From contig JAFVWT010000007.1 in assembly GCA_017501525.1 (NCBI GenBank), forward strand, positions 1-64,000: a stretch of DNA of 64,000 nt, given 5' to 3'. The DNA is from Bacteroidales bacterium. Lineage in GTDB: Bacteria; Bacteroidota; Bacteroidia; Bacteroidales; UBA932. The notes beneath the pieces were generated by a model that did not search any database, was not told where the DNA came from, and worked only from the letters and a program-made list of their open reading frames with translations. Shown piece after piece: positions 1-64,000 of this stretch. Every line of letters starts with the position of its first letter. Position 1 is the stretch's first letter. A program made the position numbers and the translations under genes.

Positions 1-937
1 CATAGATAGTATTGGTTTCCATCACAATATCTATAATGAATATAGGTTCCTTATGACCTCCGATATTAAGTCCCTTGCGCTGGCCTATAGTGTAATATTG
101 CGCACCAATATGAGTTCCTATCTTCTTTCCGTCACTCTCCTTATAATGATATACTTTTGAAAGTTGTTCCACAGAAGCCCCCTCTTCCTGACCATTCTTA
201 TAAGCATATCCCGGAAATCCCTCCAAACGGTCATAAAAATCGGGGAAAATTTCTATAACATTTCCCTGCTTTGAGGCCAATTTTTGTTGTAAGAAGACCG
301 GCAAATCGACCTTTCCGACAAAACAAATCCCTTGAGAATCCTTCTTTTCAGCCGAAGGCAGACCAGCCTGACGGGCAATCTCCCTTACTCGAGGCTTCTC
401 GATATCACCTATCGGGAAAATTGCTTTGGAAAGCTGTTCCTGATTAAGCTGGCACAAAAAATAACTTTGGTCTTTATTACCATCTACACCTGCCAATATT
501 CTGTAAACAGTCTCTCCATTTTCATCCACAAACTCATCACCTCTACAGTAATGCCCTGTCGCAACATAATCTGCACCCATCGATTGAGCCGCCTTCAAAA
601 AGGCATCAAATTTTATTTTACTGTTACAAAGGACATCGGGATTTGGTGTACGTCCCTTTGAATACTCAGAAAACATATAATCGACAACATCTTTTCTATA
701 TGTATCTGAGAGATCTATAAATTTGAAAGGGATCCCTATTTTCTTTGCAACCATCTTTGCCACAGACAGATCCTCCTCCCATTCACATTCTCCGTGAAGA
801 GTTCCTGTTATATCGTGCCAATTCTGCATAAAGAGTGCAAAAACATCATATCCCGCCTCTTTGAGCAAATATGCAGCCACCGACGAGTCTACCCCTCCCG
901 ATAGCCCTACAGCAATTTTTTTTCCTTCTAACTTCAT
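1..937 (-). CDS. mnmA: tRNA-specific 2-thiouridylase MnmA (partial, C-terminus cut by window edge)
   Basis: MnmA transfers sulfur to U34 of tRNAs for Lys, Glu and Gln, using ATP to adenylate the base. Read on the minus strand from the ATG at 935-937, the protein opens with MKLEGKKIAVGLSGGVDSSV, which contains the PP-loop ATP-binding motif SGGVDSS. Further in are a conserved CNSKIKFD block and a TGHYCR block, which fit the catalytic core of the family. About 312 codons are present and the frame is still open at base 1, so the C-terminal end is missing from the window. It is divergent from the SRP RNA gene. Identification rests on motif recognition and is firm. Confidence 0.93.
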   Translation of the reverse strand, partial: MKLEGKKIAVGLSGGVDSSVAAYLLKEAGYDVFALFMQNWHDITGTLHGECEWEEDLSVAKMVAKKIGIPFKFIDLSDTYRKDVVDYMFSEYSKGRTPNPDVLCNSKIKFDAFLKAAQSMGADYVATGHYCRGDEFVDENGETVYRILAGVDGNKDQSYFLCQLNQEQLSKAIFPIGDIEKPRVREIARQAGLPSAEKKDSQGICFVGKVDLPVFLQQKLASKQGNVIEIFPDFYDRLEGFPGYAYKNGQEEGASVEQLSKVYHYKESDGKKIGTHIGAQYYTIGQRKGLNIGGHKEPIFIIDIVMETNTIY

Positions 938-975
938 TTTTTTCAAACAAAAGTTTTTATTAACGCGATTTTTTA

Positions 976-983
976 TATCTTTG
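976..983 (+). promoter_or_regulatory. -7 box of the SRP RNA promoter
   Basis: TATCTTTG matches the Bacteroidota -7 consensus TAnnTTTG and ends six bases before the first base of the SRP RNA stem, as expected for a stable RNA transcribed from its own start. A T-rich stretch about 20 bases upstream is a weak -33 region. Confidence 0.6.
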
Positions 984-988
984 TCGCC

Positions 989-1086
989 GGGTAAGTCTTA
1001 CACGACCAGCTCCTGTCTAACTCCCCCAGGGCCGGAAGGCAGCAAGGGTACGATGGTTGTAGCGGTGCGATGTAAACAGCTTACCC
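989..1086 (+). ncRNA. ffs: Signal recognition particle RNA, small bacterial type (4.5S)
   Basis: This 98-nt RNA is the scaffold that binds Ffh and directs co-translational targeting to the membrane. The hallmark apical loop is present as CAGGGCCGGAAGGCAGCAAG, with the GGAA tetraloop and the asymmetric loop bound by the Ffh M domain. The ends GGGTAAG (989-995) and CTTACCC (1080-1086) pair perfectly and close the hairpin. There is no Alu domain, so this is the short form. Its 3' end lies only eight bases from the stop codon of the convergent cytidine deaminase gene. Confidence 0.95.
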
Positions 1087-1094
1087 TTTTTCTT

Positions 1095-1589
1095 TTATAT
1101 ATCTGCCCGTTTAACTTCCTTACTATCAAATATAAATGGAAGTATATCGTCCACAGAATCAAATATCATAATCCTCTTTGCTCCAGCCATAATCACTCTC
1201 ATTTTTTCTCCATATCTCATCTGTGTCTCAGCCATAACCTGACGGCAGGCCCCACAAGGAGTAGCAGGTTCATCCAACAATACCCCATTTTGAGCAGAAA
1301 CGATAGCCAGGGTCACCACCCTTTTATCAGAATAATTGGAACCTGCAGCAAAAAGAGCACTTCTCTCAGCGCAAAGCCCCGATGGATATGCAATATTTTC
1401 CTGATTTGCACCTTTAACAATTGTACCGTCTGAAAGAAGAAGAGCAGCACCTACATTGAACCCGGAATAAGGGGCATACGAAGAAGCGGTTGCCTCAAAA
1501 GCTTTCTCAATCAAATTTCTATCCTCAGGAGCCAACTCATCCATTGAGGTATACTCACAATACTTTATAGTCAATAATTTCTCTGTCAT
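1095..1589 (-). CDS. cdd: Cytidine deaminase
   Basis: A 164-residue homotetrameric-type cytidine deaminase that converts cytidine or deoxycytidine to uridine in pyrimidine salvage. The zinc site is visible as CAERSALF (Cys ligand plus catalytic Glu) and PCGACRQVM (two further Cys ligands). The SYAPYSGFNVGAALL block near residue 40 is the substrate-binding region. Length is slightly above the 130-150 typical of the short bacterial form because of an N-terminal lead-in. An internal Met at residue 16 is a possible alternative start, but the upstream ATG at 1587-1589 gives the N-terminal length usual in Bacteroidales. It stands alone, convergent with the SRP RNA. Confidence 0.93.
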   Translation of the reverse strand: MTEKLLTIKYCEYTSMDELAPEDRNLIEKAFEATASSYAPYSGFNVGAALLLSDGTIVKGANQENIAYPSGLCAERSALFAAGSNYSDKRVVTLAIVSAQNGVLLDEPATPCGACRQVMAETQMRYGEKMRVIMAGAKRIMIFDSVDDILPFIFDSKEVKRADI

Positions 1590-1670
1590 ACTATCTGTAA
1601 ATATCCTAACTGTTTGCCTGCCCTAATATCATAACAATTGGGGAGAAAATCAAAACAGTTTTCCATACAA

Positions 1671-1702
1671 TTTACAAATCTAATAAAATTTGACTAAATT
1701 TG
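1671..1702 (+). promoter_or_regulatory. Promoter abutting the glucosaminidase start codon
   Basis: TTTA at 1671-1674, a 20-base spacer and TAAATTTG at 1695-1702 match the Bacteroidota promoter layout. The box ends only five bases before the ATG at 1708, so the predicted transcription start falls at or next to the start codon. Confidence 0.5.
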
Positions 1703-1707
1703 TAAGT

Positions 1708-2667
1708 ATGAAGATAAGAAGTACAATACTATCTGCAATATTTCTTTTGGTCACTATCATTGCCTGCGGCCAGGGTATTACAAGAGAACAATATATAGAA
1801 CTTTATAAGAATATTGCAATTGAGGGGATGAGGACTCACGGAATCCCCGCCAGCATCACCCTCGCACAAGGATGTCTTGAATCGGGGAATGGAAACTCTG
1901 AATTGGCCATAAAAGCAAATAACCATTTCGGGATAAAATGCCATACAGACTGGCAAGGCAACAAATACTACAAAAAGGATGATGACCCCGGGAAATCTTG
2001 TTTCAGAAAATATAAAAATCCAAAAGAGTCCTATAAGGATCACGCAGACTTTCTCAGATACCGACAAAGATATGCTTCTCTATTTGAACTTGAGATTACA
2101 GACTATAAAGGATGGTGTTACGGACTCAAGAAAGCAGGATATGCCACTGCACCCGACTACGCAGAGAAACTGATAAGAATCATTGAAGACTATAAATTAT
2201 ACCAATACGACACACAAGGGACAGGGCGATTCACCCCTCCACCTTCTCCTACACTTCTCGCCCAAACAGACATACATACTCCGGCCAAGAGTTCTCCACT
2301 GTATAAATATTCAGGTCTGAGAACCATATATGAAAGGAATGGAGTTCCGTTTATCATTTCAAACAGTTCTGACACATACGAAAGCATTGCTAGAGAATAT
2401 AATTTATTCACAAATGAACTGCTAAGATACAATGACTTACACAAAAATACAGAACTTGCTCCAGGGACAATCGTATATCTCCAGAGAAAGAAGAACAAAT
2501 CTAAACGACACCTTGAAATACATATTGCCACAGACGGGGACACATACTACGGAATATCCCAGAAATATGGGATAAGACTTAAAAAACTATACCAATACAA
2601 CAACTACAAAAAAGGGGACATACTCCATATTGGAGATGAAGTATTCTTAAGAAAGAAAAGAAGATAA
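1708..2667 (+). CDS. Exported glucosaminidase (GH73/FlgJ type) with LysM repeats
   Basis: A 319-residue cell-wall hydrolase predicted to cleave the glycan strand of peptidoglycan. An N-terminal hydrophobic signal ends in IIACGQ, which fits a lipobox (Cys20), although cleavage by signal peptidase I is also possible. Residues about 25-165 form the glucosaminidase domain, with the catalytic Glu in AQGCLESGNGNSELA and the downstream NNHFGIKC and YATAPDYAEKL blocks. Two LysM-like segments follow, near residues 210-265 (YESIAREYNLFTNELLRYN) and 272-318 (YYGISQKYGIRLKKLYQYN). The ATG at 1708 is preferred over an in-frame TTG at 1690, because the TTG lies within the promoter. It is followed six bases later by mltG, so both probably form a peptidoglycan-remodelling operon. 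Confidence 0.88.
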   Translation: MKIRSTILSAIFLLVTIIACGQGITREQYIELYKNIAIEGMRTHGIPASITLAQGCLESGNGNSELAIKANNHFGIKCHTDWQGNKYYKKDDDPGKSCFRKYKNPKESYKDHADFLRYRQRYASLFELEITDYKGWCYGLKKAGYATAPDYAEKLIRIIEDYKLYQYDTQGTGRFTPPPSPTLLAQTDIHTPAKSSPLYKYSGLRTIYERNGVPFIISNSSDTYESIAREYNLFTNELLRYNDLHKNTELAPGTIVYLQRKKNKSKRHLEIHIATDGDTYYGISQKYGIRLKKLYQYNNYKKGDILHIGDEVFLRKKRR

Positions 2668-2673
2668 ATATAT

Positions 2674-3699
2674 ATGATCAAGAAGATTTTATTATGCTCA
2701 GCAGCTGCAGTACTCCTCATAGGAATTATACTTGCATCAGACTACTACAATACATACAAAAGAGACAACATCGGAAAAGAGACTGTAATACTGATTTATA
2801 AAGATTACAACTACGATTCTCTGATAAATGCAATCAAAGAATCAGGAGCTCTCCTGAATTTTAAAAGATTTGAAAAAGCTGCAAAGAAAAGTGAATTTGA
2901 GAAACACTTTGAACCGGGAAGATACATTCTAAAACCAGGAATGGGCAACCGGCAGATCATAAGAACCATCTCCAATGGTTGGCAAGAACCACTGCGGTTC
3001 ACATTAAGAAGCCATATCAGAACCATAAGCAGACTCTCTTCATTCTTAGGAGAAAATTTTGAAGCAGATTCAGCCCAATTTTCACAAGCTCTCCTCAATG
3101 ATACAATATACAAGAAATTAGGATTTAAAAAAGAGACAGTCATCTCAATGTTTATTCCTAACACTTACGAAATATATTGGACAATTTCTCCCGAAAATTT
3201 CATTGAGAGAATGTACAAGGAATACAATAATTTCTGGACCCCAAGCAGAGTCGAAAAAGCTCAAAGCCTAAAGATGACCAAAGACGAAATAATGACACTC
3301 GCTTCTATAGTAAACGAAGAGACAAACAATACAGGTGAGATGCCCAAAATAGCAGGAGTATATATCAACAGACTCAAAAGAGGGATGCCTCTCCAAGCCT
3401 GTCCCACAGTCATATACGCTCATCTGGATACAGAACCGGGAATAAAACGGGTCCTAAAGCGTCACCTTAGAATCGACTCCCCCTACAACACATACAAGAA
3501 CAAAGGGCTCCCCCCGGGTCCAATAACAATACCGACTATCAAAGCTATTGATGCCGTACTCAATTACGAAAAATCCAATTATTTATATTTCTGCGCAAAG
3601 CCGGAATTTGACGGTACACATAATTTTGCTACCACATATACCAAGCATCAACAGCACTCCAGAGCCTACCAGAAAGCCTTGTCCAACCTTAAAAATTAG
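2674..3699 (+). CDS. mltG: Endolytic murein transglycosylase MltG (YceG family)
   Basis: MltG cuts nascent glycan strands at the inner membrane and sets their length. This 341-residue protein has one N-terminal membrane anchor (about residues 4-21). A region with weak LysM character follows (DYNYDSLINAIKESGAL), then the YceG catalytic domain. The catalytic Glu lies in LASIVNEET, and the conserved segments MFIPNTYEIYW, GVYINRL, CPTVIYA and SPYNTYKNKGLPPGPI are all present. The length matches family members. It lies six bases downstream of the glucosaminidase gene, in the same orientation. Confidence 0.93.
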   Translation: MIKKILLCSAAAVLLIGIILASDYYNTYKRDNIGKETVILIYKDYNYDSLINAIKESGALLNFKRFEKAAKKSEFEKHFEPGRYILKPGMGNRQIIRTISNGWQEPLRFTLRSHIRTISRLSSFLGENFEADSAQFSQALLNDTIYKKLGFKKETVISMFIPNTYEIYWTISPENFIERMYKEYNNFWTPSRVEKAQSLKMTKDEIMTLASIVNEETNNTGEMPKIAGVYINRLKRGMPLQACPTVIYAHLDTEPGIKRVLKRHLRIDSPYNTYKNKGLPPGPITIPTIKAIDAVLNYEKSNYLYFCAKPEFDGTHNFATTYTKHQQHSRAYQKALSNLKN

Positions 3700-3829
3700 C
3701 CATAATACACCAAATCGGTCGATCTCCACTTGCTATGCAAGAAATGGAGAATTCCATTACAATATCCGGATATCATTTTCAGTGGTCCTTATCCAGGGGC
3801 TGCGAACACTACTGTTTTATAAGAATGAT

Positions 3830-3866
3830 AAAAAAAACTGCGCCCATCGCAGATGATGAGCGCAGT
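3830..3866 (-). terminator. Rho-independent terminator of the beta-helix lipoprotein gene
   Basis: A 12-bp stem ACTGCGCTCATC / GATGGGCGCAGT (one mismatch) with a 6-nt loop is followed, on the minus strand, by eight T residues. It lies 25 bases past the stop codon of the minus-strand lipoprotein gene and faces the end of mltG. Confidence 0.85.
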
Positions 3867-3890
3867 AGAAAGATATATCAGTTGATACTC

Positions 3891-6800
3891 TTATTCCAAA
3901 CCAGTAATAATATGTCCGGTAGAGCCATCTTTAACTCTTGTCCAACCTGAATAGAACCCAGTTTTGGTATTTTCACCGGTGAAATTGATAGTATAATGAT
4001 TTGAGCCAGCAGGGTCAATTTCTACCACTGATGTCAAATCTCCAGCACCAGTATATCCTTCCGCTGTAGCATTGAACTTGCAATTGTTAATATTTATAAC
4101 AGTATTTGCATAACCATGAGCAAGGATTGCTTTACTGTTTGTGCCCCATTCGCAGTCCTTAAAGGTAACGCTAGTTGCTCCCCAGGTCCAGAAATATCCG
4201 TTTTGGGTATCGAAAGTACAGTTGTTGAAGGTGTAATCATTTGCATTATTAAGTGAATAAGAGCCAATGAATGCGCAATCATTGAATGTTCCTTTCATAT
4301 ATGCATAACCTTTATAATTTCCAGTATTTGATAATGTATTAATAGTTAATCCATTGAATACATAACTTCCTACACCTGTACCATTACCGCCAAAGCCATA
4401 GTCACATCCATCTTCTCCTTCATTCATAAGCTTAAACACTACATCCTTAGTTCCATTCAGAACCAAGTTCTTTCCACCACAACCATAAACATCATATTCA
4501 CCAGGAAGAAGATTAATAACAGTACAACCAGCTTTTACAGCGTTTGCCAATCCTTCTGCATTATTAACCACTGCATGAACAATAGGAGTATCATACAACT
4601 CACCATTCACATAAACAGTTGTCCTTTCACCATTCAAACTGTCCCATCTAGGAATGAATACCATTTCACCAAATTGAGGAGCAGTGCAGTTGTTAATTTT
4701 TACTTCTGCAGAGATTGTATTACTACTATTGATTTCAACCGCACCTAAAGAAAGTTCATTATTCGTATTGAATTTACAATTTTCAAATTCCACATCCATT
4801 GCAATACCTGCAACCGTATATACATTAATACAACGATCAACATATGTGAAATCACATTCCTTAAATGTGGTCTTTGTTGCACCGTATGTCCATACACAGT
4901 GTTCAGCTGTACTATTAAAGGTACAACTTTCAAAAATAGTGGGACTATACAACGAGAGTTCATCATTGATGTGACAATTTTTAAATGTTACGTATCTGGT
5001 ATGATAATAACCTTTATTAAACTCTTTAGCACCTTGAATTGTTACACCTTCAAAGGTAACTCCTGTATTAGAAAGATTTTGCGAGTTGGTTGGCAAAAAC
5101 ACAACTTCTCTATTACCTTTAACTGTTATATCTTTACCTTGCACCACGGGGAAACTATAAGTACCAGGAGTTTCTACTGTAATATTTGTTGCACCATGTT
5201 TCAAAGCATAATTAAAATCTTCTTGAGAGCCTACAGTAGCATTACCATTAGCATCCACTTCCAAAACCTTAACTACAACATTATTCACAGTTACATTTGT
5301 AGGATCAGGATTACTGTCTCTACGTCCTACCACTTCACCTGCATTCGCAGCGGGGAAAGGATTATCTTTATATGTTTCAATATATCTGTCTGCAATAACT
5401 GTTACATTTTCTACTAATACATCATCAATGATACAAGCAGTACCTTGAGCCATACCCACAGCTCCTGCAACATCTCTAAACGCCCTAATAGTCATATTTT
5501 TAACTGAAGATCCCTTAAGATGAGCAACATTTTGAGCAGTGAGATAACCTACTATTCCACCAGCTTTTGCTCCACCGTCATTATTCAGAACATTCACAGT
5601 AATTGAACCTCCGTCCACATGACAATTCTCTAAACGAGCACACAGACCATACCCAACTATCGCTCCGGCATAGTCAGAACCCTCAATATTTACATTGTTC
5701 ATTCTGACATTTTTGATAGTCATACCTCTTCCTGTTGAAGCAAACAATCCTACTCTTTTCTCTGTACCTGTGACTGTCAAGTTGCTAATAACATGGTCTC
5801 CACCATCAAATGTACCTGCTATGGTATTATTTTTTCCTATAGGAGTCCAAGCTACACCCTGCAAATCAACATCTGAAGTCAAAACTACAGTCTGTCCACC
5901 AAATACTGTAAGATTACCATTTTTAACTGATTGGTTAACTCTATCATGAACTACCGCCGATTTGGTAACACCATTAGATTGCTCGGCATACCATTGCAAA
6001 CCACTTACTCCATCCAAGAAGAAAGTTTTTTGATTAGGATCGTAGATTACACCTGTAGATATTTGTTCCAAGTCATCAAAGTTATATTCATAAGGTGCCC
6101 AAGAATCATCAATAGTAACATTAAAGTCGGTACTTGAAGAGATAAGATTACCAAAAATATTTGTTTTATAATTCTCTTGCAATGGAATATTATCCCAAGA
6201 GTGTGTAATTACTTGATTATCTTTCAAAGTAATTTCCAAACCTACTGTAGCCAATGCTTTATCATCACCAACTATTGGCAGGTAATCCATTGATACATAT
6301 TTATATTTTATACCATCAATTATTACATCCTCTTCAGGAACAGCAACTGCTTCAAACACATAATCTTTAGAAACTTCGCCATATCCTTCTACTGTATTAA
6401 ACACATCAGCAAGACCGGTAACAGTAACTTTTGAAGTTGCAAGTTCAAACTTACCTGCGTGATTTTCCAAACTGCTTTCGGTTGTTCTGATATTCAATTG
6501 AGCAAATGGACGTCTAAGGGTGATATCACTAGGGTCTCCAGGGGTAAATTCATCCTCAAAATGGAAGAATGCTGCACCTTCTTCACTGTTATGGAAGGTA
6601 TTTTTCATAGGAATTGAGAGCAACTCAGAATTTTCATCAACATAAGAGGTTCCTTTTTGTGCCCAGAATACGATGTCGTAAGATTGGTCTTGAATCAAAT
6701 TCAAAGTAACTTCTGCTACGCCATTAACAACAGTCTCTTGTGTTTTGAAAATAGCTTTTGCTCCAGGAGCAGCTTCATTGTAAACTGCAACATACAATGC

Positions 6801-6965
6801 GTCGACATTTTTGGCTTCTCCAATAGTTTTAGTTCCCATCTGTTCGGGAAGTTGTACAGTGAAAGTAGTGGGGCCTGACAACTGAGGCTCAACAACACTT
6901 TCCTGACACGATGTTGCAAATAGCATTGATGCTAATGCAACTAATGAAAGAAAATTCTTTTTCAT
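3891..6965 (-). CDS. Surface lipoprotein: DUF6562-like N-terminus, GLUG motifs and right-handed beta-helix
   Basis: A 1024-residue predicted surface lipoprotein of unknown function. The signal peptide ends in a lipobox (LFATSC, Cys20). Residues about 30-300 resemble the fimbrillin-like DUF6562 domain of Bacteroidales lipoproteins, including the FAQLNIRT block. Residues about 310-600 carry GLUG-type segments (GAIVGYGLCA, GGIVGYLTAQ) and strand-turn repeats of a parallel beta-helix. The C-terminal 400 residues contain two homologous beta-helix blocks: VWTYGATKTTFKECDF in the first matches FWTWGATSVTFKDCEW in the second, and each is followed by FENCKFN or INNCKFN. Such folds are common in adhesins and glycan-binding proteins, but no catalytic site is evident. 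It is monocistronic, with its own terminator. No clear TAnnTTTG box lies in the 338 bases upstream, but an apparently invertible promoter does lie beyond them (7303-7506). Confidence 0.8.
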   Translation of the reverse strand: MKKNFLSLVALASMLFATSCQESVVEPQLSGPTTFTVQLPEQMGTKTIGEAKNVDALYVAVYNEAAPGAKAIFKTQETVVNGVAEVTLNLIQDQSYDIVFWAQKGTSYVDENSELLSIPMKNTFHNSEEGAAFFHFEDEFTPGDPSDITLRRPFAQLNIRTTESSLENHAGKFELATSKVTVTGLADVFNTVEGYGEVSKDYVFEAVAVPEEDVIIDGIKYKYVSMDYLPIVGDDKALATVGLEITLKDNQVITHSWDNIPLQENYKTNIFGNLISSSTDFNVTIDDSWAPYEYNFDDLEQISTGVIYDPNQKTFFLDGVSGLQWYAEQSNGVTKSAVVHDRVNQSVKNGNLTVFGGQTVVLTSDVDLQGVAWTPIGKNNTIAGTFDGGDHVISNLTVTGTEKRVGLFASTGRGMTIKNVRMNNVNIEGSDYAGAIVGYGLCARLENCHVDGGSITVNVLNNDGGAKAGGIVGYLTAQNVAHLKGSSVKNMTIRAFRDVAGAVGMAQGTACIIDDVLVENVTVIADRYIETYKDNPFPAANAGEVVGRRDSNPDPTNVTVNNVVVKVLEVDANGNATVGSQEDFNYALKHGATNITVETPGTYSFPVVQGKDITVKGNREVVFLPTNSQNLSNTGVTFEGVTIQGAKEFNKGYYHTRYVTFKNCHINDELSLYSPTIFESCTFNSTAEHCVWTYGATKTTFKECDFTYVDRCINVYTVAGIAMDVEFENCKFNTNNELSLGAVEINSSNTISAEVKINNCTAPQFGEMVFIPRWDSLNGERTTVYVNGELYDTPIVHAVVNNAEGLANAVKAGCTVINLLPGEYDVYGCGGKNLVLNGTKDVVFKLMNEGEDGCDYGFGGNGTGVGSYVFNGLTINTLSNTGNYKGYAYMKGTFNDCAFIGSYSLNNANDYTFNNCTFDTQNGYFWTWGATSVTFKDCEWGTNSKAILAHGYANTVININNCKFNATAEGYTGAGDLTSVVEIDPAGSNHYTINFTGENTKTGFYSGWTRVKDGSTGHIITGLE

Positions 6966-7302
6966 AAAAATTTAATTTAAATTTAACAAAAGGTTTATGA
7001 TTATGTATTATACATTTATCTAATTATACCACTATATATTTCATAACAAATCGTTCAATGGATGGTGATAAACCTTGTGAAAAAGTATCATAAAAACTGC
7101 GGGAGATCCCACTTAAACATATATAACCTTATTATTACATCTTAATCAATAGCCATCACCCCCAAAGAACGATAAATATTTAAACAATGGGCCGTATTCA
7201 TTACACACATCGTTTATAAAGCATCACTCATACATCAGATAACAAAACTGATTTTCAATGACTTACAATATACAAACAAATGATATATTACTCTTTAGGC
7301 CA
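6966..7302 (-). promoter_or_regulatory. Long AT-rich leader between the lipoprotein gene and the invertible segment
   Basis: There are 337 bases without an open reading frame. On the minus strand I find no perfect TAnnTTTG box; the nearest near-matches are TATCATTTG and GTTCTTTG. This fits a gene whose transcription starts farther upstream, in the invertible segment, and it would give a long 5' untranslated leader. An unrecognised promoter inside the leader cannot be excluded. Confidence 0.45.
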
Positions 7303-7327
7303 AATTTCTCTAAATAAGAGAAGTTTA
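7303..7327 (+). repeat. Left 25-bp inverted repeat of the inverton
   Basis: Exact reverse complement of 7482-7506. The core dyad TTCTCT-AAATA-AGAGAA suggests a tyrosine recombinase crossover site. Homology stops at both edges of the 25 bases. Confidence 0.85.
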
Positions 7328-7465
7328 CCTCTATAAGAATCTAAAAATCGTGGAATTAACTCCTACGGAAAGGATAGGAGATCAGGAGCGATGAATAAAA
7401 CTTGCAACAGGATTAAAAAAAATCCATATAATACTTTCCTGAATGCTATATATCAAATATTTTAT

Positions 7466-7473
7466 TACCTTTG
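7466..7473 (+). promoter_or_regulatory. -7 box inside the inverton
   Basis: TACCTTTG matches TAnnTTTG exactly. A clear TTTG -33 box at 19-21 bases upstream is not visible (the region reads CTGAATGC), so promoter strength is uncertain. It is the only perfect match to the -7 consensus on either strand between the two inverted repeats. Confidence 0.55.
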
Positions 7474-7481
7474 CATTATAT

Positions 7482-7506
7482 TAAACTTCTCTTATTTAGA
7501 GAAATT
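7482..7506 (-). repeat. Right 25-bp inverted repeat of the inverton
   Basis: Exact reverse complement of 7303-7327. It lies directly before a copy of the short interspersed repeat family that begins at 7512. Confidence 0.85.
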
Positions 7507-7511
7507 CTCCT

Positions 7512-7625
7512 AAGGAATGTTCTACAAAGGACTTTGTAAAGATTTATGCAATTTTCTCCAAAAAGATTTTCATTTTCCTGAATGAGCATAGTGATGCTAT
7601 TGGAATGAATGAAAGATGGAAAGAT
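7512..7625 (-). repeat. Interspersed MITE/REP-like element, copy A
   Basis: Begins AAGGAATGTTCTACAAAG. On the minus strand it reads GGAGAAAATTGCATAAATC, then TTTACAAAGTCC, then TTGTAGAACATTCC, matching the conserved right half of the family. The remainder (GAGCATAGTGATG, GAATGAATGAAAG) is shared with copy C at 17328-17440. It lies 25 bases past the mntP stop codon. Confidence 0.65.
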
Positions 7626-7649
7626 TTCAAGAAAAAAATAAATTATTTA

Positions 7650-8240
7650 TCACAAGGACAAATGCTCAAAAAGAATCTTAACTCCTATAAGAATAAGGAT
7701 TATTCCACCGATTATCTCTGAACGTTTTCCCACTTTTGCTGCAAAACTCCGCCCCCCTATCAAGCCTAACAACGAGCCCAAGACAGAAAAAACAAAAGTC
7801 ATTGAGACTGCAAACACTACCTTGTATGCAGCAAGTTGTAACAATGCAACAGATACACCCACCGCTATTGCATCAATACTTGTCGCGATAGAAAGGAATA
7901 TAAGATTTTTGGTATTCAATAAAGAGTGTTTGCTCTCTGAGCATCCTCCACAGCACTCTGTTTCAGGAGAAAAGCCTTCAATAATCATCTTTATACCTAT
8001 ATATCCCAAAAGAACAAATGCTATCCAATGATCAAAGCGGGAAATATATTCACTGAAAAAGATACCAATAAACCACCCTGCAAAGATGAATCCTCCTTGA
8101 AAAAAACCAAATGAGAAAATTATTTTCAAAATTTGCTTCAAAAATAATTTGCTTCTGGTGCAGATTCCTCCGGTCAATGACACTGCAAAAGTATCAAAAC
8201 ACAACCCCAACGACAAAAGCAAAAGTTCAAGATAGCTCAT
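7650..8240 (-). CDS. mntP: MntP-type manganese efflux pump
   Basis: A 196-residue inner-membrane protein with six predicted transmembrane segments, the length of the MntP (formerly DUF204/UPF0059) family, which exports Mn2+. The two family repeats are visible, each with the acidic membrane motif: LGLCFDTFAVSL near residue 15 and IATSIDAIAVGVSVAL near residue 125. A central hydrophilic loop carries ECCGGCSES, a Cys cluster that may bind metal. Only one base separates it from the preceding sodium:solute symporter gene, so the two are co-transcribed. No manganese riboswitch is visible. Confidence 0.88.
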   Translation of the reverse strand: MSYLELLLLSLGLCFDTFAVSLTGGICTRSKLFLKQILKIIFSFGFFQGGFIFAGWFIGIFFSEYISRFDHWIAFVLLGYIGIKMIIEGFSPETECCGGCSESKHSLLNTKNLIFLSIATSIDAIAVGVSVALLQLAAYKVVFAVSMTFVFSVLGSLLGLIGGRSFAAKVGKRSEIIGGIILILIGVKILFEHLSL

Positions 8241-8241
8241 A

Positions 8242-9702
8242 TTATCTCTTTTTGAAAACCATCAATCCGACAAAGGTAATCACTCCGTTTAAAATTAACA
8301 AAGAGAACCCCAAATCAAAACCGATACAATGCTCCAGAATTGTCTTAATCGCAAACGAAAGCAATGGAGAAAGAGTACAGATCCAAGGCACTACTCTATC
8401 ACTCACATCAGATTTGCCCCATATTGCAAATCCATAAAGCCCCAACAAGGGCCCATAGGTATAACTTGCAAGTGTGTAAATTAAATTCAATACCGAAGTA
8501 TTATTGAAAAAATGGAAACACAGAACCAATATTGCAATCACTAAAACCAGCACAGACTCAATAATCACCCTATTGCGCCGTAATTGCCTCTGGCTTAATT
8601 CTCCGGATTTATCAAATCCTAAAAAATCGTGATAGACAGAAGATGTCAATGATGTAACTGCCGCAGCAGAGGATGGATATGAACTTGAAATCAGCCCCAA
8701 CACAAACAGAACCAATCCGAATGGTCCCATAAGATTCATTGCCACCCAAGGAAAAATCGCATCAGAGGAAGAAATGCCCAACACATCCATACCACCACTA
8801 TGCTCGATATATATAGCGAACAATGCTCCGAGAAACAGGAAAGTCAGATTGACCAATAATATAATTCCGGCTGTCGCATAAATATTTTTGCGCGCAGACT
8901 TCAAATTCTTGCATCCGAGACTTTTCTGCATCATTCCCTGATCGAGTCCCGTCATTGCCACCGTCATGAAGAAGCCGGCAGCAACCTGCTTAAAGAGGTT
9001 GGTTGGACTTTCGGGATCAAAGTCAAATACTGAAAAATATTTGGAGTAGTGTAAAGTTTCCACAAGAGTTTGTTCTCCTGATGAAAGTGTGCGGAGAAGA
9101 AAGCTGATAGCAGCTCCCACTGCCAAGAGCATCACAGTAGTATGAAAAACATCTGTCCATACCAAAGTCTTCACCCCACCTCTATAAGTATAAACAAACA
9201 ACATCAGAAGATACAATAGAACAATTGTCACAAATACCAAATTTGTATTATCACCTGTGTAGAATGACAACAATACTACTGCCACTACAAATATCCTCAC
9301 TGCACAATTGCACAGTCTTGAAAGAAAAAAGAAAAAAGCGGCAATTCTTCTTGAACGAATCCCAAATCTGTCAGAAAGATATGAATATATGGAGAGATCT
9401 CCACGCGTATAAAACAACGGCAACAAGACCCCCGCCACGAAGAAATAGCCCAGGACAAATCCTACAACCATCGGGAGGTAATAAAAATTTTCAGCCAACA
9501 CATTCCCAGGCACAGAAATAAATGTAACTCCGGAAATTGAGGCACCTACCATTCCGTATGCGGTTATTCCCCACGGGGCTTTCCTACCGGCATTGAAATA
9601 AGAGACACCATCTGTCCCTACACTTGTAACACGAGAGAGAAGATACAGGATAAGACAAAAAGCAAAGACTACTGTAAAAAGTACAGAAAAAGGAATTATC
9701 AT
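8242..9702 (-). CDS. Sodium:solute symporter (SSS/SLC5 family)
   Basis: A 486-residue multi-pass membrane transporter with about 13 hydrophobic segments. SSS features include YFNAGRKAPWGITAYGMVGASISGVTF at the first helices (given here only as the family N-terminal block), the FYTRGDLSIYSYLSDRFG segment and MTGLDQGMMQKSLGCK, which is highly characteristic of the family. The substrate cannot be told from sequence; sialic acid, proline or other organic solutes are all possible. An upstream in-frame TTG at 9726 exists, but the ATG at 9702 begins directly at the hydrophobic N-terminus (MIIPFSVLF) and is preferred. It precedes mntP with a one-base gap. Confidence 0.85.
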   Translation of the reverse strand: MIIPFSVLFTVVFAFCLILYLLSRVTSVGTDGVSYFNAGRKAPWGITAYGMVGASISGVTFISVPGNVLAENFYYLPMVVGFVLGYFFVAGVLLPLFYTRGDLSIYSYLSDRFGIRSRRIAAFFFFLSRLCNCAVRIFVVAVVLLSFYTGDNTNLVFVTIVLLYLLMLFVYTYRGGVKTLVWTDVFHTTVMLLAVGAAISFLLRTLSSGEQTLVETLHYSKYFSVFDFDPESPTNLFKQVAAGFFMTVAMTGLDQGMMQKSLGCKNLKSARKNIYATAGIILLVNLTFLFLGALFAIYIEHSGGMDVLGISSSDAIFPWVAMNLMGPFGLVLFVLGLISSSYPSSAAAVTSLTSSVYHDFLGFDKSGELSQRQLRRNRVIIESVLVLVIAILVLCFHFFNNTSVLNLIYTLASYTYGPLLGLYGFAIWGKSDVSDRVVPWICTLSPLLSFAIKTILEHCIGFDLGFSLLILNGVITFVGLMVFKKR

Positions 9703-9763
9703 ATCAAAGTTTTCATCAGTTCGCAACTAAAGGTTATCCAGGCAAAACATTCCCTGCTATAAA

Positions 9764-10360
9764 TCACCTATTAAAATTCACTCTGTTTTTAATAGACATC
9801 CCCAATGTCATAGGATCTGTGTACTCAAGATCATCTCCAAAACCAACTCCTCGAGCAATCGCTGATACCTTAACCCCTGTAGGTGACAGCACTTTATTTA
9901 TATAATAAGATGTCGTCTCCCCTTCCATTCCTTTGCTTATGGCCAAAATCACCTCTTTAACCTGGTCATCTGACGCACGTTCCACAAGTTTTGGAATCGA
10001 AAGGTCATCAGGGCCTATACCGTCTATTGGAGAAATTACACCACCAAGCAAATGATACACTCCATTATACTCACCTGTCTGTTCAATACTCATTACATCT
10101 CTAATGCTCTCTACCACACATATAGTACTTTTGTCCCTCCGCAGATCCTGACATATAGGACATTTATCATGCTCTGAAATCATATTGCACTCAGAACAAT
10201 ATTTTACTTGTTCCACAAGATCTAAAATAGCATTTCCGAGCAACTTAATATTTTCCTTAGGTTGACGTAACATCCACAATGCCAACCTCAAAGCACTTCT
10301 CTCACCAATTCCGGGAAGAGAACTTATACGCTCGACAGCTTCATCCAATACAGGTACCAT
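9764..10360 (-). CDS. recR: Recombination mediator protein RecR
   Basis: A 198-residue RecR, which acts with RecO and RecF to load RecA on gapped DNA. All domains are visible: the N-terminal helix-hairpin-helix (SSLPGIGERSALRLALWML), the C4 zinc finger (CSECNMISEHDKCPICQD) and the Toprim domain (ICVVESIRDVMSIEQTGEYN followed by HLLGG). A C-terminal Walker B-like segment follows. The length is normal. It follows the BadF-type kinase gene by three bases, suggesting co-transcription. Confidence 0.96.
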   Translation of the reverse strand: MVPVLDEAVERISSLPGIGERSALRLALWMLRQPKENIKLLGNAILDLVEQVKYCSECNMISEHDKCPICQDLRRDKSTICVVESIRDVMSIEQTGEYNGVYHLLGGVISPIDGIGPDDLSIPKLVERASDDQVKEVILAISKGMEGETTSYYINKVLSPTGVKVSAIARGVGFGDDLEYTDPMTLGMSIKNRVNFNR

Positions 10361-10363
10361 AAT

Positions 10364-11200
10364 CTATTTTGCTAAACCATAAAATGCAGCCAATCCGTCA
10401 GCGGCACTCTTATCGACATGCGAAACCCTCACACCATACTTCTCTCCACACCGACAAATCGCATCTTTGAAAACCACTGCAACTGAGCCAACCAGACCCA
10501 GTTCCAATTGTCTATATCCATTATATTGTAAAATATTTCTCAAATAAAAGTCTGAAAAAGCAGAATCAAGCAATTTCCCGATATAGGAATCCTCCTCATG
10601 CTCTTTCACAAAATATGTAAATTGTGCCAAATATCGTGACGGCAATGTGCCACGATATACATTCTCTACAATGGTCGGATAATCCAAGTAGTATTTCTCC
10701 TCAAGCTTTCTGGAGAGTTCCTCAGGAATCATACCTTTTATATAATCTGACAGAAGTCTTTTTCCAATATTGGCTCCACTCCCCTCATCACCCAAGATAA
10801 AGCCACCTGCCCTAACATTGGAAACAATTTTTTCTCCATCATAGAGTCCGCTATTGGAGCCTGTCCCCAAAATAGCCACCATCCCTTTCTCCCTGCCAAA
10901 GAGGGCAACTGCTGCACCAAGCAAATCGGAACCCACCATTACTGAAGCTTTTGGAAACAACACCTGCAAAGTAGAGTTCATTTTAGTTACATGCTCCTGC
11001 GAAAGTATGCCTGCTCCATAAAACCAGACCTGTGAGACCTCTTCACAGTAAGTTCCAAGAGCCTTAAGCACAATGGACTGAATCTCCAGAGGTTCCTGAT
11101 ACACAGGATTTATCCCCGGAGAAACGACCTTTACGACCTGATGTTCCCCAATAATTCGCCAATCGACTGATGTAGAGCCGCTATCTGCCACCAATATCAT
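10364..11200 (-). CDS. BadF/BadG-type ATPase, N-acetylglucosamine kinase-like
   Basis: A 278-residue member of the ASKHA (actin/hexokinase) fold. Phosphate-1 is at the N-terminus (VADSGSTSVDW), phosphate-2 is AILGTGSNSGLYDG and the adenosine-side segment is GFILGDEGSGANIGKRLL. Bacteroidales proteins of this length are usually annotated as N-acetylglucosamine kinase-like, and would phosphorylate amino sugars from peptidoglycan or host glycans. The substrate is inferred, not shown. It probably forms an operon with recR downstream. Confidence 0.85.
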   Translation of the reverse strand: MILVADSGSTSVDWRIIGEHQVVKVVSPGINPVYQEPLEIQSIVLKALGTYCEEVSQVWFYGAGILSQEHVTKMNSTLQVLFPKASVMVGSDLLGAAVALFGREKGMVAILGTGSNSGLYDGEKIVSNVRAGGFILGDEGSGANIGKRLLSDYIKGMIPEELSRKLEEKYYLDYPTIVENVYRGTLPSRYLAQFTYFVKEHEEDSYIGKLLDSAFSDFYLRNILQYNGYRQLELGLVGSVAVVFKDAICRCGEKYGVRVSHVDKSAADGLAAFYGLAK

Positions 11201-11266
11201 ACTAAATCCTATTTTCAGTTGTCAGAAATCCCATTAATAGCTTTATAAGGAGGTTATATAATGCTA

Positions 11267-11297
11267 TTGAGGAACTCCACTTAAAATATTATCTTTG
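11267..11297 (+). promoter_or_regulatory. Promoter of the TIGR02757 gene
   Basis: TTGA at 11267-11270, a 19-base spacer and TATCTTTG at 11290-11297. The start codon lies 31 bases after the -7 box. Confidence 0.55.
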
Positions 11298-11328
11298 CAA
11301 ACAACAAACATATAAAAAAAATCAAATA

Positions 11329-12060
11329 GTGACAACATCGGACAACCTTCATATTGACAAAATTTCCAAACTGCTTAGAGGATATGCCCACGAATACAAT
11401 TCTCCTGAATACTTCACCGAGGATCCCATAATATTTCCAAAGCACTTCGCTGGACTATACAAAGAAGGAAAAGCAACTCTTCAAGATATTGAGTGTGCCG
11501 CAGTGATAAGTGCCCATCTTGCCTGGGGGCGCAGAAGTATGATTGTAAGAGACTGCAACAGAGCATTTGACCAGATGCAATGGAGACCATTTGAATATAT
11601 AATGAGCGGTATCTATAAAGATGATGAAACATCATTGCACAGAACAATTAAATGGAGTGACTTTGCAGCTATTTGTGGCAGACTCAAGGAATTCTACTCC
11701 CAACACGACACATTGGAAATCCTCTCTGCCGACCAAATGAGAGTAAAAATATATGGACAGAAAAGTGATCCCAATGGCGCAAATAAAAAAATTCACATGT
11801 TGCGCAGATGGTTGGTACGCGACGACGGGGTGGTAGATTTAGGTATATGGAAAAACATAGACAAAAAAGATTTGATTATTCCACTAGATGTCCATGTCCA
11901 CAGAAGTGCCTTACAACTGGGTATAACTCTCAGAAAAAGCGCCGATTTCAAAACAGCATTGGAAATCACAGAGTTTCTGAGAAAAGTTTTTCCTGATGAC
12001 CCCACAATGGGGGACTTTGCATTATTTGCAGTAAGTTGTGTTCAATCTGGAATAAAATAA
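11329..12060 (+). CDS. TIGR02757 (DUF2400) family protein
   Basis: A 243-residue soluble protein of the TIGR02757 family, conserved in Bacteroidetes and a few other phyla and of unproven function. Family features are AAVISAHLAWGRRSMIVRD near residue 65 and the C-terminal PLDVHVHRSALQLG and DFALFAVSC blocks. The family has a helical fold related to DNA glycosylases, and a nucleic-acid role is only inferred. The start is GTG at 11329, preceded by an A-rich tract and a clear promoter; no ATG lies in a better position. A repeat element begins just after the stop codon. Confidence 0.8.
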   Translation: MTTSDNLHIDKISKLLRGYAHEYNSPEYFTEDPIIFPKHFAGLYKEGKATLQDIECAAVISAHLAWGRRSMIVRDCNRAFDQMQWRPFEYIMSGIYKDDETSLHRTIKWSDFAAICGRLKEFYSQHDTLEILSADQMRVKIYGQKSDPNGANKKIHMLRRWLVRDDGVVDLGIWKNIDKKDLIIPLDVHVHRSALQLGITLRKSADFKTALEITEFLRKVFPDDPTMGDFALFAVSCVQSGIK

Positions 12061-12062
12061 AG

Positions 12063-12202
12063 CATGTTCCATTAAAGGCCTTGTAAGAATTTATGTGGTT
12101 ATAAGTCTTGAAACTCTACCTTGTAAAAGTGGCTGAAAGACATTTAATCTTCTCGGAGAAAATCCCATAAATCACTGCAAAATCTTTTATTGCAGTCCCT
12201 TA
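12063..12202 (+). repeat. Interspersed MITE/REP-like element, copy B (diverged)
   Basis: The right half is clear: CTTCTCGGAGAAAATCCC, then ATAAATCACTGCAAAATC and TTTTATTGCAGTCCC, homologous to copies D, E and G. The left half is diverged. It starts two bases after the stop codon of the TIGR02757 gene. Confidence 0.6.
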
Positions 12203-12205
12203 AAA

Positions 12206-12680
12206 CTCGTCATCCCCGACTTAACGAAGTGACGTTGTCATCCCCTACTTAACGAAGTCATCCCCGACTCCGATCGGGGATCTCGGGGATCTTGAGGATC
12301 TCTTAATCATAAAAGTCAAACCGATGACGGTTAATGTTCCTTTGGCTATCTGGTTGGCGGGAGGTAAGTGGTTTTAGTTTGGAGGTGGTGGTTGGAATGG
12401 AGGGAGGTGGTGTTGGAATTTTCGAAGGGACGCGGCTTTATTGCCGCTTCCTTCTCTTTTACAACCCCCAAACCCCCTTTTAAGGGGGCTTTGGTCGCTG
12501 CGCTCCTATGTTCCAATGTGTTGCTTTTGGATTTGTATGTAGATGGTCACTAGATGTGACGTTGTCATACACGACCTGACGAAGTCATCCCCGACTCCGA
12601 TCGGGGATCTCGGGGATCTCAGGTATCTCAGGGCCTCAGGGACCTCCGGTATCTCAGGAATCTCCATCTCCAGGAATCCA
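12206..12680 (+). repeat. GC-rich repeat element R2, copy a
   Basis: The 164-bp core at 12347-12510 is nearly identical, in reverse complement, to 20453-20616 and 20800-20963. An arm at about 12250-12346, with CGATCGGGGATCT palindromes and AGGATCTCTTAATCATAAAA, also matches 20617-20700. A second set of GTCATCCCCGACTCCGATCG palindromes lies at 12570-12610. The core contains the inverted pair CCCCCTTTTAAGGGGG. Reading frames through it are repeat-borne and not credible as genes. Confidence 0.75.
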
Positions 12681-12755
12681 ATAGTAAAAGTTCAATCAAA
12701 AGCAGATTGTTAATAACTTTTATATAATATTGACTATTTAACAAGATAAAATACT

Positions 12756-12763
12756 TATATTTG
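12756..12763 (+). promoter_or_regulatory. -7 box upstream of the zeta-like kinase gene
   Basis: TATATTTG matches TAnnTTTG. A TTGA about 22 bases upstream is a possible -33 box. This would give a leader of about 140 bases before the ATG at 12909, ending in a GAAGGAGAG ribosome-binding-like stretch. Confidence 0.45.
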
Positions 12764-12908
12764 TCATACTTGATAGAAGAGGAGACTTTGTAAAATTTCA
12801 CCCTTTGTCTATGATAAGATAAAGACAATATCAGAGTCTCAGACATCTTCTGACCATAAATTTAATAATTTAAAGCGGGGCGAAGGAGAGCCCTAAAGTT
12901 AATTAAAT

Positions 12909-13496
12909 ATGCCTAAGCTCTTCATCATTTCAGGTTGTAACGGAGCGGGAAAGACGACCGCCTCATATACGATACTACCTAACATGTTGAACTGCAGCAA
13001 TTTTGTAAATGCAGATGAGATAGCACGAGGTCTTTCTCCATTTGATCCTGAGAGTGCGTCCATTCAAGCAGGTCGTATTATGCTGACCAGGGTTGATGAA
13101 CTGCTTAGCAATAAACAGGACTTTGCTATTGAAACAACGCTGGCTACCAGGACTTATGTCAATCTCATCCGAAAGGCGCAAAAATGCGGCTACACGGTTA
13201 CTCTGCTTTACTTCTGGCTAAACATGCCGTCACTGGCGATTGAAAGGGTAAAGTTGCGTGTAGAATCAGGTGGGCATAATGTAAGTGAAGAGCGAATCCG
13301 ACGCAGATACGATATGGGTATAAAGAATTTGTTCAATCTCTATATTCCTGAGTGTGAATATTGGATGATAATTGACAATTCATACAATCCTGTACTGATT
13401 TGCGAAGGAGGAAAGGATATTACTACTAAAATACATAATAAAACCTTATTCAACCAATTGATTAATTATGAGCGAACTAGAATCTCGGGAACTTAG
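12909..13496 (+). CDS. Zeta-toxin-family P-loop kinase-like protein
   Basis: A 195-residue protein of the zeta toxin / predicted ABC-type ATPase group. Walker A is near the N-terminus (ISGCNGAGKTTASY, residues about 7-20). NADEIARGLSPFDPES resembles the zeta substrate-binding segment, FAIETTLATRTYVNLIR is the conserved middle block, and RVESGGHNVSEERIRRRY supplies the arginines that close the active site. Classical zeta toxins phosphorylate UDP-N-acetylglucosamine. The chromosomal short forms are little studied, so toxicity is inferred. The end overlaps a small downstream gene by 29 bases, an arrangement seen with this subfamily. It lies between a GC-rich repeat and a strong terminator, suggesting an acquired cassette. 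Confidence 0.8.
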   Translation: MPKLFIISGCNGAGKTTASYTILPNMLNCSNFVNADEIARGLSPFDPESASIQAGRIMLTRVDELLSNKQDFAIETTLATRTYVNLIRKAQKCGYTVTLLYFWLNMPSLAIERVKLRVESGGHNVSEERIRRRYDMGIKNLFNLYIPECEYWMIIDNSYNPVLICEGGKDITTKIHNKTLFNQLINYERTRISGT

Positions 13497-13623
13497 AGAG
13501 AATATCTTAAACGGATTGAATGCTTCATTTCAGAAATTAGTCAAGGAGAAGAAAAAGACTAATTCAGAGATAGCTTTTTCACAGAAAGGGAAACTTGTGA
13601 AAGTAAAAGCTACTGAAATCTGA
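13468..13623 (+). CDS. Small 51-residue protein overlapping the zeta-like gene; candidate partner or antitoxin
   Basis: ATG at 13468 opens a 51-codon frame in a different phase from the kinase, overlapping its last 29 bases, which suggests translational coupling. The protein starts MSELESRELRENILNGLNAS and ends in a strand-like basic segment (SQKGKLVKVKATEI). It is charged, without membrane segments. The pattern 'ELRENIL-G-x-FxxLVxEK ... KGKLVKVKA' resembles short hypothetical proteins I recall beside zeta-like kinases in other bacteria, so it is probably a real conserved gene. An antitoxin role is inference only; in the classical epsilon/zeta system the antitoxin precedes the toxin. Confidence 0.65.
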   Translation: MSELESRELRENILNGLNASFQKLVKEKKKTNSEIAFSQKGKLVKVKATEI

Positions 13624-13817
13624 TGAAAGACTTTTCTGAATATAACGCTACGAAAAAAGAGCTGCAATAGGTTAAGGAAGTTTCTATAAAGGGAGGTTAT
13701 GTAAATGACTCTGCAGAGATTTAGGTTACACTATTTCAGTTTTTAAAACGTGGATAAGATTCCATCGCCACTCCTCGAGTCCAAGAGATATTGCTGAGGA
13801 TTGGTTTACTGCTTAGA
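13624..13817 (+). other. Decayed sequence downstream of the zeta-like pair, no intact gene
   Basis: An ATG overlaps the previous stop codon (TGATGA) and opens only 15 codons before a TAG. The frame then continues with protein-like text (VKEVSIKGGYVNDSAEI) before further stops, and another phase gives FKTWIRFHRHSSSPRDIAEDW. This looks like a coding remnant broken by stop codons and a frameshift. I cannot name the parent family. Confidence 0.35.
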
Positions 13818-13864
13818 GAGGAGTGACTCCATGCTGACAATAGCAATGGTCACTCCCCTTTTTT
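13818..13864 (+). terminator. Strong rho-independent terminator closing the zeta cassette
   Basis: GGAGTGAC (13820-13827) pairs perfectly with GTCACTCC (13849-13856), and an inner CCATGCT/AGCAATGG stem extends it. CCC and a run of six T follow. It lies 194 bases after the small gene and about 150 bases before tldD. Confidence 0.85.
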
Positions 13865-14013
13865 GAGATATGGCACAATATTGGATTGAGGAGCAGTCCA
13901 TAACAATTACTTCGGAATATATGGATTTTCCCCTGCCAGAAAGTAAGAGAATATCTCATTGAGTAACAACACTTTCAAAACAGGGTACTGTTTATGATAA
14001 TAGATTTCACAAT

Positions 14014-15441
14014 ATGATATTTGACAACACATATTACGATTTTTTTGGAACAACCAAAGAGACTATTGAAAGGACTCTTGCCACAGCTCTCTCATTAGGG
14101 GGAGATTACGCAGACCTATTCTTTGAATATTCCAAATGCAATGAAATTGCTCTAAGGGACAAACAGGTAAGCAATGCCCGATGTGATATCGATTTCGGTG
14201 TGGGAATAAGGGTGATATGCGGAGATAAAACAGGCTACGCCTACTCTGAAATAACCACTCCTGAAGCAATGAAACAAGCAGCATTGGCGGCTGCCAGGAT
14301 TGCCAACTCCCATAAAGAGCATAAAGAGGTGAACATCAATGAGATTAGTTCCCCTGAAATAAACCGCTATCCGATAATAGGGACAATAGAGGAGTTACCT
14401 ATTCTTCAGAAAAAGGAATATCTACTGATGCTCAACGATTTGATATATCAAAAGAGCGAACACGTAATAAATGTGATGGGCAAAATTGCTGACAGCATCA
14501 CTAAAGTTCTTTTCGCAAATTCCCTTGGAGAGGCATATACAGATTATCGCCCAATGAGTTCAGCGGTAGCCATTGTCATAATGTCCAAAGGTTCAAGGGT
14601 TGAGAATTTCTATGCTTCAAAAAGTTTCAGAATGGGAGCCCAATTCCTCAACAAGGAACTTATCGAACAACTTGCAGAAGAGGCTGTCAATGAGTGCAAC
14701 AGACTTTTTGATGCCGATAGGCCCCCTTGCGGAGAGATGCCTGTGGTAATGGGAGCCGGAAGTTCAGGAATTCTACTCCACGAGGCAATCGGACACACCT
14801 TTGAAGCCGATTTCAATCGTAAAAATGTCTCTATTTTTTCTGATAAAATGGGGCAGAAGATATGCAGCGAGCAGATAAACATAGTGGATGACGGCACAAT
14901 CCCATTCAACCGAGGTGCTGTCAACTATGATGATGAAGGAGTTCCCGGACAAAAAACATATCTCGTAAAAGATGGAATTCTGAATAGTTACCTGCACGAC
15001 AGAATCAGCGCCAGATACTACGGAGTGGAGCCTACCGGAAATGGCAGACGCGAATCATTCAGATATAGTCCTATTCCAAGGATGAGAGCCACTTATATGG
15101 AAAATGGAAATGCTTCTGCGCAGGACCTTATCAAATCTGTAAGCAAAGGTATCTATGTGGACAATTTCTCAAACGGTCAGGTACAGATTGGCGCAGGTGA
15201 TTTCACATTTTATGTCAAATCTGGATATCTGATTGAAAACGGAAAACTTACAAAGCCCATCAAAGATGCCAATATAATCGGTAATGGTCCACAGGCACTT
15301 GCAGACATCATAGAAGTAGCCAATGATTCCACTATAGATGACAGCACATGGTCGTGCGGCAAAGGGCAATATTGTCCTGTCTCTTGCGGAATGCCAACTG
15401 TCTTAGTAAAAAGTTTAAATGTAGGAGGTATCAATGAATAA
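14014..15441 (+). CDS. tldD: Metalloprotease TldD
   Basis: A 475-residue subunit of the TldD/TldE heterodimeric zinc protease, which degrades unfolded peptides and matures some modified peptides. The zinc-binding HExxxH signature is HEAIGHTFEAD (residues about 256-266), with the third ligand expected in the C-terminal SCGMP region. Other conserved blocks are GAGSSGILLHE, PTGNGRRESFRY and YVDNFSNGQVQIGAGDF. The stop overlaps the start of tldE by eight bases, so the two subunits are translationally coupled. The start at 14014 fits family length. Confidence 0.94.
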   Translation: MIFDNTYYDFFGTTKETIERTLATALSLGGDYADLFFEYSKCNEIALRDKQVSNARCDIDFGVGIRVICGDKTGYAYSEITTPEAMKQAALAAARIANSHKEHKEVNINEISSPEINRYPIIGTIEELPILQKKEYLLMLNDLIYQKSEHVINVMGKIADSITKVLFANSLGEAYTDYRPMSSAVAIVIMSKGSRVENFYASKSFRMGAQFLNKELIEQLAEEAVNECNRLFDADRPPCGEMPVVMGAGSSGILLHEAIGHTFEADFNRKNVSIFSDKMGQKICSEQINIVDDGTIPFNRGAVNYDDEGVPGQKTYLVKDGILNSYLHDRISARYYGVEPTGNGRRESFRYSPIPRMRATYMENGNASAQDLIKSVSKGIYVDNFSNGQVQIGAGDFTFYVKSGYLIENGKLTKPIKDANIIGNGPQALADIIEVANDSTIDDSTWSCGKGQYCPVSCGMPTVLVKSLNVGGINE

Positions 15442-16738
15442 GGAAATCGCACATTTCGCCCTTGAAACAGCCATAAAAAATGGCGCTCAGGGAGCAAGAA
15501 TATCATACGGAGAAAGTATTGAAGGGACTATTTCACTGCTAAATGGAGAGATTGAGAACATCCGAAATGCAACCTCCCGTTCAATATCCCTTTCACTTTT
15601 TACAGATGGAAGATTTGCATCTTTTTCCACCAACAGAATAACCCGCGAAGAACTACTGAAGTTCATTCCGGAGTGCATTGAATCGTGCCGTCTGCTCGAA
15701 CCTGACAGTTTCAGGACACTCCCCGATCCGATGCTATATTACAAAGGAAATGGAAAAGGGCTTGGTACTGAAGATGAACACTTTGATGACATACCATTTG
15801 AAAAGAAACTCCATAAAATAAAAGAGAATTTCGAGGAAATTCCTTCAGACAGTAGGATTATATCCATTGCCAATGATTTTGAAGAGAACAAAAGATTTGA
15901 CTATATAATTGATTCACAAGGATTACAAGCAGAAGAGACTCATACTTTCTACACTATTGGAAATGAGTGTACTGTCAAAGGAGAGGGGGACATAAGACCT
16001 CAGAACGGATGGGCTGAAGGAAACACTTTTTTCGAGAAGATAGCTCCCGGAAGCGGGAAGAAAGGATACCAGAGGTGCATAGATATGCTCGGCGCACGTA
16101 AAATTGCTTCAGGCAAATACAATGTCGTGTTTGAAAACTCAGTGGCAGCAAAATCTGTATCTGCAATCATTGGTGCCCTTTCCGGAGCCTCCATCAAGGA
16201 ACAAAACTCATTCCTGCTCGACTCATTAGGAAAAAGAATCTTCCCCGAATGGTTGAACATTGCAGATGATCCACATATCCCTCATGCTTCAGGCTCCACC
16301 TATTTTGATGGAGAGGGTGCAGCAACAAAATATATGGACATAATCAAAGATGGCTACGTAAACACCTATTTTCTAAACACATACTACGCAAACAAACTAA
16401 ACATGCAACGGACGGTAAATGCTCCGAACACAATTATATTTCCTCGTACATCCGAAATTGGATTGGATGAGATTTTGCGTAGAACCGGCAGTGGAATTTT
16501 GATTACAGGATTCAATGGGGGGAACAGTAATCCGGTAACAGGTGATTTCTCATACGGAATAGAGGGCTTCTATTTTGAGAACGGCACTAAGGTTTACCCT
16601 ATAAAAGAAATGAATATTACAGGTAATTTCATATCTTTGTGGGCTAAAAACATTTTTATAGGAAACGACCCGATTAAATTCTACAAATGGCAGATACCCT
16701 CTGTCGCATTTGCAGATATAGATATAAGTGGTTTATAA
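15434..16738 (+). CDS. tldE: TldE/PmbA family protein, partner of TldD
   Basis: A 434-residue paralog of TldD lacking the HExxxH motif, as expected for the non-catalytic TldE/PmbA subunit that completes the peptide channel. Visible features are the N-terminal GAQGARISYGESIEGTISLL block, the central NVVFENSVAAKSVSAIIGAL and the C-terminal GFNGGNSNPVTGDFSYGIEG, all typical of PmbA. A good AGGAGG-like site lies before the ATG inside the end of tldD. The slyD gene follows 22 bases later. Confidence 0.92.
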   Translation: MNKEIAHFALETAIKNGAQGARISYGESIEGTISLLNGEIENIRNATSRSISLSLFTDGRFASFSTNRITREELLKFIPECIESCRLLEPDSFRTLPDPMLYYKGNGKGLGTEDEHFDDIPFEKKLHKIKENFEEIPSDSRIISIANDFEENKRFDYIIDSQGLQAEETHTFYTIGNECTVKGEGDIRPQNGWAEGNTFFEKIAPGSGKKGYQRCIDMLGARKIASGKYNVVFENSVAAKSVSAIIGALSGASIKEQNSFLLDSLGKRIFPEWLNIADDPHIPHASGSTYFDGEGAATKYMDIIKDGYVNTYFLNTYYANKLNMQRTVNAPNTIIFPRTSEIGLDEILRRTGSGILITGFNGGNSNPVTGDFSYGIEGFYFENGTKVYPIKEMNITGNFISLWAKNIFIGNDPIKFYKWQIPSVAFADIDISGL

Positions 16739-16760
16739 TTAACAAATTAAATATTACGAA

Positions 16761-17315
16761 ATGAAAATTGGAAAAAACAAAGTAGTAGAACTTATCTACA
16801 CCCTTACAGTCGATGGACAAATTGCAGATCAAACAACCAAAGAGAGACCTCTTGATTTTATCTTCGGAATAGGCTCACTTCTTCCCAAGTTTGAAGAGTA
16901 TATTCTAGACAAAGAACCCGGAGATTCATTTGAATTTGTACTATCTGCGGCTGAAGGTTATGGTGAACACAATCCTGCAAATATTCTTGAACTTCCCAAA
17001 AATATTTTTGAAGTGGATGGCCAAATCCAAGAAGGACTTCTTACAGTAGGAAATCTTATCCCTATGATGAACAACCAAGGAGGAATTATTCCCGGTAAAG
17101 TTCTTGAAGTTAAAGAAGATGTAGTAGTTATGGACTTCAACCATCAGATGGCAGGTAAAGAGTTGCACTTCGTTGGTGAAATTGTATCTGTTCGTGAGGC
17201 TACCCAAGAAGAACTAACAGATGGTCTTCACGGAGAATTCAAACAACAAGGTGGCTGTTCAGGTTGCTCAGGTTGTGGAGATGGCGGCTCTGACTGCTCT
17301 TGTGGCGGCTGCTAA
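16761..17315 (+). CDS. slyD: SlyD-like FKBP peptidyl-prolyl isomerase with Cys-rich tail
   Basis: A 184-residue cytoplasmic FKBP-type prolyl isomerase and chaperone. The FKBP domain is split by an insert-in-flap domain (residues about 70-130), the SlyD arrangement, with FIFGIGSLLPKFEEYILD and AAEGYGEHNPANILELPKN conserved. The C-terminus from about residue 163 is a Gly/Cys tail (GGCSGCSGC followed by GDGGSDCSCGGC) with six cysteines. In Escherichia coli SlyD the equivalent tail is His/Cys-rich and binds nickel and other metals, so a metal-binding role is likely here. It may be co-transcribed with tldDE and ends before a strong terminator. Confidence 0.9.
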   Translation: MKIGKNKVVELIYTLTVDGQIADQTTKERPLDFIFGIGSLLPKFEEYILDKEPGDSFEFVLSAAEGYGEHNPANILELPKNIFEVDGQIQEGLLTVGNLIPMMNNQGGIIPGKVLEVKEDVVVMDFNHQMAGKELHFVGEIVSVREATQEELTDGLHGEFKQQGGCSGCSGCGDGGSDCSCGGC

Positions 17316-17327
17316 TTGGATGTAATC

Positions 17328-17440
17328 AAAGGTTCTATAAAAAACTTAGCAGAGATATATCTCCGAAAAGATATTCAGTTTCTTGAAAGAGCATAGTGAT
17401 GTTATGTGAATGAAAGAAAGGTAACTTTTATAGAACATCC
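17328..17440 (+). repeat. Interspersed MITE/REP-like element, copy C
   Basis: The ends GGTTCTATAAAAAACT and ACTTTTATAGAACATCC form an imperfect inverted repeat. The internal part differs from copies D-G but shares AGAGCATAGTGATG and GAATGAAAGAAAG with copy A, suggesting a second sub-type of the family. It lies 12 bases after the slyD stop codon. Confidence 0.65.
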
Positions 17441-17442
17441 AT

Positions 17443-17492
17443 AAAAAGGTAATGATGCAGAAAGTGGCACTTTTTGCATCATTACTTTTTTT
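17443..17492. terminator. Terminator between slyD and the FAD oxidoreductase gene, possibly bidirectional
   Basis: AAAAGGTAATGATGCA and TGCATCATTAC pair over at least 11 bp (17449-17459 with 17475-17485), followed by seven T on the plus strand. An A-run before the stem gives a T-run on the minus strand, so it could also end the convergent oxidoreductase transcript. Confidence 0.85.
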
Positions 17493-17540
17493 AAAAAAGT
17501 GGGAATTTATAGAAATTCCTGTATTTACAATTCTACTGCG

Positions 17541-19136
17541 TTATCCCAAACGACAAGCGACAGCACTCGCAGCATTGATTCCGTCCAATGCAGATGAAAC
17601 TATTCCACCGGAATACCCTGCACCTTCTCCGCATGGATACAATTTTGGAGCTGACAGATATTCAAAGGTCTCACTATCACGTGGTATTCTTACCGGCGAG
17701 GAGGTTCTTGATTCCACCGCAAGCAGTAATGCCTCTGATGTATAATATCCTTTCATCTTCCTGTCAAATAGAGGGAACGCCTTTTTCAATCTCTCTGCCA
17801 CAAAATCGGGGAGAACATTTGAAAGGTCTGTCGCAACTGCTCCCGGAGCATAAGATGTCTTCGGCAATGGAGTCACAATAGATTTCCCTTTTTTACTCTT
17901 GACAAAATCGGTCATTCTCTGAGCCGGTGCTTTAAATGACTCTGTCACTTGAAATGCTTTTTTCTCCACATCCCTTCTGAAAGCAAGCATCGCTTCAATA
18001 CCACTTAGATTCCTCCCTTGGGAAGCATAAAAATTATCAACATCTTCAGGTTCTACAGATGTTACAATCCCCGCATTGGCCCACTTGCTGTTTCGCATCG
18101 AATTGGACATTCCATTAAGGACCAATCCACCTTGCTCGGTAGATGAGGGGACTAAGATACCCCCCGGACACATACAGAAAGAGAATACTCCCCTACCAGC
18201 CACCTGCTCGACCAAAGAGTACTGGGCTGCCGGAAGATACGGCTGATAACGACCATGATATTGAATGTTATTTATCAATGACTGAGGATGCTCTGCCCTG
18301 ACACCAAGTGCAAATCCTTTAGTTTCAAGAAGCCATCCCTTACTGTGTAGAAGTTCATAAATATCTGTAGCAGAGTGACCTGTCGCCAAAATAAAGGCAT
18401 CTCCAATGTATTCTTTTTCAACATTGCCCCCCTGGCTCAAATCAATGGTTTTTACACACCACTTCTGCTGTACAAACTCAAAATCGACAATTCTATTTTC
18501 AAAATGGTACTCCCCTCCTCTGTCAATAATCAAATTACGGATATTTTCCATAATTCTTGGTAATGCATCAGAGCCAATATGAGGATGAGCATCTATCCTT
18601 ATCTGCTCATTGGCACCAAAGCGGATGAGAAGTTCAATGACATCTGAAACATTTCCTCTCTTTACAGATCTGGTATATAGCTTCCCATCAGAAAAAGTAC
18701 CTGCTCCCCCCTCTCCAAAACAATAATTTGAATCGGGATTCAATAGTCCTTCCCGAGAAATGGCAGCCATATCAAATTTTCTGTCATGAACATTTTTCCC
18801 CCTCTCGAGAATGATTGGTTTAAACCCTTTACGCAACAATTGCAACGCAGCAAAAAGACCTGCAGGACCCGCTCCGGCAATGATGACAGGCCTTGCATTT
18901 TTCACATCAGCATCAAACTCAGGAACAGTCCTTAACTCAGGACTCTCACCACTTGCATATCCCCTTACGCGATACCTGTATAGAATCTCTTTCGAACGGG
19001 CGTCAAGAGAACGTTTGAGAATCTCAACATGAGATATTCTTCCTGCAGGAATCCCCATAGCTACTGCAGCTTTTTTTATAAGTTCCTCTTTTGTAGGGGT
19101 ACTGTGAGCCGGCATTGCCACTTCAAACTCTTTCAT
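17541..19136 (-). CDS. FAD-dependent oxidoreductase (COG2509 group)
   Basis: A 531-residue flavoprotein of uncharacterised function, widespread in bacteria. After a roughly 90-residue N-terminal domain comes the Rossmann dinucleotide motif VIIAGAGPAGLFAALQLL, then ERGKNVHDRKFD and a FGEGGAGTFSDGKLYTR segment characteristic of this group. A second FAD-contact motif, FILATGHSATDIYELL, and a C-terminal GEGAGYSGGIVSSALDGINA close the fold. The substrate is unknown. The gene starts 14 bases after tsaD in the same direction and is probably in its operon. Confidence 0.85.
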   Translation of the reverse strand: MKEFEVAMPAHSTPTKEELIKKAAVAMGIPAGRISHVEILKRSLDARSKEILYRYRVRGYASGESPELRTVPEFDADVKNARPVIIAGAGPAGLFAALQLLRKGFKPIILERGKNVHDRKFDMAAISREGLLNPDSNYCFGEGGAGTFSDGKLYTRSVKRGNVSDVIELLIRFGANEQIRIDAHPHIGSDALPRIMENIRNLIIDRGGEYHFENRIVDFEFVQQKWCVKTIDLSQGGNVEKEYIGDAFILATGHSATDIYELLHSKGWLLETKGFALGVRAEHPQSLINNIQYHGRYQPYLPAAQYSLVEQVAGRGVFSFCMCPGGILVPSSTEQGGLVLNGMSNSMRNSKWANAGIVTSVEPEDVDNFYASQGRNLSGIEAMLAFRRDVEKKAFQVTESFKAPAQRMTDFVKSKKGKSIVTPLPKTSYAPGAVATDLSNVLPDFVAERLKKAFPLFDRKMKGYYTSEALLLAVESRTSSPVRIPRDSETFEYLSAPKLYPCGEGAGYSGGIVSSALDGINAASAVACRLG

Positions 19137-19150
19137 AATATTCTTTTTGT

Positions 19151-20179
19151 CTACTTGCTAAAATCCAATGCTCTGGACACAGGCGATGCATCCAAGCCAC
19201 AGGTAAGCCCTGCTCTAAACTTATACAATCCTGCGATAGCAATCATAGCAGCATTGTCTGTTGTAAATTTAAATTCGGGTACAAAAGTCCTCCAACCTCT
19301 CTTAACTCCCTCCTCTACAAATCGTTGACGCAACTCAGAATTGGCAGAAACTCCACCTCCTATAACAATATCCTTTATTCCTGTAGCCTTTGCAGCCTTT
19401 ACAAGTTTGTTCATCAAGACATCAATCAGAGTCCTTTGAAAAGATGCGCAGATATCATTGATATTTTCCTGGATAAAATTCTCGTTTTGAGCAATATTAT
19501 CTCTTAAAAAATATAAAAGAGAAGTCTTTACACCACTAAAACTATAATCAAAACCACTTATCTGAGGTTTTGCAAAAGCGAATCTGGAAGGATCCCCCAA
19601 TTTCGCAAGTCTATCAACCACAGGACCTCCGGGATAGCCCAAATCCAAAAGTTTGGCACATTTGTCAAATGCCTCACCCACAGCATCATCTATAGTCTTT
19701 CCAAGAACTTCAAAATGAAGATAATCATCCACTCTTACTATCTGGGAATGTCCACCTGATACTAAAAGTGCCAAAAATGGAAAGGCAGGTGAGGGTTCTT
19801 CTTTCCCTTTCTGCTTGATGAAATGGGATAGTATATGACCCTGAAGATGATTCACATCTACCATTGGCTTATCCAATGAGATAGCCAAACCTTTGGCAAA
19901 CGAAGTGCCCACCAACAAGGAACCCAATAGTCCGGGCCCTCTTGTATATGCAATGGCATCAATATCAGAAAGAGAGATACCGGCATCTGCAATAGCCTGA
20001 TTCACAACAGGTAAAATATTCTGCTGATGCGCTCTTGATGCGAGCTCCGGGACCACTCCTCCATATTTGCGATGAACTTCTTGCGACGCCATTACATTTG
20101 AGAGAAGATACTCCCCCTGAAGCACAGCAGCAGAAGTATCATCACAAGAAGACTCTATACCTAAAATAATCTCTGACAT
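19151..20179 (-). CDS. tsaD: tRNA N6-threonylcarbamoyladenosine transferase TsaD
   Basis: A 342-residue essential subunit that attaches the threonylcarbamoyl group to A37 of ANN-decoding tRNAs. The ASKHA fold begins with ILGIESSCDDTSAAVL. The metal-binding region is KYGGVVPELASRAHQQN, and the second conserved site is LALLVSGGHSQIV, followed by GGGVSANSELR. An in-frame ATG four codons upstream (20191) exists, but the ATG at 20179 gives the standard MSEIILGIESS start. Confidence 0.96.
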   Translation of the reverse strand: MSEIILGIESSCDDTSAAVLQGEYLLSNVMASQEVHRKYGGVVPELASRAHQQNILPVVNQAIADAGISLSDIDAIAYTRGPGLLGSLLVGTSFAKGLAISLDKPMVDVNHLQGHILSHFIKQKGKEEPSPAFPFLALLVSGGHSQIVRVDDYLHFEVLGKTIDDAVGEAFDKCAKLLDLGYPGGPVVDRLAKLGDPSRFAFAKPQISGFDYSFSGVKTSLLYFLRDNIAQNENFIQENINDICASFQRTLIDVLMNKLVKAAKATGIKDIVIGGGVSANSELRQRFVEEGVKRGWRTFVPEFKFTTDNAAMIAIAGLYKFRAGLTCGLDASPVSRALDFSK

Positions 20180-20226
20180 ATATATTATCACATTATAGGA
20201 AGCACATCAAACAACTTCCCAATTTG

Positions 20227-20234
20227 CAAAAATA
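20227..20234 (-). promoter_or_regulatory. Possible tsaD -7 box at the edge of the tandem repeat
   Basis: On the minus strand TATTTTTG matches TAnnTTTG, 47 bases before the tsaD ATG. It spans the boundary between unique sequence and the first 84-bp repeat unit, so the repeat would supply part of the promoter. Confidence 0.4.
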
Positions 20235-20459
20235 CGTAACAAGTGAGCAAGATGCAAAGTTTACTTTGTATTTTACAGCGAGCGCAGTAGTATTTCTACC
20301 CCGTCAGGGGTAAAAATACGTAACAAGCAAGCAAGATGCAAAGTTTACTTTGTATTTTACAGCGAGCGCAGTAGTATTTCTACCCCGTCAGGGGTAAAAA
20401 TACGTAACAAGTGAGCAAGATGCAAAGTTTACTTTGTATTTTGCAGCGAGCGCATAGGA
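20228..20459 (+). repeat. 84-bp tandem repeat array, about 2.7 units
   Basis: Units begin with TACGTAACAAG at 20233, 20317 and 20401, a period of exactly 84. Each unit contains GATGCAAAGTTTACTTTGTA, an AAAATAC/GTATTTT pairing and, in complete units, the hairpin CCCCGTCAGGGG. The third unit runs directly into the GC-rich element. A degenerate partial unit (AAGTAACAAGCAAATG) recurs at about 20980-21040. There are no reading frames or spacers. Confidence 0.85.
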
Positions 20460-20700
20460 GCGCAGCGACCAAAGCCCCCTTAAAAGGGGGTTTGGGGGTT
20501 GTAAAAGAGAAGGAAGCGGCAACAAAGCCGCGACCCTTCGAAAAGCCCAATACCACCTCCCTCAGTCCCAACCACCACCTCCAAGGTAAAACAACTTACC
20601 TCCCGCCAACCAGATAACAAAAGGAACATTAACCGTCATAGGTTTGACTTTTATGATTAAGAGATCCTCAAGATCCCCGATCGGGGTCGGGGATGACTTC
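20453..20700 (-). repeat. GC-rich repeat element R2, copy b
   Basis: Reverse-complement copy of 12250-12510, covering the 164-bp core (20453-20616) and the GATCCCCGATCGGGG arm with ATTAAGAGATCCTCAAGATC. It follows directly after the 84-bp tandem array, sharing the AGCGAGCGCA junction. Confidence 0.75.
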
Positions 20701-20799
20701 GTCAGGTCAGGGGATAACTTCGTCACTTCGCAGGTCTGGAGATGACATTTATTGACCATCTACATGCAAATCCAAAAGCAAGACATAGGAACGTAGGAA

Positions 20800-20963
20800 C
20801 ATAGGAGCGCAGCGACCAAAGCCCCCTTAAAAGGGGGTTTAGGGGTTGTAAAAGAGAAGGAAGCGGCAACACAGCCGCGACCCTTCGAAAAGCCCAATAC
20901 CACCTTCCTCAGTCCCAACCACCACCTCCAAGGTAAAACCACTTACCTCCCGCCAACCAGATA
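20800..20963 (-). repeat. GC-rich repeat element R2, copy c (core only)
   Basis: A 164-bp core nearly identical to 20453-20616 in the same orientation. It lacks the GATCGGGG arm. The two direct copies are 347 bp apart and could recombine. Confidence 0.75.
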
Positions 20964-21021
20964 CCAAAAAGGGCTACCAGGGGTAAACATAAGTAACAAG
21001 CAAATGAAAAGCAAGGTAAAC

Positions 21022-21053
21022 TTTGCATCTTGTGAGCTAGTTTAGTATATTTG
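21022..21053 (+). promoter_or_regulatory. Promoter of tamB
   Basis: TTTG (21022-21025), a 20-base spacer and TATATTTG (21046-21053) form a near-ideal Bacteroidota promoter. The -33 half lies inside the degenerate end of the repeat block. The predicted start point is about 15 bases before the ATC at 21074. Confidence 0.65.
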
Positions 21054-21073
21054 TAAACTTAAATAAAAGCAGT

Positions 21074-24000
21074 ATCAGGGCGTTTAGAAAAATATTAATC
21101 GGGTTACTTATTTTGATTTTTATTTTGCCGGCAGCCGGATATGTTGCTATTCAGTTTCCCGCACTTCAAACCTGGATAGCGCATAAAGCGGTAAAGTCAA
21201 TAGAAGATAAGATTGACGGCAAAATAGAAGTTGAGAAGGTAGCCATTTCTTTTTTGAACAAGATTATCATCAAGAACGCCTCAATTACAAATGCACAAGG
21301 TGACACCTTAGGTTCTGTCGGGAAACTGTCTGTAACCCTTTCGTTGCTGAATATGACCCCCGGATTTTTGGAAGCAAAAAGGATAATTGTCGAAGATGGA
21401 TATTTCAATTTGCAACTTGACAAGGAGCGGGGAAGCAATCTTGCAGAAATCTTCAGAATTGAGCCAAAACCAAAGGACACAACCTCGTCAGGAGAGTGGG
21501 GAATTCCAAATATCGCAGTCAACGATATTATTATCAGCAATTTCCATTTCAACATGCACAACAAGGCCAAAGACACTATTGTTAAGCCATACGGTTGCAT
21601 GAATTATAACCATTTCAACATATACGACATAGATGTAAGGCTGACACGAGCCAAATATGAGAACAAGAAACTCACTTGCCGTATTAGAAGTCTCACATGC
21701 AAAGACAGTTGCGGATATGAGGTAAAATCCCTCAGTGCAGACTACTCAATGGACAGTACACAGATAAAATTTGACAATCTATATCTCAAAGACTCCTACT
21801 CTACCGTAAATGCAAAATATCTCTCCTTCGGATATACAAAAGGACGGGATATTAACGATTACGTCAATAAAATCGTTATGGGAGCTGACTTCTTCAATAC
21901 GACATTGGATTTCAGAACTGTCGGGGTATATGCTCCTTCATTGATTGATAACAGACTGACATTTCTTATTGATGGTGAGGTAATTGGTCCGGTGAGGGAT
22001 TTGCGTTCCAATGACTTGAGAGTAAGGACCGGAGACAGCACTGATGTAAGGGTTGGGGTGGCGATCACAGGATTGCCCAAAATTCAGAATACAGTGTTCA
22101 ATTTTACCTTTAAGGATGTAAACACCACTCTCCCTGAGGTAGGTATGATTGTATCTTCTTTTTCAAAGAGTTTTAACAAAAGTGCTTTCGAAAGTCTAAT
22201 ACCCGATATCAGACTGAATGTACAAGGAGTCGCTTATGGCACCCTGTCGGATGTCTACTCTATGGGGAAAGTCAGTTCTAGAATTGGAGAGGTGGACTAT
22301 TTTGCACAAACATACCCCGCACTGGATGGTAACGGAAGAGATATATCTGTGGAAGTGGGAGCAAAAGACCTCAATGCAGGGAAGATTATCGGCTCCAAAA
22401 ATATTGGAGAGAGCAGTTTCAGCACCGCCATTCATGCCAACATTACACCTACACCCGAAGGGAGACTCTTAAACGCCTCATTGGATTCCCTGCTTGTACA
22501 CAAGCTATTCATCAACGGCTACAACTTCTCAGGAATAACCGCAGTAGGAGATATCAGAAATAATGTCACAAACATCAGACTTATCAGCAAGAATGATGCT
22601 CTACCCCTTCTGTTCCAAGGAATTGTCCACATGGATGAAAAATTTGACCTTGAAAATATAAAAGCATATCTTAATATACCCGAAGCAGATTTGGCTGCTG
22701 CCGGAATTGACAAAAAGAATAATCTTTCACTACTGGGCATCACCTCAGATATCAACCTTAGCAAAGGGGAAAACGACATAATGCTCGGCAAGATAATGCT
22801 GAATGACATAAACTATACCAACGACAAGGGTTCTCACAAGATTGATAATATAATGTTACGGTCATTCATACAGGAGGAAGTGAGTATAATTACACTTGAC
22901 TCTCCTATGCTTGTTGCAAAATATCTGAGCGATGACATCCCGAGCAATCTTGTAAAACGTATTAAAAACGCACTTTTCAGGAAGGATATTCCAATACTGC
23001 TTTCTGATAACGAGAGATCCTTAGATTCAACAAATATAGAGAATCAGGGCAACTACAAATTCTCTTTACAGACATTTGACCTTGCTCCAATATGTAGAAT
23101 AGTTCTACCCGACCTCTATATTGCAGACAGTACAAAAGTAGATTTTCTTCTGACTCAGAATGACAGCTTAGTCCTTACTGCAAATTCAGAATTCATCAGG
23201 TGGGGTAAAAACATATTCAACAATTTTGCCTTGAGCCTCGACAATCAAGGTTATACTCCTCATCTGGATTTGACTGCAGAAAAAATATCTCTCTTTGGAG
23301 TCGAATTGAACGAAAACAGATTCTGCATTAAAGGAGAAGATGGTGGATTGAATCTCAATTATAAATTCGTAAACGACAATATCCTTACAAACTCATTGGA
23401 TTTCAACTCCAAAATAGAATTCAACAAAGATGAATCGGGTAAACTCAGCACTACCATAGCCCTGAAGGAATCTGAACTTTATATAAAAAGCAGAAACTGG
23501 AAAATTAACCCATCAAAGATCTGGTTAGGTTCAAAATTTTACAAAGCAGACAGTCTTATGCTGTATAATGAGAATGAATCACTGTTGGTTAATGGTACTA
23601 TTTCTGAATCTCCTACTGATACTATGCACATCGATATGGAGAGATTTGACATATCGCTGGCCAACTCATTTATAAGCAACGGAACAAATCTTCAGGGACT
23701 TCTCTCCGGCAAAATCGATGTATACGACATCTATAACAGGGTCGGAATATTAATGGCAATTGATGGTGAAGATATTGTCATAGACAACAGATCTATGGAT
23801 CGCATATCTGTAATGAGCAAATGGGATCAAAACAGGGAGCGTTTCAATATTTTGGTAACAAACCACCAAAAAGAGACCAATCCATTGAATATCAGCGGAT
23901 ACTACACACCTACAAGAAAATACCTCAACCTCAATGCCGTATTTAACAATTTCAAATTGGAGCATATCAATCCGATATTAAAGAGTGTAATGAATATTTC

Positions 24001-25675
24001 AGGAGGGGCCCTTAATGGAGAACTTAATATCAGTGGAGAGACCTCAAAGTTGATTATGAAGAGTTATGAAACCTACGTTGACTCTTTGAGATTCACACCA
24101 AACTACACAAAGGTCACTTATGACATCAGCGGTCCGATAGATATAGACAAAAGCGGAATTTACCTGAAAGAGATTATTGTGGAAGACCCCTTCAAGAACA
24201 AAGCGAAAGTGACAGGGGCAATCCGTCACGAGTACTTCAAAAACATGATTCTTGATGCCAGACTGGACTTCTCCAATTTCCAATGTCTCGACACAAAAGA
24301 AAGGGACAACTCAACATTCTACGGCCAGGCATTTGCTTCCGGCAATATTGTTTTGGAAGGGCCTTTCGAAGATTTGTTTATAGATGCCGACATCCGCACT
24401 GAAGACAATACCATTATCCATGTTCCACTCTCTTCAGCTTCATCGGCAAAACAGACAGACCTGATAACATTTGAAAATTTCTCAAGGATTGTCAATGACA
24501 GACACTACTATAGTTATGATGAAGAGGAGAACACCTCTAAAAATAAATCAAATATTGAACTTAAGGCAAAAGCCTCTATTTCAGACAATACGCAACTACT
24601 GATAGAATTGAACAAATCATTGGGAGATATTCTCAAATGCAGGGGAAATGGAAATATAGACCTGGTTGTCAATCCATCAAGAAATGTTTTGGATATAAGG
24701 GGAGACTATATCATTTCTGAAGGAAATTACCATTTTGCTGTTTCAATCGGTGCAAAGGACTTTATCCTGAATGAAGGAGGTTCACTCTCATTCAACGGAG
24801 GAGTCATGAACACCTCGCTCAATGTTGGGGCAACTTACCAGACAAAAGCATCAGTTGCAACACTTATTTCTGATACAACTTCTGTTGCCAGCCGCAGAAC
24901 AGTCAATTGCGGAATAAACCTTAAGGGTTCATTAGTCAATCCTGAGATTTCATTTTCAATAGACATTCCGGACCTTGACCCCATTACCAAAAGCCGAGTA
25001 GAGAGTGCTTTAAGTACCCCTGACAAAGTACAGAAACAATTTATGGCTCTACTTCTTTCGGGAAGTTTTGTACCGGATGAACAGTCGGGTATCTTTAACA
25101 ACACCACAATCCTCTACTCTAACGCCAGTGAGATAGTAGCTAACCAGTTCAACAATATTTTCAGGCAATTGGATTTGCCGCTCGACCTGGGTCTGAATTT
25201 CCAGCCCGGATCGGCCTCCGGAGGCAGAGATATGTTTGATGTGGCACTTTCCTACCAAGCTTTCAACAATAGACTGATAATCAACGGAAATGTAGGAAAC
25301 AGCATAAACTCAAACTCCAATTGGGCAGGAAATCTTGAAATAGAATACAAGGTAGGCAAACAGGGCAAACTCAGGTTAAGCGGATTTACACGTGCTGCTG
25401 ACAGTTACTCAAATTACCTTGACAACACCCAAAGGAGCGGTATTGGTATCTCATTTCAGGACGAGTTCGACACATTCAAAGAGTTTTTCAGAAATCTGTT
25501 CCTATCCCGCAAACGCAAAGAACAATACGAACTTGAGAGGATGAAGGAAGCTTTGGATGAATTGAAAAAGGAGGCTGCCGAAGCAAACATAAAAAAAGAG
25601 GATATCCTAAAACCCAAGGAAGATCCTCTCAAACTCAATGACCAACAGACTGAACTAATCGAGTACAACCAATGA
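21074..25675 (+). CDS. tamB: TamB family translocation/assembly or lipid-transport protein
   Basis: A protein of about 1530 residues, anchored in the inner membrane by one N-terminal helix and extending through the periplasm as a long beta-structured groove. It belongs to the AsmA/TamB superfamily linked to phospholipid traffic and outer-membrane assembly. The C-terminal DUF490/TamB domain is clear (GGSLSFNGGVMNTSLNVGAT, then LKGSLVNPEISFSIDIPDLD and QFMALLLSGSF). A charged tail of about 40 residues follows. No ATG or GTG precedes the anchor. The first TTG (21113) would cut the helix in half, whereas ATC at 21074 gives the ideal N-terminus (I/M)RAFRKILIGLLILIF, with an A-rich tract and promoter at normal spacing. 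The 3' end overlaps mtaB by 21 bases. Confidence 0.85.
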   Translation: MRAFRKILIGLLILIFILPAAGYVAIQFPALQTWIAHKAVKSIEDKIDGKIEVEKVAISFLNKIIIKNASITNAQGDTLGSVGKLSVTLSLLNMTPGFLEAKRIIVEDGYFNLQLDKERGSNLAEIFRIEPKPKDTTSSGEWGIPNIAVNDIIISNFHFNMHNKAKDTIVKPYGCMNYNHFNIYDIDVRLTRAKYENKKLTCRIRSLTCKDSCGYEVKSLSADYSMDSTQIKFDNLYLKDSYSTVNAKYLSFGYTKGRDINDYVNKIVMGADFFNTTLDFRTVGVYAPSLIDNRLTFLIDGEVIGPVRDLRSNDLRVRTGDSTDVRVGVAITGLPKIQNTVFNFTFKDVNTTLPEVGMIVSSFSKSFNKSAFESLIPDIRLNVQGVAYGTLSDVYSMGKVSSRIGEVDYFAQTYPALDGNGRDISVEVGAKDLNAGKIIGSKNIGESSFSTAIHANITPTPEGRLLNASLDSLLVHKLFINGYNFSGITAVGDIRNNVTNIRLISKNDALPLLFQGIVHMDEKFDLENIKAYLNIPEADLAAAGIDKKNNLSLLGITSDINLSKGENDIMLGKIMLNDINYTNDKGSHKIDNIMLRSFIQEEVSIITLDSPMLVAKYLSDDIPSNLVKRIKNALFRKDIPILLSDNERSLDSTNIENQGNYKFSLQTFDLAPICRIVLPDLYIADSTKVDFLLTQNDSLVLTANSEFIRWGKNIFNNFALSLDNQGYTPHLDLTAEKISLFGVELNENRFCIKGEDGGLNLNYKFVNDNILTNSLDFNSKIEFNKDESGKLSTTIALKESELYIKSRNWKINPSKIWLGSKFYKADSLMLYNENESLLVNGTISESPTDTMHIDMERFDISLANSFISNGTNLQGLLSGKIDVYDIYNRVGILMAIDGEDIVIDNRSMDRISVMSKWDQNRERFNILVTNHQKETNPLNISGYYTPTRKYLNLNAVFNNFKLEHINPILKSVMNISGGALNGELNISGETSKLIMKSYETYVDSLRFTPNYTKVTYDISGPIDIDKSGIYLKEIIVEDPFKNKAKVTGAIRHEYFKNMILDARLDFSNFQCLDTKERDNSTFYGQAFASGNIVLEGPFEDLFIDADIRTEDNTIIHVPLSSASSAKQTDLITFENFSRIVNDRHYYSYDEEENTSKNKSNIELKAKASISDNTQLLIELNKSLGDILKCRGNGNIDLVVNPSRNVLDIRGDYIISEGNYHFAVSIGAKDFILNEGGSLSFNGGVMNTSLNVGATYQTKASVATLISDTTSVASRRTVNCGINLKGSLVNPEISFSIDIPDLDPITKSRVESALSTPDKVQKQFMALLLSGSFVPDEQSGIFNNTTILYSNASEIVANQFNNIFRQLDLPLDLGLNFQPGSASGGRDMFDVALSYQAFNNRLIINGNVGNSINSNSNWAGNLEIEYKVGKQGKLRLSGFTRAADSYSNYLDNTQRSGIGISFQDEFDTFKEFFRNLFLSRKRKEQYELERMKEALDELKKEAAEANIKKEDILKPKEDPLKLNDQQTELIEYNQ

Positions 25676-26923
25676 CACCTTTCCGATAAGTTCCTTATCA
25701 TAAGGCCTTTGTACTAATATATAATTTCTTGTATAGCCAAACATCTGTCCACCTTTGATAGTGCTTTCAAATAAGACTTCTTCAGTGGCCCCTTTGAAAC
25801 TGTCACAATACTCCTTATGAAGTCTGTCACAAAGTGCCTCCAGACGGTGAACCCTTTGTTGCTTTATTTGCTCATCCACCTGACACTCCATATCAGCCGC
25901 CGGAGTATCAGCCCTTCTCGAATATGGGAAGATATGGATAAATGCGGGACGTATCTCCTCCAGAAACCTATATGTTTCCATAAATAGTTCTTCAGTCTCA
26001 CCTGGAAATCCTGTGATTACATCTATTCCGAAAAAAGGGTTTCCCATATACTCCCTGACCAATTCAATTTTTTCACGAAACATCAAGGTGTTGTACCTGC
26101 GACGCATCTTTCTAAGAATCTCATCACATCCGGACTGTAATGGGATATGGAAATGAGGAAGAAATTTTGTACCTGAAGCTATCCACTCCACAATTTCCTG
26201 TGTGAGAAGATTAGGTTCTATAGAAGATATGCGATAACGTTCTATCCCCTCAACCTCGTTAAGTCGCTTCAACAGGTCCAGAAATGATTCACCTGTTGTT
26301 CGTCCATAATCTCCAATATTTACACCCGTCAATACTATCTCCTTTATTCCAAGCGAAGCTATCTGTCGGGCCTGTTCCACAAGCTCTGCAATAGGGAGAT
26401 TTCTACTATGTCCTCTTGCCTTAGGTATCGTACAGTAAGTACATTTATAGTCACATCCGTCCTGCACCTTCAAAAATGAGCGGGTTCTCTCCCCACTTGA
26501 AAACGCGGCATATACGGAGTCAACTTTTTCAATCTCTTCAACATCGAGAATCATAGAGGCATTACCACAACTGCGGTTCCTCTCCACTTTTTGTATTTCC
26601 TCGAGCAAAAGACCTTTTTTCTGCGCTCCAAGAATAACATCAACGCCTTCTATCTTTGCTATCTGATCACTTTTAAGCTGTGCATAACATCCTATGACAG
26701 CAATAATTGCATCAGGTGATTTCCTATGGAGACGACGGATTATATTCCTACTTTTCTTATCACTGTGTTCAGTTACTGTACAAGTATTGACCACATAAAT
26801 GTCTGCCGGTTTGTTTTGCGAAACTACGGTATAACCATTTGCCGCAAAAAGGCGGGCCAAAGCTGAACTTTCCGAATAATTCAACTTGCAACCAAGAGTA
26901 TGAAATGAAACAGTCTTAGCCAT
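25655..26923 (-). CDS. mtaB: tRNA t6A37 methylthiotransferase MtaB
   Basis: A 422-residue radical-SAM methylthiotransferase that converts t6A37 to ms2t6A37 in tRNA. The N-terminal MTTase domain begins TVSFHTLGCKLNYSESS. The radical-SAM cluster is CDYKCTYCTIPKARG, the CxxxCxxC signature, and a C-terminal TRAM-like segment contains the GGQMFGYTRNYILVQR stretch. The product acts on the modification made by TsaD, encoded nearby. ATG at 26923 is preferred over an in-frame TTG at 26929 that overlaps the folB stop codon. It is the third gene of the rsmI-like/folB/mtaB operon. Confidence 0.93.
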   Translation of the reverse strand: MAKTVSFHTLGCKLNYSESSALARLFAANGYTVVSQNKPADIYVVNTCTVTEHSDKKSRNIIRRLHRKSPDAIIAVIGCYAQLKSDQIAKIEGVDVILGAQKKGLLLEEIQKVERNRSCGNASMILDVEEIEKVDSVYAAFSSGERTRSFLKVQDGCDYKCTYCTIPKARGHSRNLPIAELVEQARQIASLGIKEIVLTGVNIGDYGRTTGESFLDLLKRLNEVEGIERYRISSIEPNLLTQEIVEWIASGTKFLPHFHIPLQSGCDEILRKMRRRYNTLMFREKIELVREYMGNPFFGIDVITGFPGETEELFMETYRFLEEIRPAFIHIFPYSRRADTPAADMECQVDEQIKQQRVHRLEALCDRLHKEYCDSFKGATEEVLFESTIKGGQMFGYTRNYILVQRPYDKELIGKVSLVVLD

Positions 26924-26925
26924 AA

Positions 26926-27300
26926 TCAATACGAAAGTGTTACTTTGGACGAATGAACTTCACCTCCCAAAGGTGGATTAATCTTTGATATTGAAACAGA
27001 GCAATTGATTATCTGGGGGAAATCTCTTTTAATTCGCCTCAATATTCTACCTGCCACATGTTCCAGAAGATTTGAAGGAATCTGAATTTCTTCTTTCACA
27101 ATATCAAATATAAGTTGGTAATTTACAGCGTCTTCTAAAGAGTCGCTCAAAGAGGGCTTCTCCATATCAGTCTTTGCCCAGAAATCGACTACAAAATAAT
27201 TGCCTATAATTTTCTCTTCTTCAAAACAACCATGGGATGCGTAAAATTTCATCCCCTTTAATTCCAATTCACCTATCATTTCAAATATTTCTCTATGCAT
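26926..27300 (-). CDS. folB: Dihydroneopterin aldolase
   Basis: A 124-residue FolB of the tunnelling-fold family, which cleaves 7,8-dihydroneopterin in folate synthesis. The family start LKGMKFYASHGCFEEEKIIG and the C-terminal PPLGGEVHSSKVTLSY are visible. The ATG at 27300 overlaps the stop codon of the upstream methyltransferase gene (ATGCATAG). An internal Met at 27279 is an alternative start that would give a more typical length. Confidence 0.9.
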   Translation of the reverse strand: MHREIFEMIGELELKGMKFYASHGCFEEEKIIGNYFVVDFWAKTDMEKPSLSDSLEDAVNYQLIFDIVKEEIQIPSNLLEHVAGRILRRIKRDFPQIINCSVSISKINPPLGGEVHSSKVTLSY

Positions 27301-27997
27301 AAATCAAAAAGACACAAGGACGCTTGTTTATTTCGGTCTTGCATCGTCTCCACTGAGCCACACTCTTTGTCCTAATATACTGGTCAGGCATTGTTATATT
27401 GGCAGCCACCGTCACTTTGGTCTGAGGCTGAAGAGTTGACAGAATATCGTCAAACAATGAGTCATTTCTGTAGGGAGTCTCAATAATAATCTCTGTCTCG
27501 GAATATTTCTTCGACCTTATCTCCAACTCCTTTAACCTCTTTCTCCTATCCTCCTTCTTAACCGGTATATAACCGCAAAAGGCGAAACACTGTCCGTTAA
27601 GTCCCGAAGACATCAATGCCATCATAAGAGACGAAGGGCCTACAAAAGGGACCACCTCTATATCCTCCTTATGAGCCAGAGCTACCAATGCAGCCCCGGG
27701 ATCAGCCACAGCAGGAAGTCCTGCCTCCGAGATCAAAGCCATATCATTTCCTCCCTTGAGAACTGCAAAAATATCTTCAATATCCTTTTGTGTGGAATGT
27801 TCATTTATCTCATAGAAATTGAGAGACTCAATATTCCCTTTGAATCCCAATTTTGAGAGGTATCTTCTCGCACTTCTAATCTCTTCCACTGCAAAATGGG
27901 TAATATGAGAAATGCATTCAAACACAACAGAAGGGATAACATTCCCGATTTCGACATCTCCCAATGGAGAAGGTACCAAATACAATTTTGTGCTCAT
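27293..27997 (-). CDS. SAM-dependent methyltransferase, RsmI-like (TP-methylase family)
   Basis: A 234-residue member of the tetrapyrrole-methylase superfamily, close to RsmI, which 2'-O-methylates C1402 of 16S rRNA. It shows LYLVPSPLGDVEIGNVIP at the start, GGNDMALISEAGLPAVADPG as the SAM-binding core and VPFVGPSSLMMALMSSG. It is shorter than classical RsmI (about 280) and the substrate loop differs, so it is probably the Bacteroidetes RsmI paralog of undefined target. It heads an operon with folB and mtaB. Confidence 0.82.
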   Translation of the reverse strand: MSTKLYLVPSPLGDVEIGNVIPSVVFECISHITHFAVEEIRSARRYLSKLGFKGNIESLNFYEINEHSTQKDIEDIFAVLKGGNDMALISEAGLPAVADPGAALVALAHKEDIEVVPFVGPSSLMMALMSSGLNGQCFAFCGYIPVKKEDRRKRLKELEIRSKKYSETEIIIETPYRNDSLFDDILSTLQPQTKVTVAANITMPDQYIRTKSVAQWRRCKTEINKRPCVFLIYA

Positions 27998-28080
27998 CGG
28001 CGAAGAGGGTGGTTTATGGGTGCTTATCTTTTCATGTACTTAAGGTATGCCCTACAAATTCCTCGTTTTAAAAAGTAACA

Positions 28081-28214
28081 GGTTATAATGTTATAAACTT
28101 GTACTTTAAAGCATCGTAACTTTAAAATCATACTTTAAAACTTTTGCGTTCTTCATGGTTTTTCTATGAGAAATTTCCATAAATCCCCGCAAAGTCCTTT
28201 ATAGAACATTCCTT
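28081..28214 (+). repeat. Interspersed MITE/REP-like element, copy D
   Basis: Contains AACTTTTGCGTTCTTCATGG, then TTTCTATGAGAAATTTCC, ATAAATCCCCGCAAAGTCC and the right end TTTATAGAACATTCCTT. The left end is ATGTTATAAACTTG. This is the only copy in a divergent 5'-5' intergenic region (between the RsmI-like gene and the MBL gene). Confidence 0.7.
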
Positions 28215-28254
28215 AAATTTTGGGACAAATTTAAAAAATTGTTTGGATTTATAT

Positions 28255-28262
28255 TAACTTTG
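28255..28262 (+). promoter_or_regulatory. -7 box eight bases before the MBL hydrolase start
   Basis: TAACTTTG matches TAnnTTTG. The ATG follows after GAAATTTGT, giving a predicted 5' untranslated region of only a few bases at most. A TTTA about 21 bases upstream is a weak -33 box. Confidence 0.5.
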
Positions 28263-28270
28263 AAATTTGT

Positions 28271-29038
28271 ATGGCGAACAAATTGGTATTTTTAGGTACA
28301 GGAACCTCACAAGGTGTTCCTATCATAGGCTGCAATTGTCATGTATGTCAATCCAATGACCCTCATGACAAACGGCTCAGAACATCTGCATACATCGAAT
28401 ATTGCGGACTTCATCTCCTTATAGATGCAGGTCCGGACTTCCGTCAACAGATACTTGCCAATAGTATTTCACAGATAGATGCCGTACTTCTGACCCATCA
28501 GCACAAGGACCACACAGGAGGCCTTGACGATGCCAGAGCATTCAACTACACCACCCAACAAGGGTTCAAAATTTACCTTGAGTCGGTCGTGGCTGAATCG
28601 TTGAAAAGAGAATATTCCTACGCATTTGAGAAAGACAAATATCCGGGTGTTCCAGAGTTTGAACTCCATATAATAGATGATAATCCCTTTAAAATAGACT
28701 CAGTGGAGATTGTCCCTATAAGGGCAATCCACTACAAACTCCCTGTACTCGGATACAGATTTGACTCATTGGCATATCTTACAGACCTAAACTATATATC
28801 CGAAGAGTCGATAGAACGGCTAAAAGGTATCAAGACATTTGTTGTAAGCTGCCTCAGAAAAGAGGAACACATTTCCCACTTCAGCTACAATCAAGTTCTT
28901 GAACTGTGCGATAAAATATCCCCCGAGAAGGTATTCTTCACTCACATGTCCCATCGAATGGGAACCTATGAGGAGATGATTGCACAATTTCCCGAAAACA
29001 TAGAGCCCGCGTATGACGGACTTACCATAACTTTCTAA
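28271..29038 (+). CDS. MBL-fold metallo-hydrolase (PhnP-like)
   Basis: A 255-residue metallo-beta-lactamase-fold hydrolase. The binuclear metal motif is LLTHQHKDHTGG (HxHxDH), with further ligands in HYKLPVLGYRF, AYLTDLNYI and the C-terminal FFTHMSHRMG. The start LVFLGTGTSQGVPIIGCNC and the CHVCQ pair match the PhnP/lipoyl-transferase-neighbour group, which hydrolyses cyclic phosphodiesters. The actual substrate is not known. It is followed, after 149 bases, by the MaoC hydratase gene. Confidence 0.87.
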   Translation: MANKLVFLGTGTSQGVPIIGCNCHVCQSNDPHDKRLRTSAYIEYCGLHLLIDAGPDFRQQILANSISQIDAVLLTHQHKDHTGGLDDARAFNYTTQQGFKIYLESVVAESLKREYSYAFEKDKYPGVPEFELHIIDDNPFKIDSVEIVPIRAIHYKLPVLGYRFDSLAYLTDLNYISEESIERLKGIKTFVVSCLRKEEHISHFSYNQVLELCDKISPEKVFFTHMSHRMGTYEEMIAQFPENIEPAYDGLTITF

Positions 29039-29187
29039 ATATTACTCCCATTTTCTCTTCTAACAAACATATAAATCAAGCACAGAATCACTTGATTATG
29101 TTGTAAATATAAAAAAATATTCCTATCTTTATAGTCAGAAACAATATGCAAAACTGCATCTGATATAATCACTTAAAACTTAGTATT

Positions 29188-29607
29188 ATGATAAGAGTAA
29201 ACGACACTTATAACTACACTACGGTTTTCACAGAAAGTGATGCTGAAGTTTACGCAAAATTAACCAGTGATTTTAACCCCATTCACCTTGACAGAGAGTA
29301 TGCAATGACTACCGAATTCGGACGTCCTGTAGCTCAAGGGGTATTGATTTTATGTGCATTCTCTAAAGTACTTGGTACACTTTGGCCTGCAGATAAAAAC
29401 TCTTACTTCATTTCTCAAGAAGTGACCTACCTCAAACCTGTCTACATCAATGAACCATACACTATCAGATTTGAGTGTACAAAAATCGACTACAAGAGGA
29501 TGATTGGAACAATTGCAGGCAAAATGAAAGACAAAGATGGAAATGACATCGTTGTCACTGAAGCGAGACTCTTCTCAAAAGAACATTTCTCTGAACCTGT
29601 TATGTAA
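29188..29607 (+). CDS. MaoC-family (R)-specific enoyl-CoA hydratase-like protein
   Basis: A 139-residue hot-dog-fold protein. The hydratase-2 motif is seen in SDFNPIHLDREYAMTTEFGR, with the catalytic Asp and His, followed by PVAQGVLILCAFSKVLG. Such single-domain enzymes hydrate enoyl-CoA or enoyl-thioesters with R stereochemistry, but the pathway is unclear from the context. It has its own upstream region of 149 bases and a strong terminator downstream. Confidence 0.88.
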   Translation: MIRVNDTYNYTTVFTESDAEVYAKLTSDFNPIHLDREYAMTTEFGRPVAQGVLILCAFSKVLGTLWPADKNSYFISQEVTYLKPVYINEPYTIRFECTKIDYKRMIGTIAGKMKDKDGNDIVVTEARLFSKEHFSEPVM

Positions 29608-29740
29608 ACTTCTATAAAATCCACGATTTAAGGCAAGGGTTGGATTCCGAAACTTTTACAACAGTTGTGCTCATTCCAGAAGAGCGGAAACCTTCTGAGA
29701 GAAAATCACATGAATCCTTGCAAAGTCCTTTATAGAACAA
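29608..29740 (+). repeat. Interspersed MITE/REP-like element, copy E
   Basis: Left end CTTCTATAAAATCCACGATT, interior GGATTCCGAAACTTTTAC, right half AGAGAAAATCACATGAATCC followed by TTGCAAAGTCC and TTTATAGAAC. It begins at the first base after the MaoC stop codon. Confidence 0.75.
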
Positions 29741-29761
29741 AAGAGTCTCCAAGAGAGAACT

Positions 29762-29812
29762 AAGGATGCCTGTCCTAAAAGATTGATTCTTTTAGGACAG
29801 GCATCCTTTTTT
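29762..29812 (+). terminator. Very strong rho-independent terminator after the MaoC gene
   Basis: A perfect 21-bp stem (AAGGATGCCTGTCC then TAAAAGA, pairing with 29788-29808) with a 5-nt loop is followed by a T-run. It points rightwards and serves the MaoC gene, or the read-through from the repeat element before it. Confidence 0.93.
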
Positions 29813-29834
29813 GAGTAACAACGATTTGTCCGAT

Positions 29835-31229
29835 CTATCGTTTATCCCCTATTGGCACACTCAATCCGAGATTTATTCCGAAATATGCCTTATCCAACGG
29901 AATTCCTTGAGGGGTATATCTTAATACAGTATAGTCGCTTCCCAAATAGAAGTTCATCCCCTTTTTAGGGGTAAATGTAAGAAGCCATCCGAAAGAAGAA
30001 CGGAGATTCATAAAGGAATACGAAACAGCTATATCAAACCAATTAGCAGGGGCATAGTTAAAGGAAGCCATAATCTCATGTCGCTCCCTGATCTTTGAAA
30101 AATAACCGGTATACAGTACCCCTACATTCATCTTATCTTTAAGAAATGAGTAATCAATACCCGCGTTAACCTTCGTTGTAATACGGGTAATCTGATTATC
30201 ATCCACAGGTTGCTTGGTAAAACTAACCAAAGTCATCGCCCTGTCAAGAAGTTCATCCAACTGATCCTCCAATATATCTTCACCCTGGGTTATTTCATCA
30301 AAACCATCATATTCCACGAAACCATCTGAACTGACAAGAGTAGATTTATTTTTGAAATATGAAATAAATCCCAAATCTGTTACCGCTGCTGAAAACCTCA
30401 ACCCATCGAGTGCACATCCCTCGGAAATTCTATATTGGATACCTAAATCGATAGCTCCACCTACACCCCCAATACCAAATGATGAAGGGTCGAATTGAAG
30501 TCCGTTGACAACACCTGTCTGAGAATCGTATGTAAAGTCCACTCCTCCTCCAAGTATATAACCTGTGCCATTCCCCACAACATTCCATTTTTGAGAATCT
30601 GCACTTACATGCAAATTATCATAATGGGCATAAATATTCATCAGTCCCGCCAAAAACTTCACCTTTCCACCAATCCTCAAACCTTTGACCAACTTATCAA
30701 GTGATGAAGAATAACCCAATGAGATATAAGTATATACATCACCATCAGCCCCAATATTACTCATATTGAATTCGTTAGAATCACCACTCATTCCTTGTTT
30801 AACGAAACGGAAAAATTCCTTGGGCAATGAGGAGTTCAATGAGACCTTAACCCCGGCATCTATACTCCAAAATGAGCTTTTACCTGTAAACCACCCTACA
30901 TTTATAATATCAAGCCCCACTATCCCATCCAGATAATTGACATCCGAAAGTTTGCCAAGAAACTCATCTGAAGAGACTTGCGGATGGAGGAAAAGTCCAA
31001 CTTTTCCACTTTCCAAAGGGTAAAGAATATGACTTGCTCCGAGATTGGAATTTATATTAACTCCTATATTTGACAACATAGGAATTCCCACATAACCCTG
31101 ATTTGGTACAAATGCAGGATTCATCTGATGATTCAGAGTAAAACTCTCCACAAAATAACCTGTCCTGGGCTGGCAATAAAGAGAAAGAGCAAAACCCAAA
31201 GCGATAACTGCCGATAATATCTTCTTCAT
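29835..31229 (-). CDS. DUF5723-family outer-membrane-type protein
   Basis: A 464-residue exported protein of unknown function. It has a cleavable signal peptide (about residues 1-19, ending SLYCQ), then the conserved start of DUF5723 proteins (LNHQMNPAFVPNQGYVGIP) and alternating hydrophobic strands throughout. The C-terminal strands (RSSFGWLLTFTPKKGMNFYLG and a final LGLSVPIG) suggest an outer-membrane beta-barrel. It follows, with a six-base gap, a large lipoprotein gene and is probably co-transcribed with it; a joint envelope function is inferred. Confidence 0.7.
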   Translation of the reverse strand: MKKILSAVIALGFALSLYCQPRTGYFVESFTLNHQMNPAFVPNQGYVGIPMLSNIGVNINSNLGASHILYPLESGKVGLFLHPQVSSDEFLGKLSDVNYLDGIVGLDIINVGWFTGKSSFWSIDAGVKVSLNSSLPKEFFRFVKQGMSGDSNEFNMSNIGADGDVYTYISLGYSSSLDKLVKGLRIGGKVKFLAGLMNIYAHYDNLHVSADSQKWNVVGNGTGYILGGGVDFTYDSQTGVVNGLQFDPSSFGIGGVGGAIDLGIQYRISEGCALDGLRFSAAVTDLGFISYFKNKSTLVSSDGFVEYDGFDEITQGEDILEDQLDELLDRAMTLVSFTKQPVDDNQITRITTKVNAGIDYSFLKDKMNVGVLYTGYFSKIRERHEIMASFNYAPANWFDIAVSYSFMNLRSSFGWLLTFTPKKGMNFYLGSDYTVLRYTPQGIPLDKAYFGINLGLSVPIGDKR

Positions 31230-31235
31230 ATAAAT

Positions 31236-32984
31236 CTATTGGTTTAGGTAATCATTCAAATCCAGAGTAATCCCCTCCGGGAACATCAATCCAAGATTGA
31301 GATCCAAATAACAATCTTCGCTAAGAGGTATTCCATCTGCAAGCCCATTGAAGAGTACAAATTTGACAACTACAGCATCTATCTCAAATATCTCATCCCG
31401 TTTGTCAAGCAGAAGAGAGAAATCCCTAAGAACAGGCTCACCCTGTTCCGATGTTCCCTCAATTACTACAGGGTCTGTCTGAATATCGAGCAACCGGCCC
31501 TCTTTATCAAGAAACTGAAGAGAAAGTTCCATGTTGAGAGGAATAGTAGTCTCAACAGTTCCAAAAAGTTCAATGGCAGCATATGTCAAAATCTCTCCCA
31601 GACCCTCAGGAAGTCCCGAAATCGTATCACATACAGGGAGATAAAGTTCCTCACCGAAACTCATAGGAACCACGAGTTTGAAATCTGTATCAATAAAATA
31701 ATCCTTTTGCAAATCCACATAGTGATGTTCTGCCGTAAGGGCTGTCGAGACATTTGCCACAAAATCTATCTTTTCCGGGATAGGATTCAATAATTCATTG
31801 ATATTCATTTGATACCACTGACGTGAAGCAAATTGTTCCATATACTCCTCTGAGAAGACATAGGTAGAGAGAATAGCCTCGGAATCCTCATCACAGGCTG
31901 TAGTATGAATCAAACATTCCAAAGCATCTGGAGAGCCTTCAGGCAAAACCTCCAGACCTATTTCAAAAGGAATCCCACTATTTGTATAAACATCGAGCAA
32001 AGCATAGGCATTTACAAAATCGACATTAACCCCATCCTCTCTTAAGAACGAGGGAATTTCACTCAACGCAATACTTTCAGATATCGGATCCAATGCTCTA
32101 TCAACAAGACCATAGAATCCCTTAGGAGAAATCTTTTCCCCATCGCTGGAAGCAATATCAAAATGGATATCAAGGTAAATATGTTCACCAGCATAATGTA
32201 CAAGGTCTGCCGGAAGGAAAGAGACACTCAAATGTTCCAATACAAACAAATCCTCAAATTTGAATTCATCTCCGGGCTCCACATCAAAAGCAACTTTTTC
32301 AATATCTATTTCATTGAAAATAAGATGGCCCTCTTTATCAGGTTCTCCGTGCAGGATAATTTTGCCAGGAGTAAAAGCACCTGAAGATTCACACAGATAA
32401 TAATTCAAGGGAAGAGATATTTCAATATTTACATAATAATCCTCCGGGAATCCATACTCATAAGTGGTCTCCATATCTACTGAAAGTATAATATGGGCAT
32501 TATCAAACAATATACTATCCAGATCTACAATACCATCTCTCTGCGCCACAGTCAAATCATAACTCAACATCAGGGTATCAGCTGTCTCGAGCTCCACTTC
32601 AACATATTCATCTGTCAGTTTTGAGAGAATCTCTGCTATTTCCTCGGGGATATAAGTATCCTTGTATATCACTTCATGAAGACCATCTATGGCTATATCA
32701 TCTATATACTCCGACAGATCGATCTGCTCCTGAAGCGAAAGTCCAAGTTCAAAATAATACTCCCCGGAAGTATCTGTATGGAAATATTCATTTTCCCCCA
32801 AGTCGAGAAAATCACCAAGAGAGAGTCTCTCGGTAGAGCCTATTGGAAGTCTGAGGGAATCTCCTCCAAGTGTTATATTCAAATCGAGATTACCATTGGA
32901 AATATCATACTCCCGGGCACAAGAAGATAATAAAATTACCAATGATAATATCGGCAACAGCAAATAATAGGATAATGGTTTCAT
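31236..32984 (-). CDS. Large predicted lipoprotein of unknown function
   Basis: A 582-residue acidic lipoprotein. The signal peptide carries a lipobox (LSSCAR, Cys22). The rest is rich in Asp, Glu and Leu, without recognised catalytic motifs. Several segments repeat a similar strand pattern around Pro-Leu-containing turns (LRLPIGSTERLSLGDFLDLG, then YNLS- or NMELS-like strands), which suggests tandem beta-sandwich domains. It is first in an operon with a DUF5723 outer-membrane-type protein, and its likely location is the outer membrane. I do not recognise a named family. Confidence 0.7.
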   Translation of the reverse strand: MKPLSYYLLLPILSLVILLSSCAREYDISNGNLDLNITLGGDSLRLPIGSTERLSLGDFLDLGENEYFHTDTSGEYYFELGLSLQEQIDLSEYIDDIAIDGLHEVIYKDTYIPEEIAEILSKLTDEYVEVELETADTLMLSYDLTVAQRDGIVDLDSILFDNAHIILSVDMETTYEYGFPEDYYVNIEISLPLNYYLCESSGAFTPGKIILHGEPDKEGHLIFNEIDIEKVAFDVEPGDEFKFEDLFVLEHLSVSFLPADLVHYAGEHIYLDIHFDIASSDGEKISPKGFYGLVDRALDPISESIALSEIPSFLREDGVNVDFVNAYALLDVYTNSGIPFEIGLEVLPEGSPDALECLIHTTACDEDSEAILSTYVFSEEYMEQFASRQWYQMNINELLNPIPEKIDFVANVSTALTAEHHYVDLQKDYFIDTDFKLVVPMSFGEELYLPVCDTISGLPEGLGEILTYAAIELFGTVETTIPLNMELSLQFLDKEGRLLDIQTDPVVIEGTSEQGEPVLRDFSLLLDKRDEIFEIDAVVVKFVLFNGLADGIPLSEDCYLDLNLGLMFPEGITLDLNDYLNQ

Positions 32985-33135
32985 ATTGTCAAGATTTAAA
33001 ACTCTCTACAAAAGTAGGATAAATAAACCTATTTACACAATATTTCCCAATAAAAATACAAAAGGCCTATATTATTGATTATAAGGGCAGATTCCTATAA
33101 AATTTAAGATACAATAGTCTAAAATCAGGTGATAT

Positions 33136-36100
33136 TTATGCAAGGTATTCAACCTCTTCTATACCGTCGTTATACCATAAATATCCCCTAACATTCACAT
33201 ATCCCATCTTTTTCAGAAGCCAGATATAATTTTGAACCTGGCGGCGATACTTGTTCTCCCTGTTGTCTGAAAACTTATAGTCAATGATTATCACTTCATT
33301 TTCCCCGAACATTATCCTGTCAGGTCGATAATTTATCCCATCAGGAAGAATGATTGAGACCTCTGAAAGGACCTTATATGTAGAGTCAAACCAGTGAAGT
33401 TCTGATACCGATTCCACTTTTTTCGTTATAAAACTACATACTGCGTCTTTTTCAGAAAACTCTATTTTCCCCTCTTCCACTGCTTTGGCTACGACTGACT
33501 TGACATCCTCAAGGGTGATGACTCCGGACATAATATCATGCAACACAATACCTTTGATACGGGAAGAATTCTCTTTTGGAGAATTGAAGAACTCCCCGCC
33601 TTTGAAAGCTATCTTAAGTCTATCCCCAACGGGAATACTTACAAATTGAGGAAGATCCTCCTCCATCAATCCATCATGCTGAGGCTTTTTCTCCCCTTCT
33701 ATCTTATTCTCAGGCTTTTCCCAGGAACCCACCTCAAAGGTATCTTCCACCAGCATCTTGTTCTCGGCAAGTGCATCATAGAGTACCTTTCCGAAATGGT
33801 TCTCTTTATTGTAAGCAATGACAACCAACTGCTCTATGGCCCTTGTAAATGCCACATAACAGAGGTTGCAAACATCTATCTTGAATATTTCCGCTTCACT
33901 ATTATAGATTTCCGCTAATGGTGTATTTGCAAGATCCGGCTTCAGGTTGACGGGAATAAAAGGGAGCTTGTTATATGGCTCTATGTCTGGAATAATCCAT
34001 TTATAACCTTTTATATTTTTAAAGTTCCCGTCCATAAAAGGGAGAATCACTGCCTTGAACTCCAACCCATTTGACTTATGGATGGTCATAACTTTTATTG
34101 CATCCTTGCCATCTGACGCACAGATATTAATTTTATCTGAATGTATATCCCACCACTTCAGAAAGCCATCTATATCCGAACCATTTTTGGCAGTATAGTC
34201 TATAACCTTATCCAAAAACGTGGTAACATAAGGGAGCTGCCTTGTTGCAAGTTCTCCCATAGATGCAAATATCTCCTCAAATATATTGTATAATGTCCTC
34301 TCTTTTATTTCAAATGGCTCGTATCTCCCCGTCAGAAATGTAGCTATACTGTCAGAAGGATCGTTGATATTTCTCAAATATGCTATAGCCCTTTGAACAG
34401 CCTGCGAACCGGCCACTGAGAGCGCATCATCCGTAACAATCTCATAACCTGCCTCTATCAGCAATTTGGAGACAATCATACCTTCTTTATTATCCCTAAC
34501 CAGAACCGCAATATCCCCTTGGGAATATCCTCCTTCAAGGAGTTTTGCCACACTGTCCAGAAACTCTGCGTGAACACACTCAAAATTCCTCATCTTCCTT
34601 GCTTCGGTATTATCCTTATCAAAGAATTTGACATAAACATGGCCCGGAGAAGGAGTTCTGCTTGAGTCTATTTTCTGAAAATAGTCCTTATATATCTGAC
34701 CCAAAGAATCATCTGACAATGTCTTATCGTTTGAAAGAAGTTTATGGACATATCCAAAAACAAGATTGTTGAAGTTTATCACATTTTCAGAACTTCTCCA
34801 ATTATACTCCAAAGAACGGTTCCTGACATTGCTACCGGCAAAATCTTCAGAAATTTTGGTATTGAGCAACGACATATCAGAACCTCGCCAACGATAGATA
34901 CTCTGCTTGACATCCCCTACAACAAGACTGTTATAACCATTATCCACCCCCTCCTTGACCAATGGGAAAAAATTACGCCACTGCATTACAGAGGTATCCT
35001 GAAATTCATCCAGCAGATAATTGTCAATACACCCACCCATTCTTTCATATATAAAAGGTGTATCGTTTCCCTCTATAATCTGAGAGAGGAATTGTGTAGT
35101 CTCTGAAAGAACAACCATATTTTGTTCTCTACAGTATTCCTGCACTTTTTCTTCAATATCCCTCAACACACTCAAAACATTCATGGATTGCTTCAACCCC
35201 ACCGCAAGCATGTACCTCGGGGCATCTTTATCTTCTATCAATTCCATTACAAGGTCCATCAACCCATCGTTTGCTGAAGCTATAATTGTCTCCTTTAGGG
35301 GAGAAGTCCTGCTATACCACGACTCTACCCCGACTAATTTTTTAAAGGTGGCAGTCAACCCGGGAAGTTTCCCTTCAGCTAATTTCTGAAAAATATTGAA
35401 TGGACTCCTTGAAGAGTTAATATAATCTGAGGGTTTGAGACCCCACTTTGACATAATTGCCAATCCCTTCTCCCCTATCTCCTTTTTTCTCTTACGATAC
35501 TTCCTTATGATATTTTTATTTATAAGATCTACCTCCTCTATATCCTTTTCCTCAGGCCACTCTCCACCGGCACTGTTTTTAAGAATCTTGAACCTCTCCT
35601 TAAAAAGTTCGTTAGCAAGATCCGAAATCAATTCTGCGACATTCCAATCCTTTCCTTCCTCTATTTTTTCAAGAGATATATAAGTCAGTTTGTCCAAAAG
35701 CTTTTTATTTTGACCTACTGAATTATAGACCAAGTCTATAGCTACTTTAAGAATCTCATCGTGAGACAACTCGACATTGTACGAGACATATTGTCCCAAC
35801 TCCCTGGCAAATGAACGCATCACCTTTTGGAAAAATTTGTCTATTGTACTTACATTAAAGTAGGTGTAGTCGTTCAATATGGAAATCAGCAAATTTGCCG
35901 AATGTTCCTTGATAAATTCAGTGCGGCGGTTCTCGGACTTTTTCCTCACGAGTGGTGTCTGCAATAACTTTTCATAGTAGTCGGATTCCTGCGGATTCTC
36001 TGACAATTTGTAGAGTTCTTTGAGAATCCTCTCTTTCATCTGCGCAGTAGCCTTATTGGTAAAAGTCACTGCCAATATGCTTTTGTAATTTGTATATGGA

Positions 36101-36192
36101 TAGGGACTCTCTTTGAACAACATTGAAATGTATTGTCCGGTCAATTCGTGGGTTTTTCCTGATCCAGCCGATGCTTTTACTATATCCAGCAT
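33136..36192 (-). CDS. UvrD/RecB-type helicase-nuclease, AddA-like
   Basis: A 1018-residue superfamily 1 helicase with a C-terminal nuclease, corresponding to the AddA subunit of a double-strand-break resection enzyme. Walker A is at residues 7-14 (ASAGSGKT). Motif Ia is AVTFTNKATAQMKERIL, motif II LLDEFQDTSVMQW, motif III VGDVKQSIYRWRG, with IKVMTIHKSNGLEF later. The C-terminal PD-(D/E)XK nuclease site is EVIIIDYKFSD followed by QVQNYIWLL. It is shorter than Bacillus AddA (about 1230), as is usual in Bacteroidetes. It follows the AddB-like gene by four bases. Confidence 0.88.
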   Translation of the reverse strand: MLDIVKASAGSGKTHELTGQYISMLFKESPYPYTNYKSILAVTFTNKATAQMKERILKELYKLSENPQESDYYEKLLQTPLVRKKSENRRTEFIKEHSANLLISILNDYTYFNVSTIDKFFQKVMRSFARELGQYVSYNVELSHDEILKVAIDLVYNSVGQNKKLLDKLTYISLEKIEEGKDWNVAELISDLANELFKERFKILKNSAGGEWPEEKDIEEVDLINKNIIRKYRKRKKEIGEKGLAIMSKWGLKPSDYINSSRSPFNIFQKLAEGKLPGLTATFKKLVGVESWYSRTSPLKETIIASANDGLMDLVMELIEDKDAPRYMLAVGLKQSMNVLSVLRDIEEKVQEYCREQNMVVLSETTQFLSQIIEGNDTPFIYERMGGCIDNYLLDEFQDTSVMQWRNFFPLVKEGVDNGYNSLVVGDVKQSIYRWRGSDMSLLNTKISEDFAGSNVRNRSLEYNWRSSENVINFNNLVFGYVHKLLSNDKTLSDDSLGQIYKDYFQKIDSSRTPSPGHVYVKFFDKDNTEARKMRNFECVHAEFLDSVAKLLEGGYSQGDIAVLVRDNKEGMIVSKLLIEAGYEIVTDDALSVAGSQAVQRAIAYLRNINDPSDSIATFLTGRYEPFEIKERTLYNIFEEIFASMGELATRQLPYVTTFLDKVIDYTAKNGSDIDGFLKWWDIHSDKINICASDGKDAIKVMTIHKSNGLEFKAVILPFMDGNFKNIKGYKWIIPDIEPYNKLPFIPVNLKPDLANTPLAEIYNSEAEIFKIDVCNLCYVAFTRAIEQLVVIAYNKENHFGKVLYDALAENKMLVEDTFEVGSWEKPENKIEGEKKPQHDGLMEEDLPQFVSIPVGDRLKIAFKGGEFFNSPKENSSRIKGIVLHDIMSGVITLEDVKSVVAKAVEEGKIEFSEKDAVCSFITKKVESVSELHWFDSTYKVLSEVSIILPDGINYRPDRIMFGENEVIIIDYKFSDNRENKYRRQVQNYIWLLKKMGYVNVRGYLWYNDGIEEVEYLA

Positions 36193-36196
36193 AATT

Positions 36197-38986
36197 CTAC
36201 CTCCTGCAAATTAATCTGTATCCACAATATTCGCAACACTTTGAGCCCTCTTCACACTGTGCGAAAGGTATAGAGTCATCAAAAATACTTGTAAAAATTT
36301 CTTGCAACTCAGACATAAAGGTATCATAGCTTTCACCAGTGACGACCTCTGAGGCAATCTTATGATTATAGATGGTACGGGTGTAGTAAATCGAGAGGGT
36401 GATAGGCGTTTTAAGTGAAATACTTCCTAAACTCCTCAACAGCAAAAGATAAAAGTTGAGTTGAAAAAGGTGCTTTGGAGATATTTTACCTTGAAAGTCC
36501 TTACCGGTTTTATAGTCGCAAACATAAGTGTACTGCGAATCGGCATCCATCCTATCTATTGTACCATTGATTTTGACAGGTGTCGGAATTCCTTTTATTC
36601 TGATTTGGGAATAATATTTCTTTTCTGTGGCAATAACCGTAAAGGGAGCCCGTGCAATGTCTGCTTCAAGTGTAAATTCCACATACTTTTCAAAAAGCCT
36701 CATTAACAGAAGATTCTTACCATCAGGTTCATCGATGTTGAGTACCTCTTTATATGCTTCTTTTATTAAGGAGACTATATTTTCCTTGTCTTTTTTAAGA
36801 GACTGCAGATATTGCACAGTAACCTGCTGATCCACCATATCCTTGTACAGATGCTCCATTACATAATGGAATATTGTCCCGAACGAGCCTGAATCGACCT
36901 CTTCAGAGACCTCTTCCTCTTCCTTCACCTTGGCTATGTAATTCAAATAGAATTTCAAAGGGCAATCATTATAAGTCTGCAAGGATGTCGGAGAGAAACT
37001 CATCTGACTTAGTCTGGAAATTACATTTTCGTCCTTTTCATATTTCAATTCGGCCGAAGCATCATCTGCAAGAATCTGATATTGAACACTCTTTCTATTG
37101 ATTTGGTATCCATGATGCAGTTCCAGTTGCATGATATAACGGCTAACTTCACTGCTCTTGGTCGTATCTGCAGCAGAGTTATGAATAAAATAGATATTGC
37201 TGGCACGAGATATAGAACGGTAAAAGTGATAAGCCGATATGGAATCTTGATATTCGTAGGTTGGAAGTTCGAAAGCTCTTCTTATATTATACGGAATCAT
37301 CGAAGGAGAGATACTTGCACTTGGAAAAGTTCCCTCATTCATTGAGACCATTATAATATTTTCAAAATCAAGCGATCGAGTCTCCAATGGTCCCATAATC
37401 TGTAGACCCTGAAGAGGCTCTCCCGTAAACGGAACTGATACCAAAGCACTTAACTGGTTTAGCAGTCTAAAATATGTATCTGATTTAATCCGAATTTGCA
37501 ACTTGGACAAAAGGTTCAGCACCTTCATATAACCGAGCAGAAACTCCTTACCGATATCATCTACCCCTGCAGATTCTGCACATTCCTCCACTATCGCCTT
37601 AAGATATGCCGAAATCTCCGCACTGCTGAAAAGCATCCCTTCAGATGGTACAAGAGGTTGGAAAATAGTTTTAAAGAGATTGTTCCCATACTCCTCTCCT
37701 GTAAATTTTTCAACAGGAACATAAATCATGTTTTTGGATACAATTTCTTTTCTGAGAGCATCGCTTTCCCCTGGACAAATAGCTCTTACTATCGGATGGT
37801 TCAATATCGGAATCACCCCTGAATGATAGAATTGCGATGATTGCCTTCCGGTACGATACTTTCCATGTAAAGATGCTATGGCCTTAAACAACGACCCCAC
37901 ATCACTGATTGAGAGGGGATAACCCATTGTCACATTAATCTTATCAATCTCCTCAGGAATAGAATTCAACAGTGGGAAAAGCATATTTTCATCGGGAAGA
38001 ACTACTGCTGTAGAGGTCATTCTATCGCTGCCCTCCTTTGAAACTATATCTTTCAAAATATCATGAACATATTTTACCCCACCCACTGCCGAGGGGACAG
38101 AGATTACATTTATCTGAGGTTTGTCATCAGGCAACCCTCCATCCTGAGGCAATTGGTATTTGGAATGATAACGCGCCACATTATCTTCCATAAATAGAGA
38201 AGACTTGTTGAATTTGTCCTTTATGGCATCTGAATAATAATCCCAATAATAATCACCTAACCCCTCCTGCTGAAGATAATTGAAAAGAATCTTTTCACAT
38301 TTGTTAAGGGCATTCATTCCTATGAAGACTATCTGCGAATAACGTCTGAGTGGTTCCATCACAGACGAATCTTTATCAATTATTCCCTGCGCCACCTGAC
38401 GGTATATCATCCCTTCATAAGCCAATCCCTCACTCCTGAGCCTTTTATTGAAATTCGTATATATCGGATAGAGGGTCTCCCATAAAGAGATGAATTTCTT
38501 CTCATTGTCATTATCCTTGTTCTTTATGTAGACTCCCCAAAAGGAAGCTACCGCATCTCGCTGTTGCTCGGAAAGATAACTGTACAGATCACCAATTTCA
38601 TTGAGGTCCTTTATATTGGCAAATATTTTCCCTGCGTCTACAAAATATTTGTCAATATCATCAAAGTCATTCAACAGAACATCACCCCAATGGATAAAAG
38701 TATCAAATGTATCATCTGAATTTGGAACAGCATCCTTATATGAGAGATATAGATGGTACAATAATGTAACCTTATCTGCAACTACCAAATTTGCCAGTCT
38801 GCCGAAAAGTTCATTTATAGTTGTAAAAAAAGGGGAGAAAACAGGCACTTGAGCCTGCTCTCCCAAATATTTCTTAAAGAATAAGGAGGAACGCTTATTT
38901 GGAAAAACAAAACATAAATCCTGCAACTGTGACTTATACTCGGCAAGGAATGTTTCTGCGACACTCCTCAAATATTCTTTTCTCAT
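36197..38986 (-). CDS. PD-(D/E)XK nuclease family protein, AddB-like
   Basis: A 929-residue partner of the AddA-like helicase. The N-terminus lacks a canonical Walker A (FPNKRSSLFFKKYLG occupies that position), as in Bacteroidetes AddB-like proteins. The C-terminal nuclease has YVCDYKTGKDFQGK and QLNFYLLLLR. The iron-sulfur staple is present as CPLKFYLNYIAKV together with a terminal CEYCGYRLIC (CX2CX5C). The pair forms a two-gene operon and would process double-strand breaks for RecA. Chi recognition cannot be judged from the sequence. Confidence 0.87.
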   Translation of the reverse strand: MRKEYLRSVAETFLAEYKSQLQDLCFVFPNKRSSLFFKKYLGEQAQVPVFSPFFTTINELFGRLANLVVADKVTLLYHLYLSYKDAVPNSDDTFDTFIHWGDVLLNDFDDIDKYFVDAGKIFANIKDLNEIGDLYSYLSEQQRDAVASFWGVYIKNKDNDNEKKFISLWETLYPIYTNFNKRLRSEGLAYEGMIYRQVAQGIIDKDSSVMEPLRRYSQIVFIGMNALNKCEKILFNYLQQEGLGDYYWDYYSDAIKDKFNKSSLFMEDNVARYHSKYQLPQDGGLPDDKPQINVISVPSAVGGVKYVHDILKDIVSKEGSDRMTSTAVVLPDENMLFPLLNSIPEEIDKINVTMGYPLSISDVGSLFKAIASLHGKYRTGRQSSQFYHSGVIPILNHPIVRAICPGESDALRKEIVSKNMIYVPVEKFTGEEYGNNLFKTIFQPLVPSEGMLFSSAEISAYLKAIVEECAESAGVDDIGKEFLLGYMKVLNLLSKLQIRIKSDTYFRLLNQLSALVSVPFTGEPLQGLQIMGPLETRSLDFENIIMVSMNEGTFPSASISPSMIPYNIRRAFELPTYEYQDSISAYHFYRSISRASNIYFIHNSAADTTKSSEVSRYIMQLELHHGYQINRKSVQYQILADDASAELKYEKDENVISRLSQMSFSPTSLQTYNDCPLKFYLNYIAKVKEEEEVSEEVDSGSFGTIFHYVMEHLYKDMVDQQVTVQYLQSLKKDKENIVSLIKEAYKEVLNIDEPDGKNLLLMRLFEKYVEFTLEADIARAPFTVIATEKKYYSQIRIKGIPTPVKINGTIDRMDADSQYTYVCDYKTGKDFQGKISPKHLFQLNFYLLLLRSLGSISLKTPITLSIYYTRTIYNHKIASEVVTGESYDTFMSELQEIFTSIFDDSIPFAQCEEGSKCCEYCGYRLICRR

Positions 38987-39009
38987 ATTATTCCCTATCC
39001 CTCTGGTAT

Positions 39010-39069
39010 TCTATTGGAAAATTACATCGAATCTCTGCAAAGCCTTTTACAGTCTTTTACAGAATCTCC
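39010..39069 (+). repeat. Interspersed MITE/REP-like element, copy F (right half only)
   Basis: GGAAAATTACATCGAATC, CTGCAAAGCC and TTTTACAGAATCTCCC match the right half of the family. It ends at the base before the pgi stop codon on the opposite strand. Confidence 0.55.
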
Positions 39070-40374
39070 CTAAAGAAGTTCCCGTATCTTTTTGGACTCT
39101 TCCTCGTAACCAGGCTTATCCAACAAAGCGAACATATTTTTCTTATATGCCTCCACTCCGGGCTGGTCAAAAGGATTAACTCCTAACATATAGGCAGATA
39201 CACCACATGCTTTTTCAAAGAAAAAGAACAATTCCCCAAGATTGTACTCATCTATTCTATCTATTTCAATGCGAAGGTTGGGAACACCTCCGTCTATATG
39301 GGCAATACGAGTACCCAGCTCGGCCATTTTGTTGCAATGTTCCATATCTGTACCCGCAAGGAAGTTCAATCCATCAAGGTCAGATGAATCATTGTTAATC
39401 TTCAATTCCCTGGATGCATTTGCTACAGAAAGGACTGTCTCAAACAAAATCCTTTCACCATCCTGGATATATTGTCCCATTGAATGAAGGTCCGTGGTAA
39501 AATTCACCGATGCAGGGAATATTCCCTTTCCATCTTTACCTTCTGACTCTCCGTACAACTGTTTCCACCACTCTCCGACATACTGCAATTTAGGGGCATA
39601 ATTGACAAGGATTTCAATTTTTTTGCCCTGCTCATACAGCTCGTTCCTTGCCGCAGCATACAGCACAGCAGGATTTTCGTAACTTCTTTCTGCACTTACT
39701 CGTGCCATATCTGCCGCACCCTTAAGCATCTTACGAATATCGAATCCCGCCAACAGGATCGGCAAAAGTCCTACAGGAGTCAGGACAGAGAAGCGTCCTC
39801 CCACATTGTCAGGAATAACAAATGTCTTGTAGCCTTCTCCATCTGAAAGGGTTTTAAGAGCGCCACGAGAACTGTCTGTGACTGCCACAATTCTTTGTGC
39901 TGCCTCCTCCTTTCCATATCTGTTCTCAATATGTTCCTTGATGATACGGAATGCCACTGCAGGTTCTGTAGTTGTTCCTGATTTTGATATTACAACACAA
40001 GCCACCGATTTGTCTGCGATAAAGTCCAACAGCTCTGAATGGTATTCCTGAGAGAGATTGTATCCGGCAAAAACCACTCTGCACTTTTGAGGTTCTACAT
40101 CTGCACTGAAACTGTGCGAAAGAGCTTCAATTGCACATTTTGCTCCAAGATAAGAGCCACCGATTCCAATTACCACGACAACTCTAACACCTTTCTTTTT
40201 CCAGTTTTCAGCAACTTGCTCACATTCAGAAATTATAGATTCAGGAGTTTGCTCCGGAAGATCCAACCATCCCAGAAAATCATTTCCCAAACCATTTTTG
40301 CTTTCCAATAATTCCAATGCCTCTACGGCTCTGTCCAAAGCACTCTGTTGTGCTGCTGCGTATACTTTTATCAT
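39070..40374 (-). CDS. pgi: Glucose-6-phosphate isomerase
   Basis: A 434-residue isomerase interconverting glucose-6-phosphate and fructose-6-phosphate. The SIS-domain phosphate site is [19 protein letters not shown]. Other conserved blocks are [38 protein letters not shown], the catalytic Glu region [19 protein letters not shown] and [14 protein letters not shown] near the C-terminus. The size matches the short bacterial form. It follows gpsA in the same direction after 73 bases. Confidence 0.96.
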
Positions 40375-40447
40375 ATTATAAGTGATTGTTAATTTCTTTT
40401 TTAAGGCTCTTTGAGCGATCAGTTATACTTTCGGGGCTGTAATGCCA

Positions 40448-41461
40448 TTATTTTAAAGACTCCTGCAGTTTGCGCATTACTAAAACGGCACTCTTTTTTT
40501 CATACAAAATAGAATAGACAGCCTCCGCTATCGGCATTTCTATATTGAGTTCTGAATTTATCTCATGAATCGCTTTACAAGCATAATATCCTTCTGCGAC
40601 CTGATTCATTTCCATCATCGCACTATGGACCGAGTATCCTTTGCCGAGCATACTTCCAAAGGTTCTGTTCCTTGAAAACGGAGAATTGCACGTCACAAGC
40701 AAATCTCCCAAATATGCCGACAAGGAAGTATTCCTGTATGTACCGGGCTTTGTGGTATTTATAAACTCCTTCATTTCACGGAAACAACTCGCTATCAGCA
40801 CTGCCATAAAATTATCCCCGTAACCCAACCCATAGGAAATACCCGTAGCAATGGCATATACATTCTTAAGCGCTGCAGCATACTCCACTCCATATATATC
40901 TGTACAAGCTACAGTCTTGACAAAATGATTTCTGAAGAAAGTACAAAGGTACTCTGCCACCTCCAGGTGCTTTGAGGACAAAGTGACATAAGAGAGTCTC
41001 TCCATTCCCACCTCTTCCGCATGACAAGGACCACTGATTACCCCTATTCTATCAAAAGGGATGTTATGCACATTGTGAAAATATTCCGCTATGGTATAGT
41101 GTTCCTTACCTACAAAACCTTTTACGGCTGATATCAGCAATTTACCCTCATAGGATGCTGTAATTTGTGACACCTGGGAGACAAAATAAGCAGAAGGAAC
41201 CGCAAAAATAAGAATGTCAGACTCCTCCACCACTTTGTTTATATCATCTGTTATAAAGAACTTATCTGCATTGAGCTCAACAGATGAGAGGTATTTGGTA
41301 TGATGATGATATTTTTTGATATGCTCTATTGCATCCTTATCTCTCATATACCAATTTAACTTTCGGTTGTTGCTTGTCAGCAGTTTCACATTAGCGGTAG
41401 CCCAACTGCCACCACCAATTACTCCGAAAACAGGATTTTCGTTTTTTAGTAAGTTCTCCAT
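40448..41461 (-). CDS. gpsA: Glycerol-3-phosphate dehydrogenase [NAD(P)+]
   Basis: A 337-residue enzyme making sn-glycerol-3-phosphate for phospholipids. The Rossmann motif is VFGVIGGGSWATANVKLL. Catalytic and substrate segments include LLISAVKGF with the conserved Lys, GVISGPCHAEEVG, and VEYAAALKNVYAIATGISYG with the second conserved Lys. GDLLVTCNSPFSRNR matches the family's substrate loop. It lies 10 bases after rnhA and before pgi. Confidence 0.95.
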   Translation of the reverse strand: MENLLKNENPVFGVIGGGSWATANVKLLTSNNRKLNWYMRDKDAIEHIKKYHHHTKYLSSVELNADKFFITDDINKVVEESDILIFAVPSAYFVSQVSQITASYEGKLLISAVKGFVGKEHYTIAEYFHNVHNIPFDRIGVISGPCHAEEVGMERLSYVTLSSKHLEVAEYLCTFFRNHFVKTVACTDIYGVEYAAALKNVYAIATGISYGLGYGDNFMAVLIASCFREMKEFINTTKPGTYRNTSLSAYLGDLLVTCNSPFSRNRTFGSMLGKGYSVHSAMMEMNQVAEGYYACKAIHEINSELNIEMPIAEAVYSILYEKKSAVLVMRKLQESLK

Positions 41462-41471
41462 TATATATATT

Positions 41472-41969
41472 TTAAATCAAACTTCCGTTAATTTCTGTTT
41501 GTCCGGCTCCGGCATCAATACTCGCCTTAGATGGAAAATCTATCGCCTGCTGAGCACACTCCACAGCCATTTGGTCGCATCTGTTATTGTCCGGATTATC
41601 GGCATGTCCTTTCACCCAATGAAAAGTAACATTCCTCTTACGGTATATTGTCAAAAATCTCTGCCACAAATCTGCATTGAGACGTTTGGCAAAGCGTTTT
41701 TGTTCCCAACCAAAAACCCACCTTTTATTTATGGAATCAACCACATATTTGGAATCACTGTAAAGATGAATCTCCGCATCATCCCATCTGACCGCTTCCA
41801 AGGCTACTATCACAGCCAAAAGTTCCATTCTATTATTTGTGGTTTGCAGGAAACCTTCCGAGATTTCCTTGTAATGACTGCCACATTTCATCACAATCCC
41901 ATATCCTCCCGGCCCGGGATTGCCCTTGGAGGCACCATCTGTATAAATATGAATAGGAGGATGTGGCAT
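41472..41969 (-). CDS. rnhA: Ribonuclease HI
   Basis: A 165-residue RNase H type 1 that degrades the RNA strand of RNA-DNA hybrids. The four acidic residues are present: Asp in IYTDGASKGNPGPGGYG, Glu in NNRMELLAVIVALE, Asp in HLYSDSKYVVDSI and Asp in GHADNPDNNRCDQMA. A basic handle (WEQKRFAKRLNADLW) follows the third. The ATG at 41969 begins directly before the fold and is preferred over an upstream ATG at 42023 that would overlap pdxA. It sits between pdxA and gpsA in a tight same-strand cluster. Confidence 0.94.
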   Translation of the reverse strand: MPHPPIHIYTDGASKGNPGPGGYGIVMKCGSHYKEISEGFLQTTNNRMELLAVIVALEAVRWDDAEIHLYSDSKYVVDSINKRWVFGWEQKRFAKRLNADLWQRFLTIYRKRNVTFHWVKGHADNPDNNRCDQMAVECAQQAIDFPSKASIDAGAGQTEINGSLI

Positions 41970-41970
41970 A

Positions 41971-43041
41971 TTATACCGGTCCTTTATTTGTGGTTGACGA
42001 TTCGCATCTGGTCTGCAGGACATTCTTCCTCATCTCATCATAATACCAACGGTTTCTCACTATATCTACAGCCTGATAGATAGCCGATTTCATAGGTTGT
42101 GGGTTAGCCTGATTCTTTCCTGCCAATTCATACGCTGTTCCATGGTCAGGAGATGTTCTCACTACAGGAAGTCCTGCAGTAAAATTGACACCTGAGTCAA
42201 ATACAAGAGCCTTGAAAGGTATCAGTCCCTGGTCATGATACATAGCAAGGACTGCATCGAATACATATTGCTGATGAGTACTGAAGAATCCGTCAGGAGA
42301 ATATGGACCGAATGCCAGGATATTCTCTTTCTGAGCCACATCGATAGCCGGAGATATTATCTGGAGTTCCTCACTTCCAAGAAGTCCGCCATCCCCACTG
42401 TGAGGATTTAGACCCAACACAGCGATTTTAGGCTTTACAATATTGAAATCTCTTCTGAGTGACTCGTCCATAAGTCTCAATTTTGCCACTATTTTCTCTA
42501 TTGTTATTGCAGAGACAACTTTGTGCAATGGAAGATGATTGGTCACAACCCCTACTCTCATCTTGTCTGAAATCAAGAACATAAGACCGTCCTCTACACC
42601 AAACTGCTGCACAAGATATTCTGTATGTCCTACAAATCCGGGAAGATGCAAGGCAACAGACTTTTTGTTGATAGGAGCAGTAACCAATGCATCAATGTCT
42701 CCGTTTTTCAGATCTGCAGTTGCAGCTTCCAATGCCAGCAATGATGCTTTTGAACCCTCCTCAGTAGGCTGTCCGGGTTCTATTCTGAAATTATCAGGAA
42801 CACAATTTATTATATTTATTCTATTGGAATGGCAATCTTTAGCCGAATTGATAATATTAGTATTGAGATTATCCATCTCAGGTATTTGCTTTTTATAGTA
42901 TCCGAAAGCTCTGGAAGAGCCATATACGATAGGGACACATATTTCAAGCAATCTGGCATCAGCTAAAGATTTAATGATCACCTCATAGCTGATTCCATTG
43001 GTATCCCCTTGAGTTATTCCTACGATTATCTTTTTTGCCAT
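41971..43041 (-). CDS. pdxA: 4-hydroxythreonine-4-phosphate dehydrogenase
   Basis: A 356-residue PdxA of the deoxyxylulose-5-phosphate-dependent vitamin B6 pathway. Visible family segments are the start VGITQGDTNGISYEVIIK, the metal-ligand region HLPGFVGHTEYLVQQF, LGLNPHSGDGGLLGSEE, and LAMYHDQGLIPFKAL with the second His ligand. The C-terminal RTSPDHGTAYELAGK supplies a further conserved His. It leads a cluster with rnhA, gpsA and pgi, and is divergent from recG. Confidence 0.95.
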   Translation of the reverse strand: MAKKIIVGITQGDTNGISYEVIIKSLADARLLEICVPIVYGSSRAFGYYKKQIPEMDNLNTNIINSAKDCHSNRINIINCVPDNFRIEPGQPTEEGSKASLLALEAATADLKNGDIDALVTAPINKKSVALHLPGFVGHTEYLVQQFGVEDGLMFLISDKMRVGVVTNHLPLHKVVSAITIEKIVAKLRLMDESLRRDFNIVKPKIAVLGLNPHSGDGGLLGSEELQIISPAIDVAQKENILAFGPYSPDGFFSTHQQYVFDAVLAMYHDQGLIPFKALVFDSGVNFTAGLPVVRTSPDHGTAYELAGKNQANPQPMKSAIYQAVDIVRNRWYYDEMRKNVLQTRCESSTTNKGPV

Positions 43042-43070
43042 ATATTCTAATTTAAATAAATTTCAATATA

Positions 43071-43078
43071 CAAATTTA
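43071..43078 (-). promoter_or_regulatory. -7 box of the pdxA promoter
   Basis: TAAATTTG on the minus strand, 29 bases before the pdxA ATG. A TTTG about 22 bases upstream overlaps the recG start codon region, so the divergent pdxA and recG promoters overlap. Confidence 0.5.
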
Positions 43079-43091
43079 ATCACTTTTTGCT

Positions 43092-43099
43092 TAACTTTG
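43092..43099 (+). promoter_or_regulatory. -7 box four bases before the recG start codon
   Basis: TAACTTTG matches TAnnTTTG, and only TCAA separates it from the ATG. Transcription would start at, or even inside, the start codon. No good -33 box is visible. Confidence 0.45.
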
Positions 43100-43103
43100 T
43101 CAA

Positions 43104-45224
43104 ATGGCAAATATTCTTGAGCAAGAAATAAAATTTTTACCGGGAATTGGTGAAAAAAGGGGGAATTTATTGACAAAGGAACTGAATATTTCCACCTTTA
43201 GAGATATGTTGTACACATTCCCGTTCAAATATATTGACCGTTCAAAAGTATATGCCATCTCTGAAATCGAGCCAACCACCGCCTACATACAGCTCCGGGG
43301 TAAAATCACAGAAGCGAGAATTGAGGGAAATGGTCCGGGGAAAAGACTTGTTTGCACTTTGAGAGATTCAAGCGGAAGTATTGACCTGGTATTTTTCCAA
43401 GGAATAAAATGGATCTCAGAAAAAGTCACCAAACACAAAGGGGACGATTTTATAGTCTTTGGCAAACCGACGGAATTCAACGGCCGCAGGAACATTGTCC
43501 ACCCCGAAATGGATCCCGTATCAGAGAGTAGCAGGGATTCTATACCAAACACCATGGTCGGAGTCTATTCCAGCACTGACAAACTACGCAACAGCGGCAT
43601 TTCCATTAAAGTATTCAGCAAGTTCCAACATACCCTTCTTGAGAAAGTACTGCCTCAGATAAAAGAGACCCTTCCCGACAATATCATCAGGCGCTACAAT
43701 CTGTGTCCGTTGAAATATGCTCTAACCAATATCCATTTTCCAAAGGATATGGTTTCCCTTTCCCATGCTCAGCACCGACTCAAATTTGAGGAACTTTTTT
43801 ACCTCCAGCTCTCGTTGTTGAAACAGAAGAATATCAGAATGGCTGCCGAATGTGGACAGATTTTCAAAAAAGTAGGAACTGCCTTCAATTATTGTTATTC
43901 CCATCTGAATTTTGAGTTGACAGGGGCACAGAAAAAGGTCATCAAGGAGATCCGTTCAGACATGGCCTCTGGAAAAGGGATGAACAGGCTCCTGCAAGGA
44001 GATGTAGGAAGCGGAAAAACCCTTGTGGCATTTCTCTCAGCACTTCTGGCTGTCGATAATGGAGCACAAGCGTGCATTATGGCACCCACTGAAGTTTTGG
44101 CTATACAACACTACAAAAACTTCATAAAACTGATGGAGGGATCAAATGTCAATATTGCATTGCTGACAGGAAGCACAAAGAAAAAAGAGAGGGTATCGAT
44201 AGATACAGGACTCAGGGAAGGGAGTATCGATATTTTGGTAGGGACACATGCAGTGATTGAAGACAATGTAGTTTTCAAGAACCTTGGTTTTGTGGTAATT
44301 GACGAGCAACACCGATTTGGAGTGGACCAGCGGGCGAGACTGAGATTCAAGTCCGGAATTGCTCCACATGTTCTGGTTATGACAGCAACTCCCATCCCAC
44401 GAACACTCGCAATGACTCTATATGGAGACCTTGATGTTTCAGTAATAGATGAATTGCCCCCCGGAAGAAAACCGATACAGACACTGGCCCTTAAGGAGAG
44501 CCAAAGGTACAAATTGTACGAATTCATAAAAAAAGAGATTAATCAAGGTCATCAGGCCTTTATAGTGTATCCTCTCATAAAAGAGTCTGAAACAATGGAT
44601 TACAAAAATCTGGAAGAGGGATACCTGAATATTACGGAGAACTTTCCTGCCCCTGAATATATAACTGCGGTTGTTCACGGCCAACAGAAAAATGAGAACA
44701 AACAATACGACATGGAACTGTTTGCCAAAGGAAGGGCACATATTCTTGTTGCCACATCTGTAATAGAGGTTGGTGTAGATGTCCCCAATGCCTCAGTTAT
44801 GGTCATTGAAAGTGCAGAGAGATTCGGTTTGTCCCAGCTTCACCAACTTCGTGGAAGGGTGGGCAGAGGTGCCGAAAAATCATATTGTATTCTAATGACA
44901 GGTTACAAACTCAGCAAAGAGTCCAAAAGGAGAATTGAACTGATGTGCGCCACAAATGACGGATTTGAACTCGCTGAAGAAGATTTGAAAATGAGAGGTC
45001 CCGGAGATCTCGACGGCACAAGACAAAGTGGATTGGCTATTGATTTGAAGATTTCAAACATTGCCAAGGACTCCTTGATACTCAATACTGCCCGCAATGC
45101 AGCTGAAGAGATACTTGCCCAGGACCCTCTTCTTGAAAAGCAGGAGAGCATGATATTCAAAAGGGAACTACAACTTCTCAAGGAGACCACTCCCATTGAA
45201 ATAGATTACTCAAAAATAAGTTGA
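43104..45224 (+). CDS. recG: ATP-dependent DNA helicase RecG
   Basis: A 706-residue branch-migration helicase that reverses stalled forks. The wedge (OB-fold) domain lies in the N-terminal 250 residues, starting after LPGIGEKRGNLLTKELNI. Helicase motifs are Walker A GDVGSGKTLVAF (about residue 300), VGTHAVIEDNV, DEQHRFGVDQR (about residue 400) and VMTATPIPRTLAMTLYGDLD. Motif VI is QLRGRVGRGAEKSYCILM. The length is normal. The promoter box abuts the start codon. A BACON-domain lipoprotein gene follows 25 bases later and may share the transcript. Confidence 0.96.
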   Translation: MANILEQEIKFLPGIGEKRGNLLTKELNISTFRDMLYTFPFKYIDRSKVYAISEIEPTTAYIQLRGKITEARIEGNGPGKRLVCTLRDSSGSIDLVFFQGIKWISEKVTKHKGDDFIVFGKPTEFNGRRNIVHPEMDPVSESSRDSIPNTMVGVYSSTDKLRNSGISIKVFSKFQHTLLEKVLPQIKETLPDNIIRRYNLCPLKYALTNIHFPKDMVSLSHAQHRLKFEELFYLQLSLLKQKNIRMAAECGQIFKKVGTAFNYCYSHLNFELTGAQKKVIKEIRSDMASGKGMNRLLQGDVGSGKTLVAFLSALLAVDNGAQACIMAPTEVLAIQHYKNFIKLMEGSNVNIALLTGSTKKKERVSIDTGLREGSIDILVGTHAVIEDNVVFKNLGFVVIDEQHRFGVDQRARLRFKSGIAPHVLVMTATPIPRTLAMTLYGDLDVSVIDELPPGRKPIQTLALKESQRYKLYEFIKKEINQGHQAFIVYPLIKESETMDYKNLEEGYLNITENFPAPEYITAVVHGQQKNENKQYDMELFAKGRAHILVATSVIEVGVDVPNASVMVIESAERFGLSQLHQLRGRVGRGAEKSYCILMTGYKLSKESKRRIELMCATNDGFELAEEDLKMRGPGDLDGTRQSGLAIDLKISNIAKDSLILNTARNAAEEILAQDPLLEKQESMIFKRELQLLKETTPIEIDYSKIS

Positions 45225-45249
45225 ATATATAATAATAATTTAAACAAAA

Positions 45250-46323
45250 ATGAGACACACATTATTAATAACATTGGCAATATTGTCACTTGTTGCTTGT
45301 ACAAAAACAGACAAACCGGGAGCAGAAGGAAATGAGCCGTTATTGACCTGCACCTGCGAGACAATTCAGCATTTTAATGCAGATGGAGGAAATGGAGAAA
45401 TCACTTATACCCTTGAAAACCCTGTTGAAGGGGGACAAATTGAAGTCAGATGCGATGCAGAGTGGATTACCGATCTCACTGCCGGTCAGACAATCACATT
45501 CACAGTTACCCCAAACACTGAAATCCAGGAGCGTTCCGATGAAATAACAGTAACCTATCTCAATCAGAATTTCTCAGTAGAAATCATCCAGGAAGGAAAA
45601 GCACAAGAACCTAACGACTATTCTTTTACAATAACCTCTCCTACTGTGATGCACTTTGATGCACAAGGTGGCTCGGGAGAAATACATTACATTGTCGAAG
45701 ACAACTCCCACAACGACGAATATATAGTTACCTTTCAATGCGATGCCGACTGGATCAGTGACTTTGAAGGATTAGAGTATACTACATTCACCGTACTGCC
45801 CAACACATCTGAAACTCCTCGCACCACCACTATAACAGCTACCTATATTGACATTTCATACGAAATCACAATTGAGCAGGATGGTGCTCAACAGGAACAA
45901 GAGTACATTGATTTTGAAGCTCAATTCCTGCAAGGTGTCTACTACGGAAAACAATACGGCAGCGGATACAACTACTACATTTACCTTTCAGACGTAGGTA
46001 TGATTGCTGAAGATGAATTCAAGGACAACAGTACCACATTCAGATTTGATATCTATTCAAGCAAAGATTCCCAGCAAAACAATGTAATTTTGCCTGAAGG
46101 CACTTACCACTTTGACATCAACAACACTGCTCAGCCGGGAACATTTTCGTCCATGTACAGCATTTGCATGGTTAAAGAAGATGGAGAGATCAAAGGGTAC
46201 TACGGATTCGAATCAGGCACTGTCACCGTCACCGAGAATCATATTGAAGCAATCGTTGAATTTATGAGTGGTGATATATATAGGGTAACCTATTCAGGTC
46301 CGCTAAATATCACAATGCCCTAA
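45250..46323 (+). CDS. Lipoprotein with two BACON-type domains
   Basis: A 357-residue predicted surface lipoprotein (lipobox LVAC, Cys17). Two tandem BACON-like Ig domains, about residues 33-115 and 128-212, show the family pattern: a strand with FNADGGNGEITYTL or FDAQGGSGEIHYIV, then CDAEWITDL or CDADWISDF, and a final EIIQEG or IEQDGA. The C-terminal 140 residues form a separate unrecognised beta domain (YYGKQYGSGYNYYIYLSD onward). BACON domains are usually carbohydrate- or mucin-associated modules in Bacteroidales. The gene is followed by a repeat element and a second lipoprotein gene. Confidence 0.85.
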   Translation: MRHTLLITLAILSLVACTKTDKPGAEGNEPLLTCTCETIQHFNADGGNGEITYTLENPVEGGQIEVRCDAEWITDLTAGQTITFTVTPNTEIQERSDEITVTYLNQNFSVEIIQEGKAQEPNDYSFTITSPTVMHFDAQGGSGEIHYIVEDNSHNDEYIVTFQCDADWISDFEGLEYTTFTVLPNTSETPRTTTITATYIDISYEITIEQDGAQQEQEYIDFEAQFLQGVYYGKQYGSGYNYYIYLSDVGMIAEDEFKDNSTTFRFDIYSSKDSQQNNVILPEGTYHFDINNTAQPGTFSSMYSICMVKEDGEIKGYYGFESGTVTVTENHIEAIVEFMSGDIYRVTYSGPLNITMP

Positions 46324-46335
46324 TCGGAAAAACTT

Positions 46336-46455
46336 AAGGAATGTTCTATAAATTTCACATTTTAAAGACAGGCTTCCAGCACTTTTGCGCCCTTTATGGC
46401 TTTTCTCGGAGAAAATTCCATAAATCCCAACAAAGTCATTTATAAAACTTCCCTT
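46336..46455 (+). repeat. Interspersed MITE/REP-like element, copy G (most complete)
   Basis: A 120-bp element with inverted ends AAGGAATGTTCTATAAA and TTTATAAAACTTCCCTT. The interior reads GGCTTCCAGCACTTTTGCGC, CCTTTATGGCTTTTCTC, GGAGAAAATTCC and ATAAATCCCAACAAAGTC. It starts 13 bases after the BACON lipoprotein stop codon. Confidence 0.8.
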
Positions 46456-46482
46456 GAATATCAACAACTTAATACATTTCTT

Positions 46483-48585
46483 ATGAAAAAGTTCAAACAC
46501 CTACTAATCTGTCTCTTAGGAGTTATTACCATTGCAATTTCTGCCATATCATGCGACAAAAAGGAAGAGATCGATATTCCGACTCCTCCGACACCACCCA
46601 CCCCTGAGGACTCAACCTCTTACTATAAAATTTCATATACAAATGAATCCTTATTATATAAGGTAACAGCACCGGAATCGGCCTGCGAAGGGGAATTGGT
46701 CGAAGTGGAGGTCAAAACTCTTATTGATGGTGTAAATATAATATCTGTACTCTTCAACGAGAATCAGACAACCATCGGGGAGAGCCATCAGAACACTTCC
46801 GTCTACACATTCACAATGCCAGCAGAAGATGTTGAACTGACTGTTGAAAATAGTTGTGACATTATCCTTCAGGATGATTACTACTATACTGTCACATCAG
46901 ATAAATCCAATGCCAAATACAATGAGACCGTCAATGTGACATTTAGTGTATCAAACCCGAAATACAAAATGGCAGGAGCCACATTCAACGAGAATGAATG
47001 TACATTTGTCAGCAAGCAGGGAGACGATTATCTCTACTCATTCATAATGCCCGATACCCCTGTGACAGTAGCAGGCTATATCCAGGAAAACCAACTCCTC
47101 ATTGAGAGGACATGGGACGAAAATTGTGTAGTGGTAATGCTCGACTGTATAAACAACCAGGGAACACCTGAAGAGTATTGTTCACAAGCTCCCGGAGAAT
47201 TAGTCCATTTCATAGAGAAACACGACTTAGGATATGAGGTAACCCTTTCTGTTACGGGAATAGAAAGCGGAACTGATTATACATCAAGCATTTATTGGTC
47301 TTTAGCTGCAGACAACCATCTATATCAGGACTCATGGGCATTTATTATGCCCCAGGAGAGTGTTGTAATCAGCGCAAGAAGTACCGAAATAGAGATTTAT
47401 AAAGATGAGCCTTTTGTCGGAGTTTATAACGGATACCAGATCAGTGTTGGAGCCAACAATATATACACCAGCGATTTGCCAAACATGACTCTTAATCTTA
47501 AAGCAAATTCAGCATATTCACTTCTAACAACAGATGAGAATGAATTTAACTCTGAAGGGCTTTACACATATAGTCAAAACAGATTTGACTATGTTATTGA
47601 ATCATGTACCAACGACCTCGGTGCAAGGGGTGAATTTCTTGAAAACGACTTCATTTTTACTGAAGTACATTATCTGCTGTACGACAATGTAGATAATACC
47701 AGATATTATTTTGCAGGTAAATCGGGTTTTGATTATACTTGTGCATCAAGAGACCAATATGGAACTTTCTTCCTGATTGAAGCTAAAAACGAAACTGATT
47801 CATATTACTATTACATCGACAAGGAGAGAAGAACCATCTCAGCTGTAGAGGTCGACTTTGAATATGGAAACTCAATAGCCGACTATTCTTCAGCAAAAGT
47901 TTCATTGAACGGAGACCTGTTCATGAAATACAATTACTCTTCTGAATCAGCAGAAGAGCCAATCTTCACATATAGAGGAAAAGAATACGGCACATACACC
48001 TCTATCAATGATGGTTCACTGTTCCTCGATGGTTTTGGAACAGGTGAGTATAACGGCACCACCGCTACATATACCATAAATGGCACGATAGTATCATTCG
48101 GAACAGCTGATGAACTGATACAATTCAATATTGACCTGAACAACAAGACATTTACTTTGATAAATAATACAAAGGAATGGGGCTATTACACAAAATACAC
48201 ACTAAATAATGCCCAAATTTCCCTATCCGGTCAAATTTCAACAAATGGAGTTGTAACTATACAGATAGACAAGAATCTGATGGGCAGCACTAAAGAGGGA
48301 TATGCAGCAATACAGATTCAATATCCTGGTTCATTTGGACGACTTAGTGATATGGTATCTGATTGTCAGCCATATTATTTCGACGAAAATACCTCAACCC
48401 TCACCATAACAAATGTATTGCAAGGGACCGGTACAAACTACAGCACAATCAGAAAAGATATTACTTTGACTGTATCACAGGACAAATCTCAAATGACCTT
48501 TGATGCAGAGTATATATTCTCAACATCTACGCCATATGAATATTTGTTTGGAGGTCAGACAAATACAATAATTGCAGTAGAATAG
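46483..48585 (+). CDS. Large lipoprotein with repeated Ig-like 'F-x-MP' domains
   Basis: A 700-residue predicted surface lipoprotein (lipobox AISC, Cys24) with a Pro/Thr linker after the anchor (IPTPPTPPTPEDS). Residues about 45-320 hold three tandem domains, each ending in a similar motif: VYTFTMPAEDVELTVEN, YSFIMPDTPVTVAGY and WAFIMPQESVVISARS. This pattern is common in bacterial surface Ig-like repeats. The remaining 380 residues are beta-rich and aromatic, without recognised enzyme motifs. A longer frame starts at 46396 inside the repeat element, but the ATG at 46483 begins the signal peptide and is clearly the start. Confidence 0.8.
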   Translation: MKKFKHLLICLLGVITIAISAISCDKKEEIDIPTPPTPPTPEDSTSYYKISYTNESLLYKVTAPESACEGELVEVEVKTLIDGVNIISVLFNENQTTIGESHQNTSVYTFTMPAEDVELTVENSCDIILQDDYYYTVTSDKSNAKYNETVNVTFSVSNPKYKMAGATFNENECTFVSKQGDDYLYSFIMPDTPVTVAGYIQENQLLIERTWDENCVVVMLDCINNQGTPEEYCSQAPGELVHFIEKHDLGYEVTLSVTGIESGTDYTSSIYWSLAADNHLYQDSWAFIMPQESVVISARSTEIEIYKDEPFVGVYNGYQISVGANNIYTSDLPNMTLNLKANSAYSLLTTDENEFNSEGLYTYSQNRFDYVIESCTNDLGARGEFLENDFIFTEVHYLLYDNVDNTRYYFAGKSGFDYTCASRDQYGTFFLIEAKNETDSYYYYIDKERRTISAVEVDFEYGNSIADYSSAKVSLNGDLFMKYNYSSESAEEPIFTYRGKEYGTYTSINDGSLFLDGFGTGEYNGTTATYTINGTIVSFGTADELIQFNIDLNNKTFTLINNTKEWGYYTKYTLNNAQISLSGQISTNGVVTIQIDKNLMGSTKEGYAAIQIQYPGSFGRLSDMVSDCQPYYFDENTSTLTITNVLQGTGTNYSTIRKDITLTVSQDKSQMTFDAEYIFSTSTPYEYLFGGQTNTIIAVE

Positions 48586-48588
48586 TTT

Positions 48589-48660
48589 AAGGGAGATTCT
48601 ATAAAATCCGCGTTTAAAGGATAGGCTTCCAAAACTTCTGCGCCCTTTATGGATTTTATC
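48589..48660 (+). repeat. Interspersed MITE/REP-like element, copy H (left half)
   Basis: AAGGGAGATTCTATAAAATC, GGATAGGCTTCCAAAACTTC and TGCGCCCTTTATGGATTTT match the left half of copy G almost base for base. The right half is replaced by unrelated sequence with TTTAAATGGAGATTTTAAAG. It starts three bases after the lipoprotein stop codon. Confidence 0.7.
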
Positions 48661-48761
48661 GTAGTATAACCTTTAAATGGAGATTTTAAAGGAGTTTAAT
48701 CAAGTGAAAGAGGGGGACATCAGAATGTCTACCCTCTTTTTCATTGTTTTCAAAATTTTAT

Positions 48762-48769
48762 TACTTTTG
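48762..48769 (+). promoter_or_regulatory. -7 box eight bases before the VUT transporter start
   Basis: TACTTTTG matches TAnnTTTG. The intervening CCGCCGCT leaves room for an untranslated region of only a few bases. Confidence 0.45.
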
Positions 48770-48777
48770 CCGCCGCT

Positions 48778-49497
48778 ATGACAAATGAATTGCTTATAAT
48801 CCTATCTTTCTTCCTGATATATGGAGGAGTGATTCTTTTTTACTACTTTTTCGGTAAAAAAGGGTTATTGGCTTTCAATATCCTATCTACAATACTTGCC
48901 AACATTGAGGTCCTTATTCTTGTAAATGCCTACGGCATGGAGATGACATTAGGAAATGTACTTTTCGCAAGCACCTTTTTGATTACTGATATTTTCAGCG
49001 AAAACCACTCCCGTAAAGACGCGAATAAAGCAGTGATAATAAGCTCTTTATGCTCATTATTCTTTGTCCTGATTTCCCAAACATGGCTTTTGTACACTCC
49101 GAGTGAAAATGATTTGGTATCAGATTCCATAAGGACAATCTTCAGCAGTACTCCCCGAATCGTTTGCGCATCATTGGGTGTTTACCTGATTTCACAACTT
49201 ACAGATGTCTGGCTATATCACAAATGGTGGGAATGGTGCAAGAAACATTTCAAGAATTCCCAAAAAGGGTTGTGGATTAGAAACAATGGCTCCACTATGA
49301 TTTCCCAGCTTATCAATACCCTTTTGTACACACTATTTGCTTTCTACGGGACATATTCAAATGAAATATTATTGTCAATATTTGGCAGCACTTATCTTAT
49401 CTATTTCATTCTAAGCATAATAGATACTCCTTTTGTCTACTTGGCAAGAAAGATCCATATCGCAACCGAGAAAAAAAATACCGAACCACAAGAATAA
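48778..49497 (+). CDS. VUT/YhhQ-family transporter, probable queuosine precursor transporter
   Basis: A 239-residue inner-membrane protein with six predicted transmembrane segments. The family signature is FLITDIFSENHSRKDANKAV near residue 70, and the NGSTMISQLINTLLYTLFAF helix near residue 180 is also characteristic. YhhQ of Escherichia coli imports queuosine precursors, and this assignment is transferred by family. A minor charged tail (EKKNTEPQE) ends the protein. The rho terminator hairpin lies inside and just past its 3' end. Confidence 0.8.
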   Translation: MTNELLIILSFFLIYGGVILFYYFFGKKGLLAFNILSTILANIEVLILVNAYGMEMTLGNVLFASTFLITDIFSENHSRKDANKAVIISSLCSLFFVLISQTWLLYTPSENDLVSDSIRTIFSSTPRIVCASLGVYLISQLTDVWLYHKWWEWCKKHFKNSQKGLWIRNNGSTMISQLINTLLYTLFAFYGTYSNEILLSIFGSTYLIYFILSIIDTPFVYLARKIHIATEKKNTEPQE

Positions 49498-49517
49498 CTC
49501 TAAGCGGTCCGGTATTT
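49471..49517 (-). terminator. Rho-independent terminator of the rho transcript
   Basis: AAATACCGAACC (49476-49487) pairs with GGTCCGGTATTT (49506-49517) with one mismatch. On the minus strand the stem is followed by eight T. It lies 44 bases past the rho stop codon and overlaps the last codons of the convergent transporter gene. Confidence 0.8.
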
Positions 49518-49560
49518 ATCAAAATCAGCCTTCACAAATGGGAAGTGCTATAAATTGCAT

Positions 49561-51501
49561 CTACTCTCCATTAAGCATTGTAATGAGAAACTCTTCATTG
49601 CTCAATGTTGATTCAAGACGTTTTTTCATAAATTCCATTGCCTCAACACTTGTCATATCGGCAAGATGATTTCTAAGAATCCACAATCTGTTTATAACCT
49701 CTTTGCTTATCAACAGATCATCACGGCGGGTACTGCTTAAAGTGACATCCACTGCAGGGAATATCCGCTTGTTTGCCAATTTTCTGTCGAGCTGCAACTC
49801 CATATTTCCGGTACCTTTGAACTCCTCAAAGATAACATCGTCCATTTTAGAACCTGTCTCAGTAAGGGCAGTTGCCAGAATAGTCAGAGAGCCACCATTT
49901 TCAATGTTTCTCGCCGCACCGAAAAATCTTTTGGGTTTATGAAGAGCATTGGCATCCACACCGCCGGAGAGGACCTTGCCCGAAGCAGGTTGCACCGTAT
50001 TGAATGCCCTTGCAAGACGTGTAATTGAGTCCAGCAAAATTACAACATCGTGCCCACACTCAACCATTCTCTTAGCCTTTTCCAATACTATGCTTGCCAC
50101 TTTCACATGCCTTTCTGCAGGTTCATCAAATGTCGAAGCAACTACCTCTGCTTTAACGCTTCGTGCCATATCTGTGACCTCTTCAGGACGCTCATCGATC
50201 AGAAGCACTATCATATACACTTCAGGATGATTATCGGCTATTGCATTGGCTATTGACTTGAGTAACATTGTCTTACCTGTTTTTGGCTGAGCCACTATCA
50301 AGCCACGTTGTCCCTTACCTATAGGTGTAAACAAATCTACAACTCTACAAGAGAGGTCATTATGACCATTACCGGTAATATTGAACTTGTCATCAGGGAA
50401 AAGAGGTGTAAGAAAATCAAATGGAACCCTATCCCTTATATATTCGGGAGAACGTCCGTTTATGCTCTTAATCTTTACCAATGGGAAATATTTGTCTCCC
50501 TCCTTAGGGGGTCTTATCTCCCCTATAATAGTATCACCTGTCTTCAGGGCATAGCTTCTAATCTGAGATTGTGATACATATATATCATCAGGAGAATTCA
50601 GATAATTGTAATCAGAAGAGCGCAGGAAACCATATCCATCGGGCATAATTTCCAACACACCCTGACCTTCTACGATTCCTTCGTATTCAACTCTGGGAGG
50701 TTTAGAATTAACTACCTGTTTCTCTGTATTCTCCTTCGGTTCAGCTTCAACAGACTCCTTCTGATTTTGTTCAAGCCCATCGGTCTGGGGAACAGAGTCC
50801 TGCTTAGGCATCGGAACAGACTCTTTCTGCATCCTCTGCTCACCTACCCCTCGTTCTTCAACACGGGTATCAAATTGCTCTGCTGCAATCTCCACATCTG
50901 AATTTTCAGATACAGAATCCTGCTTGACAACAGTAGAAGATTTCTTTGGACGACCTCTTTTCTTCTTGGGAGATGTTGGTTCTGAAGGTAGGGCAGTCAC
51001 CTCTGTCACAGTATTCTGTATCGCCTCTACTGTTACCTGTTGCTCATCCTTAACATCTTGTGACTGCTGAACCTCAACCCTGTTTTCAGGTTGCTTCCTG
51101 CCAGGTCTTCTTCCCCTCTTGGGTTTAGGCTGAGATATGGTATTCTGAGGTGTTGGCTCTACTTGTTCATTGACAACTTCCTCCTGCTTAACACTAACAC
51201 TACCTTGTTCCTCTGTCTGATCCTGATTTTTATTTTCTAAGAAATATGACTTTATCTCCTGATGCTTATAAACTGCGGGATCTGTCGAGAAAATAGAGTC
51301 TGCCGGGCTCTGCTGAGGTTTTTGTATTCTTTTTCTTCTTTTCAAACGAGGCATTTCCTTACTTTGTATTGCCTGTTCATCAAGAATCTTGTAAACCAAG
51401 TCATCTTTGGAATATGAGTCAGCCTTTTTAATACCTAATTCCTGAGCTATAACATATAGTTCCTCGGGAGTCTTTGCTACTAAATCTAATATTCCGTACA
51501 T
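49561..51501 (-). CDS. rho: Transcription termination factor Rho, with long disordered insertion
   Basis: A 646-residue hexameric RNA helicase. An N-terminal Rho-N-like helical part (about residues 1-50) is followed by a roughly 220-residue low-complexity region rich in Gln, Glu, Lys and Val, with AT-hook-like GRRPGRKQ and KKRGRPKK patches. The OB-fold RNA-binding domain begins near [20 protein letters not shown]. The RecA-like ATPase has Walker [14 protein letters not shown] (about residue 405), [16 protein letters not shown] and [15 protein letters not shown]. The Escherichia coli protein is 419 residues, but long insertions are usual in Bacteroidetes. Transcription appears independent of ridA, with a structured leader upstream. 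Confidence 0.94.
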
Positions 51502-51594
51502 TTAATCGATTTTAATATTTAAAAGGATCTCTACAAATTTCAATGCTGCTTCTACAAATTACCTATCGCCGTTTACGAAATATTCTTTAGAAAA

Positions 51595-51651
51595 TTTCAG
51601 TATTTTCAAATCTCTACAGCCCAAACTAAAGGGCATTATAGAATACTGAAA
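51595..51651 (-). promoter_or_regulatory. Nested hairpin in the rho leader
   Basis: TTTCAGTATT (51595-51604) pairs with AATACTGAAA (51642-51651), and an inner GCCC/GGGC stem lies between them. It is about 95 bases upstream of the rho start codon, in the 242-base gap between ridA and rho. It could be an attenuator or autoregulatory element. A second small dyad, CAGACATTAATATCTG at 51686-51701, may end the ridA transcript. Confidence 0.4.
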
Positions 51652-51743
51652 TAGTTCAAAAGGAAATATAAAGAATGTAAAAATTCAGACATTAATATCT
51701 GAGAACATCCGATGGTAGTTACAGAAGTTCCTTTATAAAAAAA

Positions 51744-52124
51744 CTATTTGACAGCAATAACGTCTGCCTCTACAAGTGCTCCTTTGGGAAGTGCTGCAAC
51801 CTGATATGCAACTCTTGCAGGATATGGCTCTGTAAAATACTGAGAGTATACTTCATTCAATGTTCCGAAATCTGACATATTTTGAAGATATACAGTTGTT
51901 TTTACAACATTTGAAAAATCGTATCCAGCCTCTTCCAATACATATTTAAGATTGGTAAACACCTGAACCATTTGCTCTCTTACTCCACCTACTGCGAATT
52001 CTCCTGTTTTTGCATCAATTGGCAACTGTCCTGATACATAAAGGGTTCCGTTTGCTTCAACTGCTTGGCTATAAGGTCCTACAGCTGCGGGAGCCAAAGG
52101 ACTTGAAATTACTCTTTTACTCAT
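51744..52124 (-). CDS. ridA: RidA-family enamine/imine deaminase
   Basis: A 126-residue trimeric protein that hydrolyses reactive enamine/imine intermediates released by PLP enzymes. The family pattern is complete: SSPLAPAAVGPYSQAVEANG at the start, YVSGQLPIDAKTGEF, NLKYVLEEAGYDFSNVVKTT, the catalytic Arg in PYPARVAYQVAALPKGALVE and a final DVIAVK. A longer open frame reaches 52292, but it runs into lptD. The ATG at 52124 gives the normal length. It lies 29 bases downstream of lptD on the same strand. Confidence 0.94.
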   Translation of the reverse strand: MSKRVISSPLAPAAVGPYSQAVEANGTLYVSGQLPIDAKTGEFAVGGVREQMVQVFTNLKYVLEEAGYDFSNVVKTTVYLQNMSDFGTLNEVYSQYFTEPYPARVAYQVAALPKGALVEADVIAVK

Positions 52125-52153
52125 AATATTATTTTTTATAATGTGTTTATTAA

Positions 52154-55036
52154 TTATCGTCTTGCATCCCATTGAGATGACTGTTTGCGGTACTGCAACA
52201 AATCGGCTAATGCTGCCGCTTTTGCATTTATTCTGAAGCTCCATGATGACCATTGTCCCATAGGTATCCATGAGAATGAGATCTGGAAACAATGCAGATC
52301 ATACGTAGCGCTCAATTGAGTTGTTGATAATTTAAGTTTGGTTATATCAAAACCTGTATTTACATTGATATTCAGGTCTTTAGTCAATCTTACCTGAGCA
52401 GACATCGAAAGAGTCTGAGTATGAGTATTCTTGATAATCAACTGCTCATTTGTATATTGATAAGACTTGCTGTAGCTATATGAATAGCTGAAATTCAATG
52501 CCCAAGGAACATTTGGATTGAGGTAATAAACCCAACCTCCGGGGATATATTCTCCTGTAACAGGATGATAATATACTTTATTATATGAGCCTGCAGACAT
52601 TGAAGCTCCCGATCCTCCTCGGCCACCATGTCCGCCATGTCCACCATGCCCTCCGCCAGGAGCACCTCCTCCACCTCCCTGAGAGCCGTCATTACCTTTG
52701 CCGCGTCCCTCACCATTTATGCTGAAGTTGGCAGAGACACTTGCATTGGTAAGTCTGAAAAGGTTAAACCCACCCTCCTGAGTAATGTTATAGACATTAT
52801 GGCGACGGCCACGCTCATCGATTGCATAAGGGTCAAGAGTCATATTCGCACTAATACCAACCTTTTCCAATATATTTGTATTCATATCAATACGGATATT
52901 GGAAAGTTTCATTGAGTCCGCAAGGAAATTATATGAACCTGACAGACCAAGATTGTCTATTATCTTTATCTTTCTGGTACCTGTTCCTGTCGTATCCTCA
53001 GGGTTGACTACCTTTGCTTCTATATTGTTCTTAACACTGAAATTTAACGAACCTGTCTTACCCTTCTGTGGAGGAGAATTGATACCTCCTGCCCATTTAT
53101 TATACTCAACACTTTTTTCAACTCCATTGACATCCGTATAGTTATAAATTCTCCATCCGTTCATTGCCGTTCCCATTTCAGGGGAAAACGAAGCCGATAG
53201 CGAAGGACTTATCATATGCCTTATAGCTTTGAGTTTTCCACGTCTGAAATTAAACAGACCATAGATACGGGTACTCATAGAGAGACCGGCAGAAAATGTT
53301 TGAGTCACACCGAAATCATCAAATTGATTTGTCCTGACAACCTCCATTTTGTTGGTCTCGGGATTATAATACTGGTTTTGGGAACTGAAATACCAGTTCA
53401 TTCCATAATTGACTGTCGGAGAGAAATTGATATACTTCAATAAAGTGAATGTCGGAAGTTTTATATCAAATTTATGGGTCATTCCTGTTTTGAGTTTCTT
53501 CCAGAAATCGGGTTCCTTTATCTCCCTTGCCTTGAAATCGATTTTGTTTTGGAATGAAGTGTTATATCCTATAGAGAAATCTTCATACCATTTTGATTTA
53601 CCCACTTTATTTTTACGCTTGAAGGGATAGAATTTGTTCACATTCAATGTAATGTTGGGCAAGGTCAAAGAGTATGAACTATCCCGAGAGTTCTGGTTAT
53701 GCAGGGCATTCACAGACAGACTCAACGCACTCCAAGTCTTGGAGTATGAAATTGATGACTGAATTTGACTTTGCAAGGCTTCCTGCATGTTAGTTGAGTT
53801 GTAGCGGTTATTTGAAGGGCTGGAGAAGTTTACAGATGCTCTGAACGATGTCCCCGGATTTGCTTTGGAATCTTGGGTATGACTCCATTTTACCCCAAAG
53901 TTTTTGGTCTGGAAAAAGTCAGGACTTCCCTTATCTCCTGTCTGGTCATTTGAATATTCCAAATCGAAGGTACCATTGAATTTGTATCTCAATTTGTACC
54001 GGGACGACATTTTCACATTCCATGACCCTTTCGTAAAGATACTTCCTGTCAAAGCCATATCGAAGTAGTCCCCTATTACGAAATAGAAACCTCCATCTTT
54101 CATAAACAGACCTCTGGCCTCCTCCTCTCCAAATGTAGGGAAAAGAATACCACTCGCTCTATCGGGTCTCTTGGGGACAAATCCAAATGGAAGGACAATA
54201 GGTAGCGGAACATCCTCAAGAACCAGCCATGCGGGACCGAATACAGTCTTTTGTTTTGGCTCTGTCTCCACTACAGCCTTGGACATCTTCAGATAGTAGT
54301 GAGGATGATCCAATTCGCACACTGTATATTTTCCTCCTGAGATATTGATAGACTTGTTTGGCATCATATTGAGGTTATCACCTCTGAGCTGTCCATCCTC
54401 CTCGTCAGTAATCATATTTTTGATTCGGGCTTTACCTGTCTCGAAATTATAGAATACATTATCCATTGAATAGGCCTTGCCCGCTTGAGTCATCTTGGGT
54501 TTGCCCGTTACCACGCCATTGGTATCAGCCACTCCGGCAGCATAAACCACTTTCTTGTTGACATCGTACTCCATATATTCCGCCGTCAACTCCATATCCC
54601 CGTAGGTAACCTTAACATCACCATAATAATATATCATATTGCGACCATTGGAAAAGTCCTCCACCGTAGAGTCCCTGGCTACAGAGAAAGCGGGGCGGTC
54701 AACCATCCCTTTGGGCCGGGGCAATGTATCTCTCGCCGATAGAGAATCGGCTACGGCAACAGAATCTGCAACAGATACCGATGTTGTGTCAGCCAATCCC
54801 AATGAGTCTGCGGTGATAAGAGAATCCTTTGGAGAGAATCGCAATTGCTCCCTGGAGACCATCCTTAAATTTCTTGAAGTATCTGCATTAAGACGATTGA
54901 CAACAGGTGCCGCAAGAGTATCAACATCTATAAAATCTCTCACCCTCACTTTCATACCTGCGAATGCGGAGCTTGAAACTAAAGTGAGAATCAATATTAT
55001 AAGTGAAAACCTTATGGAGATTTTTGAAATATACAT
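52154..55036 (-). CDS. lptD: LptD-like outer-membrane LPS assembly protein
   Basis: A 960-residue outer-membrane protein that inserts lipopolysaccharide into the outer leaflet. A signal peptide (about residues 1-26) and a low-complexity segment of DSLxxADS repeats (residues about 70-110) precede the OstA-type beta-jellyroll (MIYYYGDVKVTYGDMELTAE, TVCELDHPHYYLKMSKA). A C-terminal beta-barrel starts around PIVLPFGFVPKRPDRASGIL. Near residues 775-812 an unusual Gly/His-rich loop occurs (GGGHGGHGGHGGRGGSG). LptD proteins of Bacteroidetes are divergent, but the domain order supports the call. Confidence 0.88.
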   Translation of the reverse strand: MYISKISIRFSLIILILTLVSSSAFAGMKVRVRDFIDVDTLAAPVVNRLNADTSRNLRMVSREQLRFSPKDSLITADSLGLADTTSVSVADSVAVADSLSARDTLPRPKGMVDRPAFSVARDSTVEDFSNGRNMIYYYGDVKVTYGDMELTAEYMEYDVNKKVVYAAGVADTNGVVTGKPKMTQAGKAYSMDNVFYNFETGKARIKNMITDEEDGQLRGDNLNMMPNKSINISGGKYTVCELDHPHYYLKMSKAVVETEPKQKTVFGPAWLVLEDVPLPIVLPFGFVPKRPDRASGILFPTFGEEEARGLFMKDGGFYFVIGDYFDMALTGSIFTKGSWNVKMSSRYKLRYKFNGTFDLEYSNDQTGDKGSPDFFQTKNFGVKWSHTQDSKANPGTSFRASVNFSSPSNNRYNSTNMQEALQSQIQSSISYSKTWSALSLSVNALHNQNSRDSSYSLTLPNITLNVNKFYPFKRKNKVGKSKWYEDFSIGYNTSFQNKIDFKAREIKEPDFWKKLKTGMTHKFDIKLPTFTLLKYINFSPTVNYGMNWYFSSQNQYYNPETNKMEVVRTNQFDDFGVTQTFSAGLSMSTRIYGLFNFRRGKLKAIRHMISPSLSASFSPEMGTAMNGWRIYNYTDVNGVEKSVEYNKWAGGINSPPQKGKTGSLNFSVKNNIEAKVVNPEDTTGTGTRKIKIIDNLGLSGSYNFLADSMKLSNIRIDMNTNILEKVGISANMTLDPYAIDERGRRHNVYNITQEGGFNLFRLTNASVSANFSINGEGRGKGNDGSQGGGGGAPGGGHGGHGGHGGRGGSGASMSAGSYNKVYYHPVTGEYIPGGWVYYLNPNVPWALNFSYSYSYSKSYQYTNEQLIIKNTHTQTLSMSAQVRLTKDLNINVNTGFDITKLKLSTTQLSATYDLHCFQISFSWIPMGQWSSWSFRINAKAAALADLLQYRKQSSQWDARR

Positions 55037-55073
55037 TTAATCTCTTTGAGAATGGAGCACAAATATAGTCTTT

Positions 55074-55105
55074 TTTGAACTCCTTCCAAAGTTTTATTAC
55101 ATTTG
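55074..55105 (+). promoter_or_regulatory. Promoter of the amidase-mlaD operon
   Basis: TTTG (55074-55077), a 20-base spacer and TACATTTG (55098-55105) form a consensus-quality promoter. The -7 box ends nine bases before the ATG at 55115. Confidence 0.65.
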
Positions 55106-55114
55106 TGGCCTAAA

Positions 55115-56200
55115 ATGACTAAAAAATTTTTAACAACGGTTTTTTTTGTTGCAGCCATTTGTCTTTTCCAATTGGCACCTGCCTTTTCACAGTCAAAACA
55201 ACTTGTGAAACTAAAAACTGTTGTTATCGATGCAGGACATGGAGGAAAAGACCCTGGAGCCATAAACGGCAAAACATATGAAAAAAACATAACTCTGTCC
55301 GTTGCCCTTAAACTTGGCAAATTGATAGAGGATAATTATCCTGACGTCAAGGTTATTTATACCCGCAAAACAGATAAATTCGTAGAATTGCACGACAGGG
55401 CTGCGATTGCCAACAAGAACAACGCCGACCTCTTCATTTCCATCCATGTAAATGCCGCTTCCAACAAATCTGCCCACGGACATGAAACATTTGTCATGGG
55501 TACAGCTATGAGCCAATCCAATCTTGAAGTTTGCCAGTTGGAAAACAGTGTCATCGTCCTTGAAAATGACTATTCCTCAAAATATGAAGGATTTGATCCT
55601 GGCAACCCGGAATCATATATCATTTTCTCCCTGCTGCAGAACGCACATCTGGAGCAATCTCTCGACTTTGCAACACTCGTACAACAGAAAGCAGGCAACA
55701 GCCCCATCAAAAGGGACAGAGGTGTAAAACAAGGGAATCTGATAGTCCTCTGGAAATGCACAATGCCGGCAGTACTGATCGAACTTGGTTTCATTTCCAA
55801 CACAAACGACCTGAAATCCCTCAAAGGAGAGAGCAATCAGCAAGCAATGGCCCGATACATCTTCAACGCATTCAAAGAATACAAAAAAGGATACGATACT
55901 GAGATATACATTCCTGACAATTCCTTGAAACAAGAACAACAAGAAGAGAAAAAGGAGAATCAGGTAAAAGGTCCTGCCGAACCGGAAGTAAAATTCGGAA
56001 TACAGATTATGGCTATAAACCACACCTTAGACAAAAACTCACGCGAGTTCAAAGGGTACAAGGCCAAATATTTCAAATCTGGAAAATACTACAAATATTA
56101 TATCGGAGAATATTCTAGCAGGGAAGAGGCCCAGAAAGCTCTTCCAAAAATAAGGAGAACATTTCCTGAAGCATTCATCATTAAATTGGAACAGAAATGA
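55115..56200 (+). CDS. N-acetylmuramoyl-L-alanine amidase (Amidase_3) with SPOR-like C-terminus
   Basis: A 361-residue exported amidase cutting the bond between muramic acid and the stem peptide. The signal peptide is MTKKFLTTVFFVAAICLFQL and ends near FSQ. The zinc site is seen as VVIDAGHGGKDPGAING (His), TYEKN (Glu) and LFISIHVNAASN (His), with the catalytic Glu in LIELGFISN. A Glu/Gln/Lys-rich linker leads to a final 70-residue domain resembling SPOR (KFGIQIMAINHTLD, YKYYIGEYSSREEAQKALPK), which would bind denuded septal glycan. The ATG at 55115 is preferred to the TTG at 55103, which lies inside the -7 box. The gene overlaps mlaD by four bases. Confidence 0.92.
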   Translation: MTKKFLTTVFFVAAICLFQLAPAFSQSKQLVKLKTVVIDAGHGGKDPGAINGKTYEKNITLSVALKLGKLIEDNYPDVKVIYTRKTDKFVELHDRAAIANKNNADLFISIHVNAASNKSAHGHETFVMGTAMSQSNLEVCQLENSVIVLENDYSSKYEGFDPGNPESYIIFSLLQNAHLEQSLDFATLVQQKAGNSPIKRDRGVKQGNLIVLWKCTMPAVLIELGFISNTNDLKSLKGESNQQAMARYIFNAFKEYKKGYDTEIYIPDNSLKQEQQEEKKENQVKGPAEPEVKFGIQIMAINHTLDKNSREFKGYKAKYFKSGKYYKYYIGEYSSREEAQKALPKIRRTFPEAFIIKLEQK

Positions 56201-57102
56201 GAAAAGAAGTAAAATTAGGGATATTGATGTGCATAATAGTTGCTGCCACCTTCTTTGCAATGGATTTTTTAAAAGGAAAAGATCTTTTCACCAATGACAT
56301 CAAACTGCATACTACTTTAGAAAGTGTGGAAGGATTGGCTGTATCTACCCCCGTTAACATCCAGGGTTACAAAGTAGGAAATATAACGGAATTGTCATAC
56401 AACCCAAAAGAAAGGGTGTACAACATCACATTCTCTGTATTGGAGGAATTCAACATTCCGGATGACTCACGTCTGGAAGTGTATAGTTCCGACATACTTG
56501 GTTCCAAAGCGATGAGAATATCCTTGGGACAATCCTCACAATATTTCAGTTCAGGAGACCACATACCGGGGGCATTTGCGCCGGATATGTTGGGCCAACT
56601 CCTTGGTGGACTTACAGAAACGAAACAGCAAGTCGATACTCTACTTACAAACCTTAACATTACAGTAAATTCGATAAATGGTATTTTGAACGAAAACAAC
56701 TCCGAGAATATTGCATCGGTAATGGAAGATCTCCAAAAAACAATGTCAGAGATTGCTGGAATAGCATCTGCCGTCAATGAGAAAACTCCTCAAATCGAAT
56801 CAATCATAAGTGGTTTTGAAAAAGTATCCAACACACTTGCTTCATCCTCTGAAGCAGTCGGAAAGACCATTGCAAATGCTGAACAGATTACAAATGCCCT
56901 AACAGAATCACAAATACAGGAATCACTCAAATCGCTAAAAGAGCTTCTTGACAATCTTCAAAATGAAAGCGGAACAATTGGAAAACTACTCAGCAGCGAT
57001 TCACTTTATAACTCAATAACCTCTTTATCAAGTCATTTGGACAGCCTTGTTACAAAGATTGAAAAAGACCCTAAAAAATACATAAAAATTTCAATATTTT
57101 AA
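56197..57102 (+). CDS. mlaD: MlaD-family (MCE) substrate-binding protein
   Basis: A 301-residue inner-membrane-anchored protein of the Mla phospholipid transport pathway. One N-terminal helix (about residues 8-24) is followed by the MCE domain (EGLAVSTPVNIQGYKVGNITELSY). The rest is a long helical, coiled-coil-prone tail with Ser/Asn-rich repeats (residues about 150-290), typical of tube-forming MCE proteins. The start overlaps the amidase stop codon as ATGA, so the two are translationally coupled. The MlaE and MlaF genes are not in the window. Confidence 0.9.
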   Translation: MRKEVKLGILMCIIVAATFFAMDFLKGKDLFTNDIKLHTTLESVEGLAVSTPVNIQGYKVGNITELSYNPKERVYNITFSVLEEFNIPDDSRLEVYSSDILGSKAMRISLGQSSQYFSSGDHIPGAFAPDMLGQLLGGLTETKQQVDTLLTNLNITVNSINGILNENNSENIASVMEDLQKTMSEIAGIASAVNEKTPQIESIISGFEKVSNTLASSSEAVGKTIANAEQITNALTESQIQESLKSLKELLDNLQNESGTIGKLLSSDSLYNSITSLSSHLDSLVTKIEKDPKKYIKISIF

Positions 57103-57294
57103 AGGGAGTTTTTTATTCAGACATCCACAAATTTGCCAAATAAATTTTTTTCAAGGGCAAACATATTGGCTTTCAATGGCTTTATTTTTTGAGCGTTTTT
57201 TTTATTTTTTTGTTTGGTATTTTTTTTCCATTTTTGCCATCCGATTAAAACTATCAGCATAGGATTATTAACAATTTTCAACCTTTAACAATTG
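57103..57294 (+). promoter_or_regulatory. AT-rich upstream region of dnaA
   Basis: There are 192 bases with long T-runs and no gene. Two weak DnaA-box-like sequences, ACATCCACA near 57120 and TTATTAACA near 57265, each match seven of nine positions of TTATCCACA. These could serve dnaA autoregulation. The evidence is too thin to call an origin of replication. Confidence 0.3.
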
Positions 57295-58701
57295 ATGAGT
57301 CACAACGAAGTTTGGAATAGTTGTCTACAGATTATCAGGGACTTAATACCTCCCAGCAGCTATAGGACATGGTTTGAGCCAATAGTTCCTATCAAGTTGG
57401 AAGGCAGTACCTTGACTATATCTGTACCCTCAGACTTTTTTCCTGAATACATTGAGGCTCATTTCATAAAGGAGTTGCGCTCATCGATGAAGAGGACATT
57501 GGGAGATCAAGCAAAATTGATATACAATGTCTCCATCATTAAAAATGAGACAATCAAATATCCGGGCATCAGCAAACAGGATGTAAATAATCCAGACATT
57601 TCACTCCCTGCCGAGAAGGTAAAGAACTTTACAGACCCTTACATTATTCCAGGACTGAAAAGGATAAATGTAAACCCCAATCTAAACATCAACTACTCTT
57701 TTGAAAATCTGATAGAGGGTGACTGTAACCGATTGGGAAGAGCTGCAGGAATTGAGATTGCCAAAAAACCCGGAAACAATGCGTTTAATCCACTGTTCCT
57801 GTATGGAGGCCCCGGATTGGGCAAAACCCACTTGGCTCAGGCTATCGGTATCGACATTAAAGAGAAATACCCTGACAAAGTGGTACTCTATGTAACTGCA
57901 AACAGATTCCAGACTCATTATCAGGAATCAGTAATGAAGAATGCAATGACAGATTTTCTTCACTACTATCAGTCTATGGATGTCCTTATTTTGGATGACG
58001 TTCACGAATTTGCGGAGAAACCAGGTACTCAAAATGCATTCTTCCAGATATTCAACTATTTGCATCAGCTTGGAAAACAGCTCATACTTACATGTGATCG
58101 TGCTCCTGTAGAACTACAAGGACTGGAGCAAAGACTTCTTTCAAGATTCAAGTGGGGACTTACCACAGAATTGTTGCCACCGGACTTCCCTACCAGAGTT
58201 GCAATACTCAAAGCCAAGAGTTTTAGAGAAGGAATCAATCTGTCAGATGACGTAATAAATTATATTGCATCTAAAGTAACCAGCAATGTCAGAGAACTTG
58301 AAGGGACACTTGTCTCACTGATGGCCAATGCAACATTAACTAAGAAACAGGTTACACTTGGATTAGCTCAAGAACTGATAGAGAAAATAGTATCAAATCA
58401 CAAGAAGGACATTACAACAGATACCATTCTTAATGTCGTTTGTGACTATTTTGGATTTACAAAAGAGACTCTTCTTTCCAAAACGAGAAAGAGAGAAATC
58501 GTACAAGCAAGACAAATTGCAATGTATCTCTGCCGAAATATGACAGGAGCATCCCTTGACTTTATCGGACACCAGATGGGTGGCAAAAACCATGCAACTG
58601 TCCTCTATGCCTGCAACACCGTTTGTGACCTTATGGCCACCGACAAATCGTTCAGACAGTACATTGGTGATTTAGAGAAAAAACTCAAGCATAACATATA
58701 A
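57295..58701 (+). CDS. dnaA: Chromosomal replication initiator protein DnaA
   Basis: A 468-residue initiator. Domain I is at the N-terminus (SYRTWFEPIVPIKLEGSTLTI), followed by a linker. The AAA+ domain III has Walker A PLFLYGGPGLGKTHLAQ (about residue 170), Walker B VLILDDVHEF and the sensor/Arg-finger region LEQRLLSRFKWGL. Domain IV carries the DNA-binding signature GGKNHATVLYACNTV. ATG at 57295 is chosen over the overlapping TTG three bases upstream. It has its own AT-rich upstream region and is followed by pepD after 10 bases. Confidence 0.96.
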   Translation: MSHNEVWNSCLQIIRDLIPPSSYRTWFEPIVPIKLEGSTLTISVPSDFFPEYIEAHFIKELRSSMKRTLGDQAKLIYNVSIIKNETIKYPGISKQDVNNPDISLPAEKVKNFTDPYIIPGLKRINVNPNLNINYSFENLIEGDCNRLGRAAGIEIAKKPGNNAFNPLFLYGGPGLGKTHLAQAIGIDIKEKYPDKVVLYVTANRFQTHYQESVMKNAMTDFLHYYQSMDVLILDDVHEFAEKPGTQNAFFQIFNYLHQLGKQLILTCDRAPVELQGLEQRLLSRFKWGLTTELLPPDFPTRVAILKAKSFREGINLSDDVINYIASKVTSNVRELEGTLVSLMANATLTKKQVTLGLAQELIEKIVSNHKKDITTDTILNVVCDYFGFTKETLLSKTRKREIVQARQIAMYLCRNMTGASLDFIGHQMGGKNHATVLYACNTVCDLMATDKSFRQYIGDLEKKLKHNI

Positions 58702-58711
58702 TCTTACAATT

Positions 58712-60148
58712 ATGACTTCTGATCAAGTATTATCCTATTTTCGTGAAATTTTGACAATTCCACGAGAATCAGGCCATGAAGAGCATATTATAGCTTATTT
58801 GCAAAACTTTGCAAAAGAAAAAAATCTTGAATGTAAAACTGATGAAGCCGGTAACGTATTGATTACCAAAGAGGCAACTCCTGGAAGAGAAAATTCTCCT
58901 ACAATTATTCTGCAGAGCCACTCAGATATGGTTTGCGAGAAGAACAATGGTGTGGAGCATGACTTTTCCAAAGATCCGATTAAAGCTGTTGTAGAAGACG
59001 GATGGCTTATTGCCAAAGATACCACCCTGGGGGCAGATTGCGGTATCGGCATTGCAGCACAACTTGCAGTATTGGATGACCCCGAATTGGAACATGGCAA
59101 AATTGAAGCCCTTTTCACTACATCTGAGGAGACAGGACTTGACGGAGCATTTGCTTTGAAAAAAGATTTTCTTACAGGCTCTATTTTAATCAACCTTGAC
59201 TCTGAGGATGAAGGAGAATTGTTTATCGGATGCGCTGGAGGTATAGACACTACTGCAAAAATCAAATATACCACCACAGAGGTACCTGCCCAATACTCAT
59301 TCTTGAAAGTAGGTTTCGCAGGAGGCTTGGGAGGACATAGCGGAGACGATATCAATAAAGGACGTTCAAATGCTGTCCAGTCACTTGCCCGCTCCCTTTT
59401 CAGAATTTTTAAAGATCACAAGGCATATCTTTGCCAGATAGATGGAGGCAATAAGAGAAATGCCATTGCAAGAGAAGCTTATGCAATCATCGCTGTAGAA
59501 GCATCTGAAGTTGAAAAAATAGAGTCAATCCATACCACAGTATTCAATGAACTCAAAGATGAATTTGCAGTAACAGACCCCGGTATTTCCACTATTTTTG
59601 AAAAATCTGAACCTTGTAAAGAGGCTATAGATACCGACACAGCTCTCAATCTCATTGCTGTTCTCAATAGTGTACCTCACGGAGTTCTGGCTATGAGTGC
59701 TGATGTAGAAGGACTTGTAGAGACCTCTACAAACCTTGCATCCGTTAAAATGCAGGAAGAAAATATCATCCGTATTGGAACAAGCCAAAGAAGTTCCACC
59801 AATAGCGCTCGCCATTGGGCTGCAGAAAGAGTGGAAGCGGCATTTCTCCTTGCAGGTGCTGTAGTTACTCACGAGTCCGAATATCCGGGATGGAAACCAA
59901 GTCTCAAATCACACATTCTGGAAGTATGCAAAGAGTCATACAGGAATCTCTTTGGAGTAGACCCGATTGTAAGGGCTATCCATGCAGGACTTGAGTGCGG
60001 ATTATTCCTTGACAAGTACCCCCACCTGGATATGATTTCATTTGGACCTACCCTACGGGGAGTACATGCTCCGGGCGAAAGACTTGAACTTGCTAGTCTT
60101 GATAAATTTGTCCTTCTATTGAATGATGTAATTGTCAAAACCAAGTAG
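58712..60148 (+). CDS. pepD: Aminoacyl-histidine dipeptidase PepD
   Basis: A 478-residue M20 metallopeptidase that cleaves Xaa-His dipeptides. Zinc ligands and catalytic residues are visible in LQSHSDMVCEKN, TLGADCGIGIAAQLAVLDD, FTTSEETGLDGAF and LINLDSEDEGELFIGCAGG, with a last ligand His in LRGVHAPGERLEL. The lid domain begins near GFAGGLGGHSGDDINKGRSN. The length matches the cytosolic non-specific dipeptidase group. The next gene, rpe, starts two bases after its stop codon, so they form an operon. Confidence 0.94.
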   Translation: MTSDQVLSYFREILTIPRESGHEEHIIAYLQNFAKEKNLECKTDEAGNVLITKEATPGRENSPTIILQSHSDMVCEKNNGVEHDFSKDPIKAVVEDGWLIAKDTTLGADCGIGIAAQLAVLDDPELEHGKIEALFTTSEETGLDGAFALKKDFLTGSILINLDSEDEGELFIGCAGGIDTTAKIKYTTTEVPAQYSFLKVGFAGGLGGHSGDDINKGRSNAVQSLARSLFRIFKDHKAYLCQIDGGNKRNAIAREAYAIIAVEASEVEKIESIHTTVFNELKDEFAVTDPGISTIFEKSEPCKEAIDTDTALNLIAVLNSVPHGVLAMSADVEGLVETSTNLASVKMQEENIIRIGTSQRSSTNSARHWAAERVEAAFLLAGAVVTHESEYPGWKPSLKSHILEVCKESYRNLFGVDPIVRAIHAGLECGLFLDKYPHLDMISFGPTLRGVHAPGERLELASLDKFVLLLNDVIVKTK

Positions 60149-60150
60149 TT

Positions 60151-60795
60151 ATGATACTTTCACCTTCTATCCTTGCAGGAGACTTCACCAAACTCGGTGA
60201 GACGATAGATATGATCAACAAGTCTGAGGCAGACTGGATTCACCTCGATGTGATGGATGGAGTATTTGTACCTAATATTTCATTCGGATTTCCTGTAATC
60301 AAGAATATTGCATCAATTGCAAAGAAACCACTTGATGCCCACCTGATGATTGTAGATCCCGACAGATACATTGGCAAACTCCACGAAATGGGTGTTGAAT
60401 ATGTAAGTGTCCATTATGAGGCATGCAACCACCTGCACAGGACTCTTCAGAACATCCAATCTATGGGAATGAAAGCAGGTGTGGCCCTTAATCCACATAC
60501 CCCTGCATCCAATTTGGAATATATCCTGGAATACTCTGATTTCATATTGGTAATGTCTGTAAATCCTGGATTTGGAGGACAATCCTTTATTGATAATTCC
60601 CTACGAAAAATATCGGAAATAAAGGAAATGGCTATCAAAAAAGGGTTGAATACATTGGTTGAGGTGGACGGCGGAGTAAATTTGAAAAATTCAGTATTAC
60701 TCAAAGATGCCGGAACGGATATAATTGTAGTGGGAAGCACCATTACCTCAAGTGCTAATCCGATTGATACAATTTCAAAACTCAAGGCCATATAA
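60151..60795 (+). CDS. rpe: Ribulose-phosphate 3-epimerase
   Basis: A 214-residue TIM barrel interconverting ribulose-5-phosphate and xylulose-5-phosphate. Active-site segments are complete: LSPSILAGDF, WIHLDVMDGVFVPNISFG with metal and acid residues, DAHLMIVDP, VMSVNPGFGGQSFI and LVEVDGGVNLKNS. A phosphate-binding IIVVGSTI lies near the end. It is the last gene of a pepD-rpe unit and converges on birA across a repeat element. Confidence 0.96.
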   Translation: MILSPSILAGDFTKLGETIDMINKSEADWIHLDVMDGVFVPNISFGFPVIKNIASIAKKPLDAHLMIVDPDRYIGKLHEMGVEYVSVHYEACNHLHRTLQNIQSMGMKAGVALNPHTPASNLEYILEYSDFILVMSVNPGFGGQSFIDNSLRKISEIKEMAIKKGLNTLVEVDGGVNLKNSVLLKDAGTDIIVVGSTITSSANPIDTISKLKAI

Positions 60796-60816
60796 GGGGA
60801 GATTATCCCGACTTAG

Positions 60817-60946
60817 TTTTATAGATACTACCTGACCTTGCGAGGATTTATGGAATTTTCACCGAGAAAAAACATAAAAGACGCAAAAGTTTTAAAGTTG
60901 TTACAATGCTATACCTTTAAAATGTGGAATTTATAGAACAGTCCCT
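60817..60946 (-). repeat. Interspersed MITE/REP-like element, copy I
   Basis: Read on the minus strand: GGGACTGTTCTATAAATTCC, ACATTTTAAAGGTATAGC, AACTTTTGCGTCTTTTATG, TTTTTTCTCGGTGAAAATTC and CATAAATCCTCGCAAGGTC, ending near TCTATAAAAC. Its left end overlaps the birA stop codon, and it fills the gap between the convergent rpe and birA genes. Confidence 0.75.
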
Positions 60947-61709
60947 AAATAATATAGGCTATTTCCTTAAAGAAATATTTTCTACACTGCCCGTCTTCCA
61001 GTTCGATGATTAAACGGGCAGTTTTTTCTTCTATTCCAACTATTTTGCCCACGATCTCCACTGGAGTTCCCTCATTGTAATATTCTGTCTGCAAGAATCT
61101 AAAGTACTCCCCTTTGCGATACAGCAGACGATTATATGTGAGATTGAGTTCGTCCAGCGTCCGTCCGGATGCCCTAGAGTTCAGATACAATTTTTCAAAT
61201 ATTTCAGAGAATATCTCCAGTTCCCTATGCAAGTCATAACTTTCATTGCAATTAGTTTCCCTTATAAGTGAGGTAGGATTCGGAATTTCAGGAGAAAACT
61301 GAAGCTGGTTGATATTGATTCCTATCCCTATTATCGATTCTGACAATTTGTCACCACTTAGGAAATTCTCTATCAACATCCCACAAATTTTCCTATCTCC
61401 AACATATATATCATTTGGCCATTTTATCTTGGCAGTAACTCCTTTTGCTGCAAGATACTCTACCACTGCCAAAGAGGCTATCTGAGAGACCACAAATTGA
61501 GCATTTGCCTGTAAATCAACAGGTCTGACTAATATGGAAAAGGTCAGATTCATACTTCTTGAACTCTCCCACTTATTTCCCCTTTGCCCTTTACCTTCAC
61601 TTTGGTAGTGAGCGCTCCATATTGTGAGTTCCTCCACTTCGTAACGATTTCTTACTGCATGGGCATTAGTTGAATCTGTCATATTTAACCAAATAATGTT
61701 CATTGGCAT
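60945..61709 (-). CDS. birA: Biotin--[acetyl-CoA-carboxylase] ligase
   Basis: A 254-residue class I biotin protein ligase, without the N-terminal DNA-binding domain of Escherichia coli BirA and so probably not a repressor. Core motifs are DSTNAHAVRN, SEGKGQRGNKWESSRSMNLTF containing the GRGRxG-type biotinyl-AMP loop, IKWPNDIYVGDRKICGMLIE and GIGININQ. The C-terminal domain ends with LEDGQCRKYFFKEI. Start at 61709, with a second Met two codons later. It is divergent from rsfS. Confidence 0.93.
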   Translation of the reverse strand: MPMNIIWLNMTDSTNAHAVRNRYEVEELTIWSAHYQSEGKGQRGNKWESSRSMNLTFSILVRPVDLQANAQFVVSQIASLAVVEYLAAKGVTAKIKWPNDIYVGDRKICGMLIENFLSGDKLSESIIGIGININQLQFSPEIPNPTSLIRETNCNESYDLHRELEIFSEIFEKLYLNSRASGRTLDELNLTYNRLLYRKGEYFRFLQTEYYNEGTPVEIVGKIVGIEEKTARLIIELEDGQCRKYFFKEIAYII

Positions 61710-61748
61710 AATTTTTATTAGTATCTTTATCAGATTTTATTTATTTGA

Positions 61749-61756
61749 CAAAATTA
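61749..61756 (-). promoter_or_regulatory. -7 box of the birA promoter
   Basis: TAATTTTG on the minus strand matches TAnnTTTG, 39 bases before the birA ATG, inside the 54-base divergent gap with rsfS. Confidence 0.4.
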
Positions 61757-61763
61757 GAAAATT

Positions 61764-62111
61764 ATGACAGAAATAGAGATCATAGTAGACGCGATTCAAG
61801 AAAAGAAAGGAAAAAATGTCTGTTCTTTGGACCTAAGACCTGTAGGAACAGCCATTACAGACCATTTTGTAATATGTAACGCAGACTCTACCACTCAAGT
61901 TGGTGCCATTGCGGACAATATAGAAGAGAGAATGATCGAAAAATGTAACAGGAAAGTATATAGAATGCAAGGTAAGGAGAACGGCTTTTGGGTAATTCTC
62001 GACTACCTCAATATTGTAGTCCATATTTTCCAGACAGAATACCGCAATTTCTACCGTTTGGAAGAGTTATGGGCAGATGCAAAAATCGAAGAATATAAAG
62101 AGGAGGAATAA
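61764..62111 (+). CDS. rsfS: Ribosome silencing factor RsfS
   Basis: A 115-residue RsfS/Iojap protein that binds uL14 and blocks subunit joining in starvation. The family pattern is clear: NVCSLDLRPVGTAITDHFVI, CNADSTTQVGAIADNIEER, MQGKENGFWVILDYLNIVVHIF and a final YYRLEELWADA-like block (FYRLEELWADA). It is followed four bases later by ftsH, and the rsfS-ftsH pairing is common in Bacteroidetes. Confidence 0.95.
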   Translation: MTEIEIIVDAIQEKKGKNVCSLDLRPVGTAITDHFVICNADSTTQVGAIADNIEERMIEKCNRKVYRMQGKENGFWVILDYLNIVVHIFQTEYRNFYRLEELWADAKIEEYKEEE

Positions 62112-62115
62112 ATTA

Positions 62116-64000
62116 ATGGAGAACAATAACAATCCCGGAAACAAATTTAACGGCCCCGGAAATCAGAATAAAGGACATCGTACCCCCCAGCCGAGAAGAA
62201 GAAATTATATCTGGCTTCTCTATCTATTATTTATCGGGGCAATGTTCTATTTCATCTCTTCAAATTCAGGAGCGAACCCTGTAAAAACCGAATGGCTTGC
62301 AGTCAAAGAGAATATGATTCCTGCGGGGGATGTTGAAAAGATAACATACATCACTAACCTTCACAGGGCGGAAGTCTACATTAAGAGGGACTCCCTCTCC
62401 AAATATGCCAACAAATATTTTTCCGGCAGAGAACCTAAAGCAGGACCTCACTTCTACTTCCAGGTTTCAAACAACTTCAATCCCGAAGAAGAATTTGAAG
62501 AGGCCAGACTTCAGCTACCTGCATCACAAAGATTCAGTGTTAGCACAGAAGAGAGAAACGACTATTTCGGAAAAATTTTGGAATGGTTACTGTTCCCCTT
62601 ACTGATGTTCGGTCTGTTATGGTTCTTGATGTTCCGTCCTATGCAGAAAGGAATGGGAGGAAACGGAGGAGGCAACGGCATCTTCAATGTCGGCAAATCA
62701 CAAGCAAAACTATATGAAAAGGAGAATAATGTGAAGGTCACATTTAAAGATGTCGCAGGTCTTGAAGAAGCTAAAGTGGAGGTTATGGAGATTGTGGATT
62801 TTCTCAAAAATCCTAAAAAATACACAGCATTGGGGGGAAAGATTCCCAAAGGAGCACTACTTGTCGGCCCTCCGGGTACAGGTAAAACACTGCTTGCAAA
62901 AGCTGTAGCAGGAGAGGCAAATGTACCATTCTTTTCCATTTCGGGTTCTGACTTTGTGGAGATGTTTGTCGGAGTCGGAGCATCACGTGTGAGAGACCTA
63001 TTCCGTCAAGCTAAAGAGAAAGCACCCTGTATCGTCTTTATAGATGAAATTGATGCAGTCGGAAGAGCCCGCAGCAAAAATGTAGGATACTCATCGAATG
63101 ACGAAAGAGAAAACACACTAAACCAGCTTCTTACAGAAATGGATGGTTTTGGAACAAATTCTGGAGTGATTATCCTGGCGGCAACCAACAGGGCTGATAT
63201 TCTCGACAAAGCCCTTATGAGAGCCGGACGTTTTGACCGACAGATTCATGTAGATTTACCGGAACAGAAAGAGCGCCTTGAAATATTCAAAGTTCACTGT
63301 GCAAAACTCAAATTGTCTGAAGGATTTGACATTGAGTTCCTTGCTAAACAGACCCCGGGTTTTTCGGGAGCTGACATTGCAAATGTTTGTAATGAAGCAG
63401 CTTTGATAGCTGCCAGAAAAGACAAGTCCTCTATTGAGAAACAAGATTTTCTGGATGCAATAGACAGAATAGTTGGGGGATTGGAAAGAAGAAGTAAAAT
63501 AATCTCTCCTCAGGAGAAAAGAACTATCGCTTTCCACGAAGCGGGACATGCTACAGTAAGCTGGATGCTCCCTAATGCCAATCCATTGCTGAAAGTGACT
63601 ATCATACCCCGAGGAAGTGCATTAGGTGCAGCGTGGTACCTGCCTGAAGAGCGTCAGATAACCACAACAGAGCAGATGATGGATGAAATGGCTGCTACCC
63701 TTGGGGGAAGAGCTGCTGAGGAGATAATCAATGGAAGAATCTCAACAGGAGCGATGAATGACCTGGAAAAAGTGACAAAACAAGCCTACGCTATGGTCAC
63801 CTACTTCGGCATGAGCCCTAAGGTTGGTAATATCTCATATTACGATTCATCAGGTAGCAACGGGTATTCAATTGGCAAACCATATAGCGAAAAGACAGCC
63901 GAGTTAATTGATTCAGAGGCCAAAGGCTTTATTGACAATGCCCATAAGAGAGCATTGCAGATATTGCAGGAAAATATGGATGGATTTGTAAAACTTGCAG
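62116..64000 (+). CDS. ftsH: ATP-dependent zinc metalloprotease FtsH (partial, C-terminus cut by window edge)
   Basis: A membrane-anchored AAA+ protease. The ATG at 62116 lies behind AGGAGG in the end of rsfS. A basic N-terminus rich in Asn and Gly precedes the first transmembrane helix ([16 protein letters not shown]). After a periplasmic domain comes a second helix ([16 protein letters not shown]). The AAA domain has Walker [15 protein letters not shown] (about residue 251), [15 protein letters not shown] and the SRH region [21 protein letters not shown]. The zinc site HEAGH is near residue 474. The frame is open at base 64000 after 628 codons. Confidence 0.96.

Follow-up and report, generated by a model that had tools for sequence, protein, structure and literature searches.

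The window, a 64,000-nt stretch of the genome of a Bacteroidales bacterium (genome G000, 1.53 Mb in 19 contigs, 83% complete; the window lies on contig C4), contains two minus-strand genes, coding for a large lipoprotein and for MntP, with a pair of inverted repeats between them (Table 1). The arms of this pair, 154 nt apart, are complementary at 25 of 25 positions, and about 1.4e-7 such repeats would be expected by chance in 64 kb with the base composition of the window and arms within 1 kb of each other. A palindrome is present in each arm, with an asymmetric 5-nt spacer, AAATA in one and TATTT in the other. When both strands of the interior are searched, exactly one TAnnTTTG is found, the rightward TACCTTTG. 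A previous reading made from the sequence only had described perfect 25-bp inverted repeats around 154 bp, a single perfect -7 box firing through the right repeat and the repeat core TTCTCT-N5-AGAGAA, all of which are borne out. With the spacing between the -33 TTTG and the -7 box of such promoters taken as 19-21 nt, no exact TTTG is seen by eye at that distance upstream of the window box.

Table 1. Features of the window (positions without contig name) and of the remainder of genome G000 (positions preceded by the contig; for paired elements, the starts of the two cores)
Feature	Position	Strand	Remarks
Lipoprotein gene, 1024 aa, presumed switch target	3891..6965	-	DUF6562-type N-terminal domain, beta-helix-like C-terminal part
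Leader between element and lipoprotein start, 337 nt	6966..7302	-	no exact TAnnTTTG on either strand
Left 25-bp inverted repeat	7303..7327		TTCTCT 7306-7311, spacer AAATA 7312-7316, AGAGAA 7317-7322
Invertible interior, 154 bp (predicted)	7328..7481		enclosed by the arms
-7 box TACCTTTG of the putative invertible promoter	7466..7473	+	rightward; 14 nt to the right (exit) core
Right 25-bp inverted repeat	7482..7506		TTCTCT 7487-7492, spacer TATTT 7493-7497, AGAGAA 7498-7503
mntP, neighbour	7650..8240	-	PF02659, 133 bits
Element C1a	C1:557/742		paired pattern
Element C1b	C1:14103/14275		paired pattern
Window element	C4:7306/7487		paired pattern
Element C5	C5:109232/109416		paired pattern
Element C14	C14:263/448		paired pattern
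Element C15a	C15:1148/1333		paired pattern
Element C15b	C15:50932/51115		paired pattern
Element C16	C16:99964/100151		paired pattern
Single site at contig start	C18:76		half-element; contig end falls inside
Distal repeat	C14:1-262, C15:1-1147, C1:1-556, C5:109433-109913, C18:93-370		
Tyrosine recombinase, 307 aa, candidate invertase	C16:84510-85430		contig other than that of the window element

The promoter points away from the lipoprotein gene, which supports its assignment to the OFF state for this gene in the assembly. The leader had been given as 338 bases long, one more than its actual length, and the gene as lacking a clear promoter of its own. An exact TAnnTTTG, looked for on both strands of the leader, is indeed absent, suggesting that the gene would depend on the switch; seven matches with one mismatch do, however, occur on the lipoprotein strand, and a weaker promoter of its own may be present there. 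Sigma-70-type matches show no excess in the region 6900-8300 (seven, compared to 6.2 in shuffled sequence). The leader also contains a weak terminator-like hairpin followed by a T run (7112-7099, minus strand), the only one found in 6900-8300 where 0.5 are expected in shuffles; this hairpin could be an attenuator or could have arisen by chance.

The core TTCTCT-N5-AGAGAA, with at most one mismatch, occurs at 38 places in the genome, compared to 14 for the reversed control. The paired pattern, TCTCT-N5-AGAGA-N152-182-TCTCT-N5-AGAGA, is found eight times in G000 and once or twice each in nine of the 198 other genomes of the family, and the reversed control pattern is absent from all 199; in viral contigs a strict paired pattern has no match. 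The single switch proposed in the sequence-only reading, which had advised a search for further copies of the repeat, thus remains a switch but is one of at least eight in its genome. These eight complete elements of one site type are dispersed over contigs C1, C4, C5, C14, C15 and C16, with 172-187 bp from core start to core start, and the single site on C18 is probably half of a ninth element cut by the contig end. In seven of the eight elements a -7 TAnnTTTG stands 13-15 nt from one core. Among the ten elements of the relatives, six have the box at 14-15 nt, one at 17 nt and three have none so placed. Seven of the elements in G000 precede lipoproteins sharing an N-terminal domain. The box faces its lipoprotein (ON) in two of these, C14 and C15b, and faces away from it (OFF) in the other five, C4 (window), C15a, C16, C1a and C5. 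The remaining element, C1b, precedes a fimbrial operon with DUF3575, DUF5119 and two Mfa_like_1 (fimbrillin-like) genes; it has no exact TAnnTTTG, and a TTTG seen by eye 14 nt from its right core would place it in the ON orientation for the operon. Four further paralogues of the lipoprotein have no element of their own (C1:221505-224000, C16:72691-75051, C5:65948-69022 and C15:53649), the last of which follows another lipoprotein gene in the tandem served by C15b; two others were set aside, C2:46023-48758 because it lies only 160 bp away from its contig end and a second because the end of C16 truncates it.

In all 18 elements, eight in G000 and ten in the relatives, each spacer is the exact reverse complement of its partner, where control sets with shuffled partners give a mean of 1.8 and a maximum of eight. 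The N5 spacer was left free by the search pattern, and the arms, fixed by it, are uninformative in this respect. Identity in the spacer columns is 1.00 within pairs and 0.33-0.35 between loci (0.69 in the last column); the 12 flanking columns on each side show 0.11-0.72 within pairs. Strand exchange by a tyrosine recombinase takes place within the spacer and requires matched spacers, and a spacer that is equal within each pair but varies between loci is what such exchange requires. A static structure that never inverts, whether paired operator sites or a bidirectional terminator, might equally display a palindrome in each arm, as operators and hairpins do. An operator would not, however, need spacers that match within rather than between loci in 18 of 18 pairs, and both orientations are found among paralogous elements and repeats of this kind adjoin tyrosine recombinases in the relatives, making a static structure highly improbable.

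The opposite orientations are evident when the interiors are compared with the lipoprotein gene set on the right in all elements. The interiors of C14 and C15a align with a score of 190 when one is inverted and 25 in the same orientation (shuffle maximum 29), and those of C14 and C1a with 101 inverted and 20 in the same orientation (shuffle maximum 26), whereas C15a and C1a score 131 in the same orientation and 20 inverted (shuffles 31). The C5 interior is weakly concordant, with 38 inverted against C14 (shuffles 24) and, in the same orientation, 35 against C15a (shuffles 30) and 33 against C1a (shuffles 29). The distal flanks of C14, C15a and C1a, in contrast to their interiors, are collinear, with same-orientation scores of 109, 76 and 102 and inverted scores of 21-22 (C14 against C15a, 109 and 22; C14 against C1a, 76 and 21), and each of the three is followed by its lipoprotein gene on the same strand. 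Inverted interiors between collinear flanks indicate that inversion has happened and that both states are present in one assembly. No close paralogue exists for the window element, whose alignment scores to the other elements lie at or near shuffle level, so that these comparisons show past inversion for the paralogous elements and not for the window copy, which would presumably flip today.

The invertase had been proposed to be encoded elsewhere in the genome, and a candidate is found on contig C16. Five genes with the PF00589 domain are present in G000: this 307-aa recombinase (Phage_int_SAM_5 and Phage_integrase domains), XerC, XerD, a 411-aa protein on C7 and a 410-aa protein at the end of C1. 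The presumed catalytic tyrosine of the 307-aa protein, Y287, is invariant in alignment A5. Serine recombinases (PF00239) have no match in this 83% complete genome. The C16 recombinase shares 53, 52 and 41% identity with recombinases encoded near elements in the relatives G004, G172 and G191, respectively, which lie 32 bp, 14 bp and approximately 670 bp from these elements. By comparison, the 411- and 410-aa proteins share at most 28% identity with the same three recombinases, and XerC and XerD have no match to them at an E-value of 1e-4. Against the housekeeping models the C16 protein scores only 41 bits (XerC, cut-off 335) and 32 bits (XerD, cut-off 330), whereas the XerD of the genome reaches 342 bits and its XerC 250 bits, near the cut-off.

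Matches to the C16 protein of at least 200 bits occur in 32 of the 199 family genomes, ten of which bear elements, and none of the other 167 does (Fisher p 3e-9); at 300 bits or more, elements are found in eight of 15 genomes versus two of 184 (Fisher p 5e-9), both tests assuming independent genomes and loci, which related genomes are not. By the exact pattern, 22 of these 32 genomes have no element. A pattern-free scan revealed an inverted repeat no more than 100 bp away from the recombinase gene at 12 of 19 C16-type recombinase loci (matches of at least 298 bits in relatives, four genomes giving two loci each), versus one of 28 control PF00589 loci, all from nine element-bearing relatives, two of an original 30 having been dropped as C16-type; the remaining seven C16-type loci have no adjoining repeat. 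The arm reads CTCT...AGA in 11 of the 12 adjoining repeats and TCTCC...AGAGA in the twelfth; three (L122, L128 and L135) carry the strict TCTCT-N5-AGAGA and the others are variants.

In G000 itself no element lies beside the C16 recombinase gene, which would therefore act in trans, and the protein lacks some 90 N-terminal amino acids compared to the element-side recombinases of G004 (398 aa) and G172 (402 aa), although other recombinases of the C16 type are equally short (open frames of 304-342 aa). These features, together with the presence of five PF00589 genes and the incompleteness of the assembly, from which another invertase could be missing, leave some room for the switches being worked by XerC, XerD, the 411-aa C7 protein, the 410-aa protein at the C1 end or an enzyme absent from the assembly. 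Such an assignment is nevertheless unlikely, as, of the five, the C16 protein alone is similar (41-53%) to the recombinases that adjoin sites of this kind in three relatives, and XerD fits, and XerC nearly fits, a housekeeping model from which the C16 protein is far removed. The C16 recombinase is thus the likely enzyme of the switches, and the proposal of an invertase encoded elsewhere is supported by the presence, beside its relatives, of the same kind of element.

The segment 7303-7506 is very likely a phase-variable promoter (inverton). It belongs to a set of eight complete elements of the TCTCT-N5-AGAGA type, with a probable ninth, that would be flipped by the C16 recombinase. The paired elements, matched spacers, opposite orientations of paralogues and link to a recombinase all support the earlier reading of an invertible promoter assembled in its OFF state. 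The C16 recombinase would bind and pair the two palindromic sites and exchange strands within the AAATA and TATTT spacers, and with the spacer inverted between the arms this exchange would result in inversion of the segment rather than its deletion, such that approximately 7312-7497 would flip. Inversion would bring the -7 box to about 14 nt from the left core, and transcription would then run through this core and the 337-nt leader into the lipoprotein gene (ON). Transcription is expected to follow the orientation of the element, and the bacterium is probably able to vary its surface in the manner known from its Bacteroides relatives.

In its present orientation the promoter is aimed at the 3' end of mntP, as had been stated, and the sequence-only reading had added that switching might affect mntP through antisense RNA, so that the switch would trade the lipoprotein against MntP. 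No terminator-like site is found on the plus strand between the -7 box and mntP, and the direction of the promoter speaks for such an effect. The mntP loci of the relatives do not: the element is present in none of the 15 examined (three further fragments were left out, and L193 covers only approximately 250 bp of the 3' side). In 13 of these 15 relatives, the gene after mntP shares its start with a CorA-like transporter, an assignment made by Pfam on one of the 13 genes. Other OFF elements point at other sequences, including a transposase fragment (C1a) and a gene with no Pfam match (C16). The lack of such sites in the mntP regions of the relatives suggests that the lipoprotein and its switch probably came to lie next to mntP within this lineage, which makes it unlikely that the switch serves to act on mntP. 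The antisense addition is accordingly regarded as improbable, and mntP is probably a bystander only.

The six other element-linked lipoproteins share 23-36% identity with the window protein over their full length, and 13 N-terminal domains, including those of paralogues with no element and two from relatives, share 28-65% with that of the window lipoprotein over approximately 310 aa. The window lipoprotein matches DUF6562 with 25.6 bits, barely above the cut-off of 25, and Beta_helix with 23.7 bits, below the cut-off of 25.9. Among the seven element-linked lipoproteins, DUF6562 is matched in four (above cut-off in three) and a beta-helix in three (above cut-off in C14 only); the C15a lipoprotein has only a sub-threshold pectate-lyase-like match and that of C5 has none. 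A profile of the N-terminal domain compared with DUF6562/DUF5119 accessory proteins gave 85.6% over 294 columns, against 0.1% for the control comparison with unrelated recombinases. Kinship of this domain with the two Mfa_like_1 fimbrillins of the genome was considered and rejected, since hhalign gave 6.5% over 37 columns at the signal-peptide end only. A comparison with solved structures gave nothing for the N-domain profile up to an E-value of 1, and for the whole lipoprotein two matches at 0.7-0.8, which is chance level. In a scan of genome contigs, from which records of G000 itself may be missing, the lipoprotein had a single match, a partial one of 36% in a Clostridia MAG.

A link to type V pili is given by gene context, with fimbrial genes behind C1b and behind the element of the relative G046. 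In G046 the recombinase gene is followed by the element, a DUF3575 gene, a DUF6562 gene and the gene of a large lipoprotein related to that of the window, as assigned by Pfam on the G046 genes, and the order in G141 is alike. A DUF3575 gene is likewise found behind the element of G086 and behind one of the elements in G061. In G000 these kinds of parts are dispersed, with the recombinase on C16, the fimbrial operon on C1 and seven lipoproteins, each with an element, spread over six contigs. This linkage to fimbrial genes suggests that the lipoprotein may be an outer part of a pilus-like structure.

Switches of this general kind are known from Bacteroides, where surface lipoproteins, outer-membrane proteins and fimbriae are under the control of promoters that flip, and where several sites can be served by one invertase (PMC12548429, PMC4747536, PMC12632263, PMC11892184). 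Invertible promoters directly behind invertase genes are described with the consensus TTTG at -33 and TAnnTTTG at -7 (PMC8748976). The S-layer lipoprotein BT1927 of Bacteroides thetaiotaomicron is expressed from a promoter between inverted repeats, and mutation of one repeat locks it ON or OFF (PMC12548429). The layout here is similar, with inverted repeats on both sides of the putative promoter of a surface lipoprotein gene, but one site type is used at no fewer than eight loci. In the Mpi system of B. fragilis, a serine recombinase acts as one master invertase on several dispersed capsule promoters (PMC4747536, PMC12632263). Several dispersed surface-locus promoters under one master invertase are likewise presumed here; unlike in that system, capsule loci are not the targets and no PF00239 gene was found. 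Several dispersed promoters with one site type, a feature of tyrosine-type master-invertase systems such as BF2766/tsr19 of B. fragilis, are found here as eight complete elements. That system has two promoters, compared to at least eight here, and the recombinase here has no element beside it (PMC4747536). The inverton groups 137, 112 and 122 of gut bacteria lie near fimbrillin genes with group-specific repeats and invertases, and the elements described here similarly face fimbrial and other surface genes (PMC11892184).

The mechanism is thus already known, as are invertible surface-protein promoters under one invertase in Bacteroides, and the present set is unusually large. What sets this case apart is how many dispersed sites a presumed tyrosine recombinase would serve, together with the lipoprotein family and the clear split of the site into arm and spacer. 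No description of this set of switches was found in the open-licence literature, motif supplements apart, and the site type may already be catalogued among published repeat motifs. A single suspicious repeat has become a mapped set of eight sites and a probable ninth, together with the genes they face and a candidate enzyme. Should this be confirmed, a single recombinase would decide which of several variable lipoproteins the cell displays and whether it displays the products of the fimbrial operon. This would be a bet-hedging device of the kind that in B. thetaiotaomicron is associated with resistance to phage and complement (PMC12548429).

The spacers differ in how widely they are shared. 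The spacer AAAAA is common to C14, C15a, C1a, C5 and the half-element on C18, all of which lie within approximately 1.2 kb of a contig end, unlike the elements with other spacers. A two-part site can be envisaged, in which the common arms are recognised and the spacer serves as the address of the locus: elements with private spacers would be independent switches, those with AAAAA would also recombine with one another and reshuffle the adhesin repertoire chromosome-wide, and the lipoproteins would be interchangeable outer parts of a pilus-like structure. This extended scheme is speculative and, taken as a whole, doubtful. The locus-specific spacers provide a direct test of the number of promoters that a single invertase can serve without cross-talk. 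The contig-end placement was rejected as a sign of recombination between loci, as a shared distal repeat explains the breaks equally well. This repeat (outward ATCCCAAACATAGGAGCGC...) lies distal to the five AAAAA elements, toward the contig end in four of them, and a partial transposase with rve domains (C1:42-458) is located near the distal repeat of one.

Some elements may control more than one gene. Tandem lipoprotein genes (L011, L186; C15:51207-56429) lie behind the ON-oriented C15b, a single switch that may serve two paralogues. The C16 element is OFF (L012, L183; region C16:100129-100266), and approximately 100 bp past its right core the promoter faces a 350-aa gene that has no Pfam match and is accompanied by two TAnnTTTG boxes of its own; two genes could be under the influence of this element. 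Two more distant C16-type recombinases in relatives, L141 (G183, 262 bits) and L142 (G189, 254 bits), have a 22-bp repeat 14 bp away in which the arm is altered (GTTTCTGCCGGAGAAAC), as though it had evolved along with the enzyme.
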